From: an uncultured Erythrobacter sp. | GTDB taxonomy: Bacteria > Pseudomonadota > Alphaproteobacteria > Sphingomonadales > Sphingomonadaceae | Length of the DNA: 64,000 nt | Reading direction: 5' to 3' | Assembly (NCBI RefSeq): GCF_947497915.1 | Contig: NZ_CANMIJ010000002.1 | Span: 124,001-188,000, forward strand | Shown here: one piece after another, positions 1 through 64,000 of the stretch | Position numbering within the stretch: position 1 is the first letter of the stretch | How the letters are laid out: each line of letters starts with the position of its first letter | Program-made: the position numbers and the translations under genes | Notes under the pieces: model-generated | Database searches by the model: none | The model's input: the letters and a program-made list of their open reading frames with translations, nothing else | What the model was told of the DNA's origin: nothing

Positions 1-184
1 AGTCATGTGCCTGCTGCGGAATGCCGCTCTCTTCTTCGCGGTCGTGGCGATAGATCGGCATCTCGTAATCATGGATGTCCAGCATTTCGATTTCTGCGTC
101 GTCAGCAAGGCTGGCAGCATAGGCAGCAAGTTGCTGATTGATCGAAATGGATGAATTGCTGGCTGCAAAGGCGAGGATACGCAT
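1..184 (-). CDS. NADPH-dependent FMN reductase family protein (partial, N-terminus only)
   Basis: This short frame is open to the window edge and is absent from the ORF track because its C-terminus lies outside. Reading back from ATG at 184 gives MRILAFAASNSS, the typical beta-strand plus phosphate-binding loop that opens flavodoxin-fold NAD(P)H-dependent FMN or quinone reductases (family knowledge), followed by a helix and a DIHDYEMPIY segment typical of the second strand. About 61 residues are visible. A GGAG-like ribosome site (CAGGAGAGCAAG) precedes the start. It lies 30 bases downstream of the DnaJ-domain gene on the same strand, so the two may be co-transcribed. The family is clear; the substrate cannot be told. 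Confidence 0.8.
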   Translation of the reverse strand, partial: MRILAFAASNSSISINQQLAAYAASLADDAEIEMLDIHDYEMPIYRHDREEESGIPQQAHD

Positions 185-214
185 CTTGCTCTCCTGATTA
201 TGGACGGATCGAGG

Positions 215-748
215 TTATCCCCGCCACGCGCGGCGCTCCTCTGCGGCGCGCAGCACTTCGTAGCTGACCTGGATGGCTTGAAACTGCTTGGCGGCCTCTT
301 CGTCGCCCGGCTTAACGTCGGGATGCACTTCTTTGGCTTTCGCGCGGTAGGCCTTCTTAATAGCCGGGTAATCGGCGTCGGCCTCCAATTCCAGCACCTC
401 GAGAGCCATCATCTCGTCGGCGCTGCGGCTTCCATCGCCCGATCCGGTCCATCCGTAGTGCGAAGCCTCGGCATAGCCTGCGCTTTCCTGACGCTCTGAC
501 TTGGCTCGCTCTTCCTTTTGCTCTTTGTCGAGCCCTTCGAAGTAATCCCAGCCCTTGTTGTATTCCGCCGCGTGCTTTTGGCAGAAATACCACTTGTCCG
601 GGCTATTGGGTGATTTGGGCGCAGGGCACAGGCCCGGTTCGCCGCAGCCGTGCCGGTCGCACTCACGCTGAGCCACTGTCTCGCGCGAGGATTCATACGA
701 ACGCCAGCGTGGGAAGCCCCAATCGTCGGACCGGCGCGCCTTAGGCAT
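215..748 (-). CDS. J-domain (DnaJ-class) co-chaperone-like protein
   Basis: A 177-residue protein with a C-terminal J domain (about residues 115-175). It carries the diagnostic HPD tripeptide in KEVHPDVKPGD between the predicted helices II and III, so it should stimulate an Hsp70 (DnaK) ATPase (family knowledge). The N-terminal half has a Cys/His cluster (CDRHGCGEPGLC and later FCQKH) that could bind zinc. No DnaJ zinc-finger repeats or G/F linker are present, so this is not the housekeeping DnaJ. Small DnaJ-domain proteins of this layout are common in Alphaproteobacteria. It sits upstream of the partial FMN reductase gene on the same strand. The physiological client is unknown. Confidence 0.85.
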   Translation of the reverse strand: MPKARRSDDWGFPRWRSYESSRETVAQRECDRHGCGEPGLCPAPKSPNSPDKWYFCQKHAAEYNKGWDYFEGLDKEQKEERAKSERQESAGYAEASHYGWTGSGDGSRSADEMMALEVLELEADADYPAIKKAYRAKAKEVHPDVKPGDEEAAKQFQAIQVSYEVLRAAEERRAWRG

Positions 749-920
749 GGGGAGCTGTGCTGTTAGTCGGTGACATATTGCGTTTCACCTAGGCGAGGTG
801 GCGAGGAAAGCCAATGCAATCAATATGGGAACCAGTTGCGATGTGAAATGTTGCATTGCAATAACACGTTTGCCTATCGGCGGTATCAGACCCAATGATC
901 CCGCCTAACACGAGACTTTG

Positions 921-1082
921 ATGAGCCAACAACTCGCCCTTTCCAGTCTGTTTTCCGTGCTTGCATTGGCAGTGCTGAGCCTTGCCTCGGTGAACGGTAT
1001 GGTCGGCGTTGACGGATCTGGCGCGGCGCCGATCCAGCCGTTTGCAATTCAGGCCGAGCTCGCGCCCGGCCTGAACAAGTAA
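921..1082 (+). CDS. Small membrane or exported protein (53 aa), unknown
   Basis: This frame is too short for the ORF track. ATG at 921 to TAA at 1080-1082 encodes 53 residues starting MSQQLALSSLFSVLALAVLSL. That is a single hydrophobic helix resembling an uncleaved signal anchor or signal peptide, followed by a short polar tail ending LAPGLNK. It stands alone between the DnaJ gene and pal and is convergent with pal (19 bases between the stops). No family was recognised. Support is the signal-like N-terminus and coding-like third positions; the absence of a strong Shine-Dalgarno (ACACGAGACTTTG) weakens it. Confidence 0.5.
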   Translation: MSQQLALSSLFSVLALAVLSLASVNGMVGVDGSGAAPIQPFAIQAELAPGLNK

Positions 1083-1100
1083 TCACACAGAGTTCACCGA

Positions 1101-1619
1101 TTAGTTGATGATGATACTCGCGGCGCGGCGGTTCTGCGCCCAGGCTGCTGCGTTAGAGGCGAGCGCGACAGGGCGTTCCTTGCCATAGCTAACGGTGCGA
1201 ACACGGTTTGCATCCACCCCCAGGCTGACGAGGTAATTCTTCGCGGCATTGGCGCGTCGTTCACCCAGTGCAAGGTTGTATTCGCGCGTACCGCGTTCAT
1301 CGGCGTGGCCTTCAACGGTGAAGGTCAGTTGCGGATATTGCGCAAAATACTGCGCCTGCGCCTGAAGCGCGGCAGCATCGGAGCTGTCGATATTGAAACG
1401 GTCTGTATCGAAATAGATCACCGACGAACTGCCGACGGCCCCTGCGAAATGCTCTTGCGAGCCAACAATCGGGCCGGACTGGCTCGGCGTGTTGTCAATC
1501 GGCGCAGGCGTTGGCGATGTGACCTGCGCAGGTGGCAGGATCTCGGGCGGCTTTTTCGAGCATGCAGCAAGCGCGGTGGCCGAAGCGACCAGCAGCATTG
1601 TGGCTTTCATCGAATTCAT
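1101..1619 (-). CDS. pal: Peptidoglycan-associated lipoprotein Pal
   Basis: Outer-membrane lipoprotein that anchors the outer membrane to peptidoglycan and receives TolB and TolA during division. The signal peptide ends in a lipobox (ALAACS), so the mature protein would begin at Cys20. After a Pro-rich linker comes an OmpA-type peptidoglycan-binding domain (about residues 60-170), with YFDTD and the signature GHADERGTREYN...GERRAN. Length (172 aa) is normal for Pal. ATG at 1619 is preceded by AAAGGAT at suitable spacing, which fixes the start. It is the last gene of the Tol-Pal operon, 69 bases after tolB. Confidence 0.96.
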   Translation of the reverse strand: MNSMKATMLLVASATALAACSKKPPEILPPAQVTSPTPAPIDNTPSQSGPIVGSQEHFAGAVGSSSVIYFDTDRFNIDSSDAAALQAQAQYFAQYPQLTFTVEGHADERGTREYNLALGERRANAAKNYLVSLGVDANRVRTVSYGKERPVALASNAAAWAQNRRAASIIIN

Positions 1620-1688
1620 AGTCTTATCCTTTCGAAAACGGCCTTCGGTGTTCGGGCTGAGCGCCCAATTGGTTTCAATTCAATCTGG

Positions 1689-3104
1689 TCAATCGCGGAT
1701 CGGGCCCCACGCAGGGTCCGATGCATCGACCGGTGTTGGCAGGCGGCGTTCATTGTCGCCGGTCAGATCGACTTGCCACAGCCCCGAACGGCCCGAATTG
1801 CGTGTGGTGCGGAAGAACTGAATGATCCGGCCATTGGGCGCCCATGTCGGTGCCTCATCCTGCCAACCATTGGTCAGCACGCGCATGCCGCGCCCGCTTG
1901 GTGACATCACTGCGATATTGAAATCGCCAGCGATACGGGTGAAAGCAATCTGATCGCCGCGCGGGCTCCATTCCGGCGTTGCGCAGCGGCCACCAGAAAA
2001 GCTGATGCGTTTCTGGTTCGATCCGTCGGCATTCATGACATAACATTGCTGCGATCCGGAACGGTCGCTTTCAAAAACGATCTTCGATCCATCGGGGGAA
2101 TACGATCCGCCGATATCGATACCCGGCGTGTTGGTGAGCCGTACGCTGCGCCCGCCCGTGACAGGCACGCGGTAAATGTCGGTGTTGCCTGCGACCGCCA
2201 TCGAATACAGCACAGAGCGTCCATCGGGCGACCAGCGCGGAGCAAGCGTTGGGCTTGTGTTTTCAGTCACCAGCGTCTGTTTGCCGGTGCCGATATTATA
2301 GACGTAAATACGCGGATTGCCGTCGACATAGCTGAGATACATGATCTTCGAATAGTCGGGCGAATAACGCGGGGTTAGCGCAGTCGCGCTGCCCAGAGTT
2401 AGGAAGCGGTGGTTTGCCCCGTCGCTATCCATCACGGCCAGACGCTTCACCCGCTTATCTTTCGGGCCGGTCTCCGCGATATAGGCGATACGGCTGTCAA
2501 AGAACGGACTTTCACCGGTGAGCCGCGAGTAAACAAGGTCGGAGCATTTGTGCGCCGCGCGGCGCCAATCGGCCGGGCGCACTTCGTACCCTTCGCGGAT
2601 CAATTCATCCTGAAGCGCGACATCATAAAGGTAGCAACCGACAACAAGCGTCCCGTCATCCTGCGCAACCACAAAACCATGCACCAACATTTCCGCGCCG
2701 CGCCCGCTCCATGTGCCCCATGAAGGGGATTTGGTTTGCGGAAAACTTGGCTGCGGCAGGCTGTCAGGGCCAACCGGTTTAAACAGGCCGTTATTGCGGA
2801 GATTGGCAGTGATCACGCGCGCAACTTCGCGGCCCAAAGCCTCTGTTCCATCAACATTGGCAGGGGTTGTACGGTTGCGATCCGTGGCAAAAGCGGGGAT
2901 TGCGATGCCGATATCGGACCAGTCGCTTTCATCGGTCACCGTACCGCGCAGCGGGCCGTCATCTGCAAGTGCCTCACCATCCAGCGCGACATCGGCAACA
3001 TCGCCGCCTTCACCCAAAGCCTCGCCTAGATCCTGATTCTGCGCGAGCGCCGGGGCAGCCATCAGGCCCGCTATTGCTGCAAAGAACACCGTAAATTTCA
3101 TCAT
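1689..3104 (-). CDS. tolB: Tol-Pal system translocation protein TolB
   Basis: Periplasmic beta-propeller protein of the Tol-Pal complex that binds Pal and TolA. The ORF track starts upstream at 3128. The better start is ATG at 3104, whose A is shared with the tolA stop (TGATG), and it gives a clean signal peptide (MMKFTVFFAAIAGLMAAPALAQ). The product is 471 residues: an N-terminal TolB alpha/beta domain followed by WD-like propeller repeats, with motifs such as PRYSPDYSKIMYLSY, PRWSPDGRSVLYSM and GGSYSPDGSKIVFESD spaced about 44 residues apart. Length is slightly above that of the usual TolB because of an acidic insert after the signal peptide. Position between tolA and pal confirms identity. 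Confidence 0.96.
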   Translation of the reverse strand: MMKFTVFFAAIAGLMAAPALAQNQDLGEALGEGGDVADVALDGEALADDGPLRGTVTDESDWSDIGIAIPAFATDRNRTTPANVDGTEALGREVARVITANLRNNGLFKPVGPDSLPQPSFPQTKSPSWGTWSGRGAEMLVHGFVVAQDDGTLVVGCYLYDVALQDELIREGYEVRPADWRRAAHKCSDLVYSRLTGESPFFDSRIAYIAETGPKDKRVKRLAVMDSDGANHRFLTLGSATALTPRYSPDYSKIMYLSYVDGNPRIYVYNIGTGKQTLVTENTSPTLAPRWSPDGRSVLYSMAVAGNTDIYRVPVTGGRSVRLTNTPGIDIGGSYSPDGSKIVFESDRSGSQQCYVMNADGSNQKRISFSGGRCATPEWSPRGDQIAFTRIAGDFNIAVMSPSGRGMRVLTNGWQDEAPTWAPNGRIIQFFRTTRNSGRSGLWQVDLTGDNERRLPTPVDASDPAWGPIRD

Positions 3105-3928
3105 CAAAGCCTTCTGTCGAATTGCCATTCGAGATCGTCCCAGCGACTATAGAACTGCTCGGGTAAGTTAAAAGGCGCAGCGCGCCGAACCGCGCGGATT
3201 GCACGGTCGCAATGCAGACCAGCCTGCGGTTTGTTGGACGGAGTGATGCTCGCTGGATCGGTTCGGCAGGTCGGCGTCCCGCTCAATGATCCATTCTCGT
3301 TGAGCTTCCACGACACCGTGGAAATGAGCTTATCAGCCTCGACCCCGTTGGGAGCGGTCCAGTGACGGCGGAGCTGCCGCGTAATCGCAGAGGCGAGCGC
3401 GGCTCGCTCCCTACGGCCAAAATTCGCTGCGGGCGCGCGCGTTTCCTCGGTCGTGGTTGAACTGCCCTGCCCCGGCAGGAAATCATCGCCGATCCGGCTA
3501 CCGCCGCCGCGCTGAGCCGCGCGCGTGGGTGATGGAGAGGGCTGCGGAGTTGTACGATCAGGGCGTGACCTGTCTCTTGGCGGGCTTGTCGTCCTCGAAG
3601 TGTTACTTCGGGTCGTTCTCTCGGGCGGCGGCGCGGTTTCGGGCACGATCTCTGACGGTGTTTCGGCCGTATCCGGCGCAAGTTCTTCACCCAGTACGGG
3701 CGCAATGGCGGCGCTGCTTTCCAGCACAGGCTGCGGCGCCGTAGCCTCCAGACTGACTTCGGTCGCAAGGCTGACGTTCATGCTTTGCGGGAATTCCGCG
3801 ACTTCGTCACTTGGCGGTTGCAGCATAAGCACCGCCGCGACTGCCACATGCAGCGCAATCGCAATCGGCAGCGCGATGCTGTCCTCTTTGCGGAAAATGC
3901 CGCCGTCCTGAATGGTCGCCTCTCCCAT
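3104..3928 (-). CDS. tolA: TolA/TonB-like energy-transducing cell envelope protein
   Basis: Inner-membrane protein linking TolQR to TolB and Pal across the periplasm. Residues about 17-37 (SIALPIAIALHVAVAAVLML) form the single N-terminal membrane helix with the conserved Ser/His face of TonB/TolA proteins. A long Pro/Thr/Glu-rich disordered region (about 70-170) spans the periplasm. The C-terminal about 90 residues form a small domain with the TonB/TolA-like SWKLNENGSLSG strand. The sequence is weakly conserved and the identification leans on operon position between tolR and tolB. It is 11 bases from tolR and overlaps tolB by one base. Automated pipelines may name it energy transducer TonB. 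Confidence 0.88.
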   Translation of the reverse strand: MGEATIQDGGIFRKEDSIALPIAIALHVAVAAVLMLQPPSDEVAEFPQSMNVSLATEVSLEATAPQPVLESSAAIAPVLGEELAPDTAETPSEIVPETAPPPERTTRSNTSRTTSPPRDRSRPDRTTPQPSPSPTRAAQRGGGSRIGDDFLPGQGSSTTTEETRAPAANFGRRERAALASAITRQLRRHWTAPNGVEADKLISTVSWKLNENGSLSGTPTCRTDPASITPSNKPQAGLHCDRAIRAVRRAAPFNLPEQFYSRWDDLEWQFDRRL

Positions 3929-3939
3929 ATTGCGTGAGG

Positions 3940-4383
3940 CTATGGCGGTGAGACTGAACCGCTGGTGACCAGCGATATATTGGTGAAGCCAGCGCGGTTC
4001 AGCTCGCCCAGCACAGCCATGGTGCGACCATATTCGACCGCGCGGTCGCCGCGGAACACGACAATCGGCAGCTCGCCGTTCGCCTGACGATCAATCGCGC
4101 CAAGTGCCGCAGGGAAACCGCCTGTCGCAACGGCTTCGCTATCGATATAGATCACCCCGTCGCTATCGACCGAAATGGTGATCTGCTCCGGCGTCTGCTC
4201 CACCGCATTGGCGCGGCTATCAGGCAGTTCAATCGGCACACCCACCGCGAGCAGAGGAGCGGTGACCATAAAGATGATGAGCAGCACCAGCATCACGTCC
4301 ACAAATGGCGTGACGTTGATCTCCGCCATAGGCGCACGCCGAGACCGGCGGCCTGAACGGGAGGAAGCTACGCCCATCCCCAT
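3940..4383 (-). CDS. tolR: Biopolymer transport protein TolR (ExbD/TolR family)
   Basis: Inner-membrane partner of TolQ in the proton-driven stator. A short cytoplasmic basic N-terminus (SRSGRRSRRAPMAEINVTPFVDVMLVLL) leads into one membrane helix containing the conserved Asp of the family (VTPFVDVMLVLLIIFM), the residue proposed to carry protons. The periplasmic domain of about 100 residues follows. At 147 aa it has the usual length. ATG at 4383 overlaps the tolQ stop by one base (TAATG). It was placed in TolR rather than ExbD because of the surrounding ybgC, tolQ, tolB and pal genes. Confidence 0.95.
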   Translation of the reverse strand: MGMGVASSRSGRRSRRAPMAEINVTPFVDVMLVLLIIFMVTAPLLAVGVPIELPDSRANAVEQTPEQITISVDSDGVIYIDSEAVATGGFPAALGAIDRQANGELPIVVFRGDRAVEYGRTMAVLGELNRAGFTNISLVTSGSVSPP

Positions 4384-5084
4384 TACTTCTTATCCAGCTC
4401 ACGGCTCAGGCCAGCGTGCACGCGGTCGGCAAAGCGCTGCAGCTTTGCTTCATAACGGTTCACGCGGTTCGAAAACCGGTTGTAGGCAATGACGGCCGGG
4501 ATAGCAGCGAACAGGCCGATCGCTGTCGCAAACAACGCTTCGGAAATGCCAGGCGCAACCACAGCAAGCGATGAGCTTTCCTGAGCGCCGATCTGGAAAA
4601 AGCTGTTCATGATGCCCCACACAGTGCCGAACAGGCCGACAAACGGCGCGACAGATCCCGTGGTGGCGAGGAAGTTCAGCCGCCCCGCCAGTTCATCCGC
4701 TTCGTGGGCAACCTGCCCCTCCATCGCGGCGTTGATCCTGTCTCGTGCAGCCCCTGTATCAATCGATGAACCAGATGTGGAACGTTTCCATTCATCCAGA
4801 CCAGCCGATGCCACCCGGGCCGAGGCGACTTCGCGGCGCTGTTGTTTTGTCAGCAAGCCATCACGGTCACGCGTTCCCCAGAAATCAGCCTCATATTCGC
4901 GCGAACGACCCTCCATCCGGCTCATCCGCAGGCTGAATGAAACGATGATCGTCCACACCCACAGACTAGCCAGCAAAAGCCCCGCCATCACGGCCTGAAC
5001 CACGATATCGGCGTCCAGAAACAGTTCGAGCGGGTCGAGCCGCGTCGTCGGAACAGCTGCGAGAAGTTGAAGCGAAAGTGTCAT
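4383..5084 (-). CDS. tolQ: Tol-Pal system proton-motive stator subunit TolQ (MotA/TolQ/ExbB)
   Basis: Integral inner-membrane protein forming the proton channel with TolR. The track frame begins at 5126 inside ybgC; ATG at 5084 overlaps the ybgC stop as ATGA and gives the normal N-terminus MTLSLQLLAAVP. The 233-residue product has three membrane segments: about residues 25-50, then the long-loop pair containing VGLFGTVWGIMNSFFQIG and the GISEALFATAIGLFAAIPAVIAYN helix, all hallmark MotA_ExbB motifs. It is translationally coupled to ybgC upstream and tolR downstream. Confidence 0.95.
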   Translation of the reverse strand: MTLSLQLLAAVPTTRLDPLELFLDADIVVQAVMAGLLLASLWVWTIIVSFSLRMSRMEGRSREYEADFWGTRDRDGLLTKQQRREVASARVASAGLDEWKRSTSGSSIDTGAARDRINAAMEGQVAHEADELAGRLNFLATTGSVAPFVGLFGTVWGIMNSFFQIGAQESSSLAVVAPGISEALFATAIGLFAAIPAVIAYNRFSNRVNRYEAKLQRFADRVHAGLSRELDKK

Positions 5085-5539
5085 GAGGCCTTGTGATCCA
5101 TGAATGATTGGAATGCGGCGCGCCACGGCGCAGGCTGGCGTTTGGGCCGCCCTTCGAGTGAGATATATCCAACGCGCAAAGTCGCTTCGCAGAGCTTTTC
5201 GTCACCGCGCCGGGCAATCTGGTGCATCCGGCAACTCGCCGCGCCCAATTCCATGCAGGTGGTTTCGATCACTACGTCATCATCCAGCTTGGCCGGACGC
5301 AGATATTTGAGATTGATCTCTGACACGGCATAGGCGCCGCCTTCTGCGCCCGCCTCGATCTCCGCGCGCTGATCAATTTCCAGCATCCGCAGCAGATCAG
5401 AGCGCGCGCGTTCGAACCAGCGCAGATAGTTCGCGTGATAGGTGATGCCCGATAGATCGGTATCTTCGTAATAGACGCGCACGGCATACAGGTGCCTAGG
5501 GCCGTCAAATACGCCGCCGGGAGGAGTTGGGTTAACCAT
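5081..5539 (-). CDS. ybgC: Tol-Pal system-associated acyl-CoA thioesterase YbgC
   Basis: Hot-dog fold thioesterase that typically opens tol-pal operons and acts on short-chain or phospholipid-related acyl-CoA (family knowledge). The 4-hydroxybenzoyl-CoA thioesterase-type signature is visible as VYYEDTDLSGITYHANYLRWFERAR, with the catalytic Asp in YYEDTD. At 152 aa the length is normal. It is the first gene of the operon; 96 bases separate it from the HIT gene stop upstream on the same strand, so it probably has its own promoter there. ATG at 5539 has GTGAGCG-type upstream context only, with no strong ribosome site. Confidence 0.94.
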   Translation of the reverse strand: MVNPTPPGGVFDGPRHLYAVRVYYEDTDLSGITYHANYLRWFERARSDLLRMLEIDQRAEIEAGAEGGAYAVSEINLKYLRPAKLDDDVVIETTCMELGAASCRMHQIARRGDEKLCEATLRVGYISLEGRPKRQPAPWRAAFQSFMDHKAS

Positions 5540-5635
5540 TACGTGAGCGTTTAGCCTAGCCGCGATTCAGTGCAAAGCTGAGATTGCGCGCAACGGTATG
5601 AATGGTGGTGAAACGAGTCTCGCGCGCGACGAAAC

Positions 5636-6016
5636 TCAATTTCTACAAATCATACGCCCTAATGGCTGACCGCCAAAGATGTGCACGTGCAGGTGCGGAA
5701 CTTCTTGCCCGCCATGCGCGCCGATATTGGCCATTGCGCGGTAACCCGGCTCAACCAGCCCCTTCATCCGCGCCACTTCGCCCACCGCACGTACAAAGCC
5801 GCCAATCTCCGCGTCCGACGCTTTGGCAGAGAAATCATCCCAGCTGACATAGCGCCCTTTCGGGATCACCAGCGTGTGCACCTCGGCCTGAGGATTGATG
5901 TCTTCAAATGCGAACGCCCATTCATCTTCATAGACTTTGCTCGACGGGATCTCCCCGCGAAGGATCTTCGCAAAGATGTTGTCGTCGTCATAGGGCAGCG
6001 TCGGATCAATCGGCAT
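5636..6016 (-). CDS. HIT-family (HinT-like) nucleotide hydrolase
   Basis: A 126-residue histidine-triad protein, probably a purine nucleoside phosphoramidase of the HINT branch. It has the family N-terminus with FAKILRGEIPSSKVYED, the VIPKGRY strand and the catalytic triad HLHVHIFGG near the C-terminus. The gene follows hisE by three bases and closes the histidine operon, an arrangement seen often in Sphingomonadales and other Alphaproteobacteria. The functional link with histidine synthesis is unproven; co-transcription with hisE is inferred from spacing. Confidence 0.94.
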   Translation of the reverse strand: MPIDPTLPYDDDNIFAKILRGEIPSSKVYEDEWAFAFEDINPQAEVHTLVIPKGRYVSWDDFSAKASDAEIGGFVRAVGEVARMKGLVEPGYRAMANIGAHGGQEVPHLHVHIFGGQPLGRMICRN

Positions 6017-6019
6017 GTG

Positions 6020-6334
6020 TCACTCCGTACGTGATGCTTTTTCATCGAGGCCCGAAAGCCCCTCTCGCCGGTCAAGTTCGGCCAGCACATGGTCAAACGA
6101 GACGCCTTTTGCGTTCAAAAGCACCATCAGGTGAAATAGCAAATCGGCGCTTTCTCCAACCAGTTCCTCATTGCTTCCCGAAAGCGCGGCGATCACCGTT
6201 TCGGTGGCTTCCTCACCAACCTTTTGCGCGATCTTCGGCACGCCCTTCGCATTGAGTTTCGCGACATAGCTGCTGTCGGGAGAGGCTGCACGCCGTGCGG
6301 CGATGGTCTGTTCAAGGCGGTCTAAAGTGCTCAT
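6020..6334 (-). CDS. hisE: Phosphoribosyl-ATP pyrophosphatase
   Basis: Catalyses the second step of histidine synthesis, PRATP to PRAMP plus pyrophosphate. The 104-residue all-alpha protein shows the MazG-like HisE signature: [28 protein letters not shown], with the EExxE metal-binding helix, and a second acidic helix [19 protein letters not shown]. It is a stand-alone hisE, not fused to hisI. It lies 15 bases after hisF and three bases before the HIT gene. Confidence 0.96.
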
Positions 6335-6349
6335 CGCTCAGCTTTTCCC

Positions 6350-7132
6350 TCAAAGACCGCGCGCGGGCAAGCCTGCACTGCGAAGCGCCGCATGTGCATC
6401 AGAAATCGAGTATTCACCAAAGTGGAAGATCGAGGCCGCCAAAACCGCGCTGGCATGCCCCTCTTTCACGCCGTCCACCAGATGATCGAGCGTGCCAACC
6501 CCGCCGCTGGCGATCACCGGAATGCTCACTGCGTCGGCGATAGTGCGCGTTAGCTCTAGATCATATCCGGCTTTCGTCCCGTCGCCGTCCATGCTGGTGA
6601 CAAGCAGTTCGCCTGCGCCCAGTTCGGCCATTTTGGTCGCGTGTTCGACGGCGTCAATTCCGGTGGGCTTGCGCCCGCCATGGGTGAAGATTTCCCAGCT
6701 GGGCGCCGCCTCACCCGTGGCCGGTACAACGCGCCGCGCATCAACGCTGGCGACAATGCACTGGCTGCCGAACCGCTCCGCAATCTCGCGAACGACTTCG
6801 GGGCGTTTGACCGCAGCGGAATTCACCGCAACTTTGTCCGCGCCCGCGAGCAAGAGCGCGCGCGCATCCTCGACCGATGCAACCCCGCCGCCGACCGTCA
6901 CCGGCATAAAGCACACCTCTGCCGTACGCTTCACAATGTCGAGCAACGTGCCGCGCCCTTCATGGGTGGCGGAAATATCAAGGAAACACAGCTCATCCGC
7001 GCCCGCCGCATCATATGCGCGCGCCTGCTCCACCGGATCGCCTGCGTCTTTCAAATCGACAAAGTTCACGCCCTTAACGACGCGCCCATCGGCGACGTCG
7101 AGGCAAGGGATAACTCGGATACGGACGGTCAT
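6350..7132 (-). CDS. hisF: Imidazole glycerol phosphate synthase cyclase subunit HisF
   Basis: TIM-barrel synthase subunit that uses ammonia from HisH to close the imidazole ring and release AICAR. The true start is ATG at 7132 ([24 protein letters not shown]), because the track start at 7180 lies inside the upstream gene. Catalytic Asp residues are visible in [13 protein letters not shown] and in [14 protein letters not shown]. Phosphate-binding glycines are in VTVGGGV and IASGGVG. The 260-residue length is normal. The start overlaps the stop of the small membrane protein gene upstream by ATGA, showing translational coupling. Confidence 0.97.
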
Positions 7133-7428
7133 TGTGTGCCTTCCGGAGGGGTAGCAAGGTAAACACCGGGCTCTGGGCAATCATTGTTCTCACAATCGTT
7201 ATCGATCGAAAAAACAAGTAGGAAAGGCCACAAAAAGCTAACGAAAAACGCGCCTGCCATACCGTAGACCAATCCTTCCTGACCAAAGCGCGGCTCAAGA
7301 AATTTCGCCACCCCGAGCGCAAGCACCAAGAACACAACCACATTGATCAGCGCGATCTCAAGCGTCGCCACCGTAATCCCCGCAAGGAATGTTAGGATCA
7401 GGAAGAGGGAGCCGATTAGACGGATCAT
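7129..7428 (-). CDS. Small multi-pass membrane protein in the his operon, unknown
   Basis: A 99-residue protein starting [17 protein letters not shown], with ATG at 7428 overlapping the previous stop as ATGA; the track start at 7467 is probably too long. It has about three hydrophobic helices (residues 3-23, 25-45 and 60-82) and a short Cys-containing tail ([14 protein letters not shown]). No family was recognised. It is wedged between another small membrane protein and hisF by four-base overlaps on both sides, so it must be translated with the histidine genes, but nothing in the sequence suggests a role in histidine synthesis. Confidence 0.75.
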
Positions 7429-7748
7429 TGTGGGACTAAAGCTTTCAGGAAATAGATGCCGACCCAAAAGCTGAAGCCTGCCAGCAACAGGTGGATGCCA
7501 ACTATGAGCTTAAAATAATAATCATGGCGTTTCCAATCGATTCCCAAGGAACGGATTTCGCCAGTGCGCAATGCTCTCCAAATGTCAATTAAGAGCGACA
7601 TTCCGCATATGGATAAGAGTAATCCAAGTAATCCGTCGCGCCAAGTTTGTCCGAACCCAAACCAAACGTCGAGGATTGTAGCTGTGCCAAAAAGTATCGG
7701 GAACCCCCAGGCAGCGGTGCTCATGAGGTTTTTTGGAACCAGCTTCAC
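7425..7748 (-). CDS. Small membrane protein between hisA and hisF, unknown
   Basis: A 107-residue protein with about three hydrophobic segments (AAWGFPILFGTATILDVWFGFG, GLLGLLLSICGMSLLI and LIVGIHLLLAGFSFWVGIYFL) separated by a basic cytoplasmic-type loop (WKRHDYYFK). ATG at 7748 overlaps the hisA stop by ATGA. No family was recognised. With its neighbour it forms a pair of membrane proteins inserted into an otherwise normal hisA-hisF gene order. A slightly lower GC content than the his genes is apparent in this stretch (for example 7441-7740), compatible with later acquisition. Confidence 0.75.
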   Translation of the reverse strand: MKLVPKNLMSTAAWGFPILFGTATILDVWFGFGQTWRDGLLGLLLSICGMSLLIDIWRALRTGEIRSLGIDWKRHDYYFKLIVGIHLLLAGFSFWVGIYFLKALVPQ

Positions 7749-8473
7749 GCCCGCGCGCCCATCGCAATCGCCGCCGCCAGATCGAGCTTGCCTTCATACA
7801 GCGCGCGGCCTGTGATGACGCCTTCGATGCCTTCTTTGGCGTTCAGCGAAAGGACGTGAATGTCATCAATGCCTTTGACGCCGCCGCTTGCGATAACGGG
7901 AATATCGACCTGCCGCGCCAATTCGACGGTCGCGTCGATATTCACGCCTTTCAGCAAGCCGTCGCGGCCAATGTCGGTGAACAATAGGCTGGCAACGCCC
8001 GCATCTTCGAACCGGCGGGCGAGATCGACGACGGGTACATCGGATACCTCGGCCCAGCCCTCGGTCGCGACCATGCCGTCCTTCGCGTCCACCGCGACGA
8101 CGATGCCGCCTTCCCATTCTTTCGCCATGTCTTTCACGAATTCGGGATTTTTGAGCGCAGCCGAGCCCATCACAACGCGCGAGACGCCAAGGTTGAACCA
8201 GCCTTCGACGCCAGCCGCATCGCGGATACCGCCGCCCAGTTGCACATGGCCGGGAAACTCTTTGATGATCGCCTCGACAGCCTCGCGGTTCTCCGCCCGA
8301 CCAGCAAAGCTGCCGTCCAGATCGACCACGTGAAGATGCTCCGCACCAGCCTCGGCGAACATCATCGCTTGGGCAGCGGGATTGTCACCGTAAACGGTCG
8401 CGCGGTCCATATCGCCTTCGGAAAGGCGCACGACTTGGCCGGATTTCAGGTCAATGGCCGGAAACACAATCAT
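7745..8473 (-). CDS. hisA: Phosphoribosylformimino-5-aminoimidazole carboxamide ribotide isomerase
   Basis: TIM-barrel isomerase of the fourth histidine step (ProFAR to PRFAR). ATG at 8473 gives the family start MIVFPAIDLKSGQVVRL, with the catalytic Asp in AIDLK; it overlaps the hisH stop by ATGA. The second catalytic Asp is in LFTDIGRDGLLKGVN. Phosphate-binding glycines appear in QLGGGIRD and IASGGVKG. The 242-residue length is normal. HisA and HisF are paralogues; the DLKSG and DIGRDG motifs separate HisA from HisF here. Confidence 0.97.
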   Translation of the reverse strand: MIVFPAIDLKSGQVVRLSEGDMDRATVYGDNPAAQAMMFAEAGAEHLHVVDLDGSFAGRAENREAVEAIIKEFPGHVQLGGGIRDAAGVEGWFNLGVSRVVMGSAALKNPEFVKDMAKEWEGGIVVAVDAKDGMVATEGWAEVSDVPVVDLARRFEDAGVASLLFTDIGRDGLLKGVNIDATVELARQVDIPVIASGGVKGIDDIHVLSLNAKEGIEGVITGRALYEGKLDLAAAIAMGARA

Positions 8474-9108
8474 ACTTTCCACTCCAGAAAGCGGGTTAGG
8501 GTCGCGAGGCCATAAGCCTGGCTTTTTTCAGGGTGAAATTGCACGCCGAGGATATTGCCGCGCGCCACTGCGGCGACAAGGCCTTCACCGTGATCCGTCA
8601 TCGCCGCCACATCCTGCGGATCGTCAGCGGCAAAGTGATAGGAATGCAGGAAGTACGCCTCACCCGCCTCAACCACAGCGTGGTCTTTCGCGTGAAGCAT
8701 CGGCGCGACATCGTTCCAGCCCATATGCGGAACCTTGATTGCGGGGTCGGTCGGTTCGATTTTGCGCACTTCGCCCGAAATCCAGTCGAGGCCAGCGGTC
8801 GTCCCATGCTCCAGCCCGCGCGAGCTGAGCAATTGCATGCCGACACAAATGCCAAGAAACGGCGCGCCGCCAACGTGAACACGCTCGGTCATCGCCTCGA
8901 CCATGCCGCCGATTGCATTCAGGCCTTCGGCGCAGGCTTTGAATGATCCCACACCGGGCAAAACTATCCGATCAGCCGCGCGCACGACCTGCGGATCAGC
9001 GGTGACGCAGACATTCGCCCCCACCGCTTTACCCGCGACCTTTAGGGCATTGTGAACCGAATGAAGATTGCCCGCGCCGTAATCGATCAGGGCGATGACT
9101 TCAGCCAT
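8470..9108 (-). CDS. hisH: Imidazole glycerol phosphate synthase glutamine amidotransferase HisH
   Basis: Class I glutamine amidotransferase that feeds ammonia to HisF. Start is ATG at 9108 ([18 protein letters not shown]). The nucleophilic Cys is in PFLGICVGMQLL, the oxyanion strand in RIVLPGVGSF, and the catalytic His/Glu in GVQFHPEKS. Length is 212 residues, as expected. The start overlaps the end of the YciI-like gene by eight bases, and the stop overlaps hisA. Confidence 0.97.
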   Translation of the reverse strand: MAEVIALIDYGAGNLHSVHNALKVAGKAVGANVCVTADPQVVRAADRIVLPGVGSFKACAEGLNAIGGMVEAMTERVHVGGAPFLGICVGMQLLSSRGLEHGTTAGLDWISGEVRKIEPTDPAIKVPHMGWNDVAPMLHAKDHAVVEAGEAYFLHSYHFAADDPQDVAAMTDHGEGLVAAVARGNILGVQFHPEKSQAYGLATLTRFLEWKV

Positions 9109-9397
9109 TGAATGCCTCAAATCCCGGGCCGACAAAGCGAGGTGTCCATTCGATCATCTGGCTGTTTGCCACGCCTTGGGTGATGAAAGGGTCGCTCGCG
9201 GCGAGGCGCTCTGCCTCTTCGCGGCTTTCTGCGCGAATGAAAATTAGCCCGCCGTCGCGCGGTTCTTTCGGCCCCCACGCCATAAAGTGGCCGGAGGCGT
9301 GTCCGGCCTTCAGCCATTCCAGATGCGCAGCCAACAATGCATCGATTTCCTCGATCGGCACCGTGTAAGTCAGCGACGCGATAAAGATGCTAGCCAC
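9101..9397 (-). CDS. YciI-family protein
   Basis: Small alpha/beta ferredoxin-like protein of the YciI/YCII family (about 98 residues). The core shows [38 protein letters not shown], with the conserved His and the final [20 protein letters not shown] region. I prefer a GTG start at 9397 because an AAGGGG ribosome site lies about nine bases upstream, whereas the longer ATG frame in the track reads back into hisB. The start overlaps the hisB stop by eight bases. Role in the histidine operon is unknown; family members have a proposed His-Asp active site of uncertain reaction. Confidence 0.88.
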
Positions 9398-10016
9398 CAA
9401 GCTGCCCCTTTGTGCTCGGGATAGCGCCGCCTTTGCGCGGATCGCGTTCGACGGCGGTGCGCATGGCGCGGGCAAAGCCTTTATACAGGCTTTCGCAAAT
9501 GTGATGGTTGTTGGTGCCGTATAACAGCTCGCAATGCAGCGTCAGACCGGCGCTTTGCGAGACGGAATGAAACCAGTGCTCGATCAGCTCAGTATCCCAT
9601 TCGCCAAGGCGTTCCTGCGTGAATTTCGCCTTCCAAATAAAGAACGGGCGGCCCGAGATATCCAGCGCGACGCGGCTGAGCGTTTCGTCCATCGGCGAAT
9701 AGGCGTGGCCATAACGGCCAATGCCCGCCTTATCGCCGAGCGCATCGGACAGGGCCTGACCCAGCGCAATCGCGGAATCCTCTGTCGTGTGATGCTGATC
9801 CACGTGCAAATCGCCTTCGACCTTCATCGTCACATCGATCAGCGAGTGTTTGGAAAACTGCTCAACCATATGATCGAGAAAGCCGATGCCGGTAGACACG
9901 TCATACGCGCCTGTCCCGTCGAGGTTGACGTGGATCGAAATCGACGTTTCGGCGGTCTTGCGTTCAACCGAGCCTGTGCGCGCGGCGGCTTGGGGAATAT
10001 TTGGGGTATCAGACAT
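9390..10016 (-). CDS. hisB: Imidazoleglycerol-phosphate dehydratase
   Basis: Manganese enzyme of the sixth histidine step. ATG at 10016 (MSDTPNIPQ) gives 208 residues; the track start at 10334 runs into the divergent sspB region and is too long. Metal-binding motifs are present: [47 protein letters not shown] and [16 protein letters not shown]. This is the monofunctional form without the HisN-type phosphatase. It is the promoter-proximal gene of this his segment; hisG, hisD, hisC and hisI are not in the window. Confidence 0.97.
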
Positions 10017-10154
10017 GGCTAGCGCTATAGGCGGGTGAGAGCGTGTTGCAAGATGCACAGACGCCTCGTTTTCATTGCTGGCACGCTGATTTTGCGCACC
10101 AATCCCGCTAAAGGCTTGACCAGCGCGGCGCGCCTCGCCACGACTCTCAGCGAT

Positions 10155-10655
10155 ATGAATGACGAGACACCCGACAGCATGATCCCGTATGACGAGATCG
10201 TTCAAGAGGCGCTCCGCGCTGTGGTTGGGCGTGTGCTCGGCGAAATTCAGGAAGGCGGCAGCGAGCTTCCCGGAACGCACCATTTCTACATCACGTTCAA
10301 AACCGAAGCGCCCGGCGTTTCGATTCCCGCTCATTTGAAAGAGCGTTTTCCGGACGAGATGACGATCGTTTTGCAGAACAAGTTCTGGGAACTCGAAGTG
10401 CGCGAAGACGGCTTTTCAGTCGGGCTTTCGTTTAATCAGATCCCGGCGAAGCTCTCTGTGCCATTTGCAGCGATCACCGCATTCGTTGACCCGGCGGTGG
10501 ATTTTGGTCTGCAATTTCAGGCCTCTGGCGAAGAAACCGCGCCAGAATCGCATGAAGATGCGGAGAATGACGGTTCAGAAGGCGCGATTGCCGCTGAACC
10601 GCCGGCGGATGACGGTTCCAACGTCGTCACGGTCGATTTCGGCAAGAAAAAGTAA
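10155..10655 (+). CDS. sspB: ClpXP adaptor / SspB family protein
   Basis: The 166-residue protein matches alphaproteobacterial SspB, the adaptor delivering ssrA-tagged and other substrates to ClpXP (family knowledge). The folded N-terminal domain includes [19 protein letters not shown], then [17 protein letters not shown] and the [22 protein letters not shown] strand set. A disordered acidic linker (about 118-150) leads to a C-terminal tail [10 protein letters not shown] that probably docks on ClpX. Start is ATG at 10155, not the longer track start. It is divergent from hisB with 138 bases between. Confidence 0.9.
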
Positions 10656-10706
10656 TCTTTCCTCTGCGCCGGATCATATCGCGGCGGTGAGGGTTGATAA
10701 GATACA

Positions 10707-11081
10707 ATGACTGATCCTGAAACCAAAGATACAGCTTCACAAGAGCGCTCTGCGCCCCAGAAAAAGGGGACGCTACTCCCGCTTAGCCCCAATCCGGCCA
10801 CTAACCTTGTGATCGCCGATATTGTGGTGCGCGGCGCTTCGAGCCTGTTCCGCAAAGGCGTAGAACAAAAGGTTGCCGAGAAAACTGCACATGATCAGAA
10901 CGAAGCTCGCCAGGTTCTGGACGGGCGCGGTATCGTCACCACGCTTGGCCTGTACGGCGCCAGTAAGCTTGCGACCCGTTCTCCGGTTGGGCTTGGCATT
11001 GTGGCGGGCGGATTGGTGCTGAAAACGCTGTATGACCGGGGCAAAGACCGTCAGCGCCGGCTCCGCAAACGCTCAAAATAA
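10707..11081 (+). CDS. Small protein with a Gly-rich hydrophobic segment, unknown
   Basis: A 124-residue protein. A polar N-terminus (to about 30) precedes NLVIADIVVRGASSLFRKGVEQKVAEK. A Gly-rich hydrophobic stretch (SPVGLGIVAGGLVLKTLY, about 92-110) could be a membrane helix or a buried hairpin. The C-terminus is strongly basic (DRGKDRQRRLRKRSK), which could bind lipid head groups or nucleic acid. No family was recognised. It is 51 bases downstream of sspB and 63 bases upstream of gmk on the same strand, so it may belong to one transcript with them. Homologous small proteins are expected in Sphingomonadales, but this was not checked. Confidence 0.72.
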   Translation: MTDPETKDTASQERSAPQKKGTLLPLSPNPATNLVIADIVVRGASSLFRKGVEQKVAEKTAHDQNEARQVLDGRGIVTTLGLYGASKLATRSPVGLGIVAGGLVLKTLYDRGKDRQRRLRKRSK

Positions 11082-11144
11082 CGCGCAACTCCCCCCGCAT
11101 TTCGCACTCTTGATTTTTGGGCGCGTTTCGCGGCAGAGGGGTGC

Positions 11145-11789
11145 ATGGGCGATTTCAAAACCATCGATAAACTCGCACGGCGCGGCCTGCTCTTCATCCT
11201 GTCCTCGCCATCGGGCGCGGGCAAGACCACCCTTTCGCGCAAATTGCTGGGCGCAGATGAAGACATTAAATTGTCCGTTTCCGCGACAACGCGCCCGCCC
11301 CGTCCCGGCGAAGTGGACGGCGTGCATTATCAGTTCGTCTCCGATGCCGATTTTGACCGGATGGTGGAAGAAGATGACTTTTATGAATGGGCCCACGTCT
11401 TCAATCACCGTTACGGAACGCCCAAAGGTGCAATCCGTGAGGCGTTGAAAGACGGGCAGGATTTCCTGTTCGACATCGATTGGCAGGGCACGCAGCAGCT
11501 TTATCAAAAAGACCAGCAAGACGTGGTCAGCGTCTTTATTCTCCCACCCAGCCTCGATGAATTGCGCCGCCGTCTCGAAAGCCGCGCGCAGGACAGCAGC
11601 GATGTGATCGACGGCCGGATGGAGCGCGCCCGAGCAGAAATCAGCCACTGGGCCGAATATGATTACGTCGTAATCAACGACAACATCGACGAATGCTTCG
11701 ACCGCGTTCGCGAAGTGCTTGACGCAGAACGCATGAGGCGGACACGGCAGACCGGGCTTATCCCGTTTGTGCGGGAGTTAATGGGTTAG
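11145..11789 (+). CDS. gmk: Guanylate kinase
   Basis: Converts GMP to GDP using ATP and is essential for nucleotide supply. The P-loop is SSPSGAGKTT at about residues 20-29. The GMP-binding region follows with SATTRPPRPGEVDGVHYQFV, FYEWAHVFNHRYGTP and the DIDWQGTQQL strand, and the lid is rich in Arg (LRRRLESRAQDS). Length is 214 residues, normal. ATG at 11145 was kept, but ATG usage could also start downstream, since MGDFKTIDKLARRG is a variable leader. Confidence 0.97.
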   Translation: MGDFKTIDKLARRGLLFILSSPSGAGKTTLSRKLLGADEDIKLSVSATTRPPRPGEVDGVHYQFVSDADFDRMVEEDDFYEWAHVFNHRYGTPKGAIREALKDGQDFLFDIDWQGTQQLYQKDQQDVVSVFILPPSLDELRRRLESRAQDSSDVIDGRMERARAEISHWAEYDYVVINDNIDECFDRVREVLDAERMRRTRQTGLIPFVRELMG

Positions 11790-11929
11790 GTGGAGGCGGG
11801 CCGGATTGGTTGGCTGAGCGCCCATTTGCGGACTTCGACCGCCGGTTCAATATTCTAGCGAACATTGACGCTCGATTCTTTATCCTCCAGCTTCTTGCTT
11901 GTCCGAAATCAGTCAGGATTGATAATTGT

Positions 11930-12589
11930 ATGCGTGTGCTTTTGCTTGACGGTCATCCTGACGATGGTCGGTTTTCTTCGCATCTTCTAAAGCAGTACGA
12001 GGACGCTCTGCCGCAAGAAGCAACCGTCAAAAGGGTCGCAGTTCGCGACATGGATTTCACCCCGATCTTGCGGTTTGGATATGCAAAACGCGTAGAGTGG
12101 GAACCGGACATTGTAAGCTTCGCGAAGCAACTCGATGAGTGTGATCATTTAGTGGTCAGCTTTCCGATGTGGTGGGGAAGCGAGCCTGCCGAACTGAAAG
12201 GCTTGCTCGACCGCTTGTTTTTGCCCGGCTTTACATTTGCATATCATTCCGACGACCCTTGGTGGGATAAGCACATGGAAGGGCGATCTGCCGATGTGAT
12301 CGCAACTATGGACACGCCGCCTCTCTTCTTGCGTCTAACCTACGGCAATGCATTGATCACACGATGGAAGCGCCAGATCCTTGGCTTCTGCGGTTTCAAG
12401 CCAGTTCGATTTCTGGCTTGCGGGCCTATCAAGCATGGAAACGCAGAAAAGCATGCCGCTAAATGGGAAAAGAAGATTCAGCGAATGGCTCGATCGATCC
12501 GAGTGGCGTCCGAAGATAAAAAGCAACTTCGGCTTGAGAAATTCCTCAATCGAAAGCGTGCGCCTTCGGCTTCCCGTCTCGGCCAATAG
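11930..12589 (+). CDS. NAD(P)H dehydrogenase (quinone) / flavodoxin-like reductase
   Basis: Flavodoxin-fold protein of the DT-diaphorase/KefF type (219 residues from ATG at 11930). The first strand and loop MRVLLLDGHPDDGRFS, the LVVSFPMWWGSEPAELKGLLDRLFLPGFTFAY block and a C-terminal FCGFKPVRFLACGPI strand are diagnostic for FMN- or FAD-binding NAD(P)H:quinone oxidoreductases (family knowledge). The track frame starts at 11810, but the extra 40 residues lack family similarity. The gene is less GC-rich than its neighbours (for example ATTGATAATTGTATGCGTGTG around the start), hinting at later acquisition. It likely detoxifies quinones or regulates an efflux system; the substrate is not evident. 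Confidence 0.88.
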   Translation: MRVLLLDGHPDDGRFSSHLLKQYEDALPQEATVKRVAVRDMDFTPILRFGYAKRVEWEPDIVSFAKQLDECDHLVVSFPMWWGSEPAELKGLLDRLFLPGFTFAYHSDDPWWDKHMEGRSADVIATMDTPPLFLRLTYGNALITRWKRQILGFCGFKPVRFLACGPIKHGNAEKHAAKWEKKIQRMARSIRVASEDKKQLRLEKFLNRKRAPSASRLGQ

Positions 12590-12691
12590 TCGAAAGCTTG
12601 CCAAACGTCCGCTTTCCAACCCAAATTCGGACATTAGAACCGCCAAAGGATTGGATAAGTGTGAAGCAAGCCAACATGCCGCAGTCACACG

Positions 12692-12721
12692 AAAAAGCCC
12701 GCCGGATTGCTCCAGCGGGCC
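12692..12721 (-). terminator. Rho-independent terminator for the SDR gene
   Basis: On the minus strand GCCCGCTGG-AGCAAT-CCGGCGGGC forms a nine-pair stem (one G-T) followed directly by TTTTT. It lies about 30 bases beyond the SDR stop codon. Confidence 0.85.
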
Positions 12722-12752
12722 ATTCCAAATCAAGAATTTCAGTGCGGCTTGA

Positions 12753-13556
12753 TTAGCCAGCAGGATCGTTGAACATGCTTGGCACCGCTGCGTTCACCAC
12801 GCCGCCATCGACAGTAACTGTGTCGCCGATGACATAATCGCCTGCGCGGCTGCAAAGATAGATCGCGGCCGCTGCCATGTCTTCCTTTGTTCCGACCCGT
12901 TTGGCCGGGATCATAGCAGCCGAGGCGTCTGGCGCATTCTTCGCCGCCTTGTTCATCTCGCTCGGGAATGCGCCCGGTGCGATGGAGGTGACGATGATGT
13001 TATCCTGTATAAGACGCGCGGCCATGCGGCGGGTCAGTTGGATCACGGCAGCTTTCGATGCCTGATACGGGTATGTTTCCCACGGATTGATCCGCTGCCC
13101 GTCGATAGACGACACATGGATCACCTTAGCCGGATGATCGCCCTTGCCGCCTGCAACCAGCAGATCGTGCAGTTTCTGCGTCAGGAAAAACGGCGTTTTG
13201 ACGTTCAAATCCATTGTGCGGTGCCAGCCCGCTTCGCTGAATTCGAGGTAAGGCTGGCCCCATGCAGCGCCCGCATTGTTAATCAGAATGTCGAGCTTGT
13301 CTTCGCGCTTGGCCAATTCATCGGCGAGCGCCTGCATGCCGTCCATCTGGCTGAGATCAGCAGGAATGCCGATGACTTTATCCTCGCCAAACTCGGCAAT
13401 GGTTTCCTGCATCTGCTCAACTTTGCGCGCCGAGATATAAACCCGCGCGCATCCTGCGGCGAGCAAGCCTTCGACGAACATTTTGCCGATCCCGCGCGAT
13501 CCGCCGGTGACAAGAGCAACGCGGCCATCAAGGCCGAAAAGTGATTGAATATCCAT
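12753..13556 (-). CDS. Short-chain dehydrogenase/reductase (SDR) of the acyl-CoA catabolic cluster
   Basis: Classical SDR of 267 residues from ATG at 13556. The cofactor loop TGGSRGIG (residues 17-24), NNAG (about 93-96), catalytic Ser150 and Tyr164-x3-Lys168 (YPYQASK) are all present, so it should be an active NAD(P)-dependent oxidoreductase. It follows two acyl-CoA dehydrogenase genes on the same strand, 109 bases after the nearer one, and ends in its own terminator. The context suggests a hydroxyacyl- or alcohol-type substrate in fatty acid or alkanoate breakdown; the exact substrate is not visible. The longer track start (13676) extends into the intergenic hairpin region and was not used. 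Confidence 0.9.
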   Translation of the reverse strand: MDIQSLFGLDGRVALVTGGSRGIGKMFVEGLLAAGCARVYISARKVEQMQETIAEFGEDKVIGIPADLSQMDGMQALADELAKREDKLDILINNAGAAWGQPYLEFSEAGWHRTMDLNVKTPFFLTQKLHDLLVAGGKGDHPAKVIHVSSIDGQRINPWETYPYQASKAAVIQLTRRMAARLIQDNIIVTSIAPGAFPSEMNKAAKNAPDASAAMIPAKRVGTKEDMAAAAIYLCSRAGDYVIGDTVTVDGGVVNAAVPSMFNDPAG

Positions 13557-13603
13557 AGTGTTCCTTTCTCTCTCGGTAACTCGGCTGCGCCGACTACCTC
13601 CGA

Positions 13604-13658
13604 GGGGCGGCCTTACGGCCGGAGGCCGCTTGGCCTTGCGGTCCAGCAAGCTGGACCG
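13604..13658. repeat. Tandem hairpins between acyl-CoA dehydrogenase and SDR genes
   Basis: Two strong palindromes occupy this 109-base spacer. The first is GCGGCCT...AGGCCGC (seven pairs, nine-base loop) near 13605-13627. The second is the 20-base CGGTCCAGCAAGCTGGACCG at 13639-13658, a nine-pair stem with an AA centre. Neither has a T tract. They may be a repeat unit, an mRNA processing or stability element, or an operator. Confidence 0.6.
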
Positions 13659-13665
13659 ACGCTCC

Positions 13666-14805
13666 TCAATAACCACTCATTTCTGCAACGCGATTGGCGT
13701 GGAAATACGCATCGCCGAGGAATTCCTGCAAAGCGCGGTCGCGCTTCATGTAGAGGCCGATGTCGTATTCATCGGTCATACCGACGCCGCCATGCATCTG
13801 GACGCCCTCTTTCACGGCAAGCCCAGCAGTTTTGGCGACTTTGGCTTTCGCGACCGAGCTCATCAATTCGGCTTTCTCGCTGCCGCCATCGAGCAATTGC
13901 TGGGCCTTGATGACTGCAGCGCGCGCGATTTCGACCTCGGAATATAGGTGCGAGGCGCGGTGTTGCAGCGCCTGAAACTCGCCGATCAGTTTGCCGAATT
14001 GCTTGCGCTGTTTGAGGTAATCGACGGTGATATCCATCGCCCCGCTGGCAACGCCTACGCCTTCGGCAGCGGCTCCGATACGGCCTGCAGTGAGCATCGC
14101 ATTCAAAACTTCGCGTCCGCCATCGACTTCGCCGATAACCGCGTCACCGTCCAGCTCGACGCCGTCAAACTTGGTGTGGGTCGCCATCGAACTATCGACG
14201 AGACGTACGGAATTGTGACTCATATTCGCGGCATCTTTCGGCACAGCGAACAGAGTGATTCCGTCATCGTCCTCATCCGAGCCGCTGGTGCGGGCCGCAA
14301 CGACAAGCATGTCCGCGCTCGCGCCTTGAATGACGAAGCTCTTCGAACCACTGAGTTTGAATCCGTTGCCGGACTTCTCGGCGCGCGTCGTGATGCGGCT
14401 CGGGCGGTGTTTGGCTGTTTCGTCGATGGCGACCGCGAACACGCTGTCCCCTTCGATCAGGCCCGGCAGATAACGACCTTTCAGATCGTTCGAACCATGC
14501 TTGAGCGCAGTCGCGGCTAGCACGGACGATGTCAGGAACGGTGAAGGCGTGAGGTTGCGGCCGATCTCCTCGAGCACAATACCCGCTTCGACATGGCCCA
14601 TGCCAAGTCCGCCATCACCTTCGCCGACAAGCATGCCGGTGAAGCCCATTTCGGCCATCTGCTTCCACAGTCCGTGGCCAAACCCATCGGGGCAATCGCG
14701 GTCACGCCAGTGGCGCAGTTGGTCTTTGATGTTGCCTTGGTCGGCCATGAAACTGGTCGCGGTATCGGCCAGCATCGCCTGATCTTCGTCGTGATAAAGG
14801 GGCAT
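13666..14805 (-). CDS. Acyl-CoA dehydrogenase family protein
   Basis: FAD-dependent flavoprotein of 379 residues that introduces the alpha,beta double bond in an acyl-CoA. The N-terminal helical domain has GFTGMLVGEGDGGLGMGHVEAGIVLEEIGRNLTPSPF. The middle beta domain and the C-terminal four-helix domain end in KQFGKLIGEFQALQHRASHLYSEVEIARA and the QMHGGVGMTDEYDIGLYMKRDRA motif. Sphingomonadales commonly encode such dehydrogenases in pairs, and this one follows another on the same strand by 81 bases. Pairs may act as heteromers (as in steroid or isoprenoid side-chain degradation), but that is inference. Chain-length specificity cannot be read. Confidence 0.92.
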   Translation of the reverse strand: MPLYHDEDQAMLADTATSFMADQGNIKDQLRHWRDRDCPDGFGHGLWKQMAEMGFTGMLVGEGDGGLGMGHVEAGIVLEEIGRNLTPSPFLTSSVLAATALKHGSNDLKGRYLPGLIEGDSVFAVAIDETAKHRPSRITTRAEKSGNGFKLSGSKSFVIQGASADMLVVAARTSGSDEDDDGITLFAVPKDAANMSHNSVRLVDSSMATHTKFDGVELDGDAVIGEVDGGREVLNAMLTAGRIGAAAEGVGVASGAMDITVDYLKQRKQFGKLIGEFQALQHRASHLYSEVEIARAAVIKAQQLLDGGSEKAELMSSVAKAKVAKTAGLAVKEGVQMHGGVGMTDEYDIGLYMKRDRALQEFLGDAYFHANRVAEMSGY

Positions 14806-14837
14806 ATCCCTTGGTCCTCTCTGGAGAATTTTTGAGC

Positions 14838-14866
14838 GGGCCGCCCTCGTTTGTGCGGGGCGGCCC
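14838..14866. repeat. Intergenic hairpin between two acyl-CoA dehydrogenase genes
   Basis: GGGCCGCCC and GGGCGGCCC form a perfect nine-pair stem with an 11-base loop in the 81-base spacer. No T run follows on the minus strand, so it is more likely an attenuating or mRNA-stabilising structure than a full terminator. Confidence 0.5.
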
Positions 14867-14886
14867 TGCTGAATTGATGCGGTGGT

Positions 14887-16077
14887 TTACGAACCGGGCA
14901 GATCGAGAATGCGTTTGGAAATCACATTGAGCATGACTTCCGATGTGCCGCCTTCGATCGAGTTCGCTTTGGTCCGCAGCCAGCCGCGCGATGGCTTGCC
15001 GCCGCTTGTTTCTTCGCTTTCCCATTCGAGAGAGCGCGAACCACCTGCCGACATCATCAATTCGTGCCGCCGCTTGTTAAGCTCGGTGCCCGCATATTTC
15101 ATCATGTTCGGCTGCGCTGGATGCGCTTTGCCGACTTTGATCTCGTCGAGGAATTTCTCCCCCATCGCGCCGTATGCCAACGCATCGACATCAAACATCG
15201 CCAATTCAGCGCGAAGGACCGGGTCAAGCTCATCACCGCCCTTGGCTGCGTGGCGCGACATTGCCGAACCGACCGTGCCGGTGTTGCCGCCATCCGCGCC
15301 GGAAATCATCTCGCGCTCATGGCCGAGCAGATATTTCGCCACGTCCCAGCCGCGATTGATCTCTCCGACATATGCAGGAATGCCCTCGCCGTAGGATTTT
15401 GGCACCTTCACATCTTCCATGAAGGTTTCGCAGAACGGTGAATTGCCGCTGATCAGTTTGATCGGCTTGGTCGAGCAGCCTTCGCTGGCTGTGTCGAACA
15501 GCATGAAGGTGATGCCTTTATACTTGTCCTCTTTGTCGGTGCGCACGAGGCAGAAAATCCAGTCGGCCTGATCGGCATAAGACGTCCAGACCTTCTGACC
15601 GTTGACGACCCAATGATCACCTTTGTCTTCGCCGAATGTCTGCAGGCTGACGAGATCGCTGCCCGAACCTGGCTCTGAATATCCCTGGCACCAACGGATT
15701 TCGCCGCGGGCAATCTGTCCGAGGAAGTGTTTCTTCTGCTCTTCCGTGCCGAAATGAAGGAGTGCTGGGCCGAGCATCCAAATGCCGAACGAACTGAGCG
15801 GGATGCGCGCTTTGATGCGGGTCATTTCCTGACGCAGCACTTTGGCCTCGGCTGGTGAGAGGCCCGCACCGCCATATTCTTTCGGCCATGCAGGCACGGT
15901 GTAGCCTTTGGCAACGCAGGCATCGAACCACGATTTTTGCGCGTCACTTTTGAAGGTGGCGCGGCGGCCGCCCCAATAAATGTCTTCCTCATCACGAACA
16001 GGCTCGCGCATTTCGGCGGGGCAGTTTGCCTCCAGCCAGCTGCGGGTTTCTTCGCGGAATGTTTCCAGATCGGACAT
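14887..16077 (-). CDS. Acyl-CoA dehydrogenase family protein
   Basis: A second acyl-CoA dehydrogenase, 396 residues from ATG at 16077 (MSDLETFREETRSWL); the 434-residue track frame adds an unlikely leader. It carries the FAD and substrate motifs WCQGYSEPGSGSDLVSLQT, the WVVNGQKVWTSYADQADWIFCLVRT strand and a C-terminal LEWESEETSGG...SIEGGTSEVMLNVISKRIL segment. This type, with the ACAD N-terminal WPKEYGGAGL block, resembles long- or branched-chain ACADs. It is the first gene of the minus-strand ACAD-ACAD-SDR unit. A palindromic TAACGTTA lies about 40 bases upstream and could be an operator. Confidence 0.92.
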   Translation of the reverse strand: MSDLETFREETRSWLEANCPAEMREPVRDEEDIYWGGRRATFKSDAQKSWFDACVAKGYTVPAWPKEYGGAGLSPAEAKVLRQEMTRIKARIPLSSFGIWMLGPALLHFGTEEQKKHFLGQIARGEIRWCQGYSEPGSGSDLVSLQTFGEDKGDHWVVNGQKVWTSYADQADWIFCLVRTDKEDKYKGITFMLFDTASEGCSTKPIKLISGNSPFCETFMEDVKVPKSYGEGIPAYVGEINRGWDVAKYLLGHEREMISGADGGNTGTVGSAMSRHAAKGGDELDPVLRAELAMFDVDALAYGAMGEKFLDEIKVGKAHPAQPNMMKYAGTELNKRRHELMMSAGGSRSLEWESEETSGGKPSRGWLRTKANSIEGGTSEVMLNVISKRILDLPGS

Positions 16078-16311
16078 TTGCCGACTCTCCTCTTTGTGAT
16101 CCCAATTAACGCTAACGTTATGGGAAATTTGCGCGTCCCTGCAAGCGATCAAATTCAGGAAAGCCGCCAAATGGGCATGCCGTAACGTCATACCGGTTTC
16201 ATTTCGCTATGGATTGACGCGCGCCGCAGTGTCCGTAGGTTCATGCGCAATGAGTTGGGAGAGAAATGTGACCGGATTCGGTAACGCCGCTGAGCGCGCA
16301 TGGTGCCACGC

Positions 16312-17745
16312 ATGAGCCTTGTTCAAGGCAAATTGCCGTTGCGGCTAAAGCTGATCCACGGCTTTGGCGCGGTTGCATTCGGTGTGAAAGACACCGGATT
16401 TTCGTTCTTCCTATTGCTATTCTACAACCAAGTTCTCGGCATGGATGCTGGACTGGTCAGCCTTGCATTGTTGATCGCGCTGCTGGTGGATGCGGTGGTT
16501 GATCCGATCCTTGGGAACCTGTCCGATCGCACATATACGCGCTGGGGCCGCCGCCTGCCGTGGCTTTATGCCGCGCCGATCCCTCTTGCATTTGCATGGG
16601 TCTTCCTATGGTCGCCGCCGGGCGCGGAGGCTCCGAGCTTTATGGGTCTTGTCGGCATCGCGGTGGTCGTGCGGATCCTTTTGTCAGCCTGCGAAGTCCC
16701 CTCGATCTCGCTTCTGCCGGAGATCACCTCCGACTATGTCGAGCGCACCACCCTGTTTCGCTACCGCTATCTGTCCGGCTGGCTCGGCGGATTGTTTATG
16801 ATGGTGCTCGCCTACAGCGTGTTCCTGTCGGGCGAGAACGGTCTGTTGCAACGCGATGGCTATTATAGTTTCGGCCTGTTCGGGGCAATCCTGATGGTCA
16901 TATCGGTGATGGGATCGGCGCTTGGCCAGCATAAACTGGTGGCCAACCTGCCCGAGACAAAGCCCGCGCCGTTCAGCATCAAAGCCTGCTTTGCCGAGAT
17001 TTACGAGGCATTCAGCGAAAAGGCATTCCTGATCTTCGCCGCCGGCGGCCTTGCTGCCTATATCAGCCAGGGCATGAGCTTTTCCATGTCGAACTATCTC
17101 AATGTCTTCGTCTGGCGGCTCGATGCGACCCCGCTTGGCGAAGGCGGAATGACGATGCTGAACCTTTATCCATTCGCGCTGTTCCTGTCGGTGATCGTGA
17201 TGTTCTTCATTGTCGGTCCGATGCACGCCAAGCTGGGCAAACCGAAAAGCGCAGCGATTTCTGCGCTTATCTCGCTTGTGATCCTGCTTTCGCCATACGG
17301 TGCTTTGTTGATGGGCGCGTGGCCTCAAGTCGGCTCGATGGGATCGGCGCTGCTGCTTTATGGCCTGCTGGTGCCGGGCAATGCGCTCGCGATTGTTGTG
17401 ATGGTTTCAGCATCCTCGATGATTGCGGAAATTGTCGAGGCGTACCAGGAGCGCACCGGAATGCGGGCCGAGGGCGCGTTTTATTCGGGCAACTGGCTGG
17501 TTCAGAAATGCGCCACTGGCGTGGGTATCTTCCTATCTGGCCAGTTTTTGTCACTGGCACAGCTTTCGCCCTCGGCAGACCCGGCCGGCGTGCCCGACAG
17601 CGTGATCAGCGATCTGGTGATCTATTTCGGCAGCGCGACCATCGTGCTGGCCTGTATTGCAGCCTATTGGCTGGGCCGGTTCCCTATCAATCGCGAAGAT
17701 CACGAGGCGCGCGTGGCCGCGATGGCGGCAAAGCCAACCGAGTGA
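16312..17745 (+). CDS. MFS transporter, GPH/MelB (sodium-sugar symporter) type
   Basis: Twelve-helix transporter of about 477 residues. It has the GPH-family opening FGAVAFGVKDTGFSFFLLLFYNQVLGMDAGLVSLALLIALLVDAVVDPILGNLSDR and the loop-2 motif TRWGRRLPWLYAAPIPLAF, characteristic of MFS_2 carriers (family knowledge). Many GPH proteins in Sphingomonadales lie in fatty acid or xenobiotic clusters rather than with sugar genes. Here it sits between divergently oriented acyl-CoA dehydrogenase genes, suggesting import of an organic acid or glycoside precursor. ATG at 16312 is chosen over 16300; both are in frame and neither has an obvious ribosome site. Confidence 0.88.
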   Translation: MSLVQGKLPLRLKLIHGFGAVAFGVKDTGFSFFLLLFYNQVLGMDAGLVSLALLIALLVDAVVDPILGNLSDRTYTRWGRRLPWLYAAPIPLAFAWVFLWSPPGAEAPSFMGLVGIAVVVRILLSACEVPSISLLPEITSDYVERTTLFRYRYLSGWLGGLFMMVLAYSVFLSGENGLLQRDGYYSFGLFGAILMVISVMGSALGQHKLVANLPETKPAPFSIKACFAEIYEAFSEKAFLIFAAGGLAAYISQGMSFSMSNYLNVFVWRLDATPLGEGGMTMLNLYPFALFLSVIVMFFIVGPMHAKLGKPKSAAISALISLVILLSPYGALLMGAWPQVGSMGSALLLYGLLVPGNALAIVVMVSASSMIAEIVEAYQERTGMRAEGAFYSGNWLVQKCATGVGIFLSGQFLSLAQLSPSADPAGVPDSVISDLVIYFGSATIVLACIAAYWLGRFPINREDHEARVAAMAAKPTE

Positions 17746-17841
17746 TTTTGGTAAAATGAGACCTTGGCGCGGCCTGCGCGAACTGCCACGGTCGCCCGCA
17801 AGAGATTCGATTTCAATTAAGGACTAGAGAGGAAAACCCCC

Positions 17842-19179
17842 ATGGATTTTCAGCCAACCGAACGCCAGGTTTATTGGCGCGACCGCGTGCGCGATTTCAT
17901 CGAAGCGCATGTTCGCCCGAATATGGACGTCTATAAAGAGCAGGACATGGCGGGTGATCGCTGGAAAGTGATCCAGATCATCGAAGACAAAAAGAAGCTC
18001 GCGAAAGAAGCGGGCATCTGGAACCTGTTCATGCCGCCGCGCAATGAAGGCCATCACCACGTCGAGGAAACGTTCGAATTTGAAGGCCCCGGCCTCACCA
18101 ACCTCGAATACGCTTTGTGCGCCGAAGAGATGGGCCGCATCGGATGGGCCAGCGAAGTGTTCAACTGCTCTGCACCAGACACCGGCAATATGGAAGTGTT
18201 CCACCGTTACGGTACGATCGAGCAGAAAGAACAGTGGCTGCGCCCGATCATGAACGGCGAGATCCGCTCTGCCTTCCTTATGACCGAGCCATTCACCGCA
18301 TCGTCTGACGCGACCAATATCGAAACCCGGATTGAGCGCGACGGCGATGAATATGTCATCAATGGCCGCAAGTGGTGGTCTTCGGGACTCGGCGATCCGC
18401 GTTGCAAGGTCTCAATTGTGATGGGCAAGACCGATCCGACAGCGGGCCGCCACGCGCAGCAATCCATGCTGCTCATGCCGAATGACGCACCGGGCGTGAA
18501 CATCATCCGCCACCTGCCAGTGTTCGGATATGACGATGCCCCGCACGGCCATATGGAAGTTGAGATGAAGGACGTTCGCGTTCCTGTCACCAACATGCTG
18601 CTGGGTGCAGGTCGCGGTTTCGAGATCGCTCAGGGACGCCTCGGCCCAGGCCGTATCCACCACTGCATGCGCACCATTGGTGTTGCTGAGGAAGCGCTAG
18701 CCAAGATGTGCAAGCGCCTTCAGGAGCGTGAGGCATTCGGCAAACCGATCTATAAGCATTCGGTATGGGAAGAGCGTGTCGCGCGCGCCCGCATCGATAT
18801 CGACATGACCCGTCTGCTCTGCCTGAAGGCAGCGGATATGATGGACAAGGTCGGCAACAAGTCGGCCAAGCAAGAAATCGCGATGATCAAGGTTCAGGCG
18901 CCGAACATGGCTCTGAAAATCATCGACGACGCGATTCAGGCTCATGGCGGCGGCGGCGTTTCGAACGATTATGGCCTTGCCAATGCTTACGCGCATCAAC
19001 GTACGCTGCGCCTGGCCGATGGCCCTGATGAAGTTCACGCCCGTTCGATCGCACGGATGGAGTTTGGCAAGCACGTTCCGGAAGCCGGTCCGACTGCCAA
19101 CGCTCTGCGCGGTGACAGCGGCCGTGCGGCCAATGATGGCGGCAACATGAGCTCGGGCGACATGGGCGCCACGCGCTAA
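17842..19179 (+). CDS. Acyl-CoA dehydrogenase family protein (ACAD10/11-like)
   Basis: A 445-residue acyl-CoA dehydrogenase. It shows [37 protein letters not shown], then [26 protein letters not shown] and a C-terminal [39 protein letters not shown] motif typical of the ACAD10/11-like branch (family knowledge). That branch is often encoded beside an APH-fold kinase, and here the alcohol dehydrogenase and APH-fold genes follow at once. A GAGAGGAAAA ribosome site precedes ATG at 17842. It begins a three-gene plus-strand operon. Confidence 0.93.
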
Positions 19180-19207
19180 ACCACGCGGGCAAGGGAGAGA
19201 GCCTGAC

Positions 19208-20296
19208 ATGGCGAAAGCAGCAATTCTGAAAACACCCGGTGAAGGCCTTGAGATCGGCGAGATTGAACTCGCCGATCCCATGCCGCACGAGGTTCTGATC
19301 GACACCAAGGCCTGCGGCCTTTGCCATTCAGACCTGCACTTTATCGACGGACACTACCCCCATGCTCTTCCGGCTGTGCCGGGGCATGAGGCAGCCGGTG
19401 TTGTGCGCGCTGTGGGATCAGAAGTGAAAACGGTGAAGCCGGGCGACCATGTCGTCTCTTGCCTCAGCGCGTTTTGCGGAACCTGCGAATTTTGCGTCAC
19501 AGGCCGGATGGCGTTGTGCCTTGGCGGTGCGACCCGCCGCGGTAAGGGCGATGCGCCGCGGCTGACGCTGGCTGGCGGTGATCCGGTCAATCAGATGCTC
19601 AACCTTTCGGCTTTGTCATCCCAGATGCTGATCCATGAAAATGCCTGCGTCACAATCGACAAGAACATGCCGCTCGACCGGGCAGCCGTAATTGGCTGCG
19701 CTGTTACGACCGGCGCAGGCACGATCTTTAACGCCTGTGCAGTGACACCGGGTGAAACGGTGCTCGTGGTTGGGTGCGGCGGAGTTGGCCTTGCGGCGAT
19801 CAACGCAGCAATGATTGCTGGCGCTGGCAAAGTGATCGCCGCTGATCCGCTTCCGGAAAAGCGCGCGCTCGCTGAAACCCTCGGCGCGACGCACACCGTC
19901 GATGCCTTGGCAGACGATGCAGCCAAGCAGATCATCGCCATTTCCGGCGGCGGTGTCGATTGGGGCATCGAAGCGGTTGGGCGTCAGGCGTCTGCGGATC
20001 TCGCGGTAGCAAGTTTGCGGCGCGGCGGCACAGCCGTGATCCTCGGCATGATGCCGCTGGATTGCAAAGTCGGCCTGGGCGCGATGGACTTGCTCGGCGG
20101 TAAGAAACTGATGGGCGCGATCATGGGAATGAACCACTTCCCGGTTGATCTCCCGCGCCTCGTTGATTTCTACATGCGCGGAATGCTCGATCTCGACACG
20201 ATCATCGCAGAGCGGATCAGCCTCGATGATGTAAATGCCGGTTTTGATAAGATGCGTGGCGGCAGCCATGCACGCAGTGTGGTGATGTTCGACTGA
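19208..20296 (+). CDS. Zinc-dependent alcohol dehydrogenase, class III-like
   Basis: Medium-chain dehydrogenase of 362 residues. Catalytic zinc ligands fit Cys39 (CGLCHSD) and His60-Glu61 (GHEAAG). The structural zinc lobe has Cys90, Cys93, Cys96 and Cys104 (FCGTCEFCVTGRMALC). NAD binding uses VVGCGGVGLAAI. The protein resembles class III / Zn-type Rv0162c-like alcohol dehydrogenases found in acyl-CoA clusters (family resemblance). A GGGAGAGAG ribosome site precedes ATG at 19208, and the stop overlaps the next start as TGATG. It probably oxidises an alcohol or reduces an aldehyde intermediate related to the adjacent ACAD; the substrate is unknown. Confidence 0.9.
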   Translation: MAKAAILKTPGEGLEIGEIELADPMPHEVLIDTKACGLCHSDLHFIDGHYPHALPAVPGHEAAGVVRAVGSEVKTVKPGDHVVSCLSAFCGTCEFCVTGRMALCLGGATRRGKGDAPRLTLAGGDPVNQMLNLSALSSQMLIHENACVTIDKNMPLDRAAVIGCAVTTGAGTIFNACAVTPGETVLVVGCGGVGLAAINAAMIAGAGKVIAADPLPEKRALAETLGATHTVDALADDAAKQIIAISGGGVDWGIEAVGRQASADLAVASLRRGGTAVILGMMPLDCKVGLGAMDLLGGKKLMGAIMGMNHFPVDLPRLVDFYMRGMLDLDTIIAERISLDDVNAGFDKMRGGSHARSVVMFD

Positions 20297-21369
20297 TGGA
20301 TATTGATTTCGACAAAGAGATGGTCGGCACGGTCGAAGTGCCTGAAGCTGACAAGCTGGATATGGAGAAGCTAACGGCGTGGTTTGAAGCCAATGTCGAA
20401 GGCTTCGCTGGCCCGATCAGCTACACCAAGTTCAAGGGCGGCCAATCTAACCCAACCTATAAGATTGAAACACCGGGTCAGAATTATGTCCTGCGCCGTC
20501 AGCCTTTTGGCAAATTGCTGCCTAGCGCGCATGCTGTGGACCGCGAATATAAAGCGATGACGGGCCTGCATCCGACAGGCTTTCCTGTGCCCAAAACATA
20601 CGGCCTTTGCGAAGACCCTGAAGTGCTCGGCTCCAAATTCTTCGTGATGAGCATGGCCGATGGACGCTCGCTGTGGAACGGAGCGCTGCCGAACAGCTCT
20701 CCCACTGAGCGGCGCGAGCTTTACAACGCGCTGATCGATACGATCGCCGACATGCACCTTAACAAGCCGGACGAAATCGGTCTGGGCGATTACGGCAAGC
20801 CTACCGACTATTGCGCGCGGCAAATCTCGCGCTGGTCAAAGCAATACAAGCTCTCCGAAACCGAGCATATGCCGGATATGGAAAAGCTGATCGAATGGCT
20901 GCCACAAACGATACCCCCGCAGCATGAAAGCAGCGTTGTTCACGGCGATTACCGGCTCGACAATGTCATCTTCGCGCATGACGAAAGCCGCGTCATCGCG
21001 GTGCTCGATTGGGAGCTTTCGACGCTCGGCGATCCGATTGCCGATTTCAGCTATTTGATGCTCAACTGGTTCCAACCGTCAGATGATGGCCGCGCGGGCC
21101 TGCTGGGTCTCAATCTAGAAGAGCTAGGCATTCCGACAGTCGAAGAAGCCGTTGAACGCTATGTTGCGCGCACGGGCTATCCTGTGCCGCCGATGGATTG
21201 GTATTTCGCCTACAATCTGTTCCGGCTCGCTGGCATTATGCAGGGTATCAAGAAGCGCGTCATTGATGGCACGGCTTCGTCGGCTCACGCCAAGGCGATG
21301 AGCGACCGTGTGGCTCCATTGGTTGAACGGGCGGCGCAGTTTGCCCGCTCCGCCGGGATGCCGGACTAA
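20296..21369 (+). CDS. APH-fold phosphotransferase family protein (ACAD-associated)
   Basis: Aminoglycoside-phosphotransferase fold kinase of 357 residues. Catalytic loop VVHGDYRLDNVIF (HGDxxxxN) and metal-binding VLDWELSTLGDP are intact, and the N-lobe Lys/Glu region starts at FKGGQSNPTYKIE. This subfamily resembles the N-terminal kinase part of human ACAD10/11, which phosphorylates 4-hydroxyacyl-CoA before dehydrogenase-linked removal (established for ACAD10/11; inference here). Neighbouring ACAD10/11-like dehydrogenase and alcohol dehydrogenase support a role in hydroxy fatty acid breakdown rather than drug resistance. Start overlaps the previous stop by one base. Confidence 0.9.
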   Translation: MDIDFDKEMVGTVEVPEADKLDMEKLTAWFEANVEGFAGPISYTKFKGGQSNPTYKIETPGQNYVLRRQPFGKLLPSAHAVDREYKAMTGLHPTGFPVPKTYGLCEDPEVLGSKFFVMSMADGRSLWNGALPNSSPTERRELYNALIDTIADMHLNKPDEIGLGDYGKPTDYCARQISRWSKQYKLSETEHMPDMEKLIEWLPQTIPPQHESSVVHGDYRLDNVIFAHDESRVIAVLDWELSTLGDPIADFSYLMLNWFQPSDDGRAGLLGLNLEELGIPTVEEAVERYVARTGYPVPPMDWYFAYNLFRLAGIMQGIKKRVIDGTASSAHAKAMSDRVAPLVERAAQFARSAGMPD

Positions 21370-21377
21370 ACCAAGCG

Positions 21378-23807
21378 TCAGAACGAAGCGGAGAAGCTTA
21401 CGAGTGCGCCCATATCATCGGGTGCGCTCGCAAAGTGGCCTGGCTCGCTGCGATAGAACACGCTGGCGCGGGCATAGCCGATAAACAGCGGCGATCCCCA
21501 TGTGACCTCACCCATCATCTCGCGGCCTTCCGGCGATAGCGAAAGCGTTTGCTGTCCGATAATCGGCGTTTCGCTCGCATAATCATATGCCACCGGCAGA
21601 TCGAAATTGATCCCGCCGCCGCTCACACGAAGAGGCTGGCTGACGCGAAAGCCGATTGCATCGCCGGCGGCAAAGGTGCCGCGCCGGGTCAGATCAAGCG
21701 ACCAAGCCTCGCTTTGCAATTGCGATCCGCTGCCCAGCAAATCACCGCCAAGCGGCCGCGTAAAGCCCGCCCTGCCCGATGCGCCAAGCCGCCAATTGGG
21801 CGCGAAACGCCATGCGGCATCGGCATCGACAAACAGCGTATCTGCCCCGCGCAGACCGAGCGCGGAATTAAAATGCCCGCCCAAAAGCGTGTTCTCTTCG
21901 GAAAGCCACGTTATTGCGGCGCTCGCGTCAATGTTACCAAGGCTTCGGTCTGCAGCGATCGCGAAGCTGGACGTTGGTCTGCGTTCCTGAACACCAAACA
22001 CCACATCGCCAGCGCGGCGATTATCACCAAGCCACGCATTTCCGCTTTCGGCTGAGACTGTCAGGCCCCACGCACCAATTTCGCGCCGTGCAGCAAACGA
22101 TACATCGCTGGTTGCCAGAAAACCGCTGTCACGGCCTGCCTGCGGCGCGATAGCGAAAGCCGCACGGTCCGCACCCTGCAATTGGCCGACGAGCCCTTTT
22201 GATCCTTGCGATATGGCAAAACCTAACTGGAGATCAGGCGCAATTCGCGCAGCAACGCGGGCCGCCAAAACGCGCGCTCCCAGGGCCTCGTCAGGCGTCA
22301 GTTGGAGATTGCTCGACCAGTTGAGGCCCGCTGCACGAGTCCCTTCATCGATCGTCACCGCCAGCGACAGACCATCGCCTCCAGCCGAGCGGGTAATCCC
22401 GCCGCGATCAACAGCGCCGCGAAGCCGTTGAATTTGCGCAGCAGAGCGCGATTGCCCGCCAAGCGCGGCATTGTATGCGCGCTTATACTTGTCGAGCACC
22501 ACGGTCGTCAGCGATGCACCAGACAGCGCATCCCCCATTGCGGCCGAACCCAGCGCAAAGTCGTCTGCGAGTGCCAGCGCATTTCCCGTGCCAGCGATGC
22601 TGGTCGTGCCCTGCGGCGCAATAGCCGCTCTAATATCTAGAATACCGGTTCCGAATACGGCGTCTGTTCCTGCATCGCCCGCATCCCGAGCGGTATCGAG
22701 CAATATCTCGACGATCTCTTGCGCTGATAGGTTAGGGAAAGCCTGCGCGAGCAAAGCGACTGCACCTGACACTTGAGGCGCGGCAAAGCTTGTACCGGAA
22801 AATACGGTCACAAAACTCTGCCCGTCGATCTCCTCAACGAACAGGTCGCCCTCATCATAAACGCAACATATACGCTCCCCGAGTGCGGTCAGGTATGATG
22901 CTGCATCATTGCCCGCTCGGTTGCTGAAATCTGAGATATTGCCGTTATCATCAACAGAACCGACGATGATGACGTTGCCGTTGCCCGCAGCCAGAATGCT
23001 CGAGGCAAAAGGATCAGGTTGATCGGGATCAATGCCAGGTTCCGAACCGTCACCGCCATTGCCAGCAGCAACGATGACAACGATCCCTTGATTTGCGGCC
23101 TGCGCCACTGCGTTCAGCACGGATTGCGAGGCGCTGCCTCCCCCAAGGCTGAGATTGATGACGGTTGCGCCTTCCGCGATGGCGACTTGCATGGCGCGCG
23201 CGATATCGCGGTCGGCAAAGGTACAGCCGAGCGTTGGGTCATCAGGCGTATCGGTGCCGCATGTATCAACCCCGTCACCGCGCAGTCCCAGTATTTGAGC
23301 TTCAAACGCGATACCAACAACGCCGATATTATCGCGTCCAGCAGCGGCAACTAAGGAAACATTGGTGCCATGGTCGTCCTCTGGATCGACACCGCGATTG
23401 GCCACCACATCTTGCGATGCAGGGTGCACACGTCCCGCAAATTCGGGGCTATCGCTGTCGATCCCGGTATCGACCACAGCAATTATCTCGCCTGCACCCG
23501 TGAAGCCGTCGCGCCACGCATCATCCGCTCCGTGAAATGATGGACCATCCGAACGCCGGAATTCTGCCGTGTTGAAATCGGTCGAAGGCGGTGGGGGCGG
23601 AGGAGGTGGAGGTGGAGGTGGCGGAGGTGGCGGAGGAGGAGGAGGCGGGATGTTCGACACCGATGGCCCGCCGCCCGAACCGCCGCCGCATGCTGTCAGA
23701 GCCGCGCAGGCTACTGCCGCAATGGCGGTTTTACCGACAACTGACCACTTGATCGGCGCGCTCGCATCCGGACTCGGAACTTTGGGAGCATGCGGGGACT
23801 TCGGCAT
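21378..23807 (-). CDS. Subtilisin-like (S8) serine protease with polyproline linker and probable outer-membrane barrel
   Basis: An 809-residue exported protease. The N-terminus is a signal with a lipobox (LTACGGGSGG). About 21 consecutive prolines then separate it from the S8 domain, with catalytic Asp in VVDTGIDSDSPEF, His in DDHGTNVS and Ser in FSGTSFAAPQVSGAVALL. The final about 280 residues are amphipathic strands ending in ...LVSFSASF, a terminal Phe pattern typical of autotransporter or outer-membrane barrels. The gene is convergent with the kinase gene (eight bases between stops). Family knowledge suggests a surface or secreted autotransporter protease; a lipid anchor combined with a barrel is unusual. 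Confidence 0.86.
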   Translation of the reverse strand: MPKSPHAPKVPSPDASAPIKWSVVGKTAIAAVACAALTACGGGSGGGPSVSNIPPPPPPPPPPPPPPPPPPPPPSTDFNTAEFRRSDGPSFHGADDAWRDGFTGAGEIIAVVDTGIDSDSPEFAGRVHPASQDVVANRGVDPEDDHGTNVSLVAAAGRDNIGVVGIAFEAQILGLRGDGVDTCGTDTPDDPTLGCTFADRDIARAMQVAIAEGATVINLSLGGGSASQSVLNAVAQAANQGIVVIVAAGNGGDGSEPGIDPDQPDPFASSILAAGNGNVIIVGSVDDNGNISDFSNRAGNDAASYLTALGERICCVYDEGDLFVEEIDGQSFVTVFSGTSFAAPQVSGAVALLAQAFPNLSAQEIVEILLDTARDAGDAGTDAVFGTGILDIRAAIAPQGTTSIAGTGNALALADDFALGSAAMGDALSGASLTTVVLDKYKRAYNAALGGQSRSAAQIQRLRGAVDRGGITRSAGGDGLSLAVTIDEGTRAAGLNWSSNLQLTPDEALGARVLAARVAARIAPDLQLGFAISQGSKGLVGQLQGADRAAFAIAPQAGRDSGFLATSDVSFAARREIGAWGLTVSAESGNAWLGDNRRAGDVVFGVQERRPTSSFAIAADRSLGNIDASAAITWLSEENTLLGGHFNSALGLRGADTLFVDADAAWRFAPNWRLGASGRAGFTRPLGGDLLGSGSQLQSEAWSLDLTRRGTFAAGDAIGFRVSQPLRVSGGGINFDLPVAYDYASETPIIGQQTLSLSPEGREMMGEVTWGSPLFIGYARASVFYRSEPGHFASAPDDMGALVSFSASF
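23584..23650 (-). repeat. CCN triplet tract encoding about 21 prolines
   Basis: The sense strand carries about 21 uninterrupted CCN codons of mixed third base (CCT, CCG, CCA and one CCC). The mixture argues for selected polyproline rather than simple slippage, yet the tract could still vary in length among strains. A long polyproline run also implies dependence on EF-P for translation. Confidence 0.85.
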
Positions 23808-23977
23808 AGTGCGGACCTCTTCCAGAAAACCCCCCTAGACCTTTGCAACTAAGCGGGTTCGCATCGAATTGACAAGTGAGCATTGCCTGCGCCCGCGTTA
23901 CGCTTCGCGCTTGTGGCATTTGTCCCACGCGTCTAGCAGCGGTATCGCCTATTCGTTTATAAATTGCCTGAGGAAAC

Positions 23978-24814
23978 ATGACCGAAACTCTTATCACCGA
24001 TATCGAAGCCGCTTGGGAAGACCGCGCCAAAGTCACACCGGGCAGCGACGTGCGTCATGCCGTAAGCGAAGCCTTGGGCATGCTCGATGATGGCAAGGCC
24101 CGGGTTGCGGAGCCGGATGGCAATGGCGGATGGCGGGTAAACCAATGGCTCAAGAAAGCGGTGCTGCTGTCTTTCCGGCTGCGCGACAACGGCGTGATGG
24201 AAGGCGCTTCTGCTGGCGAGCCAGCTTTTGACAAGGTGCCGAACAAGTTTGCCGGATGGGGCGACAATCGTTTCCGCGAAGCCGGTTTCCGCGTTGTTCC
24301 GGGCGCTGTGGCCCGCCGCGGTAGCTTTATCGGCAAAGGTGCTGTCCTGATGCCAAGCTTTGTGAACATCGGCGCTTATGTTGATGAGGGCACGATGATC
24401 GACACATGGGCAACCGTCGGATCATGCGCGCAGATTGGCAAGAACGTGCACATTTCAGGCGGCACAGGCATTGGCGGTGTTCTTGAGCCGCTTCAGGCGG
24501 AGCCCGTTATCATCGGTGACGGCGCATTTATCGGCGCACGCAGCGAAGTCGCAGAAGGCGTGCGCGTTGGCGAAGGCGCTGTTCTTTCAATGGGCGTCTA
24601 TCTCGGCGCCTCGACCAAGATCGTAGACCGCGCCACCGGCGAGATTCATATGGGCGAAGTTCCGCCCTACGCTGTCGTTGTGCCTGGATCGTTGCCGGGC
24701 AAGCCGCTGCCTGATGGCACGCCCGGTCCGTCGCTCTATTGCGCGGTGATTGTTAAAACTGTCGATGCGCAAACCCGCTCAAAAACCGGGATTAATGAGC
24801 TGCTGCGCGATTAG
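23978..24814 (+). CDS. dapD: 2,3,4,5-tetrahydropyridine-2,6-dicarboxylate N-succinyltransferase
   Basis: Acyltransferase of the succinylase branch of lysine and meso-diaminopimelate synthesis. The 278-residue protein has a helical N-domain ([28 protein letters not shown]) and a left-handed beta-helix of hexapeptide repeats (for example [45 protein letters not shown]). A C-terminal segment with [25 protein letters not shown] follows. Length and end are typical of DapD. It stands as a single gene; the EcfG-type site four bases past its stop belongs to the following gene. Confidence 0.97.
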
Positions 24815-24817
24815 TCT

Positions 24818-24842
24818 GGAACGAGGCTTTGAGGCTGCCGTT
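24818..24842 (+). promoter_or_regulatory. EcfG-type general stress promoter (GGAAC-N16-CGTT)
   Basis: GGAAC at 24818-24822, exactly 16 bases, then CGTT at 24839-24842. This matches the alphaproteobacterial sigma-EcfG consensus (established motif). The 50-codon membrane protein gene starts 33 bases downstream. Confidence 0.65.
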
Positions 24843-24875
24843 AGGTAGGCTATATTGAAATTTACGGAGGGCAAA

Positions 24876-25028
24876 ATGGCCGACAACAAAGACGAAATTC
24901 ATATCGAAGACGATGACGCACGTGCAGCCCACACAACGGGGCATATGCGTTATGTGCTTGGAATTGGCCTTGTAATCGCAATTATCGCGATGAGCGCCAT
25001 CTGGATTATCCCAGCTCTTTGGGGCTGA
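24876..25028 (+). CDS. Small single-pass membrane protein (50 aa), stress-promoter controlled
   Basis: Too short for the ORF track. ATG at 24876 follows GGAGGGCAAA, an excellent ribosome site, and TGA ends at 25028. The 50 residues comprise an acidic N-terminus (MADNKDEIHIEDDDARAAH) and one C-terminal membrane helix (YVLGIGLVIAIIAMSAIWIIPALWG). The layout (acidic head, single helix, end at the membrane) resembles small stress-induced membrane proteins of Sphingomonadales, although no named family was recognised. A matching EcfG-type promoter lies just upstream, pointing to general stress induction. Confidence 0.72.
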   Translation: MADNKDEIHIEDDDARAAHTTGHMRYVLGIGLVIAIIAMSAIWIIPALWG

Positions 25029-25093
25029 CCGCTAGCGGGGAACCTCTTTAGCGATCTGCGCATTACGTCCCTGTACACACACAGGAGGCAATC

Positions 25094-25327
25094 ATGAGCA
25101 ATTCCAACAGTTTCCAGACAAACCAATACGTCAAATGGAACTGGGGAAATGGCGAAGGCAAAGGGCAGATCACCGACCGATTTGAAAAAGAGGTGACCCG
25201 CACTTTACAGGGTTGAGAAGTCACGAAAAACGGTGACGGTGATAACCCGGCCTATCTTATTGAACAGGCAGACGGCGACCGGGTTCTCAAACGTGGAAGC
25301 GAATTGTCCGCTTGGGACAAGGAGTAA
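25094..25327 (+). pseudogene. DUF2945-family small protein interrupted by an in-frame TGA
   Basis: ATG at 25094 is preceded by CAGGAGGCAATC, a strong ribosome site. The frame encodes MSNSNSFQTNQYVKWNWGNG and continues as a DUF2945 (HVA1/TUDOR-like) protein, with the family pattern GxGQITDRFEKEVTRTLQG then EVTKNGDGDNPAYLIEQADG and VLKRGSELSAW. Codon 41 is TGA (25214-25216), yet the same frame stays open and family-like to TAA at 25325-25327 (77 codons plus stop). A Ser TCA to TGA change would be one base. Either a nonsense mutation, a sequencing error or, less likely, recoding. It is convergent with the dipeptidase gene. Confidence 0.7.
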
Positions 25328-25336
25328 CTCCGACAA

Positions 25337-26638
25337 TCACTCGGTTTCGAGGATCGTTTCAATCGGCGGCTGATCCGAGACGCGCGATGCGTATTGCTCT
25401 GCTTCGCGGAGCACGCGCACCGCGTTTCGGCTTGAGATAAGCTCCAATTCCACTTGCGAATATCCGCGCCGCGCCAGTTCGATGAACAGCGCGGGATAAC
25501 CGCTGACGTCCTCCATCCCGACAGGGCCGGTGGGCATCCCGTCATAATCCGCACCGATGCCGATATATTCGACACCGGCGACGGCTTTGATATGGTCAAT
25601 GTGATCGGCCATATGGGTGATCAAAGTTTGCGGTTCAGGATTGGCCTCGTCCCATGCAAGGATGGCTGTTTCCCAGACGTCAGGCTGGCCGCCGAAGAGT
25701 GATTTTTGCCGCGCAACCTCTGCCTCCCGCTCGGCATACCACTGGCGGCGCTCATCATTGAGGAAGCCCGGAAGCCCGACGACCATCACAACACCGCCAT
25801 TCTCCGGTAGGCGCGCGAGCACGCTATCGGGCACATTGCGCGCATGGCCGTTGATCGCGCGCGCACCGGAATGGCTGAAGATCACCGGAGCCTTCGCCAC
25901 GTCGAGTGCGTCCATCATGGCATCTTCGCTAACGTGGCTAAGATCAACCAACATGCCGATGCGGTTCATTTCGCGGATCACGTCTTTGCCAAAATCATTC
26001 AAACCGCCATGGTCTGGCTCATCCGTTGCGCTGTCGGCCCACGGCGTGTTGCGCGAATGGGTGATCGTCATATAGCGCGCGCCGAGCGCATACATCTGGC
26101 GCAGCACAGCAAGGCTCGAACCGATAGAATGGCCGCCTTCCATACCGAGCAAAGACGCGACTTTGCCTTGCGCCATGGCGCTTTCGACCTGATCGGCATT
26201 CTCGGCATAGGTCAGACTGTCTGGATAGCGCGCGATCAAACGTTTCATCACGTCGATCTGCTCCATGGTCATTTGCACGGCTTCTGGCTCGGTCAAGCTG
26301 GCGGGCACATAGACCGACCAATATTGTGCGCCCACCTTACCCTCTGAAAGGCGCGCCAGATCGGTATGCATGGTCCGCCCCTGCGGATGGGTGTCACCCG
26401 TGGAGAGCGTGTCGCTAAAATCGAGATCATTGATCTGATTGTCAAAGCGTGAGCGCAGCTGGATCGGCACATCATTGTGCCCGTCAAACACCGGCGCCGC
26501 CTCCAACGCGGCGGTCGCAGTGATTACTGCCGGATCGATCTCACCGGCCGGAGCGCCGTCATCCTCTACGCTTTGCGCTGAGGCAGAGGCAGCGAGACAG
26601 GTTGCGATGGCGGCGAGCGAAAGAGCGCGGTAGGGCAT
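25337..26638 (-). CDS. Membrane (renal-type) dipeptidase, peptidase family M19
   Basis: Exported zinc dipeptidase of 433 residues from ATG at 26638, where MPYRALSLAAIATCLAASASAQ is a clear signal peptide; the 466-residue track frame adds an implausible leader. Zinc ligands fit HND in FDGHNDVPIQLRSR (His-x-Asp), the bridging Glu in LGMEGGHSIG, and His residues in LSHVSEDAMMDAL and FSHSGARAINGH. The C-terminal GIGADYDGM motif is also typical of M19. Likely a periplasmic dipeptidase in peptide scavenging or D-amino acid-containing dipeptide hydrolysis (family knowledge). It is divergent from the cupin gene with 21 bases between starts. Confidence 0.94.
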   Translation of the reverse strand: MPYRALSLAAIATCLAASASAQSVEDDGAPAGEIDPAVITATAALEAAPVFDGHNDVPIQLRSRFDNQINDLDFSDTLSTGDTHPQGRTMHTDLARLSEGKVGAQYWSVYVPASLTEPEAVQMTMEQIDVMKRLIARYPDSLTYAENADQVESAMAQGKVASLLGMEGGHSIGSSLAVLRQMYALGARYMTITHSRNTPWADSATDEPDHGGLNDFGKDVIREMNRIGMLVDLSHVSEDAMMDALDVAKAPVIFSHSGARAINGHARNVPDSVLARLPENGGVVMVVGLPGFLNDERRQWYAEREAEVARQKSLFGGQPDVWETAILAWDEANPEPQTLITHMADHIDHIKAVAGVEYIGIGADYDGMPTGPVGMEDVSGYPALFIELARRGYSQVELELISSRNAVRVLREAEQYASRVSDQPPIETILETE

Positions 26639-26659
26639 TGAAGACGATACTCCCGGTGG

Positions 26660-27136
26660 ATGGGCACAAAGGAAACGGACTTGGCGAAGAGTGATAGCGC
26701 GGACGCACTGATCGAACAATTGCAGCTTGAACGCCATCCCGAAGGCGGTTGGTACCGCGAAACGTGGCGCGCGCAGAACGATGAAGCGGGCCGGGCGCGC
26801 GGGACAGGAATTCTCTTTCTGCTCAAATCCGATGAAAGCTCACACTGGCACCGTGTCGATGCGGACGAGCTTTGGATGTGGCAGTCGGGTGATCCGCTTG
26901 AACTGCGCATCGCAAAGGACGACACCAGTTCTCCGCAAAGCACCGTGCTAAGCGACGACATCGCAGCAGGCCACAGCTTGCAGGGATTGGTGCCGACGGG
27001 CGAATGGCAGGCCGCGCGTCCGTCCCCGCCCAATGACAACGCTGCAGGTTATAGCCTTGTCTCCTGCGTTGTCGTACCGGGGTTTGACTTTGCAGGCTTC
27101 GAACTTGCGGATGAAGGTTGGGAGCCGGGAATATGA
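26660..27136 (+). CDS. Cupin-fold protein, DUF985 family
   Basis: A 158-residue protein with the DUF985 signatures LQLERHPEGGWYRETWRA, then FLLKSDESSHWHRVDADELWMWQSGDPLEL and a C-terminal CVVVPGFDFAGFELAD. The His residues in SHWHRVD are likely metal ligands of the small beta-barrel (family inference). The reaction is unknown; some family members are annotated as sugar-nucleotide epimerase-like without proof. ATG at 26660 starts after GGTGGATGG. The stop overlaps the DoxX start as ATGA. Confidence 0.9.
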   Translation: MGTKETDLAKSDSADALIEQLQLERHPEGGWYRETWRAQNDEAGRARGTGILFLLKSDESSHWHRVDADELWMWQSGDPLELRIAKDDTSSPQSTVLSDDIAAGHSLQGLVPTGEWQAARPSPPNDNAAGYSLVSCVVVPGFDFAGFELADEGWEPGI

Positions 27137-27555
27137 TGCCAATACTCAAGATCGCACTGCGGGCGCTGCTCGCGCTGTTCTACGCCTATGCCGGATACGC
27201 ACATTTGGTGAGGCCAGAGCCGTTTTTGGCGATCACACCCGATTGGGTGCCGTATCCCGGCGCGGTTGTCTGGTGGACCGGCATTGCCGAGATTGCTGGC
27301 GCGATTGGCTTGCTTCAACCATTCTCAAAGCAGTTGCGGCGCGCGGCAGGGATCGGTCTTGCTCTTTATGCGCTGTGCGTCTGGCCGGCGAACATCAACC
27401 ATTTCATCATGGATATGGGACGCGCCGATGGCGGGCTTGGCCTTGGCTATCACATCCCCCGCATGATCGCGCAGCCAATCATTATCTGGCTGGCTCTTTG
27501 GGTCGGCGATGTGGTCGGCCCGCATTCCAAACCAAAAAGCGGTATTCAATCGTAA
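27133..27555 (+). CDS. DoxX-family membrane protein
   Basis: A 140-residue inner-membrane protein with four predicted helices, beginning MMPILKIALRALLALFYAYAGYAHLVRPEPFLAITP. That opening, the helix 2 motif GIAEIAGAIGLLQPF and the ANINHFIMDM loop fit the DoxX/DoxD-like family (family knowledge). ATG at 27133 overlaps the cupin stop by four bases, so the two are probably co-translated. DoxX proteins have been linked to redox and membrane stress but no firm function can be assigned. Confidence 0.88.
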   Translation: MMPILKIALRALLALFYAYAGYAHLVRPEPFLAITPDWVPYPGAVVWWTGIAEIAGAIGLLQPFSKQLRRAAGIGLALYALCVWPANINHFIMDMGRADGGLGLGYHIPRMIAQPIIIWLALWVGDVVGPHSKPKSGIQS

Positions 27556-27571
27556 GCAGCACAAGAAAGTA

Positions 27572-27600
27572 GCGGCGCAAACCCCATGGGGCTGCGCCGC
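27572..27600. terminator. Hairpin between convergent DoxX and SWIB genes
   Basis: GCGGCGCA and TGCGCCGC form a perfect eight-pair stem around a 13-base loop that itself contains CCCC/GGGG (ACCCCATGGGGC). It lies between convergent genes and could end transcription in both directions, although the flanking T stretch is weak. Confidence 0.55.
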
Positions 27601-27632
27601 TGCATTTGATCATCTCTTACGAGACGATGAAC

Positions 27633-27881
27633 TTAGGTGAGGTGCTTAGAAACAGCAGCGGTCATCTTGAACATCGAGATCTGGTCTTTGCCGATCACAG
27701 CGCCAAGTTTGTCGTCTGGGTTGATCTGGCGACGATCCTTCGAATCCTGAAGGTCTTTGCCTTTGATGTATTCCCAGACTTTCGAAGTGACCTGAGCGCG
27801 TGTCATCGGGCCTTTGCCGACTACGTTCTCGAGTTCGCTTGAAAGTGTCACTGGTTTCTGCAGTGCGTTGGTCTTAGCCAT
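27633..27881 (-). CDS. SWIB/MDM2-domain protein
   Basis: An 82-residue stand-alone SWIB domain: a basic leader MAKTNALQKPVTLSSELENVVG, then MTRAQVTSKVWEYIKGKDLQDSKDRRQINPDDKLGAVIGKDQISMFKMTAAVSKHLT. SWIB/MDM2 domains are mainly eukaryotic chromatin modules but occur as small free proteins in Alphaproteobacteria and Chlamydiae, where they are linked to DNA topology (family knowledge; the chlamydial form is fused to or paired with topoisomerase). It follows the PEBP gene by 27 bases on the same strand, so may be co-transcribed. A GGGAGAAAT ribosome site is present. Confidence 0.94.
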   Translation of the reverse strand: MAKTNALQKPVTLSSELENVVGKGPMTRAQVTSKVWEYIKGKDLQDSKDRRQINPDDKLGAVIGKDQISMFKMTAAVSKHLT

Positions 27882-27908
27882 GGTATTTCTCCCTTTTATA
27901 ATGGCGTC

Positions 27909-28502
27909 TTAGTCAAGTTCTTCATCTTCCCATGCCGACCCGTCATCGGCTTCTACACCGGTAAAGGGCGCCGTCAGAACTGCGCAAGCTGTGACGGTGC
28001 CTTTCAGCGTCGCCATCAGATCATCGCGGCTCGCGCCGGGCATAAGAGTGAGCGGAAGGTCGGTCGCGAATAGCTGGAACACGTAATTGCGTGTTTCGCC
28101 GACCGGTGGGTCGGGCAGCAGCCATTCGGAATTTCCAAGGTGGTTCTTGCCAGCGCGCGGCGGCACTTCACCTTCAAGCAGTTTGCCGCGTTGTCCTTTA
28201 AGGCCCCAGACGAGCCAATGGCAGTGCGGGGTCTCACCAGCAGTCGTTGCGTCTTCAACGATCAGGATCAATTCCTGAGCGCCGGGAGGCGGCGCTGTCC
28301 ATTCCAGAGGCGGCGCAACGGCGTCTTCCTCTTTCGCGGTAAAGCACGGGTCCAGTTCTTCGCCTGCATCAAAGGCCGGGCTGGAAAGGGCAAAGCCCCC
28401 GCGCCCGAATGAGCGTTGGTCACCCAGCGTCGCGATTGCGAGGCCGGGATGGCGCGCAGCGGCGGGTAGGCCCTGAACGAGCCAATCGGGAAGGTCAGTC
28501 AT
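27909..28502 (-). CDS. YbhB/YbcL-like PEBP (Raf kinase inhibitor-like) protein
   Basis: A 197-residue phosphatidylethanolamine-binding-protein-like protein, from ATG at 28502; the 265-residue track frame has no matching leader. The family pattern DPCFTAKEEDAVAPPLEWTAPPPGAQELILIVEDATTAG...HCHWLVWGL is present. The usual ligand-site DPD is altered to EDA. The rest keeps the NYVFQLFATDLPL core and ends in an acidic tail (DDGSAWEDEELD). Biochemical role in bacteria is uncertain. It leads a two-gene unit with the SWIB gene; no strong promoter was recognised in the 262-base divergent spacer. Confidence 0.9.
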   Translation of the reverse strand: MTDLPDWLVQGLPAAARHPGLAIATLGDQRSFGRGGFALSSPAFDAGEELDPCFTAKEEDAVAPPLEWTAPPPGAQELILIVEDATTAGETPHCHWLVWGLKGQRGKLLEGEVPPRAGKNHLGNSEWLLPDPPVGETRNYVFQLFATDLPLTLMPGASRDDLMATLKGTVTACAVLTAPFTGVEADDGSAWEDEELD

Positions 28503-28590
28503 GATTCTGTCTTTCCATATCTCTTTTGCTAGTCGGATAAGGGGCAGTAAACGAGGCGTTCGCGCGGAAATTACGCTGCTTTCTGAGGAA

Positions 28591-28633
28591 AACTCGGCAA
28601 ATTGCCGCGATTTTCCATGAAATTTGCCGAATT
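28591..28633. promoter_or_regulatory. Inverted repeat in the PEBP-S41 protease divergent spacer
   Basis: AACTCGGCAAATT and AATTTGCCGAATT match at 12 of 13 positions as an inverted repeat with a 17-base centre. The left arm also overlaps the short palindrome GGCAAATTGCC. A run of nine G follows at 28652-28660. The spacing would fit a dimeric regulator or a hairpin; which gene it controls is unknown. Confidence 0.45.
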
Positions 28634-28764
28634 TTACCTCCTTGGACGGCTGGGGGGGGGTGAACCGCCTTGCAGTGGATGTAAGAGCATTGCATGATCC
28701 TTCCACCGTCCGAACGCGAATTTTTGCGTTTTTCGAACGAATTTTTACTGGAGTTCATCCCCCT

Positions 28765-30195
28765 ATGAATATCGGTCGCACCGCCATTTCCTCAACTCTT
28801 GCGTTCGCCTTGGTGGCTTGTGGAGGGGGCGGAAGCGCTCCGCCGCCGACCACCGGTGGGCCCACGCCAACCCCGACACCAACAACCGCCACTTGTGGGA
28901 TCAGCGAACAGCTCGATTTCGCCGACGCCGTGCTAGACCAATGGTACCTATTCCCGGATTTGCTCGACAACACTGTGAGCCGGACAGGCGTGACCGATCT
29001 GCAAGATTATCTGGATGACCGCGTCGCACCGGCGCGCGCGCAGAACCGTGATCGAGGGTTTACCTTTGCAACGTCGATTGCCGAAGAAAATGCCCTGATC
29101 AACTCAGGCTCCAGTGCGGGCTTTGGGATCCGTCTGGCCTATGACACCGTCAATAACCGCGTCTTCCTGCTCGAAGCATACGAAGCGGGCAACGGATTTC
29201 AGGCTGGCATGGATCGCGGCACAGAACTGCTTGAGATCGGAACGACCGCAGCAAACAAGCAAACAGTCTCTTCGCTAATGGCATCCGGCGGCCCGCAAGC
29301 TGTTGTCAATGCGCTTGGCCCGTCCGATCCGGGGATCACACGTGTGATCCGCTTTGCCGAAGCTGGCGGCACAGTCATCGAACAAAGCATTTCGAAGAGC
29401 GATTTCTCGCTCGACCCGATTTCGGATCGATACGGCGCGCTTGTGCTGGATGATGGCGGTAAAAAGGTCGGCTATATAAACCTGCGCACATTTATTGTTG
29501 CCGACGCGGCTGACCAATTGCGTGCTGCATTCGCTCAGTTCGGCACGGAAGGTGTGACCGAATTGATCATCGACTTCCGTTATAATGGTGGCGGTCTGGT
29601 AAGCGTGGCGGACACGTTCGGCGATCTTATGGGGGCCGGACGCACCGGCCAACTGTGGAGCGAGACGGTCTTGCGACCTTCCCAGTCTGCCGAAAACTCG
29701 ACCAGGTTCTTCCAAAACGAAGTAAATGCCATCCAACCGACAAAGATTGCCTTTATTGGGAGAGGCGGCACTGCATCTGCGAGCGAGCTCGTGATGAATT
29801 CGATGATACCCTATGTCGATCCGGCAAATCTTGCGCTGATCGGTGCGAACACGTTCGGTAAACCTGTTGGCCAGTTCGGCTTTGACCTTGATACGTGTGA
29901 TCTGCGCGTGCGGGCTGTGACGTTCAAGACAAACAACGCCGATGGTCAGGGAGAATATTTCTCAGGGCTTGCCAGCGAAATGCCAAACACATGCCGGGCA
30001 AGCGATGACATCTTCACGCCTCTGGGCGATGCGACGGAGACATCGATCGCGACCGCGCTCGACTTCCTAGCTGGCCGGACATGCACCGCGATCAGCGGCG
30101 GTCCGGGCCAGAGCACGCAGAGTGTTGGCGGGCGCGAAATACTTCAGCCTGAACGGCCCAATGCCGCTCAGTATGAAATCCCGGGTCTCTTCTAA
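28765..30195 (+). CDS. S41-family (CtpA/Tsp-like) peptidase lipoprotein
   Basis: A 476-residue exported lipoprotein from ATG at 28765, following CTGGAG. The lipobox is LVACGGGG, and a Pro/Thr linker precedes the fold. An S41-type domain occupies the C-terminal half: DFRYNGGG, then the nucleophile region in GRGGTASASELVMNSMIPY with the catalytic Ser, and GANTFGKPVGQFGF. A PDZ-like segment lies around residues 120-190 (GFGIRLAYDTVNNRVFLLEAYEAGN). It is probably a periplasmic or surface protease. Context is neutral, since both neighbours are on the opposite strand. The extended track frame from 28624 lacks support. Confidence 0.92.
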   Translation: MNIGRTAISSTLAFALVACGGGGSAPPPTTGGPTPTPTPTTATCGISEQLDFADAVLDQWYLFPDLLDNTVSRTGVTDLQDYLDDRVAPARAQNRDRGFTFATSIAEENALINSGSSAGFGIRLAYDTVNNRVFLLEAYEAGNGFQAGMDRGTELLEIGTTAANKQTVSSLMASGGPQAVVNALGPSDPGITRVIRFAEAGGTVIEQSISKSDFSLDPISDRYGALVLDDGGKKVGYINLRTFIVADAADQLRAAFAQFGTEGVTELIIDFRYNGGGLVSVADTFGDLMGAGRTGQLWSETVLRPSQSAENSTRFFQNEVNAIQPTKIAFIGRGGTASASELVMNSMIPYVDPANLALIGANTFGKPVGQFGFDLDTCDLRVRAVTFKTNNADGQGEYFSGLASEMPNTCRASDDIFTPLGDATETSIATALDFLAGRTCTAISGGPGQSTQSVGGREILQPERPNAAQYEIPGLF

Positions 30196-30223
30196 AACAC
30201 CGCTTTGGCGATAGATTAACGCG

Positions 30224-30622
30224 CTATTCGGCGGCGAGACGGAATTGATCCGTTTCGCCGCTTTCAGCGTGTGCGATCGCTGCGCCGATAACTTTCTCAG
30301 CCGCTGCGGGCTTTGCAATCAGCGCCGCGTTCAATGAGCGGATATGCTCATCATGACGATCCAAATCGCCGGAATGCAGAATAAACGGAATGCCCCGTTC
30401 ACGCAGAGCATCGGCAATTGGAAAGCAAGTCTCGCCCTGACCAAGCGAAACGTCCAGCACCGCAGCATCAATGCCGCCCGGCGCCTCATCAAGGATATCC
30501 AGCGCGTGGGCGCTTGACGTCGCAGAGTGCACTTCGCAGCCGCGATCTTCTGCTGCAAATTCCAGATCCATCAGGATCAACGGTTCGTCTTCGACGAGGA
30601 GGAGGCGGTATTGGCGGCTCAT
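30224..30622 (-). CDS. Single-domain response regulator
   Basis: A 132-residue receiver domain without an output domain. Acidic pocket Glu11-Asp12 (VEDEP), phosphoacceptor Asp57 (AAVLDVSLG), the Ser of the ILHSGDL strand and Lys104 (IAKPA) are all present, so phosphorylation should work. The start overlaps the kinase stop as ATGA, which ties it to the LOV-HWE kinase as its likely partner. The C-terminal ARLAAE tail is short. Single-domain regulators often act by protein-protein contact or as phosphate sinks (inference). Confidence 0.93.
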   Translation of the reverse strand: MSRQYRLLLVEDEPLILMDLEFAAEDRGCEVHSATSSAHALDILDEAPGGIDAAVLDVSLGQGETCFPIADALRERGIPFILHSGDLDRHDEHIRSLNAALIAKPAAAEKVIGAAIAHAESGETDQFRLAAE

Positions 30623-31734
30623 GTGTCGTTGCGCGTCGGCACCTTCACAGTCACAGCGAGGCCGCTCTCACGCCAATCCCGCGTGATGGAGCCCCGACCG
30701 CCCGAAAGCAGGCGATCAACAATCGTTGTGCCAGTACCAGCTTCAATGGCCTCGCAATCAACCTGAGGGCCGCCTTGTTCTTCCCACGTAATGGTGAGCG
30801 CATTGTCCGCTTCATCTAAGAACCAGTTCACGGCGACCGTGCCGCCTTCCGATGCCCATGCGCCATACTTCGTCGCATTGGCGGCGAGTTCGTGCAGGAT
30901 CAGGCCGATGATTGAAATCGTCGTGAACGGCATTCGTACACCGTTGCCATTCAGCTTCAGCCGTTCTTCATCGCGGTCATATGGTGACAGAACGGCGCGG
31001 ATAGCCTCGCCGATTTGGATGCTGCCGCTTGAGGCGTCGTCCAGCGTCGTTTCATAAGCGCGGCCGAGCGCCTGAATGCGCGAATTGATCTCCGCCGCCT
31101 CACCCTGGATGCCGCGCACGCGGCCCGTCACATTGACGATGCCAGAGATAACCGCGAACATATTCTTCATCCGGTGCGAGAGCTCTCGCGCCATTTCCTT
31201 GGCGTGCTGTTCCTCGGCCCGCGCAGCGCGGACATCGGAAACGTCCCACTGGCTGCCAAAGAAATACACCAGATCACCCACATCATTGTAGATCGGGCCA
31301 AGGTGCAGCGCGTTCCAGAAAGTCGTGCCGTTTTTGCGGTAATTCAGCAGTTCGACCACCACCACGTCTTCGTCTGCAATCGCTTTGCGAATGCGCGAAA
31401 CCGGTTCGGGATCGGTTTTTGGCCCTTGTAGAAATCGGCAATTGCGGCCCAGGATTTCATCCTCGGAATATCCGGTGAGCTGGCGAAAGGCGCGGTTGGC
31501 AAACACAATTGGCAGGCCTTCATCGTGCGGGTCGCACAGGCAAATCGCCATGCGCGTTTGCGCCATAGCTTGCTCGAACAGGACTCCGGATGCGCCAGAG
31601 AACTGGTCGCTCGTATTGCCTGCTTTGAATCTATCGGGGGCGTCATCAAACCGCATAGCAGCCTGGCTAGACCGCTTTGGTTCGCGTTCGTCGTCGGTAT
31701 TCACAATTCCTACTTTCCCGTTCGTTGCGCCCAA
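30619..31734 (-). CDS. Blue-light sensing LOV-HWE histidine kinase
   Basis: A 371-residue soluble sensor kinase. The LOV core (about residues 52-168) has the flavin-cysteinyl adduct motif GRNCRFLQ with Cys99, plus NYRKNGTTFWNALHLGPIYND. The H-box is ELSHRMKNMF with His187. The ATP-binding part has HELAANATKYGAW and the W-x-E of the HWE family (ITWEEQGG). Known Erythrobacter LOV-HWE kinases share this layout (established for EL346-type proteins). It should report blue light to the adjacent response regulator. An EcfG-type promoter lies 52 bases upstream, so the light sensor itself appears stress-controlled. Confidence 0.95.
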   Translation of the reverse strand: MGATNGKVGIVNTDDEREPKRSSQAAMRFDDAPDRFKAGNTSDQFSGASGVLFEQAMAQTRMAICLCDPHDEGLPIVFANRAFRQLTGYSEDEILGRNCRFLQGPKTDPEPVSRIRKAIADEDVVVVELLNYRKNGTTFWNALHLGPIYNDVGDLVYFFGSQWDVSDVRAARAEEQHAKEMARELSHRMKNMFAVISGIVNVTGRVRGIQGEAAEINSRIQALGRAYETTLDDASSGSIQIGEAIRAVLSPYDRDEERLKLNGNGVRMPFTTISIIGLILHELAANATKYGAWASEGGTVAVNWFLDEADNALTITWEEQGGPQVDCEAIEAGTGTTIVDRLLSGGRGSITRDWRESGLAVTVKVPTRNDT

Positions 31735-31785
31735 GTTTTAAGGAGGGGGTGAGACGCAAGAACGGCTGTTGTCCGTCACTAAACC

Positions 31786-31810
31786 AACGAGACTGCAAGG
31801 GTCATGTTCC
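31786..31810 (-). promoter_or_regulatory. EcfG-type promoter for the LOV-HWE kinase operon
   Basis: On the minus strand GGAAC (31810-31806), 16 bases, CGTT (31789-31786), matching the sigma-EcfG consensus. The kinase start is 52 bases downstream. The site lies in a gene-free stretch of about 210 bases. Confidence 0.65.
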
Positions 31811-31944
31811 GAGAAATCGGCGCGCAAAGCCAAAGCGCGCGGCGTTTGCGATGAGCTGGCACAAAGAATGGCGAGCAATTTCAATATGGTGACGCGAAAT
31901 AAAAAATCGCGCAAAGGTCCGAAAAAATTCCGAGCAGGACGCGC

Positions 31945-32328
31945 CTAATCAATGCCATCCTTGCCTAGCAAGAATGCCAGAAAGCCGAGCGCAAAGACCG
32001 TATCGATTGCAATAATAATCAGTCCAAGAGCGCTGCCGTCCGCCCCGAAAGCTGCGGGTGCCATCAATCCGGCGATGCCAAGCTTTCCGATCACACCCGC
32101 CCAAAGCACCCTGCCATAACGGATCGGGTCGCGGGCGACGATGACGTAGATCACGCCAAATGAGAACACGAGCAGGCCGATGATCCGCTCATCGATGCTG
32201 GGTACGGGCGCCAACATCCCGGCAAGGCCGATCAGGAAATTGAACAATGCAGCCGCCCAAAAGAACATGCGCCAGTATGATCCCGCCTCGCTGCCGCCGA
32301 CTGGCGATCCAACTCTACCTTCGCTCAT
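31945..32328 (-). CDS. Small multi-pass membrane protein, unknown
   Basis: A 127-residue protein with four hydrophobic helices (about 20-42, 48-65, 75-95 and 100-122: FFWAAALFNFLIGLAGML, IIGLLVFSFGVIYVIVA, LWAGVIGKLGIAGLM and LGLIIIAIDTVFALGFLAFLL). The N-terminus is polar and Gly/Ser-rich. No family was recognised with certainty; the layout is that of small DUF-type integral proteins. It overlaps the stop of the preceding lipoprotein gene as ATGA, so both are probably co-translated. Confidence 0.75.
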   Translation of the reverse strand: MSEGRVGSPVGGSEAGSYWRMFFWAAALFNFLIGLAGMLAPVPSIDERIIGLLVFSFGVIYVIVARDPIRYGRVLWAGVIGKLGIAGLMAPAAFGADGSALGLIIIAIDTVFALGFLAFLLGKDGID

Positions 32329-32786
32329 TGCACGGCTCCTTCTTGAATGGGCTCATCACTGGTGTAGCCGCAGCCCATCAGGGTTTGATCGCCCCATGAA
32401 ACGGTGGCGGTGTAGGGGTATAGGTTGTCGCTCATCGTATCGTTGCATGTTCCCGGTGTCAGCGCGATCTGAAGCGGCGCGTCATCTAATTCTCCGGAAA
32501 AGCCAAGGCCGTTATTCCCTGCAAAGCGGGTAACAACCGCCCTCGTGCCCTCAATATCTTCGGGAGTAGTATAAGTCGCGACATAGCCCATGCCTTCAGG
32601 CACGATCTCGATACCCCAGAACGGCTCATTGCCCAGCAAGTTGATCGTTGCCTCTGCGCTCACACTGTCGAAGATTTCGCCGCCTTCATTGATGCTGTCT
32701 CCCGATGCACAAGCCGACACGGCCGCGGAGGCCGCAATGGCAATGGCTGGCAATCGCAGGCGTGATTTTGAAGTCTTATCCATCAT
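32325..32786 (-). CDS. COG3650-type lipoprotein
   Basis: A 153-residue lipoprotein with a signal ending SAVSACASG. The family signature NLLGNEPFWGIEIVPEGMGYVATYTTP is visible, as is the paired-Cys region GTCNDTMSDNLYPYTATVSWGDQTLMGCGY, where the two Cys may form a disulfide. Such domains are of unknown function (COG3650, sometimes fused to META). It is the first gene of a two-gene unit with a small membrane protein. The upstream fasciclin gene terminator separates it from that gene. Confidence 0.82.
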   Translation of the reverse strand: MMDKTSKSRLRLPAIAIAASAAVSACASGDSINEGGEIFDSVSAEATINLLGNEPFWGIEIVPEGMGYVATYTTPEDIEGTRAVVTRFAGNNGLGFSGELDDAPLQIALTPGTCNDTMSDNLYPYTATVSWGDQTLMGCGYTSDEPIQEGAVQ

Positions 32787-32820
32787 GCCGGTGGCCTAAC
32801 GCGGCGGCACCATAAACGCA

Positions 32821-32846
32821 AAAGGCGGACCCACCGGGCCCGCCTT
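32821..32846 (-). terminator. Terminator after the fasciclin gene
   Basis: On the minus strand AAGGCGGGCCC-GGT-GGGTCCGCCTT folds into an 11-pair stem with one G-T, followed by TTTGCG. It lies 24 bases beyond the fasciclin stop codon. Confidence 0.78.
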
Positions 32847-32870
32847 CGCGTATTCAGTCGTGGTCTGCAA

Positions 32871-33443
32871 TTATGCAGGCATCAGAACCGTGTCGATCAC
32901 ATGGATCAGGCCGTTCGATGCTTCGACATCGGTGGCTGTCACGGTCGAGGTGCCGCCTTTCGCGTCGGTTAGGATCACTGCGCCGTCTACGACAGTCGCG
33001 GTGAGCGTACCTCCGTTTACGGTGGTGACAGTGTAGCCTGCGTCACCAGCTTCGCCGATGGCCGCTGTCAAAGTGGCTGCATCGACTTTACCTTCGACAA
33101 CGTGGTAGGTCAGAATGCCTGCCAGCGCTTCGGTGTTGTTCGTCGTCAGGTCAGTCAGCGTCTCTGCCGGGATTTTTGCGAATGCATCATTGGTCGGCGC
33201 GAATACGGTGAACGGGCCTTCACCCGACAGCGTTTCGCCAAGATCGGCTGCAGTTACGGCAGCAACCAAAGTCGAGAATGTTTCGTCGCCCTGCGCGACT
33301 TCAACGAGAGTGCCAGCGGCAGTTGCTTCTTCAGCGACCGCTGTATCGTCGGCTGTCATTGCGTCGCCGGTTTCGGCTTCTGGCGAACATGCGGCCAGTG
33401 CAAGTGCGATGGTTGATGCGAGGGTGATATTGAGCTTCTTCAT
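32871..33443 (-). CDS. Fasciclin (FAS1)-domain lipoprotein
   Basis: A 190-residue lipoprotein (lipobox LALAACSPE) with an acidic Ala/Glu linker and one FAS1 domain (about 50-190). FAS1 motifs are the H1-type FTVFAPTNDAFAKIPAETL and the H2-type LTYHVVEGKVDAATL, ending in ASNGLIHVIDTVLMP. FAS1 proteins mediate adhesion or cell-surface contacts (family knowledge). An EcfG-type promoter is found 99 bases upstream, suggesting stress induction. The terminator at 32821-32846 ends the transcript. Confidence 0.95.
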   Translation of the reverse strand: MKKLNITLASTIALALAACSPEAETGDAMTADDTAVAEEATAAGTLVEVAQGDETFSTLVAAVTAADLGETLSGEGPFTVFAPTNDAFAKIPAETLTDLTTNNTEALAGILTYHVVEGKVDAATLTAAIGEAGDAGYTVTTVNGGTLTATVVDGAVILTDAKGGTSTVTATDVEASNGLIHVIDTVLMPA

Positions 33444-33541
33444 AGGAAATCCTTGAATTTGCGAGTTTCTTTGTTTGATCGGGAACGGCGGGGGAGCCGC
33501 GGCTTTGCTTCGTGCATTGCCTTACCCACTTGTAACTACGA

Positions 33542-33566
33542 ACGGACAGGCCGTTTGGATGTTCCG
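33542..33566 (-). promoter_or_regulatory. EcfG-type promoter for the fasciclin gene
   Basis: Minus strand GGAAC (33566-33562), 16 bases, CGTT (33545-33542), an exact consensus match. It lies in the 211-base spacer between the fasciclin gene and the divergent photolyase-like gene. Confidence 0.65.
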
Positions 33567-33621
33567 AAATTTATGTCTTTTCCTGGTAATTAAATTACAA
33601 TTCGGTGCAGTGCTGACCTGT

Positions 33622-33646
33622 GGAACCGCAGCTTAGCCAGACGGTT
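33622..33646 (+). promoter_or_regulatory. Possible EcfG-like promoter for the photolyase-like gene
   Basis: GGAAC at 33622-33626, 16 bases, then GGTT (33643-33646), one mismatch from the CGTT consensus. The start codon is only nine bases on, which would give a leaderless or nearly leaderless transcript, the same geometry as the lipocalin promoter. Confidence 0.4.
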
Positions 33647-33654
33647 TAACGGGC

Positions 33655-34887
33655 ATGACTTTTCAACCTAATCGCTCAGCGGCCCTTACCCGCCTCGACG
33701 AGTTTCTGCCTTGCGCTGGACGGCATTATGCCAACAGCCGCAATTATGATGACAGTGTGCCCACCGACGGTATGCGTCAAAACGTCTCGCAGCTTTCCCC
33801 GTGGCTGCATGCTGGCTTGATCTCCGAAGTCGAAGTTGTGGAAGCGGTGCTGGATCAGCACAGCCCGGATGCCTCGGATAAATTCATCGCCGAGGTGTTT
33901 TGGCGGGTTTACTTTAAAGGGTATCTCGAACAGCGCCCAACGATCTGGCGTGCTTTTTGCGATCAGCGTGATGCGGCGATGGCGCAGATGGCCTCCAATT
34001 CGGGCCTGCAACGAGCCTATGGCGAAGCGACCGAAGGCCGCACCGGCATTGCCGCATTCGACCACTGGGCCCGCGAGCTTGCCGAAACTGGATACCTCCA
34101 CAACCATGCGCGTATGTGGTTCGCCAGTATCTGGATATTCACGCTCAAACTCGACTGGACATTGGGCGCAGATTTCTTCCTCAGGCACCTGATCGATGGT
34201 GATGCGGCGTCGAATACGCTCAGCTGGCGTTGGGTTGGCGGGCTTCACACCAAAGGGAAAACCTATCTCGCGCGGGCAGACAATATTGCGCGCTACACTG
34301 CCAATCAAAATGGCGGGCCTTTGAGTGTCGCAGGTTTGGCCGAAGATGCGCCCGCTTTGCACGAAGACACAGAGCACGAGCGGCAAGCGTTGGAGCTACC
34401 GCCTGCGCCGCCTCCAATCGCGTTCGATGCCCCATACGCGTTGCTGTTGCATGATGAAGCCGCGAGCCATGTCCCGTTGAACCTGCCTAAGGCACCGAGC
34501 CTCATAATCGGCGCGGCGAGGCCTGATGCACGATCATCAGAACCCGTTGGCGATCTCGCGCTCGACTTCGCCCACGGCTCGGTGGAAAGCGGCGCAGCAG
34601 AAGCGGCACAGGCATTCGGGTGCGATGCGAAACGGTGGGGTGAAGCTGGCGATCTTGCAGGATTGCTCAAAGATGCGGGCATTGATCGCATCCTAGTACC
34701 CTATCTGCCGGTTGGCTGGACCCGCGATGCCTTGATGGCCGACCTCGCGCCGCTGATCGAAGGAGGCAACGCCGCCGTATTGCTCGATGATTTGCGCCGG
34801 ACAACTTGGCCACATGCCAAAGCAGGTTTCTTCGGCGTCAAAAAGAAGATCGAAAGCGTGCTCGGTGAAATTGGAGTGGCGGCGTAA
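33655..34887 (+). CDS. Photolyase/cryptochrome-like FAD-binding protein with FAD domain at the N-terminus
   Basis: A 410-residue protein. Residues about 30-220 match the C-terminal FAD-binding domain of photolyases and cryptochromes: MRQNVSQLSPWLHAGLIS, FIAEVFWRVYFKGYLEQRP, HNHARMWFASIWIFTLKLDW and DGDAASNTLSWRWVGGLH are the usual flavin-pocket segments. The usual N-terminal alpha/beta antenna domain is missing from its normal place. Residues about 250-405 instead look alpha/beta and end in WPHAKAGFFGVKKKI, so this may be a permuted arrangement. DNA repair or light signalling are both possible. It sits in a stress/light gene region. Confidence 0.85.
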   Translation: MTFQPNRSAALTRLDEFLPCAGRHYANSRNYDDSVPTDGMRQNVSQLSPWLHAGLISEVEVVEAVLDQHSPDASDKFIAEVFWRVYFKGYLEQRPTIWRAFCDQRDAAMAQMASNSGLQRAYGEATEGRTGIAAFDHWARELAETGYLHNHARMWFASIWIFTLKLDWTLGADFFLRHLIDGDAASNTLSWRWVGGLHTKGKTYLARADNIARYTANQNGGPLSVAGLAEDAPALHEDTEHERQALELPPAPPPIAFDAPYALLLHDEAASHVPLNLPKAPSLIIGAARPDARSSEPVGDLALDFAHGSVESGAAEAAQAFGCDAKRWGEAGDLAGLLKDAGIDRILVPYLPVGWTRDALMADLAPLIEGGNAAVLLDDLRRTTWPHAKAGFFGVKKKIESVLGEIGVAA

Positions 34888-34988
34888 ACAAGTGAGCAGG
34901 CAATAATTTCTGGCAATCCAGTCTGTGCCAAGGCAGACATTGTGCCGAGGCCGCGCGGTGCGTCGCGGCCGTTCGAAAGGGGACGATC

Positions 34989-35969
34989 ATGGCAGGTGGA
35001 CTGGGACTGGCACTTAGCGGGGGCGGAGCGCACGGCGCTTTTCAAGTTGGCGTGCTGGATGAATTGATCGAACGGCGCGGGGTCGATTTTGAGACAGTCG
35101 TGGGTACATCCACCGGTGCCATTCAGGCCGCTGGCGTCGCACAAAACGATATTGCGCGTTTGCTGGATCTGTGGACCGGTATTCGCGGGAATGACGACAT
35201 TTATCGCAGCCGAGGCGGCGAGCTTTGGGCAGTCATAACCGGTAAGGACTCCATGTTCAGCACTGGACCTCTGCGTGAGTTGCTGCACAAGACATTCGAC
35301 GATGCGAAAATCCGCGCCACTGGCAAAAACCTGCGTCTGGCGGTTGCGAACCTGACCAACGGGCAGCTTCGGATTGTGGGCGAAAACACCGATAATATTG
35401 CCGACTGGGTCTATGCCAGCGCCGCGCAACCGCCCGCATTCCCACCTTTCAGAACAGTCGATGAGAACGGCCAGTTGGAACAATGGGTCGATGGCGGCCT
35501 GCGCGATGTCACACCGTTCCGCGCGGCACTTCGCGAGAAACCGCGTGCGATCCTTGCCGTGCGGGCCGAAGGGCCAAAGGATGTCGAGCCCAAGGAATAC
35601 AAAAGCCTTGTCAAAATAGGACTGCGCTCGGTCGATCTGTTGACCGAGGAAGTCGCCGACAACGATCTTGGCAATGTCGACCTCATCAACAATCTGCTTC
35701 AGGCGGAAAGCAAACAGCGCGCCGAATTGGAGGCGTTAAACCTTGAACCAGCACAGATCGCGCAAGTGATGGAACCGCTCAGCTCACAGATCGAGCGATA
35801 TAACTTCGTGCCAACCATGGTGCTGCGCCCGCCAACCAATCTTCACAAAACGCTCGAATTCGTGCCCGAGCTGATCGCGGAAAACATTGAACGCGGGCGG
35901 CAAATTGTGCGCGACAATTGGGATGAGCTTGGCCCGTTCCTCGGATTAGTCGAAGCAGGCAGCGAGTAA
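34989..35969 (+). CDS. Patatin-like phospholipase family protein
   Basis: A 326-residue patatin-domain lipase. The oxyanion loop LALSGGGAHGAFQVGVLDEL, the nucleophile elbow VVGTSTGAIQA (GxSxG-type, here G-T-S-T-G) and the catalytic Asp in WVDGGLRD are all present, forming a Ser-Asp dyad. A GAAAGGGGACGATC ribosome site fixes ATG at 34989. No signal peptide is evident, so it is probably cytoplasmic or membrane-peripheral. It may take part in membrane lipid turnover. Confidence 0.92.
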   Translation: MAGGLGLALSGGGAHGAFQVGVLDELIERRGVDFETVVGTSTGAIQAAGVAQNDIARLLDLWTGIRGNDDIYRSRGGELWAVITGKDSMFSTGPLRELLHKTFDDAKIRATGKNLRLAVANLTNGQLRIVGENTDNIADWVYASAAQPPAFPPFRTVDENGQLEQWVDGGLRDVTPFRAALREKPRAILAVRAEGPKDVEPKEYKSLVKIGLRSVDLLTEEVADNDLGNVDLINNLLQAESKQRAELEALNLEPAQIAQVMEPLSSQIERYNFVPTMVLRPPTNLHKTLEFVPELIAENIERGRQIVRDNWDELGPFLGLVEAGSE

Positions 35970-35973
35970 CGCC

Positions 35974-35999
35974 GGAACCGAGAGGTCGCGCCTGCCGTT
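35974..35999 (+). promoter_or_regulatory. EcfG-type promoter for the lipocalin gene, near-leaderless
   Basis: GGAAC (35974-35978), 17 bases, CGTT (35996-35999). The lipocalin start codon is only nine bases after the -10, so transcription would begin at or next to the ATG. The promoter overlaps no coding sequence. Confidence 0.6.
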
Positions 36000-36007
36000 G
36001 ATAGGGT

Positions 36008-36589
36008 ATGACTATTTCCAAACGCCTTCTCGCAGGTTTCATCGCCGTTTCTTCGTTGGGACTCTCAGCTTGTGTCGGTTCGCCCGGCCCTGTCGGAAAC
36101 ACAGCTGTGCCCCAGCCCGCAAAATCAGTCGCCCTGCCCGCCTATCTCGGCACATGGTACGAGTATGGCCGATACGAAGCGCCGTTTCAAAAGGGCTGCG
36201 AAGGTGTCACCGCGGACTATTCGATGCGGGAGACATCAGGCGATGCCAAAATCCGTGTCGTCAATTCCTGCTACAAAGACAGCCTTGATGGTGAGTTCGA
36301 TCAATCCACCGGCAAAGCCAAAATCGTCGAAGACAGCGACGGTGCGAAACTGAAAGTCAGTTTCTTTGGCCCGTTTTACGGCGATTACTGGGTGCTCGAT
36401 CGCGGTGAGCCCAATGCGGACGGTCAATACCCTTGGTCGATCGTGGGGGAGCCCAGCGGGCGGTATCTCTGGATGCTAACCCGCGAGGCCCGCCCTTCAG
36501 CCGAGCTACGTTCGGCCTTGGAAGCGCGGGTTCGCGAGCTTGGATATAATTGGAACCTGGTGCGACTGACGCAGCAACCAGGCTCCTAA
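36008..36589 (+). CDS. Outer-membrane lipocalin (Blc-like)
   Basis: A 193-residue lipoprotein with lipobox SLGLSACVG. The lipocalin fold shows the structurally conserved GTWYEYGRYEAPFQKGCEGVTADY, then the FFGPFYGDYWVLD strand and a final YLWMLTREARPSAELRSALEARVRELGYNWNLVRLTQQ, as in bacterial Blc. Bacterial lipocalins bind lipids and are induced in stress or stationary phase (family knowledge). An EcfG-type promoter immediately upstream agrees with that. Confidence 0.93.
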   Translation: MTISKRLLAGFIAVSSLGLSACVGSPGPVGNTAVPQPAKSVALPAYLGTWYEYGRYEAPFQKGCEGVTADYSMRETSGDAKIRVVNSCYKDSLDGEFDQSTGKAKIVEDSDGAKLKVSFFGPFYGDYWVLDRGEPNADGQYPWSIVGEPSGRYLWMLTREARPSAELRSALEARVRELGYNWNLVRLTQQPGS

Positions 36590-36595
36590 GCCAGG

Positions 36596-36949
36596 TTACA
36601 ACACCTTATCAGGCCGGGCATCGTGCTTGTGCTTTTCGCCCTTGCCAAAAATGCGCTCTAACCGCTGAGCCATCGTGTTCGCAGCTTTGCGAGCCGCGGA
36701 GTCTACGTCAGAGGCGTGTTCGGTAACGCCAATCGGTTTGCCGCCGCGCGGGCGCGCTTCGATCAGGCATGTCTTGTCATCCGCACCGCCTTTGCGAGCG
36801 TTTTCATCGGACACGTGCACTTCGAGCCGCGTCAGGCGATCCTCGAACCGTGCAAGCTTGTGCCGGACGTTATGTTCGATGCGTTCGGCCACATTCTCTG
36901 TGCCCATCACCGAGCTATCGGAATTAAACTGAAACTGCATGTCGGACAT
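36596..36949 (-). CDS. Ribosome hibernation promoting factor (HPF/RaiA family), short form
   Basis: A 117-residue S30AE-family protein: QFQFNSDSSVMGTENVAERIEHNVRHKLARFEDRLTRLEVHVSDENARKGGADDKTCLIEARPRGGKPIGVTEHASDVDSAARKAANTMAQRLER. It binds 70S or 100S ribosomes in stationary phase (family knowledge). It is convergent with the lipocalin gene (six bases between stops). A GGAGAACC ribosome site lies before ATG at 36949. Being the short form, it lacks the C-terminal dimerisation domain of long HPF. Confidence 0.88.
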   Translation of the reverse strand: MSDMQFQFNSDSSVMGTENVAERIEHNVRHKLARFEDRLTRLEVHVSDENARKGGADDKTCLIEARPRGGKPIGVTEHASDVDSAARKAANTMAQRLERIFGKGEKHKHDARPDKVL

Positions 36950-36970
36950 CGGGGTTCTCCTCTAGTTTTA

Positions 36971-36996
36971 CTCTCTCAGGCGTAGGGACGCCCTAG
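36971..36996. terminator. Hairpin after the small charged protein gene
   Basis: CTCTCAGGCGT and ACGCCCTAGAG pair at 10 of 11 positions around AGGG. It is 40 bases downstream of the 71-aa gene stop on the minus strand and just upstream of the HPF gene. There is no T tract, so termination would be weak. Confidence 0.4.
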
Positions 36997-37035
36997 AGAA
37001 TATATGGGGAGGAACCGCCCGATTTCGAGTCCGAA

Positions 37036-37251
37036 TTATTCCTGAGCCGCCGCTTCTGCAGCCCGCTTTGCCGCGCGCTCTTCTTCGGCTTTCGCACGGT
37101 CGGTTGCGACCTTTTCCGCCTGATTGGCAAGCGCCCGCCAGGTCTTTTCCGAACGCAGTTCGCGGTCACGAACATTGTCGAGTGTGGCTTCTTTCGCTTT
37201 GGCCGCAGCTTCATCAGCGCGATCGCGATAGAATTCGAATGTCTGGGCCAT
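37036..37251 (-). CDS. Small charged alpha-helical protein, unknown
   Basis: A 71-residue protein, strongly Ala/Glu/Arg/Lys-rich: MAQTFEFYRDRADEAAAKAKEATLDNVRDRELRSEKTWRALANQAEKVATDRAKAEEERAAKRAAEAAAQE. It is predicted to be almost wholly helical, probably a coiled coil. Similar tiny proteins are common in Sphingomonadales; function is unknown. A CAGGAGCC ribosome site precedes the ATG. It stands between the csp and HPF genes on the same strand. Confidence 0.78.
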   Translation of the reverse strand: MAQTFEFYRDRADEAAAKAKEATLDNVRDRELRSEKTWRALANQAEKVATDRAKAEEERAAKRAAEAAAQE

Positions 37252-37284
37252 CTAGAGGCTCCTGCTGGAGTGGATGGTTCGTCT

Positions 37285-37330
37285 TAAAAAGGATGCGGGC
37301 GCAGCAGCAATCCGCCGCGCCCGCGCATCC
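37285..37330 (-). terminator. Rho-independent terminator of the cold-shock gene
   Basis: On the minus strand GGATGCGCGGGCGC and GCGCCCGCATCC pair (one bulged base) around a 14-base loop, followed by TTTTTAAG. The csp stop codon is adjacent. Confidence 0.85.
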
Positions 37331-37333
37331 AAT

Positions 37334-37546
37334 TTAGTCAGCAGCCGACAGGTTTACGGCGCTTTCTTTGCCGTTGCGGCCAACTTCGACGTCGAAGTTG
37401 AGACGCTGTTCTTTGTCGAGGCCCTGCATACCAGCGGCCTGAACGGCAGTGATGTGAACGAAGCTATCGTTCGAGCCATCGTCAGGCTGGATAAAACCAT
37501 AGCCTTTGTCGTTGTTGAAAAATTTTACGGTGCCAGTCTTGGCCAT
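37334..37546 (-). CDS. Cold-shock domain protein, CspA family
   Basis: A 70-residue single cold-shock domain. RNP-1 is KGYGFIQ and RNP-2 is DSFVHITAV, inside an OB fold beginning GTVKFFNNDKGYGFI. It is probably an RNA chaperone or single-strand nucleic-acid binder (family knowledge). The ribosome site AAAGGAACTC lies before ATG at 37546. The 258-base spacer before the divergent YaiI gene likely holds a long untranslated leader, as in many csp genes. Confidence 0.96.
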   Translation of the reverse strand: MAKTGTVKFFNNDKGYGFIQPDDGSNDSFVHITAVQAAGMQGLDKEQRLNFDVEVGRNGKESAVNLSAAD

Positions 37547-37804
37547 GAAGAGTTCCTTTCAAGAACTAGTATTCCCCGGACGAAATGCCCGTGGTCGTGC
37601 TTCAAATCGTTCTGGAAAAGGAAGTCGTCGTCCGGTTTACGCCGGGGGCCTGAAAGACCAAACGGCGGAGCGCAAATTTCGAAGTCCGTCGCAAATTCCG
37701 ACGTCAGCTTGATCTATGTAGCATGTCTTTGTCACATTACCTAATTATTGCTCATTCGCGTAATATTTGGCCTCTCGGGCGAAGTCGCGCTACGTCACTG
37801 TTCC

Positions 37805-38278
37805 ATGACCATTTCCATCCTGATCGACGCCGATGCCTGTCCGGTGAAAGACGAAGTGTACCGCGTGGCGGAGCGTTTTAAGGCGCAGGTCCGCGTCGTC
37901 AGCAATTCCGCCTTTCGCATTCCCGACCATCCGCGCATCAAACGGGTGGTGGTCGATGACGGGTTCGACGCGGCGGATGACTGGATCGCAGAAGAAGCCG
38001 TGCGCGCCGCCCCGAAATGCGTCGTGATCACCGCCGACATTTTGCTGGCCGAACGCTGCCTGAAAGCGGGCGCGGTGGTGCTCAAACATAACGGGCGCGA
38101 ATTTGACGCCGCCAGCATTGGCGGAGCCATCGCGACCCGCGCGATTATGGAGGATCTGCGCGCCGGAATGGACGGGCCGCTGGGCGCGAGCGGCGGCGGC
38201 CCGCCGCCGTTTTCCAAATCGGACAGATCGGCGTTCCTGCAATCGCTCGACCGGGTGATGGTGAAGCTGCAAAATTGA
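37805..38278 (+). CDS. YaiI/YqxD family (DUF188) protein
   Basis: A 157-residue PIN-like protein of the YaiI/YqxD (UPF0178) family. Acidic motifs ILIDADACPVKDEVYRVAERF and VVVDDGFDAADDWIAEEA, and the DILLAERCLKAGAVVLKHNGREF strand, are typical. The Asp residues suggest a metal-dependent nuclease-like fold; no activity is established. ATG at 37805 is used instead of the longer track start. It is divergent from the csp gene. Confidence 0.92.
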   Translation: MTISILIDADACPVKDEVYRVAERFKAQVRVVSNSAFRIPDHPRIKRVVVDDGFDAADDWIAEEAVRAAPKCVVITADILLAERCLKAGAVVLKHNGREFDAASIGGAIATRAIMEDLRAGMDGPLGASGGGPPPFSKSDRSAFLQSLDRVMVKLQN

Positions 38279-38294
38279 CGAAGGTGACACCCTG

Positions 38295-38924
38295 TCACTT
38301 TTCCAGATCATCATCAAAGCCCTCTAAAGCTTCCATAATCTCCTCATCGCTATAGCTTTGCGGACAGGGAAGCGGCGCGGAAACCCGATCCGTGATCAGC
38401 ACCGCCGATCGCACCGCCTCAAGCTCACCCGGATCGTCCACCGCCAAAGCGCCCGTTGGCACGTCCTCGCCGCGCTCCAGCATGCCGAGCAACCCTTCAA
38501 AATCGCGCGCATGTTTTTCCGCGCTGTTGACCAGTCGCCCGAACACCGGATTGCCGCCATGCGTTGATTTGCCGAGCAAGGCGACGGTCAGCCGCTCATC
38601 ATAGCGGCGATACGCGCCCACCTGCTCCCCCTGATAAAACACCGGCACTTCCACCCCGTTGAGCGCCCGTTCCAGCGCGGCATGCGCCAGCACATCAAAA
38701 GAGTGATGAAACGCCACCTCCCAAGCAAGATCAAACGGCTTACCCTTAAGCCGCGACCGCAAACGATAGGCCGATTGCCGCGTCATCCCAGCAGCCCGCG
38801 CAGCCTCGGTGACGGAGTGGGTCGCCGAGAGTTGTCGCAGGAACATCGCCTGTTTGGCGAGGGTCCAGCCATCGTGGCGGGTAATTTGAGGGGTTTTTTG
38901 TGGGGAGTTTTCGGGTGTGCTCAT
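38295..38924 (-). CDS. HTH-containing protein, unknown
   Basis: A 209-residue protein with an N-terminal helix-turn-helix: LAKQAMFLRQLSATHSVTEAARAAGMTRQSAYRLRSRLKG (residues about 22-62), in the homeodomain-like or resolvase-like class. The middle region has SFDVLAHAALERALNGVEVPVFYQGEQVG, and the C-terminal tail is acidic. Similar proteins occur widely in Sphingomonadales with no established function; a transcription regulator is plausible, while the middle region resembles nothing I can name. It is convergent with YaiI (16 bases between stops). Confidence 0.82.
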   Translation of the reverse strand: MSTPENSPQKTPQITRHDGWTLAKQAMFLRQLSATHSVTEAARAAGMTRQSAYRLRSRLKGKPFDLAWEVAFHHSFDVLAHAALERALNGVEVPVFYQGEQVGAYRRYDERLTVALLGKSTHGGNPVFGRLVNSAEKHARDFEGLLGMLERGEDVPTGALAVDDPGELEAVRSAVLITDRVSAPLPCPQSYSDEEIMEALEGFDDDLEK

Positions 38925-39081
38925 CAGGCAGGATAATGCACAAAGGGCGCAAGTAGGAAATCACTCTGGCCAAGCGCGGTTTTTCGGGGCGCGCTTAGCC
39001 GCCATATCCGAATTCATGCGCCATGCCCGTTGAAAAAGCGTAGGCCATCAAGGGGGCATTCCGCCCCGACTGGAAAATGTG

Positions 39082-39213
39082 ATGGCCAAAGGTCAACAAA
39101 AGAAGAGCCGCGAAGCCCGCAAGCCCAAAAAGGAAAAAGTAAAAACCAACGCCTCGCAGCCGTCGCAAAAGCCCGGCGGGATTAAGGGTCTGGAGAATAT
39201 GAAGAACAATTAG
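39082..39213 (+). CDS. Small Lys-rich conserved protein (43 aa)
   Basis: Absent from the ORF track because of its length. ATG at 39082 to TAG at 39211-39213 gives MAKGQQKKSREARKPKKEKVKTNASQPSQKPGGIKGLENMKNN. The opening MAKGQ...REARKPKKEK is a pattern I recognise from small basic proteins of many Alphaproteobacteria, function unknown. It is extremely Lys-rich and predicted to be unstructured, so it may bind nucleic acid. A strong hairpin follows 12 bases after the stop. Confidence 0.65.
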   Translation: MAKGQQKKSREARKPKKEKVKTNASQPSQKPGGIKGLENMKNN

Positions 39214-39224
39214 GCAAATGTGCG

Positions 39225-39250
39225 GCGAGGCAGCGCGCCGCGCGCCTCGC
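39225..39250. terminator. GC-rich hairpin after the Lys-rich small gene
   Basis: GCGAGGC and GCCTCGC pair, with an inner GCGC/GCGC extension, in a 26-base structure 12 bases past the stop. No T tract follows, so it may be a weak terminator or mark the left edge of the AT-rich island. The 200 bases after it hold nothing recognisable. Confidence 0.45.
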
Positions 39251-39450
39251 TGGTTGCCCAGCCTTTAACGTAAGAAGGCCAGTGAGGTGAGCGCGCCAAA
39301 GGACGCGGCGATGGTACGGGGTTCAGGTGTGTGTGCCGGCTGCGATCTTAAGACAGAATATGGCGGGGTAGGAAAGACAAATGGCCGCTCGCGTGTAGTT
39401 AGCATTAAGAAATGGATCTATTCGAGCAAGAAACGTGCTAGCATAGTCAA

Positions 39451-39882
39451 ATGAACAAGATTCAACGAATTTGGCAACAAAAGTACGTCCCTGTCATAGT
39501 AAGGCGCAGCGGCAATGGCAAACAACATCGCGTTCGCCTACCATTTCGCGGCGACAATCGAGAATGGCTAAGAAACGAGCGCCGCTCGCGACCTGTTTGG
39601 GTGTCCGACAGAAAGTTTTGGGAAATTCCGAAGGCTTGGTTCAATGATTTTGTCGAGCGCAGCTTAGATCGTTTCGAAGTAGTCTGGATTATTCAGCCTT
39701 ACCGCGAACAAGAGGTTTGTGCATCGGCATGCCTTAACGCTCAAGGCCACGAGTGCCAATGTTCTTGTATGGGGGCGAACCATGGAACTGGAAATGATGG
39801 CTCTTGGTTCGAAGTAAGCGAAGCATTCGCTGTCAAATGGGGCGAGAGTAAATGGGCCTGTAGACTGCTGGAAAAGAAATGA
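39451..39882 (+). CDS. Cys-rich protein with CxxxC...CxCxC...NHG motif, unknown
   Basis: A 143-residue protein. The C-terminal half has Cys90, Cys94, Cys102, Cys104, Cys106 and His111 (CASACLNAQGHECQCSCMGANHG), probably a metal-binding knuckle. The middle contains WEIPKAWFNDFVERSLDRF and IIQPYREQEVC, a pattern recalled from uncharacterised proteins of genomic islands (memory, not searched). The N-terminus is basic. The reading frame is AT-richer than flanking genes. The stop overlaps the DUF3644-like gene start as ATGA, so they form a translationally coupled pair. The function is unknown; island context suggests defence or mobile-element origin. Confidence 0.8.
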   Translation: MNKIQRIWQQKYVPVIVRRSGNGKQHRVRLPFRGDNREWLRNERRSRPVWVSDRKFWEIPKAWFNDFVERSLDRFEVVWIIQPYREQEVCASACLNAQGHECQCSCMGANHGTGNDGSWFEVSEAFAVKWGESKWACRLLEKK

Positions 39883-41063
39883 GCACGCCAGCACTTACAT
39901 CTAGAGAGAAATCCATCACGAAGAAGCTGATCGCTGATGGCGAAGCTTATCAAGATGTTCAGCAACTAATCAATACCGGACGAAACCCAACTATAAACCC
40001 CGGGCGTTTGGCTGGCTCAGCGAATTGGGATGTTGAATCAGCGACTGACGACGAGGTTGCACGGTATCGCTATGAAAAATCACTAGTGGACTTGAAGAGT
40101 GGGTTATCACCGATCGATAACGAGCGGCTCTTTAGAGCGCGTGAGGCGATGATCGCTGCCGTCGACGCATTTAACAGCCCCACTCTTTTGTTCAAAGTTC
40201 AAATATTCCCAGTATTGAGCCAGATCGCATGGACATATTTGCTTCATGAATACTATTTTAGAAAAGGCGTCGAAATCATTAACGGTGATGGAAACTCACT
40301 TTTGCTTAGTCAAATTTTAAATCGAGAAGATTGCCCTCTCGAGGGCGATGTTGCTAAGAATTTGCGTGCCGTGAAGATTCTACGCGACGAGGTTGAACAC
40401 AAACTGCTCGCATCCATCGGACGAGCCTATTGGCCTCTTTTTCAAGCCAATTGCCTAAACTTTGATCAAACAATCAGAAAGCTATTTGGGGAAGATGCAG
40501 GTCTGCGTGACGTGCTCTCTTTATCCCTACAATTCGGACAGATGCAGCTCGACCAACTTTCGAAGCTACAGCAATACGATCTATCGCCAGCCATCGAAGC
40601 AATCGACACGGCTATTGCTGTTGCCACAGGGTTAGATGGTAACGAAGGTCCGAACTACCAATTCAAAGTAAGTTATCATTTCGAGAAAGCCACTAAAGGT
40701 GATTCTCACATAGTATTCTCTAAGAACAATCCCGGCTCTTCTACTGTGGCTAATGTCCTCACGCAAAAAGTAGTCGGAGATGAGCTTTGGCCGCACAAGC
40801 CATCACACGTAGTGCGAAAAGTAAGAGAGCAAACGGGAGAGAATTTCAATCAACACCAGCATACACTAGCCTGGAAAAAATACGGCGCGAGGCCTCGGAG
40901 TAATGCAAAGAACGCAAACGACTGCAAAAAGGATTTTTGCCACTACCACTCAGCACACAACGACTACACTTACTCCGATAAGTGGATCGAGTTTTTAGTC
41001 GGTGTGGTGACCGATGCCGACGAATTCAAAAAGCTGAAGATATATCAACCAAAAACTGGATGA
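39879..41063 (+). CDS. DUF3644-like protein of an AT-rich island
   Basis: A 394-residue protein. The first 50 residues may form an HTH-like element (KSITKKLIADGEAYQDVQQLINTGRNPTINPGRLAG). Residues about 85-260 match the DUF3644 pattern: AREAMIAAVDAFNSPTLLFKVQIFPVLSQIAWTYLLHEYY, then LRAVKILRDEVEHKLL. The C-terminal about 110 residues contain His- and Cys-rich HQHTLAWKKYG and DFCHYHSAHNDYTYSDKWIEFLV. DUF3644 proteins are often found in defence islands (family knowledge). Two counted 60-base lines are 28/60 and 21/60 G+C, far below the 57-67% elsewhere. Its stop touches the thiC stop with no gap. Confidence 0.8.
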   Translation: MSTPALTSREKSITKKLIADGEAYQDVQQLINTGRNPTINPGRLAGSANWDVESATDDEVARYRYEKSLVDLKSGLSPIDNERLFRAREAMIAAVDAFNSPTLLFKVQIFPVLSQIAWTYLLHEYYFRKGVEIINGDGNSLLLSQILNREDCPLEGDVAKNLRAVKILRDEVEHKLLASIGRAYWPLFQANCLNFDQTIRKLFGEDAGLRDVLSLSLQFGQMQLDQLSKLQQYDLSPAIEAIDTAIAVATGLDGNEGPNYQFKVSYHFEKATKGDSHIVFSKNNPGSSTVANVLTQKVVGDELWPHKPSHVVRKVREQTGENFNQHQHTLAWKKYGARPRSNAKNANDCKKDFCHYHSAHNDYTYSDKWIEFLVGVVTDADEFKKLKIYQPKTG

Positions 41064-43093
<2,030 letters not shown>

Positions 43094-43166
43094 GGAAATT
43101 GTCTAGGCGTTTCGCGTGGCTGCGTCCAGCCGATTGCTCGACCCGGCGCAGCCGCGCGGATTACAG

Positions 43167-43766
43167 TCAGTCTTCGCGGACGGCGCTCATCAAACATACC
43201 GCGAGCAGCACCGTGGCAAGAACGCCGGAACCGCCTGCGAGCGGCAGTTCACCAGAGAATTCACGGCCAAGAGCCATCGACAATGCGTTGGTGATGAAGG
43301 CGACCGCGCCGACAATCGCGGTAAGCACGCCTAGAGCTTTCGCGCCGCCATTCAGCTTGGCCATGCCGAACACGATTGCGGCGAGAGCCAGCAGCACCTT
43401 CGCCGCATTATATACCATGAAGGAGAAGGCGACGACGGCGCTGGCTGCCGGTGCGAAGGCTTCAACTTCGCCAGCAACCTCGAAAAACGGGCCAAACATA
43501 GTGAGCCCGGCGCCGACTTGCACGATATTGAGAACAGACGCGAATGCAATCGCGGCCCAGCCCAGATGCTGGCTTTTTGCCTGCACCATCGCAGATCCAG
43601 CAAAGGCCGCGAGCACCACGAACAGGAACCCTTCAGCGCCCCAGAGTAGCTGACGCGGAACATCCGCCTCAGAAATATAGAGCGCGGTGTAGATCGCCTG
43701 CGTGACGGCAGCGATGATAAGCAGCCCAGCAACAATCTGAGCCGTGCGTTTCAGTGTGAATTCCAT
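43167..43766 (-). CDS. Multi-pass membrane protein, unknown
   Basis: A 199-residue protein from ATG at 43766 with about five or six helices (for example AGLLIIAAVTQAIYTALY, LLWGAEGFLFVVLAAFAGSAMVQ, LGWAAIAFASVLNIVQVGAGLTMFGPF, VVAFSFMVYNAAKVLLALAAIVFGMAKL and GVLTAIVGAVAFITNALSMALG). The final helix ends VLATVLLAVCLMSAVRED. No family was recognised; proximity to thiC does not show a thiamine link. The track start (43814) has no ribosome site. Confidence 0.8.
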   Translation of the reverse strand: MEFTLKRTAQIVAGLLIIAAVTQAIYTALYISEADVPRQLLWGAEGFLFVVLAAFAGSAMVQAKSQHLGWAAIAFASVLNIVQVGAGLTMFGPFFEVAGEVEAFAPAASAVVAFSFMVYNAAKVLLALAAIVFGMAKLNGGAKALGVLTAIVGAVAFITNALSMALGREFSGELPLAGGSGVLATVLLAVCLMSAVRED

Positions 43767-43929
43767 CTTATGTGTCCCTATTCCTTCCCCGAAGATAGGA
43801 CGTATACGCTGCAAGCGCGCAGATAGTTACAGGAATTGCACGTCAGGCCGCTGCCCCAACGCCGTATCAGCTTGCCTGCCCGCACCAACAGCCTACGAAT
43901 GAAGGCCTGAATACCAATTGGGGGGCAAT

Positions 43930-44604
43930 ATGAACAACGATAGCGTCAACGACCTACAAAAACTCGACACCAATCTGGACAACACTCTCGATGCGATGCT
44001 CGCACCGATCATGGCAGTCGATGAAGAGGCGTTTCCAAAGTCTGTCCGCCAAATGCTGAAAAGAGAGATTGACGCGCAGAGCCCTAGCGGAACCTTCTGG
44101 ACGTCCAGTGATGATGCCTTGGATGACAGCATCCAAACGATCTCTGAGAAGCGAACCTTCGAAAAGAGAATGGCAGAGATTAAGCACGGAGCGGAGACTG
44201 CGACCTACGCCGCGAGCAGTGCGTATCACGACGCAAAGCTGGCCTGGAAACTGGCGCGCAACACCTATGACGACAGCAAAACCGCCATGCAGGCCGATCT
44301 CGAATACAGCGATCGGATGGCCATGAATGGGTACAAAGAGGAATTTAGCGACGATTCAAAGTCGGGTGTGTTCGCGCTCATCGCGAAATTACAAACCAAT
44401 CAGATCGCTGGCCGCAACACCCGTTCCGTTGATACAGCGGCGGCCAATACCGTTCTTAGCGAACAAGCGAGCATTCTCATCAAAGCGTATACTACGTTCA
44501 TGGACGTCACTTTCGAAATTGAGTTAACCCGAATGGAAAATCAGGCCATCGCGTTCAAGGAGTATTGGCAGGCGGTCGAAGCGATCTTCGGCACCGATGA
44601 CTGA
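43930..44604 (+). CDS. Alpha-helical soluble protein, orphan
   Basis: A 224-residue protein starting MNNDSVNDLQKLDTNLDN after GGGGGGCAAT. It is predicted to be almost fully helical, with a long charged coiled-coil-like middle (EKRTFEKRMAEIKHGAETATYAASSAYHDAKLAWKLARNTYDDSKTAMQADLEYSDRM). There is no signal peptide, membrane segment or known motif. I do not recognise it. It lies between a membrane-protein gene and the SRAP-like gene in a moderately AT-rich patch, possibly an accessory insertion. Confidence 0.7.
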   Translation: MNNDSVNDLQKLDTNLDNTLDAMLAPIMAVDEEAFPKSVRQMLKREIDAQSPSGTFWTSSDDALDDSIQTISEKRTFEKRMAEIKHGAETATYAASSAYHDAKLAWKLARNTYDDSKTAMQADLEYSDRMAMNGYKEEFSDDSKSGVFALIAKLQTNQIAGRNTRSVDTAAANTVLSEQASILIKAYTTFMDVTFEIELTRMENQAIAFKEYWQAVEAIFGTDD

Positions 44605-44654
44605 ACTCGATAATTGACTTAAGCCTTCGGTGCCGACGCAGTTTTCGCTCACGC

Positions 44655-45323
44655 ATGATCCATGTAAAGCGGCTCGCAATCGTGACCGCGCTTTACCGCC
44701 TTGATTGCTCTGCTGCTCAGATCGCCTCCCGCTTTGGTGCGAGGCTTGGGGATGATCCGTGGGCGGGTGGCTATGTCGCGCCGCTCAAATTCGCACCTGT
44801 GGTTACGGCAGGGCGGGAATTCATTGCAGGGCCGCGGCCTGCGGGCGGGAGGCTACAGCCGCGGATCACGCCGCGATTGTGGGGCGTGGAGCCGCCGCCG
44901 AACTCCGATGATCCGACACGGCGCATCGCGACGGTTCGCAACCATGACAGTCCGTTCTGGATCGGGAACCTGCGCAACAGCGAATTTCGCTGCCTGATCC
45001 CTGCCACATCCGTAATGCTTTGGGGCAGCGGCACGGATTACGAAGGGCGCAGGCTCAAACACTGGTTCGCACCGAAAGACGAACCGATCTTTGCCATGGC
45101 CGCTGTCTGGAAAGACGAAGACGTTCCCGCTTTCGCGATCCTGACGACCAAAGCACGCGGCGCGGCGCAGGATGCGGGGTGCAAGGCGATGCCAATAATC
45201 CTGCCAAACCACGAGGGCGCACGGCAATTCTGGCTCCACGGCGGATGGGATAAAGTGCGCAGCCTGATCGAACGGCCAGAGCCTATCGAATTGATCGAAA
45301 CCAGCGATCCGGCGCACACGTGA
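44655..45323 (+). CDS. SRAP/YedK-family protein lacking the catalytic residues
   Basis: A 222-residue homologue of SOS-response-associated peptidases that crosslink to abasic DNA (established for YedK/HMCES). The fold is clear: ALYRLDCSAAQIASRFGA, then WAGGYVAPLKFAPVV, EFRCLIPATSVMLWG and AFAILTTKARG...CKAMPIILPNHEGARQFWL. Key residues are not: the conserved Cys2 of the family is replaced (a GTG start at 44682 would give Met-Thr-Ala-Leu), the catalytic Glu of the normal FYEW-like strand is Leu (VMLWG), and the His of HxxMP is Gly or Cys (AGCKAMP). So it is probably inactive as a crosslinker, or has another role. The start is uncertain. Confidence 0.85.
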   Translation: MIHVKRLAIVTALYRLDCSAAQIASRFGARLGDDPWAGGYVAPLKFAPVVTAGREFIAGPRPAGGRLQPRITPRLWGVEPPPNSDDPTRRIATVRNHDSPFWIGNLRNSEFRCLIPATSVMLWGSGTDYEGRRLKHWFAPKDEPIFAMAAVWKDEDVPAFAILTTKARGAAQDAGCKAMPIILPNHEGARQFWLHGGWDKVRSLIERPEPIELIETSDPAHT

Positions 45324-46214
45324 TCAGTCGGTTTCGGGGATGTCCGCCGTCTGCCCTTCGCCGGTGAAGTAAGCGCGATCTGAACCTGCAAGCCACTCCG
45401 GCACATTGGCGGGCACATGCATACCGACAGTCGTTTCTGCGTTGAATGTCTCGTCAAACAGCTTGTCTGGATTGGCAGTGCCGAAATGCCAATAGGGCAC
45501 AATCGCAAGTCCGGTTCGCGCCGATGACAGGAATTCCGCGTGATCGGTAAAGTGCTTTCGCGCCGGATCGGCATCGCCGAAATGCATGACCCGCATATAT
45601 TGATTGTCGCTTGTCGGGGCAGAGACGCGGTAAGTGATGTTGTGGACATCGCTGTGCCGATCAGGCCAGCCGGTGTGGGGCGATCGCATGGCGACAACCT
45701 CAACCCCGTCAATCTCGAACGCGCGCGATTGTTCACCGTTGCGGAGAGTTATGGCGCGAACCTGAGTTTCAAGGCCGAAATTCCAGCCTGCTTCTTTGCG
45801 AAGTTGGTCTAACGCCTGAGCAGGTGCGACCAGTTTCAGATCGGGTTGATAGGCCAACATTTCGGTCATGTATTTGGCGGAAAAATGATCGTCATGCGCG
45901 TGGGTGACAAACACTGCCGTTACCGCGTCATAAGGCGCTTCGCCTTTGACGATTTTGTCGATCAACGCATCATCCAATGGCTCAAGCGAGCCGAAATGAT
46001 CATCATAAATCGGATCGAAAAGGAATTTTGCTGCCGCATTCTCGGCGCCTATTTGCGTCATTACGCCCGCGTTCAAAATTGATGTCGCGCCTGTTCCGCT
46101 GGCAACGGCTGAAGGCAGTTCAGCAGGCGGCGGTGCGGCCACGTCCGCCGATCCGCATGCTGGCAAAGTTAAGGCTGCGGCAAACAAGACGGACGCACTG
46201 AAATACGGTTTCAT
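45324..46214 (-). CDS. Exported MBL-fold metallo-hydrolase (lipoprotein)
   Basis: A 296-residue metallo-beta-lactamase-fold enzyme with lipobox LTLPACGSAD. The metal motif is THAHDDHF (HxHxDH), followed by RSPHTGWPDRHSDVHNITYRV, MHFGDADP and a terminal VPANVPEWL region, as in UlaG/RomA-like or N-acyl-phosphatidylethanolamine phospholipase D-like MBL proteins (family inference). It lies directly against the SRAP stop (no gap) and 10 bases after the PqqB-like gene, in a three-gene unit with the amidohydrolase. Confidence 0.88.
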   Translation of the reverse strand: MKPYFSASVLFAAALTLPACGSADVAAPPPAELPSAVASGTGATSILNAGVMTQIGAENAAAKFLFDPIYDDHFGSLEPLDDALIDKIVKGEAPYDAVTAVFVTHAHDDHFSAKYMTEMLAYQPDLKLVAPAQALDQLRKEAGWNFGLETQVRAITLRNGEQSRAFEIDGVEVVAMRSPHTGWPDRHSDVHNITYRVSAPTSDNQYMRVMHFGDADPARKHFTDHAEFLSSARTGLAIVPYWHFGTANPDKLFDETFNAETTVGMHVPANVPEWLAGSDRAYFTGEGQTADIPETD

Positions 46215-46224
46215 GGGATCACTT

Positions 46225-47142
46225 TCACGTCGACAAACACATCCGCATTCCGCGCCGCGCGATGTTAAATCCGCGCGCTTCGACTTGCTTGCTTTGGGCG
46301 CTGGCAGGATCGCGGATCGGATTGGTGTGATTGTAATGGATAAAGTGCACCTTGGCCCGCTCGCTTTTCGGCAGATCGGCCAGCTGATCCATCGTGCCGG
46401 CGACGCGCGGATGCGGGATCGCGCTCATATCGCGGCCTTTCAACTCGTTATCGTCCCAGAATGTCGCGTCGATAAAGGCATAGTCCACGCCGCCGATCAG
46501 GTCCGATAATTCCCCCCCGCCATTTTGCGCAAACTCATCCCAGCTATCGAGGTCGGGCACATACAGAGCGCGCTTATCCGGTGTCATAATCAGGAAACCG
46601 ACCGTCTCGGAAAACTCGTCGCGGTGAGGGACGGTGATCGGGAGCACGCCGAATTCATCGGTCAGAACGGTAAAGCCGCCCTGCTCCATTTCGGTGACTG
46701 CGATATTGTCGAGCGTCAGCAGCTGGCTCCACGGGGCGTTTTCCCGCAGGAATTTGGCCATACGCCACATAGCGAACACCGGCACTTTATCAGCGCCCGC
46801 CGCTTCTCGCCCGAAATAGGCAAGGCCCAGATAATGCCCGATATGCGCATGGGTCAGGAATACGCCGTCTATGCCCAAGCCTTCTTTCGGCGGTTCGATC
46901 CGGTCAAGCATTGCGAGTTGCTGTGTGATCGCAGGGGTCGCATCGAACAGAAAGCGCTGGCCATTTTCGCGGTCGATAATCGCGATAGAAGACGGCAACA
47001 GCGCAGGCGCTGTATCATCCGCATTGCCTATCTGCGGCGCGCCTGCATCTTGCCCCGCGCCCAGAACAACGATCTCGCGAGCGCAGGCCTCTGGCGCGCT
47101 CACCGATAAAGCGAGCGCGCCAAGCGTGGTTGCAAAGCTCAC
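46225..47142 (-). CDS. PqqB-like MBL-fold protein, exported
   Basis: A 305-residue MBL-fold protein beginning MSFATTLGALALSVSAPEACAREI, which looks like a signal peptide. The metal region reads FLTHAHIGHYLGL, in which the Asp of the normal HxHxDH motif is Gly; other ligands may be in VPHRDEFSETVGF and IDATFWDD. PqqB-like exported enzymes of this kind occur in marine Alphaproteobacteria with unknown reaction. ATG at 47142 overlaps the amidohydrolase stop by ATGA, so the two genes are coupled. Confidence 0.85.
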   Translation of the reverse strand: MSFATTLGALALSVSAPEACAREIVVLGAGQDAGAPQIGNADDTAPALLPSSIAIIDRENGQRFLFDATPAITQQLAMLDRIEPPKEGLGIDGVFLTHAHIGHYLGLAYFGREAAGADKVPVFAMWRMAKFLRENAPWSQLLTLDNIAVTEMEQGGFTVLTDEFGVLPITVPHRDEFSETVGFLIMTPDKRALYVPDLDSWDEFAQNGGGELSDLIGGVDYAFIDATFWDDNELKGRDMSAIPHPRVAGTMDQLADLPKSERAKVHFIHYNHTNPIRDPASAQSKQVEARGFNIARRGMRMCLST

Positions 47143-48455
47143 TCGATAACTCGCCCGCGAACCATCACGAAACCGACATCTTCCAGCACCGTGACATCGG
47201 CCAGCGGGTTGCCATCAACGGCGATGATATCCGCCGAATATCCAACGGCGATGCGCCCGATCTCGCTTTCCATACCGAGGATTTCGGCAGCGACAGTCGT
47301 CGCGCTGGCCAATGCCTGGCGGTCGCTCATCCCGCCCGCTTTCATCAGCGCAAATTCGCCTGCATTTTCGCCGTGCGGGAACACGCCCGCATCCGTGCCG
47401 AATGCGACTTTCACATCATATTCGATCGCGCGTTCAACGATGGTTCCGGCAAAGGCTGCCACCGCGCGGATCTTGTCCTCGACCACTGGCGTGTAGAACC
47501 CTTTGCCAAGGTTTTTCTTGATCCCTTCAAATGCCATCAGTGTCGGGACAAGCGTGGTGCCATTGGCGTTCATCGCCTGCGCTGCGGCTTCGTCGATATA
47601 GGTGCCATGCTCGATTGTGTGGACGCCTGCGCGCGCGGCGGCTTCGATACCGCGAGCGCCGTGTGCGTGGGCTGCGACTTTCAGGCCGAGCGTTTCTGCC
47701 GTGTCGACAATCGCTTTCATCTCGTCATCGGTAAAGTGCGCTTCCAACCCGCGCCCTTGCTGTGACAGCACCCCGCCGGTCGCGGTGATCTTGATCAGGT
47801 CAGCTCCGTATTTCGATGCGGTGCGCACTTTCTCGGAGCATTCAATCGGGCCGGTGCAGGAAAAGTCCGATCCAATCGCATCATTCACGTGCTTGTTAAA
47901 ACCGTTCGTATCCCCGTGGCCGCCAACAATCGCGATGGTTCGCGCGCTGGTGACAATGCGCGGTCCGGCGACAACGCCGCTGGCCGTGGCGCGGCGCAGG
48001 CTTTGTGTGACCTGATCCGTGCGAGAGCCCAGATCGCGAACCGTGGTAAAACCGGCGAGCGCCGTGATGCGCGCGTTCTTCGCCGCGATCAGCGTGTACC
48101 ATTCCGGCGGATTGGTCGCCGCGCGCCAGAACTCACCCGAAGGGTCGCCAGAAAGGTGGGTGTGGAGGTCGATCAGGCCTGGAACCAGCGTTCTGTCCGA
48201 CAGATCGGTAAATTGGGCCATGTTGTTGTCAGCCACGAGCTCGGCGACAATTGCATTCGCGTCCGCGCCGCCGACAGGAAGCATTTCCTTGATCCGGCCA
48301 TCCTCGATCACGATCAACATCGGGCCCGTAGGCTCGGTATCGGCATCGGTGATAACACTGCCCGCTTTGATATACATATCTTGGGCCGCAGCACTCGTGC
48401 TCATCATCGCCAAAGCGGCTGCTGCGGGAACCGCTAGTTTCGTCAGGAATTTCAT
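47139..48455 (-). CDS. Exported amidohydrolase family protein
   Basis: A 438-residue amidohydrolase with signal peptide MKFLTKLAVPAAAALAMMSTSAAAQ from ATG at 48455; GGGGAG lies nine bases before it. Metal motifs are LIDLHTHLSGDPSGEFW (HxH), GADLIKITATGG (Lys), AHAHGARGIEAAARAGVHTIEHGTYID (His) and FGTDAGVFPHGEN (Asp). It resembles the imidazolonepropionase/Xaa-Pro dipeptidase-like branch (family knowledge). It leads a three-gene exported hydrolase operon with two MBL enzymes and is divergent from the S9 peptidase gene. Confidence 0.92.
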   Translation of the reverse strand: MKFLTKLAVPAAAALAMMSTSAAAQDMYIKAGSVITDADTEPTGPMLIVIEDGRIKEMLPVGGADANAIVAELVADNNMAQFTDLSDRTLVPGLIDLHTHLSGDPSGEFWRAATNPPEWYTLIAAKNARITALAGFTTVRDLGSRTDQVTQSLRRATASGVVAGPRIVTSARTIAIVGGHGDTNGFNKHVNDAIGSDFSCTGPIECSEKVRTASKYGADLIKITATGGVLSQQGRGLEAHFTDDEMKAIVDTAETLGLKVAAHAHGARGIEAAARAGVHTIEHGTYIDEAAAQAMNANGTTLVPTLMAFEGIKKNLGKGFYTPVVEDKIRAVAAFAGTIVERAIEYDVKVAFGTDAGVFPHGENAGEFALMKAGGMSDRQALASATTVAAEILGMESEIGRIAVGYSADIIAVDGNPLADVTVLEDVGFVMVRGRVIE

Positions 48456-48610
48456 ATTCACCATCTCCCCTTTGGAAACTTGATGCAGCGCAACTCGGCG
48501 CAGCACAAGAGGGAACGAGAGTCGAAGATGCCGGGATGCTTCATTTGCCATCAAGCCACCGTTCGTTATGACTGACAGCAAGAATCGAATAACAAGGGAC
48601 AACTATTTTC

Positions 48611-50698
48611 ATGATCCGTAAGTTCGCCAAGCCTTTCGCCCTCACCGCCACATTGCTCGCCGGCGCTTCGCTCGCCGCGACGGCTCAGGCCCGACCGATG
48701 ACGCCGGAAGACGTCGCCAAGCTGGAAAGCGTTGGCGCGATGGCGATCTCTCCTGATGGCACCCGTGTTGCCTACACCACGTCCAGCCTGCCGGATGTCA
48801 CCGAAGGCGAAAAGAACGGCAGCTTCAAATCCGAATTGAAAGTCGCGACCGGCCCCGATGCGGCCCGCGCTTACCTGCCCGATGATATCAGCCCGCGCGG
48901 CGTGGCGTTCTCTCCCGATGGCAGCATGGTCACGTTCCTCTGGGCCAAGGGTAAAGAAGACACCGCAGTATGGGGCATCCCCGTTGATGGCGGCACCTAT
49001 CGCAAACTGGCCGCGGTGAAAGACACAGGCGTTCGCTCTTATGAAATGAGCGCGGATGGCAGCATGATCTACCTTCTCACCGGAGCGGGCGAAGACAAGC
49101 AGCGCACAACGCAAAGCAAGGCCGGCTTTAACGCCCGCATCTACGAGGAAGAATTCCGCCCCGCGCGCATGTTCGCCGCGAAAATCGGCATGGAAGTCGA
49201 CAAAGAACCGACCGAGATCGCTGTGCCCGGCTTCGTCAGCGCATTCGACATTTCGCCTGACAATTCCTTCGCTCTTGTCGAAACCGCACCGACCCCGCTC
49301 GTCGATGACAGTTACACCAGCAAGCGGGTGAACATCATCGATCTGGCGACCGGCAATGTCCGCGCCGTGGTCGAAACACCGGGCAAAATCGGCGACGTTG
49401 AAATCTCGCCCGACAGCTCGCAGCTTTCGCTGATCGCGGGCGTTGATATGAACGACCCTGCGGCAACTACCCTGCACCTCGTCGATGCATCCAACGGCAG
49501 CTACCGCGCTTTGAACGAAGGCGCAGCCGAAGCCGCCGTTGATGCGGAATGGCTGGCCGATGGCCGCCTCGCCGCTGTGATTCACACAGGCGCGCAAAGC
49601 TCCCTGCGGATGTATGCACCAGACGGCGCAGAGCTGACCGAAATTGACGGCGGCGATCTGATCCTCAGCCGCGTCGAATCCGCCAATGGCACAGTTGTCG
49701 TTGCAGCGAACTCTCCAAAACACCCGACAGAAATGTTCGCATGGTCGGGCGGATCATTCCAACGTTGGACCAATCACAACGATTGGCTGTCAGAAATCGA
49801 TTTCGGTGAGCAGCGCGCCTACACCTACACCGCGACCGATGGCCGACAGGTCGAAGGCGTCCTCATCCTGCCTGTGGGCGGCGTTCCAGAAGGCGGCGCG
49901 CCGACCATCATGAACGTCCACGGCGGACCGGAAGCGCATGACAGCAATGGCTGGCAAACCGCCTATTCCAAGCCGGGCCAGGTCGCCGCGGGCCAAGGGT
50001 ATGCCGTATTCCTGCCTAACTATCGCGGTTCAACCGGTTACGGTGTCGACTTCGCAAAGCAGCATCAGGGCCGCTACACCGATCCTGAATTCCGCGATAT
50101 TGTTGATGCAAAGAGAGCTCTTGTCGCCGACGGCATTACCGATGGAGACCGCACCGGCATCACTGGCGGTTCGTATGGCGGCTATGCCAGCGCATGGGGC
50201 GCGACGTTCTATTCGGATGAATATGCCGCCGCTGTCATGTCCGTGGGCATTTCCAACCAAGTGTCGAAATTTGGCACCGGCGATATCCCGTATGAAATGT
50301 ACAATGTGCACAGCCGCAAATGGCCATGGGATGATTGGCAGGCAATGCTCGAAATCTCGCCGATCTACCACGTTGATAAAGCCAACACGCCAATCCTGAT
50401 CCTGCACGGTGAAGACGATACGCGCGTTGACCCGGGTCAGAGCCTTGAACTGTATCGCTCGCTGAAAGTGCGTAAGCCTGACGTGCCTGCGCGCCTCGTA
50501 TTCTACCCGGGCGAAGGCCACGGCAACCGTCTGGCGGCGGGCCGTTACGACTTTAACCTGCGTATGATGGACTGGTTTGAAACCTACTTGAAAACCGGTG
50601 ACCGCGATGCGGACATGCCAACCACGCGCCCGCAACTGGCAGACGGCGCGAAGGGGGCAAAGGTTAAGGACGAGGACAAGGATGACGGCGAGGATTGA
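48611..50698 (+). CDS. S9-family (prolyl oligopeptidase / acylaminoacyl-peptidase-like) peptidase
   Basis: A 695-residue exported serine peptidase with a signal peptide ending AATAQA. An N-terminal propeller (about 30-420, repeats like ISPDGTRVAY and FSPDGSMVTFLW) precedes the alpha/beta hydrolase domain. The catalytic Ser is in TGGSYGGYASAWG, Asp in HGEDDTRVDPGQSLEL and His in PGEGHGNR. It probably cleaves dipeptides or oligopeptides in the periplasm. The C-terminal tail is acidic. A strong terminator follows 32 bases later. Confidence 0.95.
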   Translation: MIRKFAKPFALTATLLAGASLAATAQARPMTPEDVAKLESVGAMAISPDGTRVAYTTSSLPDVTEGEKNGSFKSELKVATGPDAARAYLPDDISPRGVAFSPDGSMVTFLWAKGKEDTAVWGIPVDGGTYRKLAAVKDTGVRSYEMSADGSMIYLLTGAGEDKQRTTQSKAGFNARIYEEEFRPARMFAAKIGMEVDKEPTEIAVPGFVSAFDISPDNSFALVETAPTPLVDDSYTSKRVNIIDLATGNVRAVVETPGKIGDVEISPDSSQLSLIAGVDMNDPAATTLHLVDASNGSYRALNEGAAEAAVDAEWLADGRLAAVIHTGAQSSLRMYAPDGAELTEIDGGDLILSRVESANGTVVVAANSPKHPTEMFAWSGGSFQRWTNHNDWLSEIDFGEQRAYTYTATDGRQVEGVLILPVGGVPEGGAPTIMNVHGGPEAHDSNGWQTAYSKPGQVAAGQGYAVFLPNYRGSTGYGVDFAKQHQGRYTDPEFRDIVDAKRALVADGITDGDRTGITGGSYGGYASAWGATFYSDEYAAAVMSVGISNQVSKFGTGDIPYEMYNVHSRKWPWDDWQAMLEISPIYHVDKANTPILILHGEDDTRVDPGQSLELYRSLKVRKPDVPARLVFYPGEGHGNRLAAGRYDFNLRMMDWFETYLKTGDRDADMPTTRPQLADGAKGAKVKDEDKDDGED

Positions 50699-50730
50699 TC
50701 GCACGCGTCATGCCGCATCAAATTGAAAAG

Positions 50731-50766
50731 GGCCGCGCCGGGAAACCAGCGCGGCCTTTTTCGTTT
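50731..50766 (+). terminator. Rho-independent terminator of the S9 peptidase gene
   Basis: GGCCGCGC-cgggaaacca-GCGCGGCC forms an eight-pair stem followed by TTTTTCGTTTT, a strong intrinsic terminator. Confidence 0.93.
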
Positions 50767-50820
50767 TGCTTGTGCACGGGAAACTACGCTAAAGTCGCGG
50801 CGTAAACACAGGGGCAATCA

Positions 50821-51561
50821 ATGACTTCGGTACCAATTCGCAATGCAATTTTCGCTTTGTTCGCAGCCATTTGGGCGGCATTCTCTTTGCCAGCTTACGC
50901 GCAGGATACGAGTGATGATGCGGCAGTTTCACAAGTCGATGCACACGCCGATCTTCATGCCGCGATCCAGTCCGGTCTTGATCAAGACACAATGCTCCAA
51001 AACACACTTGATTCAATCGAGCGTGAATATGCGCGGATCCCGGATTTCATTCAGTTGGAAGCTTCCAGCCCCGGTTTTATCAGCGCGTATGTCGAGGCGC
51101 TCCGACCTGTTTTTGAAACGTCAATGGCGCGCGCCAATGCCGAGATGAAGGCAAACATGATCAACCTGTTCCGCGAAGAATTTACGCGGGAAGAGGCGAG
51201 CGAAATTGCCGCGCATTACCGCACAGATGCGATGAAACGCCTGCTCGGCAATGTCTCGCGCAGCTTTTCACCTGACAGCACAATTTCCAATATCGAGGAA
51301 GGCGCGCCGATCTCACAAAACCAGGTCGACCGCGACCTTACCCGCGCTGCTGTTTCAGGCGCGGTGCAATTATCGGCAGATGACCGCGCAGATATCCAGA
51401 AACGGATGGCCGAGAGCGCGGCGTTGAGAAAATTCGAAGCGCTCACTCCGAAAATTCTCGAAATTCGCACAGCGCAGGAAAATCAACCTTTGCGGCCTGA
51501 TGAAGAAGCCCAGCTGATGAAGCTCGCAGAAGCGTTCTTTGCCGAGCGTTTCGGCAACTAA
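50821..51561 (+). CDS. DUF2059-like exported protein
   Basis: A 246-residue protein with signal peptide ending AYAQ. The body is helical: LDQDTMLQNTLDSIEREYARIPDFI, then the DUF2059-type segment AEMKANMINLFREEFTREEASEIAAHYRTDAMKRLLGNV, which I recognise as similar to other DUF2059 periplasmic proteins. Function is unknown. It is flanked by a terminator upstream and the convergent MipA gene downstream. Confidence 0.78.
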   Translation: MTSVPIRNAIFALFAAIWAAFSLPAYAQDTSDDAAVSQVDAHADLHAAIQSGLDQDTMLQNTLDSIEREYARIPDFIQLEASSPGFISAYVEALRPVFETSMARANAEMKANMINLFREEFTREEASEIAAHYRTDAMKRLLGNVSRSFSPDSTISNIEEGAPISQNQVDRDLTRAAVSGAVQLSADDRADIQKRMAESAALRKFEALTPKILEIRTAQENQPLRPDEEAQLMKLAEAFFAERFGN

Positions 51562-51612
51562 CAGACCGAAAGGGTGCGGGCCGTCACCGGCCGTCTCATA
51601 TCCCGCTTCGAA

Positions 51613-52620
51613 CTAAAACGTGTAACCCAGCCCGATACCGGCAATAAACTGGCTCGCATTGCCGCGCTGGCTGGTGAATGGCGTATCCGCTGCATCACCC
51701 ATCAGGCGCGAAAATCCGCCTACGCCGTAGATATTCAGTCCGCCATTCAGCACGTCCCCGTCCAGATCGACGGTCGCAATCGCCGTCACACCCAGGCTGT
51801 TTAAACCGCCATCGGCGTCGAATTGCGGCAGGCCTGTCGCAGTGCTTTGCGCGGGCGATACCGAGTAATAATAATCCGCAAACTCGTCATCGACGAAGCT
51901 TGCGCTGCCGATCAATTGAATGGCTGAACCGCGCCCCAGAGGAGTGAAATAAGAAATGCCCGGCTCGATCAGCATCCCGTCATGCGCGCCCAAAACGTCC
52001 CAGCGCACAGCGGTGGAAATGCCGACACGGTCAAACCGGTTGAGCACTCCGGGGAAACTGACGCCGCCCTGCACACCCACTTCGAGAGCGGTGTCCAGAT
52101 CACCGGCGAGCTCGACAACCGGATCTTTAATCTGGCCATTGCGATCGCCGCGAATGCGGAAGGTTGGGCCAAAGGAGAAGCTCGTCTCTGGCGGGCCGGC
52201 ACCCGGAGCCTCCGACAAAAGATCGAGGTTAAAGCCCGGGCCATTGGGCGAAATGCCCACGCCGCCCACTCGCCCGACGATCAAAGGCAGCGGGATCACG
52301 ACATAATCGTCCGATCCGGAATAACTCGGGGTAAGGCCCGCGCCGACACCGACGGTCAGCCACGTTTCGTCAAACACACTGTCAGCAAAACCGGGAGGCG
52401 GGCCGCCTGATGCAACAACCTCTGGCGGGCCGCCAGCGCCCTGCGGACGGCCATCCTGCGCAGCCGCATCGACAGCTGCTGGCTTATCGACTGCCTCATC
52501 AACCGCTTCATCGGCATGTTCTGCGTCCGCATCATCGGCAAGCGCCGGAGCGGACAAGGACACGCAGCCAGCAAGTGCAACCGCTTTAAGCGAGGTGGAA
52601 AGGAGGCGTTTTGTTTTCAT
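51613..52620 (-). CDS. MipA/OmpV-family outer-membrane protein
   Basis: A 335-residue outer-membrane barrel from ATG at 52620, with a signal peptide (MKTKRLLSTSLKAVALAGCVSLSAPALA) followed by an acidic Ala/Asp/Glu-rich spacer. The MipA hallmark WLTVGVGAGLTPSYSGSDDYVVIPLPLIVGRVGG opens the barrel, and the protein ends GIGLGYTF with the terminal aromatic needed for BAM insertion. MipA homologues scaffold murein enzymes (family knowledge). The track start (52818) runs into the crtY start and is rejected; ATG at 52635 remains possible. Confidence 0.93.
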   Translation of the reverse strand: MKTKRLLSTSLKAVALAGCVSLSAPALADDADAEHADEAVDEAVDKPAAVDAAAQDGRPQGAGGPPEVVASGGPPPGFADSVFDETWLTVGVGAGLTPSYSGSDDYVVIPLPLIVGRVGGVGISPNGPGFNLDLLSEAPGAGPPETSFSFGPTFRIRGDRNGQIKDPVVELAGDLDTALEVGVQGGVSFPGVLNRFDRVGISTAVRWDVLGAHDGMLIEPGISYFTPLGRGSAIQLIGSASFVDDEFADYYYSVSPAQSTATGLPQFDADGGLNSLGVTAIATVDLDGDVLNGGLNIYGVGGFSRLMGDAADTPFTSQRGNASQFIAGIGLGYTF

Positions 52621-52805
52621 GGCGGGGTTTTGCATAGCGTTACACTTACTCTTGCTGAACGCGATGGTTTCCCGAATTGCGCCAAAGGGTTGGTTTTTCA
52701 CGAAGTAGGCACGAAACACTGCGCCGGATAGACGAATAATGAATCTGACCAAGCGGTCTGTCTTGCATTGCCCCGCGAGAGCCGGTGGACTAGGGCACAG
52801 CCTGC

Positions 52806-54050
52806 ATGACACCTTCAACCCGCGATACCGGATCTGACCCCGCCAATCCTGCCGTATGTGATGTGGCGATCGTGGGCGGCGGCCTGTCAGGCGGACTCAT
52901 CGCGTTGGCGCTGCATCAGGCAAGGCCAGATTTTCGCATTGCCTTGATCGAAGGCGGTAAAACGCTGGGCGGCAACCACCGTTGGAGCTGGTTTTCCAGC
53001 GACCTGTCGGACGAAGGCCGCGCTCTGTTGTCCTCGTTCCGCAAGGAAGGCTGGGATGACGGATACGAAGTTCGCTTTCCCAAATACAAGCGCAAGCTAA
53101 AAACCGGATATCGCTCGCTTTCGTCGGTCAATTTTCATGAACGGCTTTCCCGTGCACTGCCCGAAGGCACCCTGCATCTGGGTCGCCGTGCGAGCGGCAT
53201 CGATGCGCGCGGGGTCGACTTTGACGATGGCTCGCGCATCAATGCACGCTGCGTGATCGATTGCCGCACTTTTTCGAGTAGCCAGCATTTGCGCGGCGGC
53301 TGGCAGGTGTTTCTGGGCCGCCATATGAAGCTGGAAGAAGCGCACGGCATCGCCCGCCCTGTGATCATGGACGCCGCCGTCGATCAGGTCGCACCGCACG
53401 GCAATGGCGGGGCATATCGGTTTGTCTATGTCTTGCCGCTGGGCGCGCATGATGTGTTTGTCGAAGACACCTATTACGCCGATGATCCAGACCTTGATCG
53501 AAGCGCGCTTTCGGCGCGGATTGATCAATATTGCCACCAAAACGGCTGGCAGGACGGGACGCCCGTGGGCCATGAAAGCGGCGTTCTGCCGGTGCTGACG
53601 GGAGGCAATTTTTCCGCCTATCAGGACGAAGTGAGGATCGAAGGCGTCACCATTGCCGGGGCACGGGGCGGATTCGTACACCCACTCACCAGCTACACCA
53701 TGCCAATGGCGGTTGAAAACGCGCTCGCCATCGCGGCAGAGGCCGATTTGCCCGGGCCTCAGCTTGCCGCGATGATGGAAGCGCGCGCCAAAACCCATTG
53801 GCGCAAAACCGGCTATTACCGCTTGCTTGGAAGATTTCTTTTCTTCGCGGCGAAACCAGACAAACGCGTAAACGTATTCCAAAGGTTCTACAGTCTTCGC
53901 GAAGGGCTGATCGAGCGGTTCTATACAGGCAAGTCCACGGCGTTTGACCGGGTGCGCGTCCTGTGGGGTGATCCGCCCGTATCTATTCCGCGCGCAATCA
54001 CTGCGATGTTCAAGCGGGGTAAGCCCCTCAAACCGGAGAAAACGGCATGA
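52806..54050 (+). CDS. crtY: Lycopene beta-cyclase
   Basis: Converts lycopene to beta-carotene. The 414-residue protein has the FAD/NAD-type opening CDVAIVGGGLSGGLIALAL, then NHRWSWFSSDL, and the lycopene cyclase motifs RGGWQVFLGRHM, YRFVYVLPLGAHDVFVEDTYY and RGGFVHPLTSYTMP. The final region FNVFQRFYSL is also typical of bacterial CrtY. It opens the carotenoid operon; the stop overlaps crtI as ATGA. No strong promoter was recognised in the 185 bases upstream. Confidence 0.96.
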   Translation: MTPSTRDTGSDPANPAVCDVAIVGGGLSGGLIALALHQARPDFRIALIEGGKTLGGNHRWSWFSSDLSDEGRALLSSFRKEGWDDGYEVRFPKYKRKLKTGYRSLSSVNFHERLSRALPEGTLHLGRRASGIDARGVDFDDGSRINARCVIDCRTFSSSQHLRGGWQVFLGRHMKLEEAHGIARPVIMDAAVDQVAPHGNGGAYRFVYVLPLGAHDVFVEDTYYADDPDLDRSALSARIDQYCHQNGWQDGTPVGHESGVLPVLTGGNFSAYQDEVRIEGVTIAGARGGFVHPLTSYTMPMAVENALAIAAEADLPGPQLAAMMEARAKTHWRKTGYYRLLGRFLFFAAKPDKRVNVFQRFYSLREGLIERFYTGKSTAFDRVRVLWGDPPVSIPRAITAMFKRGKPLKPEKTA

Positions 54051-55636
54051 ATGCCCCCGTAGCGGAAAACGCTAAACTTGATTTGGGTCTGCCCACCGCA
54101 GGCGGCAAAGGGATCAATCCCGCAATGGCCGAGAAATACGCTGGCAAAACTGTTTGCGTAATCGGCGCCGGTTTCGGCGGCATGGCGCTTGCCCTTCGTC
54201 TGCAATCGCACGGCATCAAAACCACCGTCGTTGAATCGCGCGACAAGCCCGGTGGCCGCGCATATTTCTGGGAAAAAGACGGCTTCACGTTCGATGCCGG
54301 CCCGACTGTCATCACCGACCCGCCTTGCTTGAAAGAGCTGTGGGAGCTGACCGGCCACGACATCGCCGAAGATGTCGAGTTGATGAAGGTTCATCCGTTT
54401 TACCGGCTCAATTGGCCCGACGGCACCAACTTCGATTATTCGAACGTCGAGGACGAGCTCTACGCCGAGATTGCCAAGCTAAACCCCGATGATGTGATCG
54501 GATACCAGCGCTTCCTAGAATATGCCGCGGGCGTATACGAAGAAGGTTATGTGAAGCTGGGCCATATCCCGTTCCTCGATTTCAAGAGCATGTTGAAAGC
54601 GGCCCCTGCGCTGGTCAAGAAACAGGCATGGCGCAGCGTTTACAGCATGGTCGCCAGCTACATTCAGGATGAACGCCTGCGCGAAGCATTCAGCTTCCAC
54701 ACCCTGCTGGTCGGCGGCAGCCCGATGAAAACATCGTCCATCTACGCCCTGATCCACAAGCTGGAGAAAGACGGAGGCGTTTGGTGGGCGCGCGGCGGCA
54801 CCAACCGTTTGATCGCGGGCATGGTGCGCCATTTTGAACGCCTCGGCGGGACGATGCGCGTCGGTGACGGGGTGAAACAGGTTCACACCATCGGCACGCG
54901 GGCGACCGAAGTCGAAACGGAAAGCGGCTGGAAAGAGCGTTTTGACGCGGTCGCATCCAACGCCGACATCATGCATTCATACAAAGACCTGCTGAGCGAA
55001 AGCGCGCGCGGCCCGAAATACGCGAAATCATTGGCTCGCAAAAGCTATTCGCCGTCGCTGTTCGTGGTGCATTTCGGGCTTGAGGGAACATGGCCGGGTA
55101 TCCCGCATCACATGATCTTGTTCGGCCCGCGCTACAAAGGCTTGGTCGATGACATCTATAAAAACGGTGTCTTGCCGCAGGATTTCTCGATCTATCTGCA
55201 CCACCCGACCGTGACCGATCCGAGCATGGCACCCAAGGGCAAAAGCACATTCTACGCGCTGGTTCCGGTGGCTCACATGGGCAAGATGCCGATCGACTGG
55301 GATGTCGAAGGGCCGAAGCTGGAAAAGGCGATTCTCGACGAAGTGGGCCGCCGCCTGATCCCCGACATTCACGACCGGATCGTGACGAAATTTCACTACG
55401 CACCGAAGGATTTCTCGGCCGATCTCAACGCGCACCTTGGCAGCGCGTTCAGCCTTGAGCCTGTGCTGTGGCAGAGCGCGTATTTGCGCGGTCACAACCG
55501 CGACGATGTGATCGACAATTTCTACCTCGTCGGCGCGGGCACCCACCCGGGCGCAGGCATCCCCGGCGTGGTCGGCAGCGCGAAGGCCACCGCCGGTATT
55601 GTGCTGGAGGATTTGGCAGCTAAAGCGAAGGCATGA
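54047..55636 (+). CDS. crtI: Phytoene desaturase
   Basis: FAD-dependent desaturase of 529 residues making lycopene from phytoene. The dinucleotide-binding motif TVCVIGAGFGGMALALRL (about 30-50) and GRAYFWEKDGFTFDAGPTVI are present, and the C-terminal FYLVGAGTHPGAGIPGVVGSAKAT is the carotenoid oxidoreductase signature. A short leader of about 28 residues precedes the FAD loop, compared with typical CrtI. It overlaps crtY by four bases and the LOG gene by four bases. Confidence 0.97.
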   Translation: MNAPVAENAKLDLGLPTAGGKGINPAMAEKYAGKTVCVIGAGFGGMALALRLQSHGIKTTVVESRDKPGGRAYFWEKDGFTFDAGPTVITDPPCLKELWELTGHDIAEDVELMKVHPFYRLNWPDGTNFDYSNVEDELYAEIAKLNPDDVIGYQRFLEYAAGVYEEGYVKLGHIPFLDFKSMLKAAPALVKKQAWRSVYSMVASYIQDERLREAFSFHTLLVGGSPMKTSSIYALIHKLEKDGGVWWARGGTNRLIAGMVRHFERLGGTMRVGDGVKQVHTIGTRATEVETESGWKERFDAVASNADIMHSYKDLLSESARGPKYAKSLARKSYSPSLFVVHFGLEGTWPGIPHHMILFGPRYKGLVDDIYKNGVLPQDFSIYLHHPTVTDPSMAPKGKSTFYALVPVAHMGKMPIDWDVEGPKLEKAILDEVGRRLIPDIHDRIVTKFHYAPKDFSADLNAHLGSAFSLEPVLWQSAYLRGHNRDDVIDNFYLVGAGTHPGAGIPGVVGSAKATAGIVLEDLAAKAKA

Positions 55637-56214
55637 AACGTCTCGCTGTCTATTGCGGTTCGGCCACGCCCGAAGATCCGCGCTACATGGAACTCGCACG
55701 CAGTGTCGGGACCGGCCTTGCAGAGCGAGGTATTGGCGTCGTCTATGGCGGCGGCAGGCTCGGCCTGATGGGAGCGGTTGCGAATGGCGCGAAGGATGCT
55801 GGCGGCGAGGTGATCGGCGTGATCCCCGAGGCTCTCGTCAATTCAGAGGTCGCCAATCACAATTGTGATGAGCTGATCACAGTCACCGGCATGCACGAGC
55901 GCAAACAACGCTTTACCGATCTGTCAGACGGCTTCGTGACCATCCCCGGCGGCGTCGGCACGATGGATGAATTGTGGGAAGCGATGAGCTGGGCCCAGCT
56001 CGGTTATCATTCCGATCCGGTCGGCCTGCTCAACGCCTTCGGGTTTTACGATGATCTGATCGCGTTCAACGCCAAGATGGCCAATGTCGGATTTGTTCGG
56101 CCAGCTCACCAGAACATCCTGATCTCGGCGGATACTTTACCCGATCTCCTCGATAAGATGGCGGCTTATGTGCCCCACACGCCGATCTTCAAGATGAAGG
56201 CAGACGACCTTTAA
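55633..56214 (+). CDS. LOG-family (TIGR00730) Rossmann-fold nucleotide hydrolase
   Basis: A 193-residue LOG protein. It has the opening VYCGSATPEDPRYMELARSVG, the loop VYGGGRLGLMG and the signature PGGVGTMDELWEAMSW (PGGxGTxxE with catalytic Arg/Glu), with Arg in MHERKQRF. LOG proteins cleave the N-glycosidic bond of nucleoside monophosphates (cytokinin-activating in plants). The start overlaps the crtI stop by ATGA, so it is fully embedded in the carotenoid operon. What it does there is unknown. Confidence 0.95.
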   Translation: MKRLAVYCGSATPEDPRYMELARSVGTGLAERGIGVVYGGGRLGLMGAVANGAKDAGGEVIGVIPEALVNSEVANHNCDELITVTGMHERKQRFTDLSDGFVTIPGGVGTMDELWEAMSWAQLGYHSDPVGLLNAFGFYDDLIAFNAKMANVGFVRPAHQNILISADTLPDLLDKMAAYVPHTPIFKMKADDL

Positions 56215-56239
56215 GGCATGCTTTTGTTACGTCGACCAA

Positions 56240-56319
56240 GCCGGCCCGCGCCCTCCACCCTTCCACCTGGATTAGTTTCCGGTAGGCTCCGGGTGGAAGG
56301 GTGGAGGGCGCGGGCCGGC
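56240..56319. repeat. Long perfect inverted repeat upstream of crtB
   Basis: GCCGGCCCGCGCCCTCCACCCTTCCACC (56240-56267) is the exact reverse complement of 56292-56319, a 28-base perfect inverted repeat. A further few pairs (TGGA/TCCG with one G-T) extend into the 24-base centre. The second arm ends 14 bases before the crtB start codon. No T tract follows. Confidence 0.9.
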
Positions 56320-56333
56320 GCGGAACGCTCATC

Positions 56334-57287
56334 ATGAAAGTCGACGCCGCCCGCCGCACCGCTTTGGTTGAACACGCTCGCCAGACGATAAAGGTTGGCT
56401 CGCAAAGCTTCTCCGCTGCATCGCGCCTGTTTGATCCAGAAACGCGTGAGCGCGCTTGGCTGCTTTATGCGTGGTGCCGCCAGTGTGACGACATCGCCGA
56501 TAACCAAGTGATGGGCGGCGAATTGGGCGACCAATCAGACCTCGACAGCCGCCTAAACCTGATCCGCAAACTCACAGCCAAAGCCTTCGCTGGCGAGCCC
56601 ACGGGCGATCCCGCTTTCGACGCGCTCGGTGTGGTGGCGGAGGAGTGCGGGCTTACCCCCGCCATGGCCGAGGATGTCATCGCTGGATTTGCGCTGGATG
56701 CCGAGGATTGGCGCCCGCGCGAAGAGGGCGACATGCTGCGCTATTGCTTCCATGTCGCAGGCGCCGTGGGCGTCATGATGGCCGTGGTGATGGGCGTCGA
56801 TCCCGAAGATCAGGATACGCTCGACCGCGCCAATGATCTCGGCCTTGCCTTCCAGCTATCCAATATTGCGCGCGACATTGTCGAAGATGACGCCGTGGGC
56901 CGGTGCTACTTGCCGCTGATGTGGCTGGTGGAAGAAGACATTGAACCGGGCCAGCACACCAAGCCGCACCACCGGCAGGAACTGGCCGATATGGCCGAAC
57001 GTCTCGTTGAACTCGTCGAAAAACACGAAGCCGCCGCGCGCGTTGGCGCGTCCCGCCTCCCCTTCCGCAGCCGCTGGGCTGTGCTGTCCGCCGCGCGCAT
57101 TTACGGCGCGATTGGACGCAAAGTGCGAAAGCGCGGGACCGAAGCGTGGAACAGCCGCACCTATGTGCCGCGCTACGAAAAAGCATGGCACGGCGCGCGC
57201 GCGTTCCTGTCGGCGGCCATCAACCGTGAGAAACATCCTGACGGCCCAATCACATGGGGCATTGCGGATTTCCGACCAAACGCTTGA
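56334..57287 (+). CDS. crtB: Phytoene synthase
   Basis: Joins two GGPP to phytoene. The 317-residue protein starts at ATG 56334 (MKVDAARRTALVEHA), because the track start (56301) lies within the hairpin arm. The two aspartate-rich motifs are CRQCDDIADN and LSNIARDIVEDDAVGRCYLP, the trans-isoprenyl diphosphate synthase signature. LYAWCRQCD and RAALRAVLSAARIYGAIGRKV-type helices follow (here RWAVLSAARIYGAIG). It ends the crtY-crtI-LOG-crtB series; the long inverted repeat sits just upstream. Confidence 0.96.
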   Translation: MKVDAARRTALVEHARQTIKVGSQSFSAASRLFDPETRERAWLLYAWCRQCDDIADNQVMGGELGDQSDLDSRLNLIRKLTAKAFAGEPTGDPAFDALGVVAEECGLTPAMAEDVIAGFALDAEDWRPREEGDMLRYCFHVAGAVGVMMAVVMGVDPEDQDTLDRANDLGLAFQLSNIARDIVEDDAVGRCYLPLMWLVEEDIEPGQHTKPHHRQELADMAERLVELVEKHEAAARVGASRLPFRSRWAVLSAARIYGAIGRKVRKRGTEAWNSRTYVPRYEKAWHGARAFLSAAINREKHPDGPITWGIADFRPNA

Positions 57288-57318
57288 AGCGATTGGCGCG
57301 CGGGACTAATCCCGAAAC

Positions 57319-59220
57319 ATGATCACAAAACTCCTCATTGCCAATCGCGGCGAGATTGCCTGCCGCATCATCCGCACCGCGCGCGAAATGGGCGTGGCGA
57401 CCGTCGCGGTCTATTCCGATGCCGATGCCAAGGCGCTGCATGTGCGCCAAGCCGATAAGGCGGTGCATATCGGCCCCTCACCCGCAGCGGAAAGCTATCT
57501 GGTCGGTGAAAAGATCATCGCTGCTGCGAAGGAAACCGGCGCGGAAGCGATCCATCCCGGTTATGGTTTTCTGTCGGAGAATGCCGACTTCGCCCGCGCT
57601 GTGATCGCGGCGGGCCTGATCTGGGTCGGGCCGAAGCCTGAGAGCATCGAGGCGATGGGGCTTAAGGACGCCGCCAAAGAACGAATGATCGCAGCAGGCG
57701 TGCCAGTAACGCCGGGCTATCTGGGCGAGGATCAATCGGTCGAACGTCTAAAGAAAGAGGCCGACGCCATCGGCTACCCCGTGCTGATCAAAGCGGTCGC
57801 AGGCGGCGGCGGTAAGGGTATGCGCAAAGTCGACGCTCCCGAGAACTTCGCCGCCGATCTGGAAAGCTGCCGCCGCGAGGCCAAGGCGAGCTTTTCCAAT
57901 GACGAAGTGCTGCTGGAAAAGTGGATCACCTCGCCCCGCCATATCGAGGTGCAGGTGTTCGGCGACAGCCACGGCAATGTCGTCCACCTGTTCGAGCGTG
58001 ATTGCTCGCTGCAACGCCGCCACCAGAAAGTGATCGAGGAAGCCCCCGCCCCGGGCATGGACGAGGCGACCCGCGCAGAAATCTGCGCCGCCGCCGTGCG
58101 CGCGGCGAAAGCGGTCGATTACGAAGGCGCTGGCACAATTGAGTTCATCGCCGACGCCAGCGAAGGCCTGCGCGCCGACCGCATTTTCTTTATGGAGATG
58201 AACACCCGCCTTCAGGTCGAGCACCCGGTGACCGAAGAGATCACCGGGGTGGACTTGGTGGAATGGCAATTACGGGTCGCAAGCGGCGAGCCGATCCCGC
58301 TGAAGCAGGAAGAGCTGAGCATCAATGGCCACGCGATTGAAGCGCGGCTCTATGCGGAGGATCCGGCAAAGGGATTTTTGCCGAGCCCTGGTACGATCTC
58401 AAATCTGGAGTTTGCGCGCGGTCCGCGCATTGAAACTGGAGTAGAGGAAGGCGACAGAGTTAGTCCAAACTACGACCCTATGATCGCCAAAATTATTTTT
58501 CACGCGACTAGCCGAGACGATGCGATCGAAGGTCTACTTGCAAGCCTCAATTACAGTTACTGCGCACCACTTAACACGAACCAAGGGTTCCTGTTCGAGT
58601 GCTTGGACTTGGCTGAGTTCCGGGGAGGCCAACTGGACACGGGATTGATTGAACGAAAAAGTGATGTCCTGCTCTCACCTGACAGTCCAAGTCAAAGTGC
58701 CGTCAATGCTGCTGCGAACCGCTATCGCGGCGATTTTCTTGATTGGAGCAATAGCCTTAGCCCGTCAGGTGTGCTCCGAACTGGCATGTTCGGCTTCAGA
58801 CTGAACCGGTCGGCGCAGGAGCAAGTGACCCTTCACTCGAATGGCGATGCAGTTGTTGGACACACGGTGCCAAGTGGTATTGACGTGGCGGTCTGCACCA
58901 CCATGACTGCAGAAATGCTTATTTTTGCAACTGAGCGAGGTCAAACCTACACCCTCTCCGCTAGAGGCCCAGATGGAACCGGGGCAACCTCCGCCGCAGA
59001 TGGCGCGATCCTCGCGCCCATGCCGGGCAAGGTGATCGCGGTCGATGTGAGCGATGGCCAAGCGGTTAAAGCCGGCGACCGCCTTATGGTGCTCGAAGCG
59101 ATGAAGATGGAGCACGCGCTCACCGCGCCGTTTGACGGCACTGTCACAGAGCTTGCGGCGAGCGAAGGCGGGCAGGTGCAGGTTGAAGCGGTGCTTTGTG
59201 TGGTGGAGCCAACCGAATGA
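57319..59220 (+). CDS. pccA: Acyl-CoA carboxylase biotin carboxylase/BCCP subunit (propionyl- or methylcrotonyl-type)
   Basis: A 633-residue alpha subunit with biotin carboxylase (about 1-445), a BT-like domain and a BCCP domain. ATP-grasp loop KAVAGGGGKGMRKV, bicarbonate/ATP motifs FFMEMNTRLQVEHPVTEEITG and biotinyl Lys596 in EAMKMEH are intact. The middle (about 58380-58985, residues 355-555) is clearly AT-richer: two counted lines there are 25/60 and 31/60 G+C versus 40/60 and 37/60 on either side, with no frame break. It likely recombined or was acquired separately. Substrate (propionyl, methylcrotonyl or other) is not decided; pccB adjacency suggests one holoenzyme. Confidence 0.93.
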   Translation: MITKLLIANRGEIACRIIRTAREMGVATVAVYSDADAKALHVRQADKAVHIGPSPAAESYLVGEKIIAAAKETGAEAIHPGYGFLSENADFARAVIAAGLIWVGPKPESIEAMGLKDAAKERMIAAGVPVTPGYLGEDQSVERLKKEADAIGYPVLIKAVAGGGGKGMRKVDAPENFAADLESCRREAKASFSNDEVLLEKWITSPRHIEVQVFGDSHGNVVHLFERDCSLQRRHQKVIEEAPAPGMDEATRAEICAAAVRAAKAVDYEGAGTIEFIADASEGLRADRIFFMEMNTRLQVEHPVTEEITGVDLVEWQLRVASGEPIPLKQEELSINGHAIEARLYAEDPAKGFLPSPGTISNLEFARGPRIETGVEEGDRVSPNYDPMIAKIIFHATSRDDAIEGLLASLNYSYCAPLNTNQGFLFECLDLAEFRGGQLDTGLIERKSDVLLSPDSPSQSAVNAAANRYRGDFLDWSNSLSPSGVLRTGMFGFRLNRSAQEQVTLHSNGDAVVGHTVPSGIDVAVCTTMTAEMLIFATERGQTYTLSARGPDGTGATSAADGAILAPMPGKVIAVDVSDGQAVKAGDRLMVLEAMKMEHALTAPFDGTVTELAASEGGQVQVEAVLCVVEPTE

Positions 59221-59272
59221 CGGCAACTGCGCTGCACCGAACGGTTGCGCAGCAACCGCAAGGGCGACCGCC

Positions 59273-59333
59273 CGCCCGCAGCGCCGACAGGCGCGAGGAA
59301 ATCGCGCGCCGAATGGCGCGCGGAACACAAAAA
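59273..59333 (+). repeat. 61-bp direct repeat, copy 1 (before pccB)
   Basis: CGCCCGCAGCGCCGACAGGCG... ending CACAAAAA. It matches copy 2 at 60915-60975 in 56 of 61 positions without gaps. The core GGCGCGAGGAAATCGCGCGCC can form a hairpin (GGCGCG/CGCGCC). It extends to the first base of the pccB start codon. Confidence 0.85.
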
Positions 59334-60883
59334 TGACCTGGGAACGCGAACTCGAAGAACTACGCCATCGCGAAGCCCTCGCCGAACAGATGGGCGGCGC
59401 GGACAAGGTCGCGCGCCAGCATGGACGCGGCAAGATGGATGCCCGCGCGCGGCTTGCTGCGCTTTGCGACGAAGGCTCGTTCCGCGAAATCGGCAAGATT
59501 GCGGGTAAAGGGCATTACGACGAGAACGGCGATTTAACCGGCGTAACCCCTGCCCCGTTCCTGTTCGGCAAAGCGACCGTCAATGGTCGGCCTATCGTTG
59601 CCACAGCCGATGATTTCACTATTCGCGGCGGCGCGGCGGATGCGGGGATTAAACGCAAGATGGTCCAAGCCGAGCAGATGGCGCACGAGTTGAAATTGCC
59701 CATCGTCAAGATGATCGACGGCACCGGCGGTGGCGGCTCGGTCAAAACGCTCGAACAGATCGGCGCGACTTATATTCCGGCGGTTCCCGGCTGGGGCGAC
59801 ACGGTCAAAAACCTTGATACTGTGCCCGTTGTCGCGCTGGCGCTTGGTCCAACCGCAGGCCTTGGCGCGGCGCGGATTGTCGCCAGTCACTACTCGATCA
59901 TGGTGCGCGGGCTCTCGCAGCTTTTCGCCGCTGGCCCCGCGGTCGTCGATGGCCTTGGCGCAGGCTACAAAAGCGCGGACGATCACCAGCAAGCCAAAGA
60001 AGAGCTCGGCGGGGTGGACATCCACACCCGCAACGGTGTGGTCGACGATGAGGTGGCGAGCGAGGCAGAAGCCTTTGCCCGCGCGCGGTATTTCCTGTCT
60101 TTTATGCCGGAGCATGTCGGGCAGCTTGCCCGCCGCGCTGCGCCCACCGATCCGGTTGACCGGCGCGAGGACGCTCTGCTCAGCCTCGTCCCGCGCGATG
60201 ATAAACAGGTCTATTCCATGCGCCGCGCGATGGACATGATCCTCGATAGCGGCACCACTTTTGAAATCGGCAAGAATTGGGGCCGCGCCGCGATCACAGC
60301 GCTCGCCCGCCTCGATGGTTATCCCGTCGCCGTTATCGCCAGCGACCCCAGCTTTTTGGGCGGGTCATGGGAAGCCAAAACCAGCGAGAAAGTCGAACGC
60401 TTTGTCAAACTGGCCGATCAATTCCGCCTGCCCATCGTCCACCTCGTCGACAATCCCGGTTTTATGATCGGGCGAGAGGCAGAGATGGCGGGCACGATCC
60501 GTTACGGCGTGCAAGCGATGAACGCGATCTACAAGGCCACCGTGCCGCTCGCCAGTATCGTGATGCGGCGGGCATACGGGATCGCGGGCAGCGCGATGAG
60601 CAATGCGGACCTGTATCAATACCGGTTCTGCTGGCCATCTGGGGATTGGGGCAGTCTGCCCATCGCGGGCGGCCTAGAGGTTGCTTACAAGTCCGAAATC
60701 GCAGCGAGCGATGATCCGGCAGCGGAGCTGGAGGCGATCAAAGAGCGGCTCAACAAGGTCACCTCACCCTTCCGCAGCGCAGAGTTGTTCAATGTCGAGG
60801 ATATCATCGACCCGCGCGACACAAGGCCATTGCTGTGCGAATTTGCCGAGCTGGCGTGGCGTAAACTCAACGCAGAGCACTAA
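59333..60883 (+). CDS. pccB: Acyl-CoA carboxylase carboxyltransferase subunit
   Basis: A 516-residue beta subunit that moves carboxyl from biotin to the acyl-CoA. Crotonase-type motifs are visible: FEIGKNWGRAAITALARLDGYPVAVIASDP, PIVHLVDNPGFMIGREAEMAGTIRYGVQAMNAIYKATVPLASIVMRRAYGIAGSAMS. An N-terminal GRGKMDARARLAALCDEGSFREIG block is typical of Pcc/Mcc beta subunits. Start ATG 59333 lies at the end of direct repeat copy 1; the longer track frame is rejected. There is no clear ribosome site, because the repeat supplies the upstream bases. Propionyl, methylcrotonyl or geranyl substrate cannot be distinguished. Confidence 0.93.
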   Translation: MTWERELEELRHREALAEQMGGADKVARQHGRGKMDARARLAALCDEGSFREIGKIAGKGHYDENGDLTGVTPAPFLFGKATVNGRPIVATADDFTIRGGAADAGIKRKMVQAEQMAHELKLPIVKMIDGTGGGGSVKTLEQIGATYIPAVPGWGDTVKNLDTVPVVALALGPTAGLGAARIVASHYSIMVRGLSQLFAAGPAVVDGLGAGYKSADDHQQAKEELGGVDIHTRNGVVDDEVASEAEAFARARYFLSFMPEHVGQLARRAAPTDPVDRREDALLSLVPRDDKQVYSMRRAMDMILDSGTTFEIGKNWGRAAITALARLDGYPVAVIASDPSFLGGSWEAKTSEKVERFVKLADQFRLPIVHLVDNPGFMIGREAEMAGTIRYGVQAMNAIYKATVPLASIVMRRAYGIAGSAMSNADLYQYRFCWPSGDWGSLPIAGGLEVAYKSEIAASDDPAAELEAIKERLNKVTSPFRSAELFNVEDIIDPRDTRPLLCEFAELAWRKLNAEH

Positions 60884-60914
60884 AACGGGCCGCAGGTCCG
60901 CAAGCCCGACTGGG

Positions 60915-60975
60915 CGCCCGCAGCGCCGATAGGCGCGAGGAAATCGCGCGCCGGGTGGCGCGAGGAAAACAAAAA
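60915..60975 (+). repeat. 61-bp direct repeat, copy 2 (after pccB)
   Basis: CGCCCGCAGCGCCGATAGGCG... ending AACAAAAA. It has the same length and orientation as copy 1, with five mismatches. It lies in the 95-base spacer between pccB and the convergent MFS gene, whose stop is four bases away. The pair of copies brackets pccB. Confidence 0.85.
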
Positions 60976-60978
60976 GTC

Positions 60979-62208
60979 CTAACCGTTAGGCCGCGTGAAC
61001 AGCTTTCCGCGTTCGCTGAACAGTACGATCGCGAGCGTTAGCAACGAACAGATCAGCATCGACATGGCGAGCGGCACAGTTGTCCCGTCATAGGCCGCGC
61101 CAATCGTTACGCCCAAGACTGCGCCCAATGTCATGCGCAAGGCCGCGTGAACGGAGCTTGCCGCGCCTGCGATATGGAAGAACGGCTGCATCGCAATCGA
61201 GCTGAAATTCGCGCCGACAAAGCCCAGCATTGCCATATTGAAACTCATCAAGGGCACGAACTGCCAGATTGTCTGGTCCGGCTGATTGGCAGACCATAGC
61301 TGGGCAAGCGATGCAGCGATAAACAGGAACAGCGCGGTATGGCTCACCCGCCGCGCACCGAACCGTTCGACGATCCGCGAATTGAGGAAGTTTGCGGCCA
61401 CCATGCCCAGCACAGCGCCGCCAAATATCACCGCGAAATAATCGCCCATGCCAAACGCTTCGCCGATCAGTTGCTGCGATGAATTGAGGAAGCCGAACAG
61501 AGACCCGAACACCAGCCCGCTGCCGATGACATATCCAATGGCCTGACGATTGAAGAGCGCCTGCCCCATATTCGCAGAGACCGTCGAAAGGTCGATTTTC
61601 TGGCGGCTTTCCTCCGACAAGGTTTCAGGCAATCTCAGCCACACCCACACCGCAACCAATATGCCGACAATGGCCATGGCGTAAAAAATAGCCTGCCAGC
61701 CGGCGAAGATCAGGATGACCTGACCAATCGCAGGGGCGATGATCGGCACGATTAGAAAGATCATCATGATGAGGCTCATCAGCCGCGCCATACGGTCTCC
61801 GCCGACTTGATCGCGGACGATCGCGGCGGGCACCACGCTAAGGCCGGCGCAGGAAAACCCCTGAACAAACCGCATCGCGATCAGCATGTCGAAACTGGTC
61901 GCCAAAGCGCAGGCAACCGATAGGCCGATATAGGCTGCAAGACATATGGCGAGCACCGGACGGCGACCGAAACGGTCTGCGAACATGCCCGGGAACAGCG
62001 CGCCTATGCCAGAGCCTAGGAAATAGGCTCCGATCACCTGCTGACGATCATTACCCTCTGCGCCAAAGTCATTTGCCATCTCGCCTAACGCGGGAAGCAT
62101 GGCATCAATGCCAAACGCCTGAAGGCTCATCAAAAGCGCCATCAGCACGATCATTTCACGCTCGCCCAAAGACTTGCGTATGGCAGGCGAGGCGGCAGAT
62201 GCGTTCAT
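60979..62208 (-). CDS. MFS drug-resistance transporter, Bcr/CflA type
   Basis: A twelve-helix MFS protein of 409 residues from ATG 62208 (MNASAASPAIRKSLGEREMIVLMALLMSLQAFGIDAMLPALGEMANDFG). It has the Bcr-type loop GMFADRFGRRPVLAICLAAYIG (motif A) and the drug:H+ antiporter stretch FVQGFSCAGLSVVPAAIVRDQVGGDRM (motif C region). It probably exports drugs or metabolites. Starts further upstream (62274 or 62355) are possible; they lie close to the divergent dinB gene. The stop is four bases from direct repeat copy 2. Confidence 0.92.
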   Translation of the reverse strand: MNASAASPAIRKSLGEREMIVLMALLMSLQAFGIDAMLPALGEMANDFGAEGNDRQQVIGAYFLGSGIGALFPGMFADRFGRRPVLAICLAAYIGLSVACALATSFDMLIAMRFVQGFSCAGLSVVPAAIVRDQVGGDRMARLMSLIMMIFLIVPIIAPAIGQVILIFAGWQAIFYAMAIVGILVAVWVWLRLPETLSEESRQKIDLSTVSANMGQALFNRQAIGYVIGSGLVFGSLFGFLNSSQQLIGEAFGMGDYFAVIFGGAVLGMVAANFLNSRIVERFGARRVSHTALFLFIAASLAQLWSANQPDQTIWQFVPLMSFNMAMLGFVGANFSSIAMQPFFHIAGAASSVHAALRMTLGAVLGVTIGAAYDGTTVPLAMSMLICSLLTLAIVLFSERGKLFTRPNG

Positions 62209-62292
62209 TGCGCGCAGCCTTGGGCGCTTGCGCGCAATAAGGGAAGCCGATTTTCGTGACGTGAGCGCAATCATGCGGCTATTGTCGCGGAT

Positions 62293-63411
62293 ATGTCTGA
62301 CCACACGCCCGACAAAGATGATGAAGCCGCGATGGGCCTTCGCAAGATCATCCATGTCGATATGGATGCGTTCTTTGCCAGCGTGGAACAGCGCGACAAT
62401 CCGGAACTGCGCGGAAAGCCAGTGGCGGTTGGCGGATCAGGCGGGCGCGGCGTGGTGGCTGCGGCCAGTTACGAAGCGCGCAAGTTCGGCGTAAAAAGCG
62501 CGATGCCGTCTGTCACAGCAAAGCGGCTGTGCCCTGATCTGATTTTCGTGCGGCACCGCTTTGACGCGTATAAAGAAGCCAGCCGCCAAATCCGCGCGGT
62601 GTTTCATCACCATACGCCGCATGTCGAACCGCTAAGTCTGGACGAGGCCTATCTCGACGTGACCGAGGATTTGCTTGGCATTGGCAGCGCAACACGGATC
62701 GCCGATCTGATCCGGCAGGAAATCCGCGCCAAAACCCGGCTGACGGCGAGCGCAGGCGTATCGTACAACAAATTTCTGGCAAAGCTGGCGAGCGACCAGA
62801 ACAAACCCGATGGCGTATGCGTGATCCGTCCCGGACAAGGGGCAGATTTTGTGGCGGGCCTACCGATCCGGCGTTTCCACGGGGTTGGCCCGAAAGCCGA
62901 GGAAAAGATGAAACGGCTTGGCATTGAAACCGGCGCCGATCTGGCGGCGAAAGATATCGAGTTTCTGCGCACCAATTTCGGATCGTTTGCCGATTATCTG
63001 TTCCGCGCGGCAAGAGGCATCGATCTACGCCCCGTGAGCGCGCACCGGCTTCGCAAATCTGTTGGCGGAGAGCGGACGTTTAGCGACGACATCTCCAGCG
63101 GCGCGGCGCTGCGCGAAACGCTGGAAAACATCATCGAGATTGTGTGGGAGCGGATTGAAAACGCAAAAGCGCGTGGGCGCACCGTTACGCTGAAGATGAA
63201 ATACACCGATTTTCAGAGCATGACCCGTTCGAAATCGGTGACACATTGGGTCGAAAGCAAGGATGAGCTGGGACGGCTTGGCCGCGAATTGCTGGAGGAG
63301 GCATTGCCTTTGCCGATGCCGATCCGGCTGATGGGCCTTACCCTCTCCAATCTGGATCACGGCGACGCGAAACAGCCGGCGAAAGACAACGCGCAGCTAT
63401 CCCTGCTTTAA
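62293..63411 (+). CDS. dinB: DNA polymerase IV (Y-family translesion polymerase)
   Basis: Error-prone translesion polymerase of 372 residues. Catalytic acidic residues are in IIHVDMDAFFASVEQRDNPEL and PLSLDEAYLDVTEDL. The steric-gate and finger region ARKFGVKSAMP, the thumb helix-hairpin motif FHGVGPKAEEKMKRLGIETGADL and the terminal beta-clamp binding QLSLL are all present. It should take part in lesion bypass. It is divergent from the MFS gene, with 84 bases between start codons. No LexA box was recognised in the short spacer. Confidence 0.97.
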   Translation: MSDHTPDKDDEAAMGLRKIIHVDMDAFFASVEQRDNPELRGKPVAVGGSGGRGVVAAASYEARKFGVKSAMPSVTAKRLCPDLIFVRHRFDAYKEASRQIRAVFHHHTPHVEPLSLDEAYLDVTEDLLGIGSATRIADLIRQEIRAKTRLTASAGVSYNKFLAKLASDQNKPDGVCVIRPGQGADFVAGLPIRRFHGVGPKAEEKMKRLGIETGADLAAKDIEFLRTNFGSFADYLFRAARGIDLRPVSAHRLRKSVGGERTFSDDISSGAALRETLENIIEIVWERIENAKARGRTVTLKMKYTDFQSMTRSKSVTHWVESKDELGRLGRELLEEALPLPMPIRLMGLTLSNLDHGDAKQPAKDNAQLSLL

Positions 63412-63418
63412 ACCGGCG

Positions 63419-63889
63419 TCAAAGCCCGCGCGATTTCCATTCGTTCAGTCGGCGCCGGGTCGCGGTGCCCAACGGTTCGGGCAGCGAATGAGACGGGAAA
63501 AATCGTGCCTCGTCCACTTCGCGGCCATCGGGTTTAGGCCGCGCATCACAGGTCGCCGTAAATAGATGCGCAGTGTGCGGTGAGCCGGACAATTCCTCTT
63601 CAATCGCGCCAACCAATTGGATCGCCGCGATTTTGATGCCGAGCTCTTCCATCACTTCACGCCGTGCGCATTCTTCGGGATCTTCGCCCGTTTTCAGGCC
63701 ACCGCCTGGCAGCGCCCAGACCTTTGGCCCGTAGGAATGACGCAGCAGCAGCACATCACCCTGAAGATTGGTAAGAACGACGCTTACCCCTGCAATCGGC
63801 ACCTTGCGAAATTTGCGCCAGCGATGGCGCACCTTGTGTGCAATCGGCAATAGTGCGCGGTGCAATGGAGCAGGGATCAGGTTTGCCAT
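63419..63889 (-). CDS. NUDIX hydrolase
   Basis: A 156-residue NUDIX enzyme from ATG 63889 (MANLIPAPLHRALLPIAH). The Nudix box is GGGLKTGEDPEECARREVMEELGI with the catalytic Glu residues. The N-terminal IAGVSVVLTNLQGDVLLLRH strand and the C-terminal ARFFPSHSLPEPL helix complete the fold. Substrate is unknown; such proteins cleave nucleoside diphosphate derivatives. ATG overlaps the stop of the upstream gene by one base (TAATG). It is convergent with dinB (seven bases between stops). Confidence 0.92.
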   Translation of the reverse strand: MANLIPAPLHRALLPIAHKVRHRWRKFRKVPIAGVSVVLTNLQGDVLLLRHSYGPKVWALPGGGLKTGEDPEECARREVMEELGIKIAAIQLVGAIEEELSGSPHTAHLFTATCDARPKPDGREVDEARFFPSHSLPEPLGTATRRRLNEWKSRGL

Positions 63890-64000
63890 TATGTAAAGCA
63901 GGTGATCCGGGGGCCTTCGGGCTCCCATTCCTTCGCCTGTGTCAAAAGCCGCGCAATCGGCAGATCGCTATCGCCCGCCGCCGCCGCATCAAACACGGCG
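63889..64000 (-). CDS. Unidentified protein, C-terminal fragment (window edge)
   Basis: Open from the window edge and not in the ORF track. The minus-strand frame reads AVFDAAAAGDSDLPIARLLTQAKEWEPEGPRITCFT and stops at TAA (63889-63891), which overlaps the NUDIX start by one base, so the genes are coupled. Only 36 residues are visible, too few to assign a family. The overlap and codon use support a real gene that ends here. Confidence 0.6.
   Translation of the reverse strand, partial: AVFDAAAAGDSDLPIARLLTQAKEWEPEGPRITCFT

Follow-up and report, generated by a model that had tools for sequence, protein, structure and literature searches.

A SRAP-family lineage of the Sphingomonadaceae with Thr or Pro in place of Cys2, a probable non-crosslinking pseudoenzyme

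The window, the whole 64,000-nucleotide stretch of DNA from an uncultured Erythrobacter sp. that was analysed here, encodes a protein that, judged from its sequence and predicted model, is a SRAP protein by descent and fold but not, by its residues, a SRAP crosslinking enzyme. Our analyses indicate that it is probably a neofunctionalised SRAP pseudoenzyme, which forms no thiazolidine crosslink and instead binds a ligand non-covalently. Aravind and colleagues regarded Cys, Glu and His as absolutely conserved in SRAP (PMC3765255), and Cys2 has been called invariant (PMC9436759). The literature searched, which covered few subscription papers, yielded no account of a SRAP branch lacking Cys, Glu and His. 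A lineage-wide, selected replacement of the entire crosslinking centre, if true, would amount to a second function of the SRAP fold that is not based on the thiazolidine crosslink. SRAP annotation from fold or profile does not prove crosslinking activity.

The initial annotation had placed a full-length SRAP-family reading frame at 44655-45323. This frame is present on the + strand (222 aa in the window's ORF list), and its product matches the Pfam SRAP profile (PF02586) at 40.1 bits against a gathering score of 27.1. In sequence searches, solved SRAP structures were matched weakly. The AlphaFold model, for which 72 sequences served as input, has a mean pLDDT of 90.8, and each of its 21 PDB matches from Foldseek at E<0.001 is a SRAP protein, with TM scores of ~0.7; HMCES and the AP-DNA complex of YedK are among them. 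The window protein has no match in NCBIfam; the canonical copy likewise has none, which makes this result uninformative.

The true start of the gene appears to be GTG 44682, because the position at which relatives begin with MT.LYRLD in the alignment, via ATG, GTG, TTG or CTG, falls there. The resulting CDS of a Thr2 SRAP-like protein (44682..45323, +) encodes 213 aa. ATG 44655 lengthens the ORF upstream and is not a start common to the relatives. From GTG 44682 the N-terminus reads Met-Thr-Ala-Leu-Tyr-Arg-Leu-Asp; the codon after GTG is ACC, and residue 2 is therefore Thr. The loss of Cys2 had been explained earlier either by a Thr after a GTG start or by a Cys2 buried behind an N-terminal extension, and the start of the relatives supports the former explanation and removes the latter. 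Non-ATG starts occur in 14 of the 23 copies of the genus, a frequency that suggests weak translation. As a separate observation, CTG occupies the conserved start position in L006, L007, L008, L009/L082, L011/L083 and L014/L084, with no ATG, GTG or TTG apparent between the upstream stop and the conserved CTG in L006 and L007.

YedK, verified against PDB chains, served as the reference for residue assignments. On the alignment to YedK, the position of the crosslinking Cys2 is occupied by Thr2 (44685..44687), that of the active-site Asn75 by Thr84 (44931..44933), that of the catalytic Glu105 by Leu113 (45018..45020) and that of the catalytic His160 by Gly166 (45177..45179), whereas Arg77 is retained as Arg86 (44937..44939; all codons on the + strand). 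The replacement of the conserved Glu by Leu in VMLWG and the loss of the His of the HxxMP motif in AGCKAMP, both proposed in the initial annotation, are borne out by this alignment, with Gly166 lying one residue ahead of the Cys in AGCKAMP. The change from Asn75 to Thr84 is a fourth loss, which the initial annotation did not include. The window protein thus carries none of the four residues, Cys2, Glu105, His160 and Asn75, that mark AP-site crosslinking in SRAP proteins; across the clade, three of the four are replaced. No alternative alignment with a conserved active-site Cys, Glu or His fits, because Cys9 and Cys167 vary across the clade and Cys104 is also present in Cys2 relatives. Because dozens of independent assemblies carry these active-site substitutions, neither a sequencing error nor fusion with an upstream ORF can explain them.

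Residue counts over 103 clade members reveal unequal constraint on these positions. Residue 2 is Thr in 88 members, Pro in 14 and Leu in 1, and Gly occupies the His160 position in 102 of the 103. The Asn75 position holds Thr (52) or Ser (44), while the Glu105 position is still Glu in 58 members and is otherwise mainly Leu (25), Val (12) or Ala (5). Arg is found at the Arg77 position in 99 of 103. Two residues beyond His160, at the position of Arg162 of YedK, 71 of 103 members have Asp or Glu; the window protein has Lys. When changes were counted on a tree from which the active-site columns had been left out, there were 5 at position 2 and a single one at Gly166, compared with 32 at position 3 and 9 at the median column; Glu105 was exchanged about 10 times, through losses within the clade. 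The few changes at position 2 and Gly166 imply that Thr/Pro2 and Gly166 are constrained, whereas Asn75 and Glu105 are much freer.

The clade has also acquired conserved residues of its own, namely T42, G44, R45, E/D46, G50, R61, N96, N99 and G166. Several of these sit in a clade-specific hairpin insertion, residues 43-60 (44808..44861, +; AGREFIAGPRPAGGRLQP), in which G44, R45, E/D46 and G50 are conserved and position 46 is acidic throughout the 103 members, as Glu or Asp. The hairpin is modelled with a pLDDT of 71-74 and is not present in Cys2 relatives.

About 24 of the 114 genomes from the same genus carry a close relative, 57-88% identical when aligned along the gene. Others are found in many further genera of the family; the genera include Erythrobacter, Parerythrobacter, Pontixanthobacter, Alteraurantiacibacter, Aurantiacibacter, Novosphingobium and Sandaracinobacter. 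The named scan identified 133 relatives; sequences were retrieved for 80, and at least 76 named relatives carry the losses. Beyond the family, a profile search of 385 genomes of the class gave almost no match at E<1e-20. An in-domain stop is present in 1 of the 76 named copies (L140, a MAG), and two further copies merely end short of the tblastn match. Pairwise dN/dS is 0.07-0.18; pairs with the window protein have dS near 1 and are partly saturated, and closer pairs (dS 0.26-0.54) give 0.07-0.17. These sequence comparisons indicate that the protein is kept intact by purifying selection across the lineage.

The nearest Cys2 relatives (L062, L064, L066, L067, L069 and L072) all retain Cys, Asn and Glu, and His160 is retained in all save L067, where it is Asn. 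They share with the clade the LYRLD start and the DPW, PFWIG.L and RCL[VI]P motifs, but lack its AGREFIAGPR insertion. Both L067, a Cys2 form, and the sister-clade L063, with Ile2 and with Asn at the His position, lie near thiC like most of the clade, which suggests that the conversion from the Cys2 form took place in situ. Cys2 is missing as well from a side lineage, genus group g44, whose members mostly have Thr in its place and Gln at the His position. Its N-terminus has drifted, with L172, L186, L187 and L075 starting M[QHN]LYRLD, one residue shorter. The best tree places the g44 loss of Cys2 as independent, but a single loss is not rejected (AU test p 0.175), and we therefore do not claim two independent losses.

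In neighbourhoods with gene calls by codon-usage score, thiC is the commonest neighbour, at 70 of the 98 loci holding the gene cluster. In the window, thiC (41064-42953, -) lies upstream of the gene on the opposite strand, with an ordinary TPP riboswitch ahead of it (42990-43098, -), and a metallo-beta-lactamase-fold gene faces the SRAP-like gene. The intervening genes vary, so that a thiC operon was rejected in favour of co-location only. Directly upstream on the same strand lies a 228-aa ORF (43918-44604, +) with no Pfam or NCBIfam match. Across L080-L159, the interval from thiC to the SRAP-like gene holds very different genes from one genus to another, as though this site took up insertions. 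An SOS or repair gene neighbourhood is common though not universal for SRAP; here the conserved neighbour is thiC, and in the neighbourhoods compared no repair operon ties the gene to DNA damage. A scan for LexA-type SOS boxes with GTTCN7GTTC gave no more matches than expected by chance, and none upstream of the gene was exact.

The reading that we favour is that the gene represents a second SRAP paralog lineage of the Sphingomonadaceae/Erythrobacteraceae, often near thiC, whose crosslinking centre was dismantled by replacement of Cys2 with Thr/Pro, Asn75 with Ser/Thr, His160 with Gly and, repeatedly, Glu105 with Leu/Val/Ala. The predicted fold and the DNA-contacting Arg77 are retained, and a new conserved hairpin with R-E/D has been gained. 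A stable thiazolidine crosslink would then be impossible, and the protein would act as a non-covalent binder. In YedK, the N-terminal amine reacts with the AP site to give a Schiff base, and the stable thiazolidine is then closed by the thiol of Cys2; YedK without this thiol forms no DNA-protein crosslink (PMC9436759). YedK C2A is an AP lyase, with rates of 0.05 (C2A), 0.002 (+E105Q) and 0.02 (+H160Q), and this thiol-less lyase depends on Glu105 far more than on His160 (PMC9436759). Because the window protein lacks both the thiol and Glu105, neither crosslinking nor lyase activity would be expected at normal rates. The retained Arg77 is consistent with a nucleic acid ligand, and a DNA-binding role is a possible prediction for the window protein. 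The foremost candidate for the ligand, named here as a tentative guess, is DNA, either single-stranded or abasic, in a reversible complex. The acidic residue that most members have at the Arg162 position argues against DNA binding of the YedK type, although the Lys of the window protein departs from this pattern. The Glu105 of 58 members argues against a full pseudoenzyme throughout the clade, as some catalysis may survive there.

The possibility that the full-length but catalytically depleted protein is a decoy or is decaying had been raised in the initial annotation, and of this only the description of the protein stands. Decay might be read from the missing catalytic residues, the patchy presence within the genus, the internal stop in L140 and the N-terminal drift of g44, yet the low dN/dS, the intact ORFs, the invariant new residues and the spread over many genera make a gene heading for loss extremely improbable. 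A role as regulatory decoy or partner of the same cell's canonical SRAP finds support in the presence of that enzyme. The second SRAP gene sought in the window genome is indeed there (L001 on contig C1), with a canonical MCNLYRM start and the retained His (HSRMP), and a canonical copy accompanies the Thr form in most genomes. Nevertheless, no canonical SRAP was found in G103, G216, G264, G314 and G190, all of which have the Thr form (G190 has a second, very weak SRAP match at 24.9 bits), and in G095:C3:18044-18668 and G396:C2:70670-71235 the canonical gene is interrupted by stops or split, alongside an intact Thr form. Since the Thr form persists where the canonical enzyme is absent or broken, it seems not to depend on it, and we consider a decoy or partner role very doubtful.

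Two further alternatives would give the emptied active site another use. The pocket may bind a metabolite or a protein and have no DNA role; the frequent proximity to thiC is a hint in this direction, as is the acid that replaces a basic DNA-side residue in most members, but the variable interval between thiC and the gene, with no shared operon, and the retention of Arg77 make this unlikely. Alternatively, once Met is removed, Thr2 or Pro2 may form a Schiff base through its alpha-amine, the protein cleaving the abasic strand as an AP lyase. Thr or Pro at residue 2 in 102 of 103 members fits this proposal, both being known N-terminal amine nucleophiles, as does the mainly Glu105-dependent lyase activity of YedK C2A (PMC9436759). 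A precedent is T4 endonuclease V (T4 PDG), which works through its N-terminal Thr amine together with an active-site Glu (PMC3285167). The clade, however, has lost Glu105 repeatedly while Thr/Pro2 stayed, and the window protein has Leu at this position; because of these losses we hold AP lyase activity to be a minority view and rather improbable. In the window subclade a lyase would need a substitute for Glu105, and the invariably acidic position 46 is a possible one. The corresponding scenario, in which a suicide crosslinker turned into a turnover AP lyase with an N-terminal Thr/Pro amine and its acid relocated from Glu105 to the hairpin Glu/Asp46, is decidedly improbable; if true, it would be a case of convergence on T4 endonuclease V and Fpg.

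The favoured non-covalent pseudoenzyme can be set against several characterized systems. Compared with YedK of E. coli and human HMCES, the window protein has the same fold, overall length, Arg77 and Trp after the Glu position. It differs from both in lacking Cys2, Asn75, Glu105 and His160, and its clade has a conserved extra hairpin and, in most members, an acidic residue instead of the basic one close to His160. YedK C2A (PDB 8d2m) is likewise a SRAP fold without the N-terminal thiol, and it reacts through a Schiff base as an AP lyase; this laboratory-made variant, unlike the window protein, retains Glu105, His160 and Asn75. Fpg/Nei enzymes use the amine of an N-terminal Pro as nucleophile. 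The predicted N-termini of the clade after Met removal, Thr or Pro, are those of T4 endonuclease V and of Fpg/Nei, respectively, whereas the folds of these enzymes are unrelated to SRAP and their active-site Glu is required.
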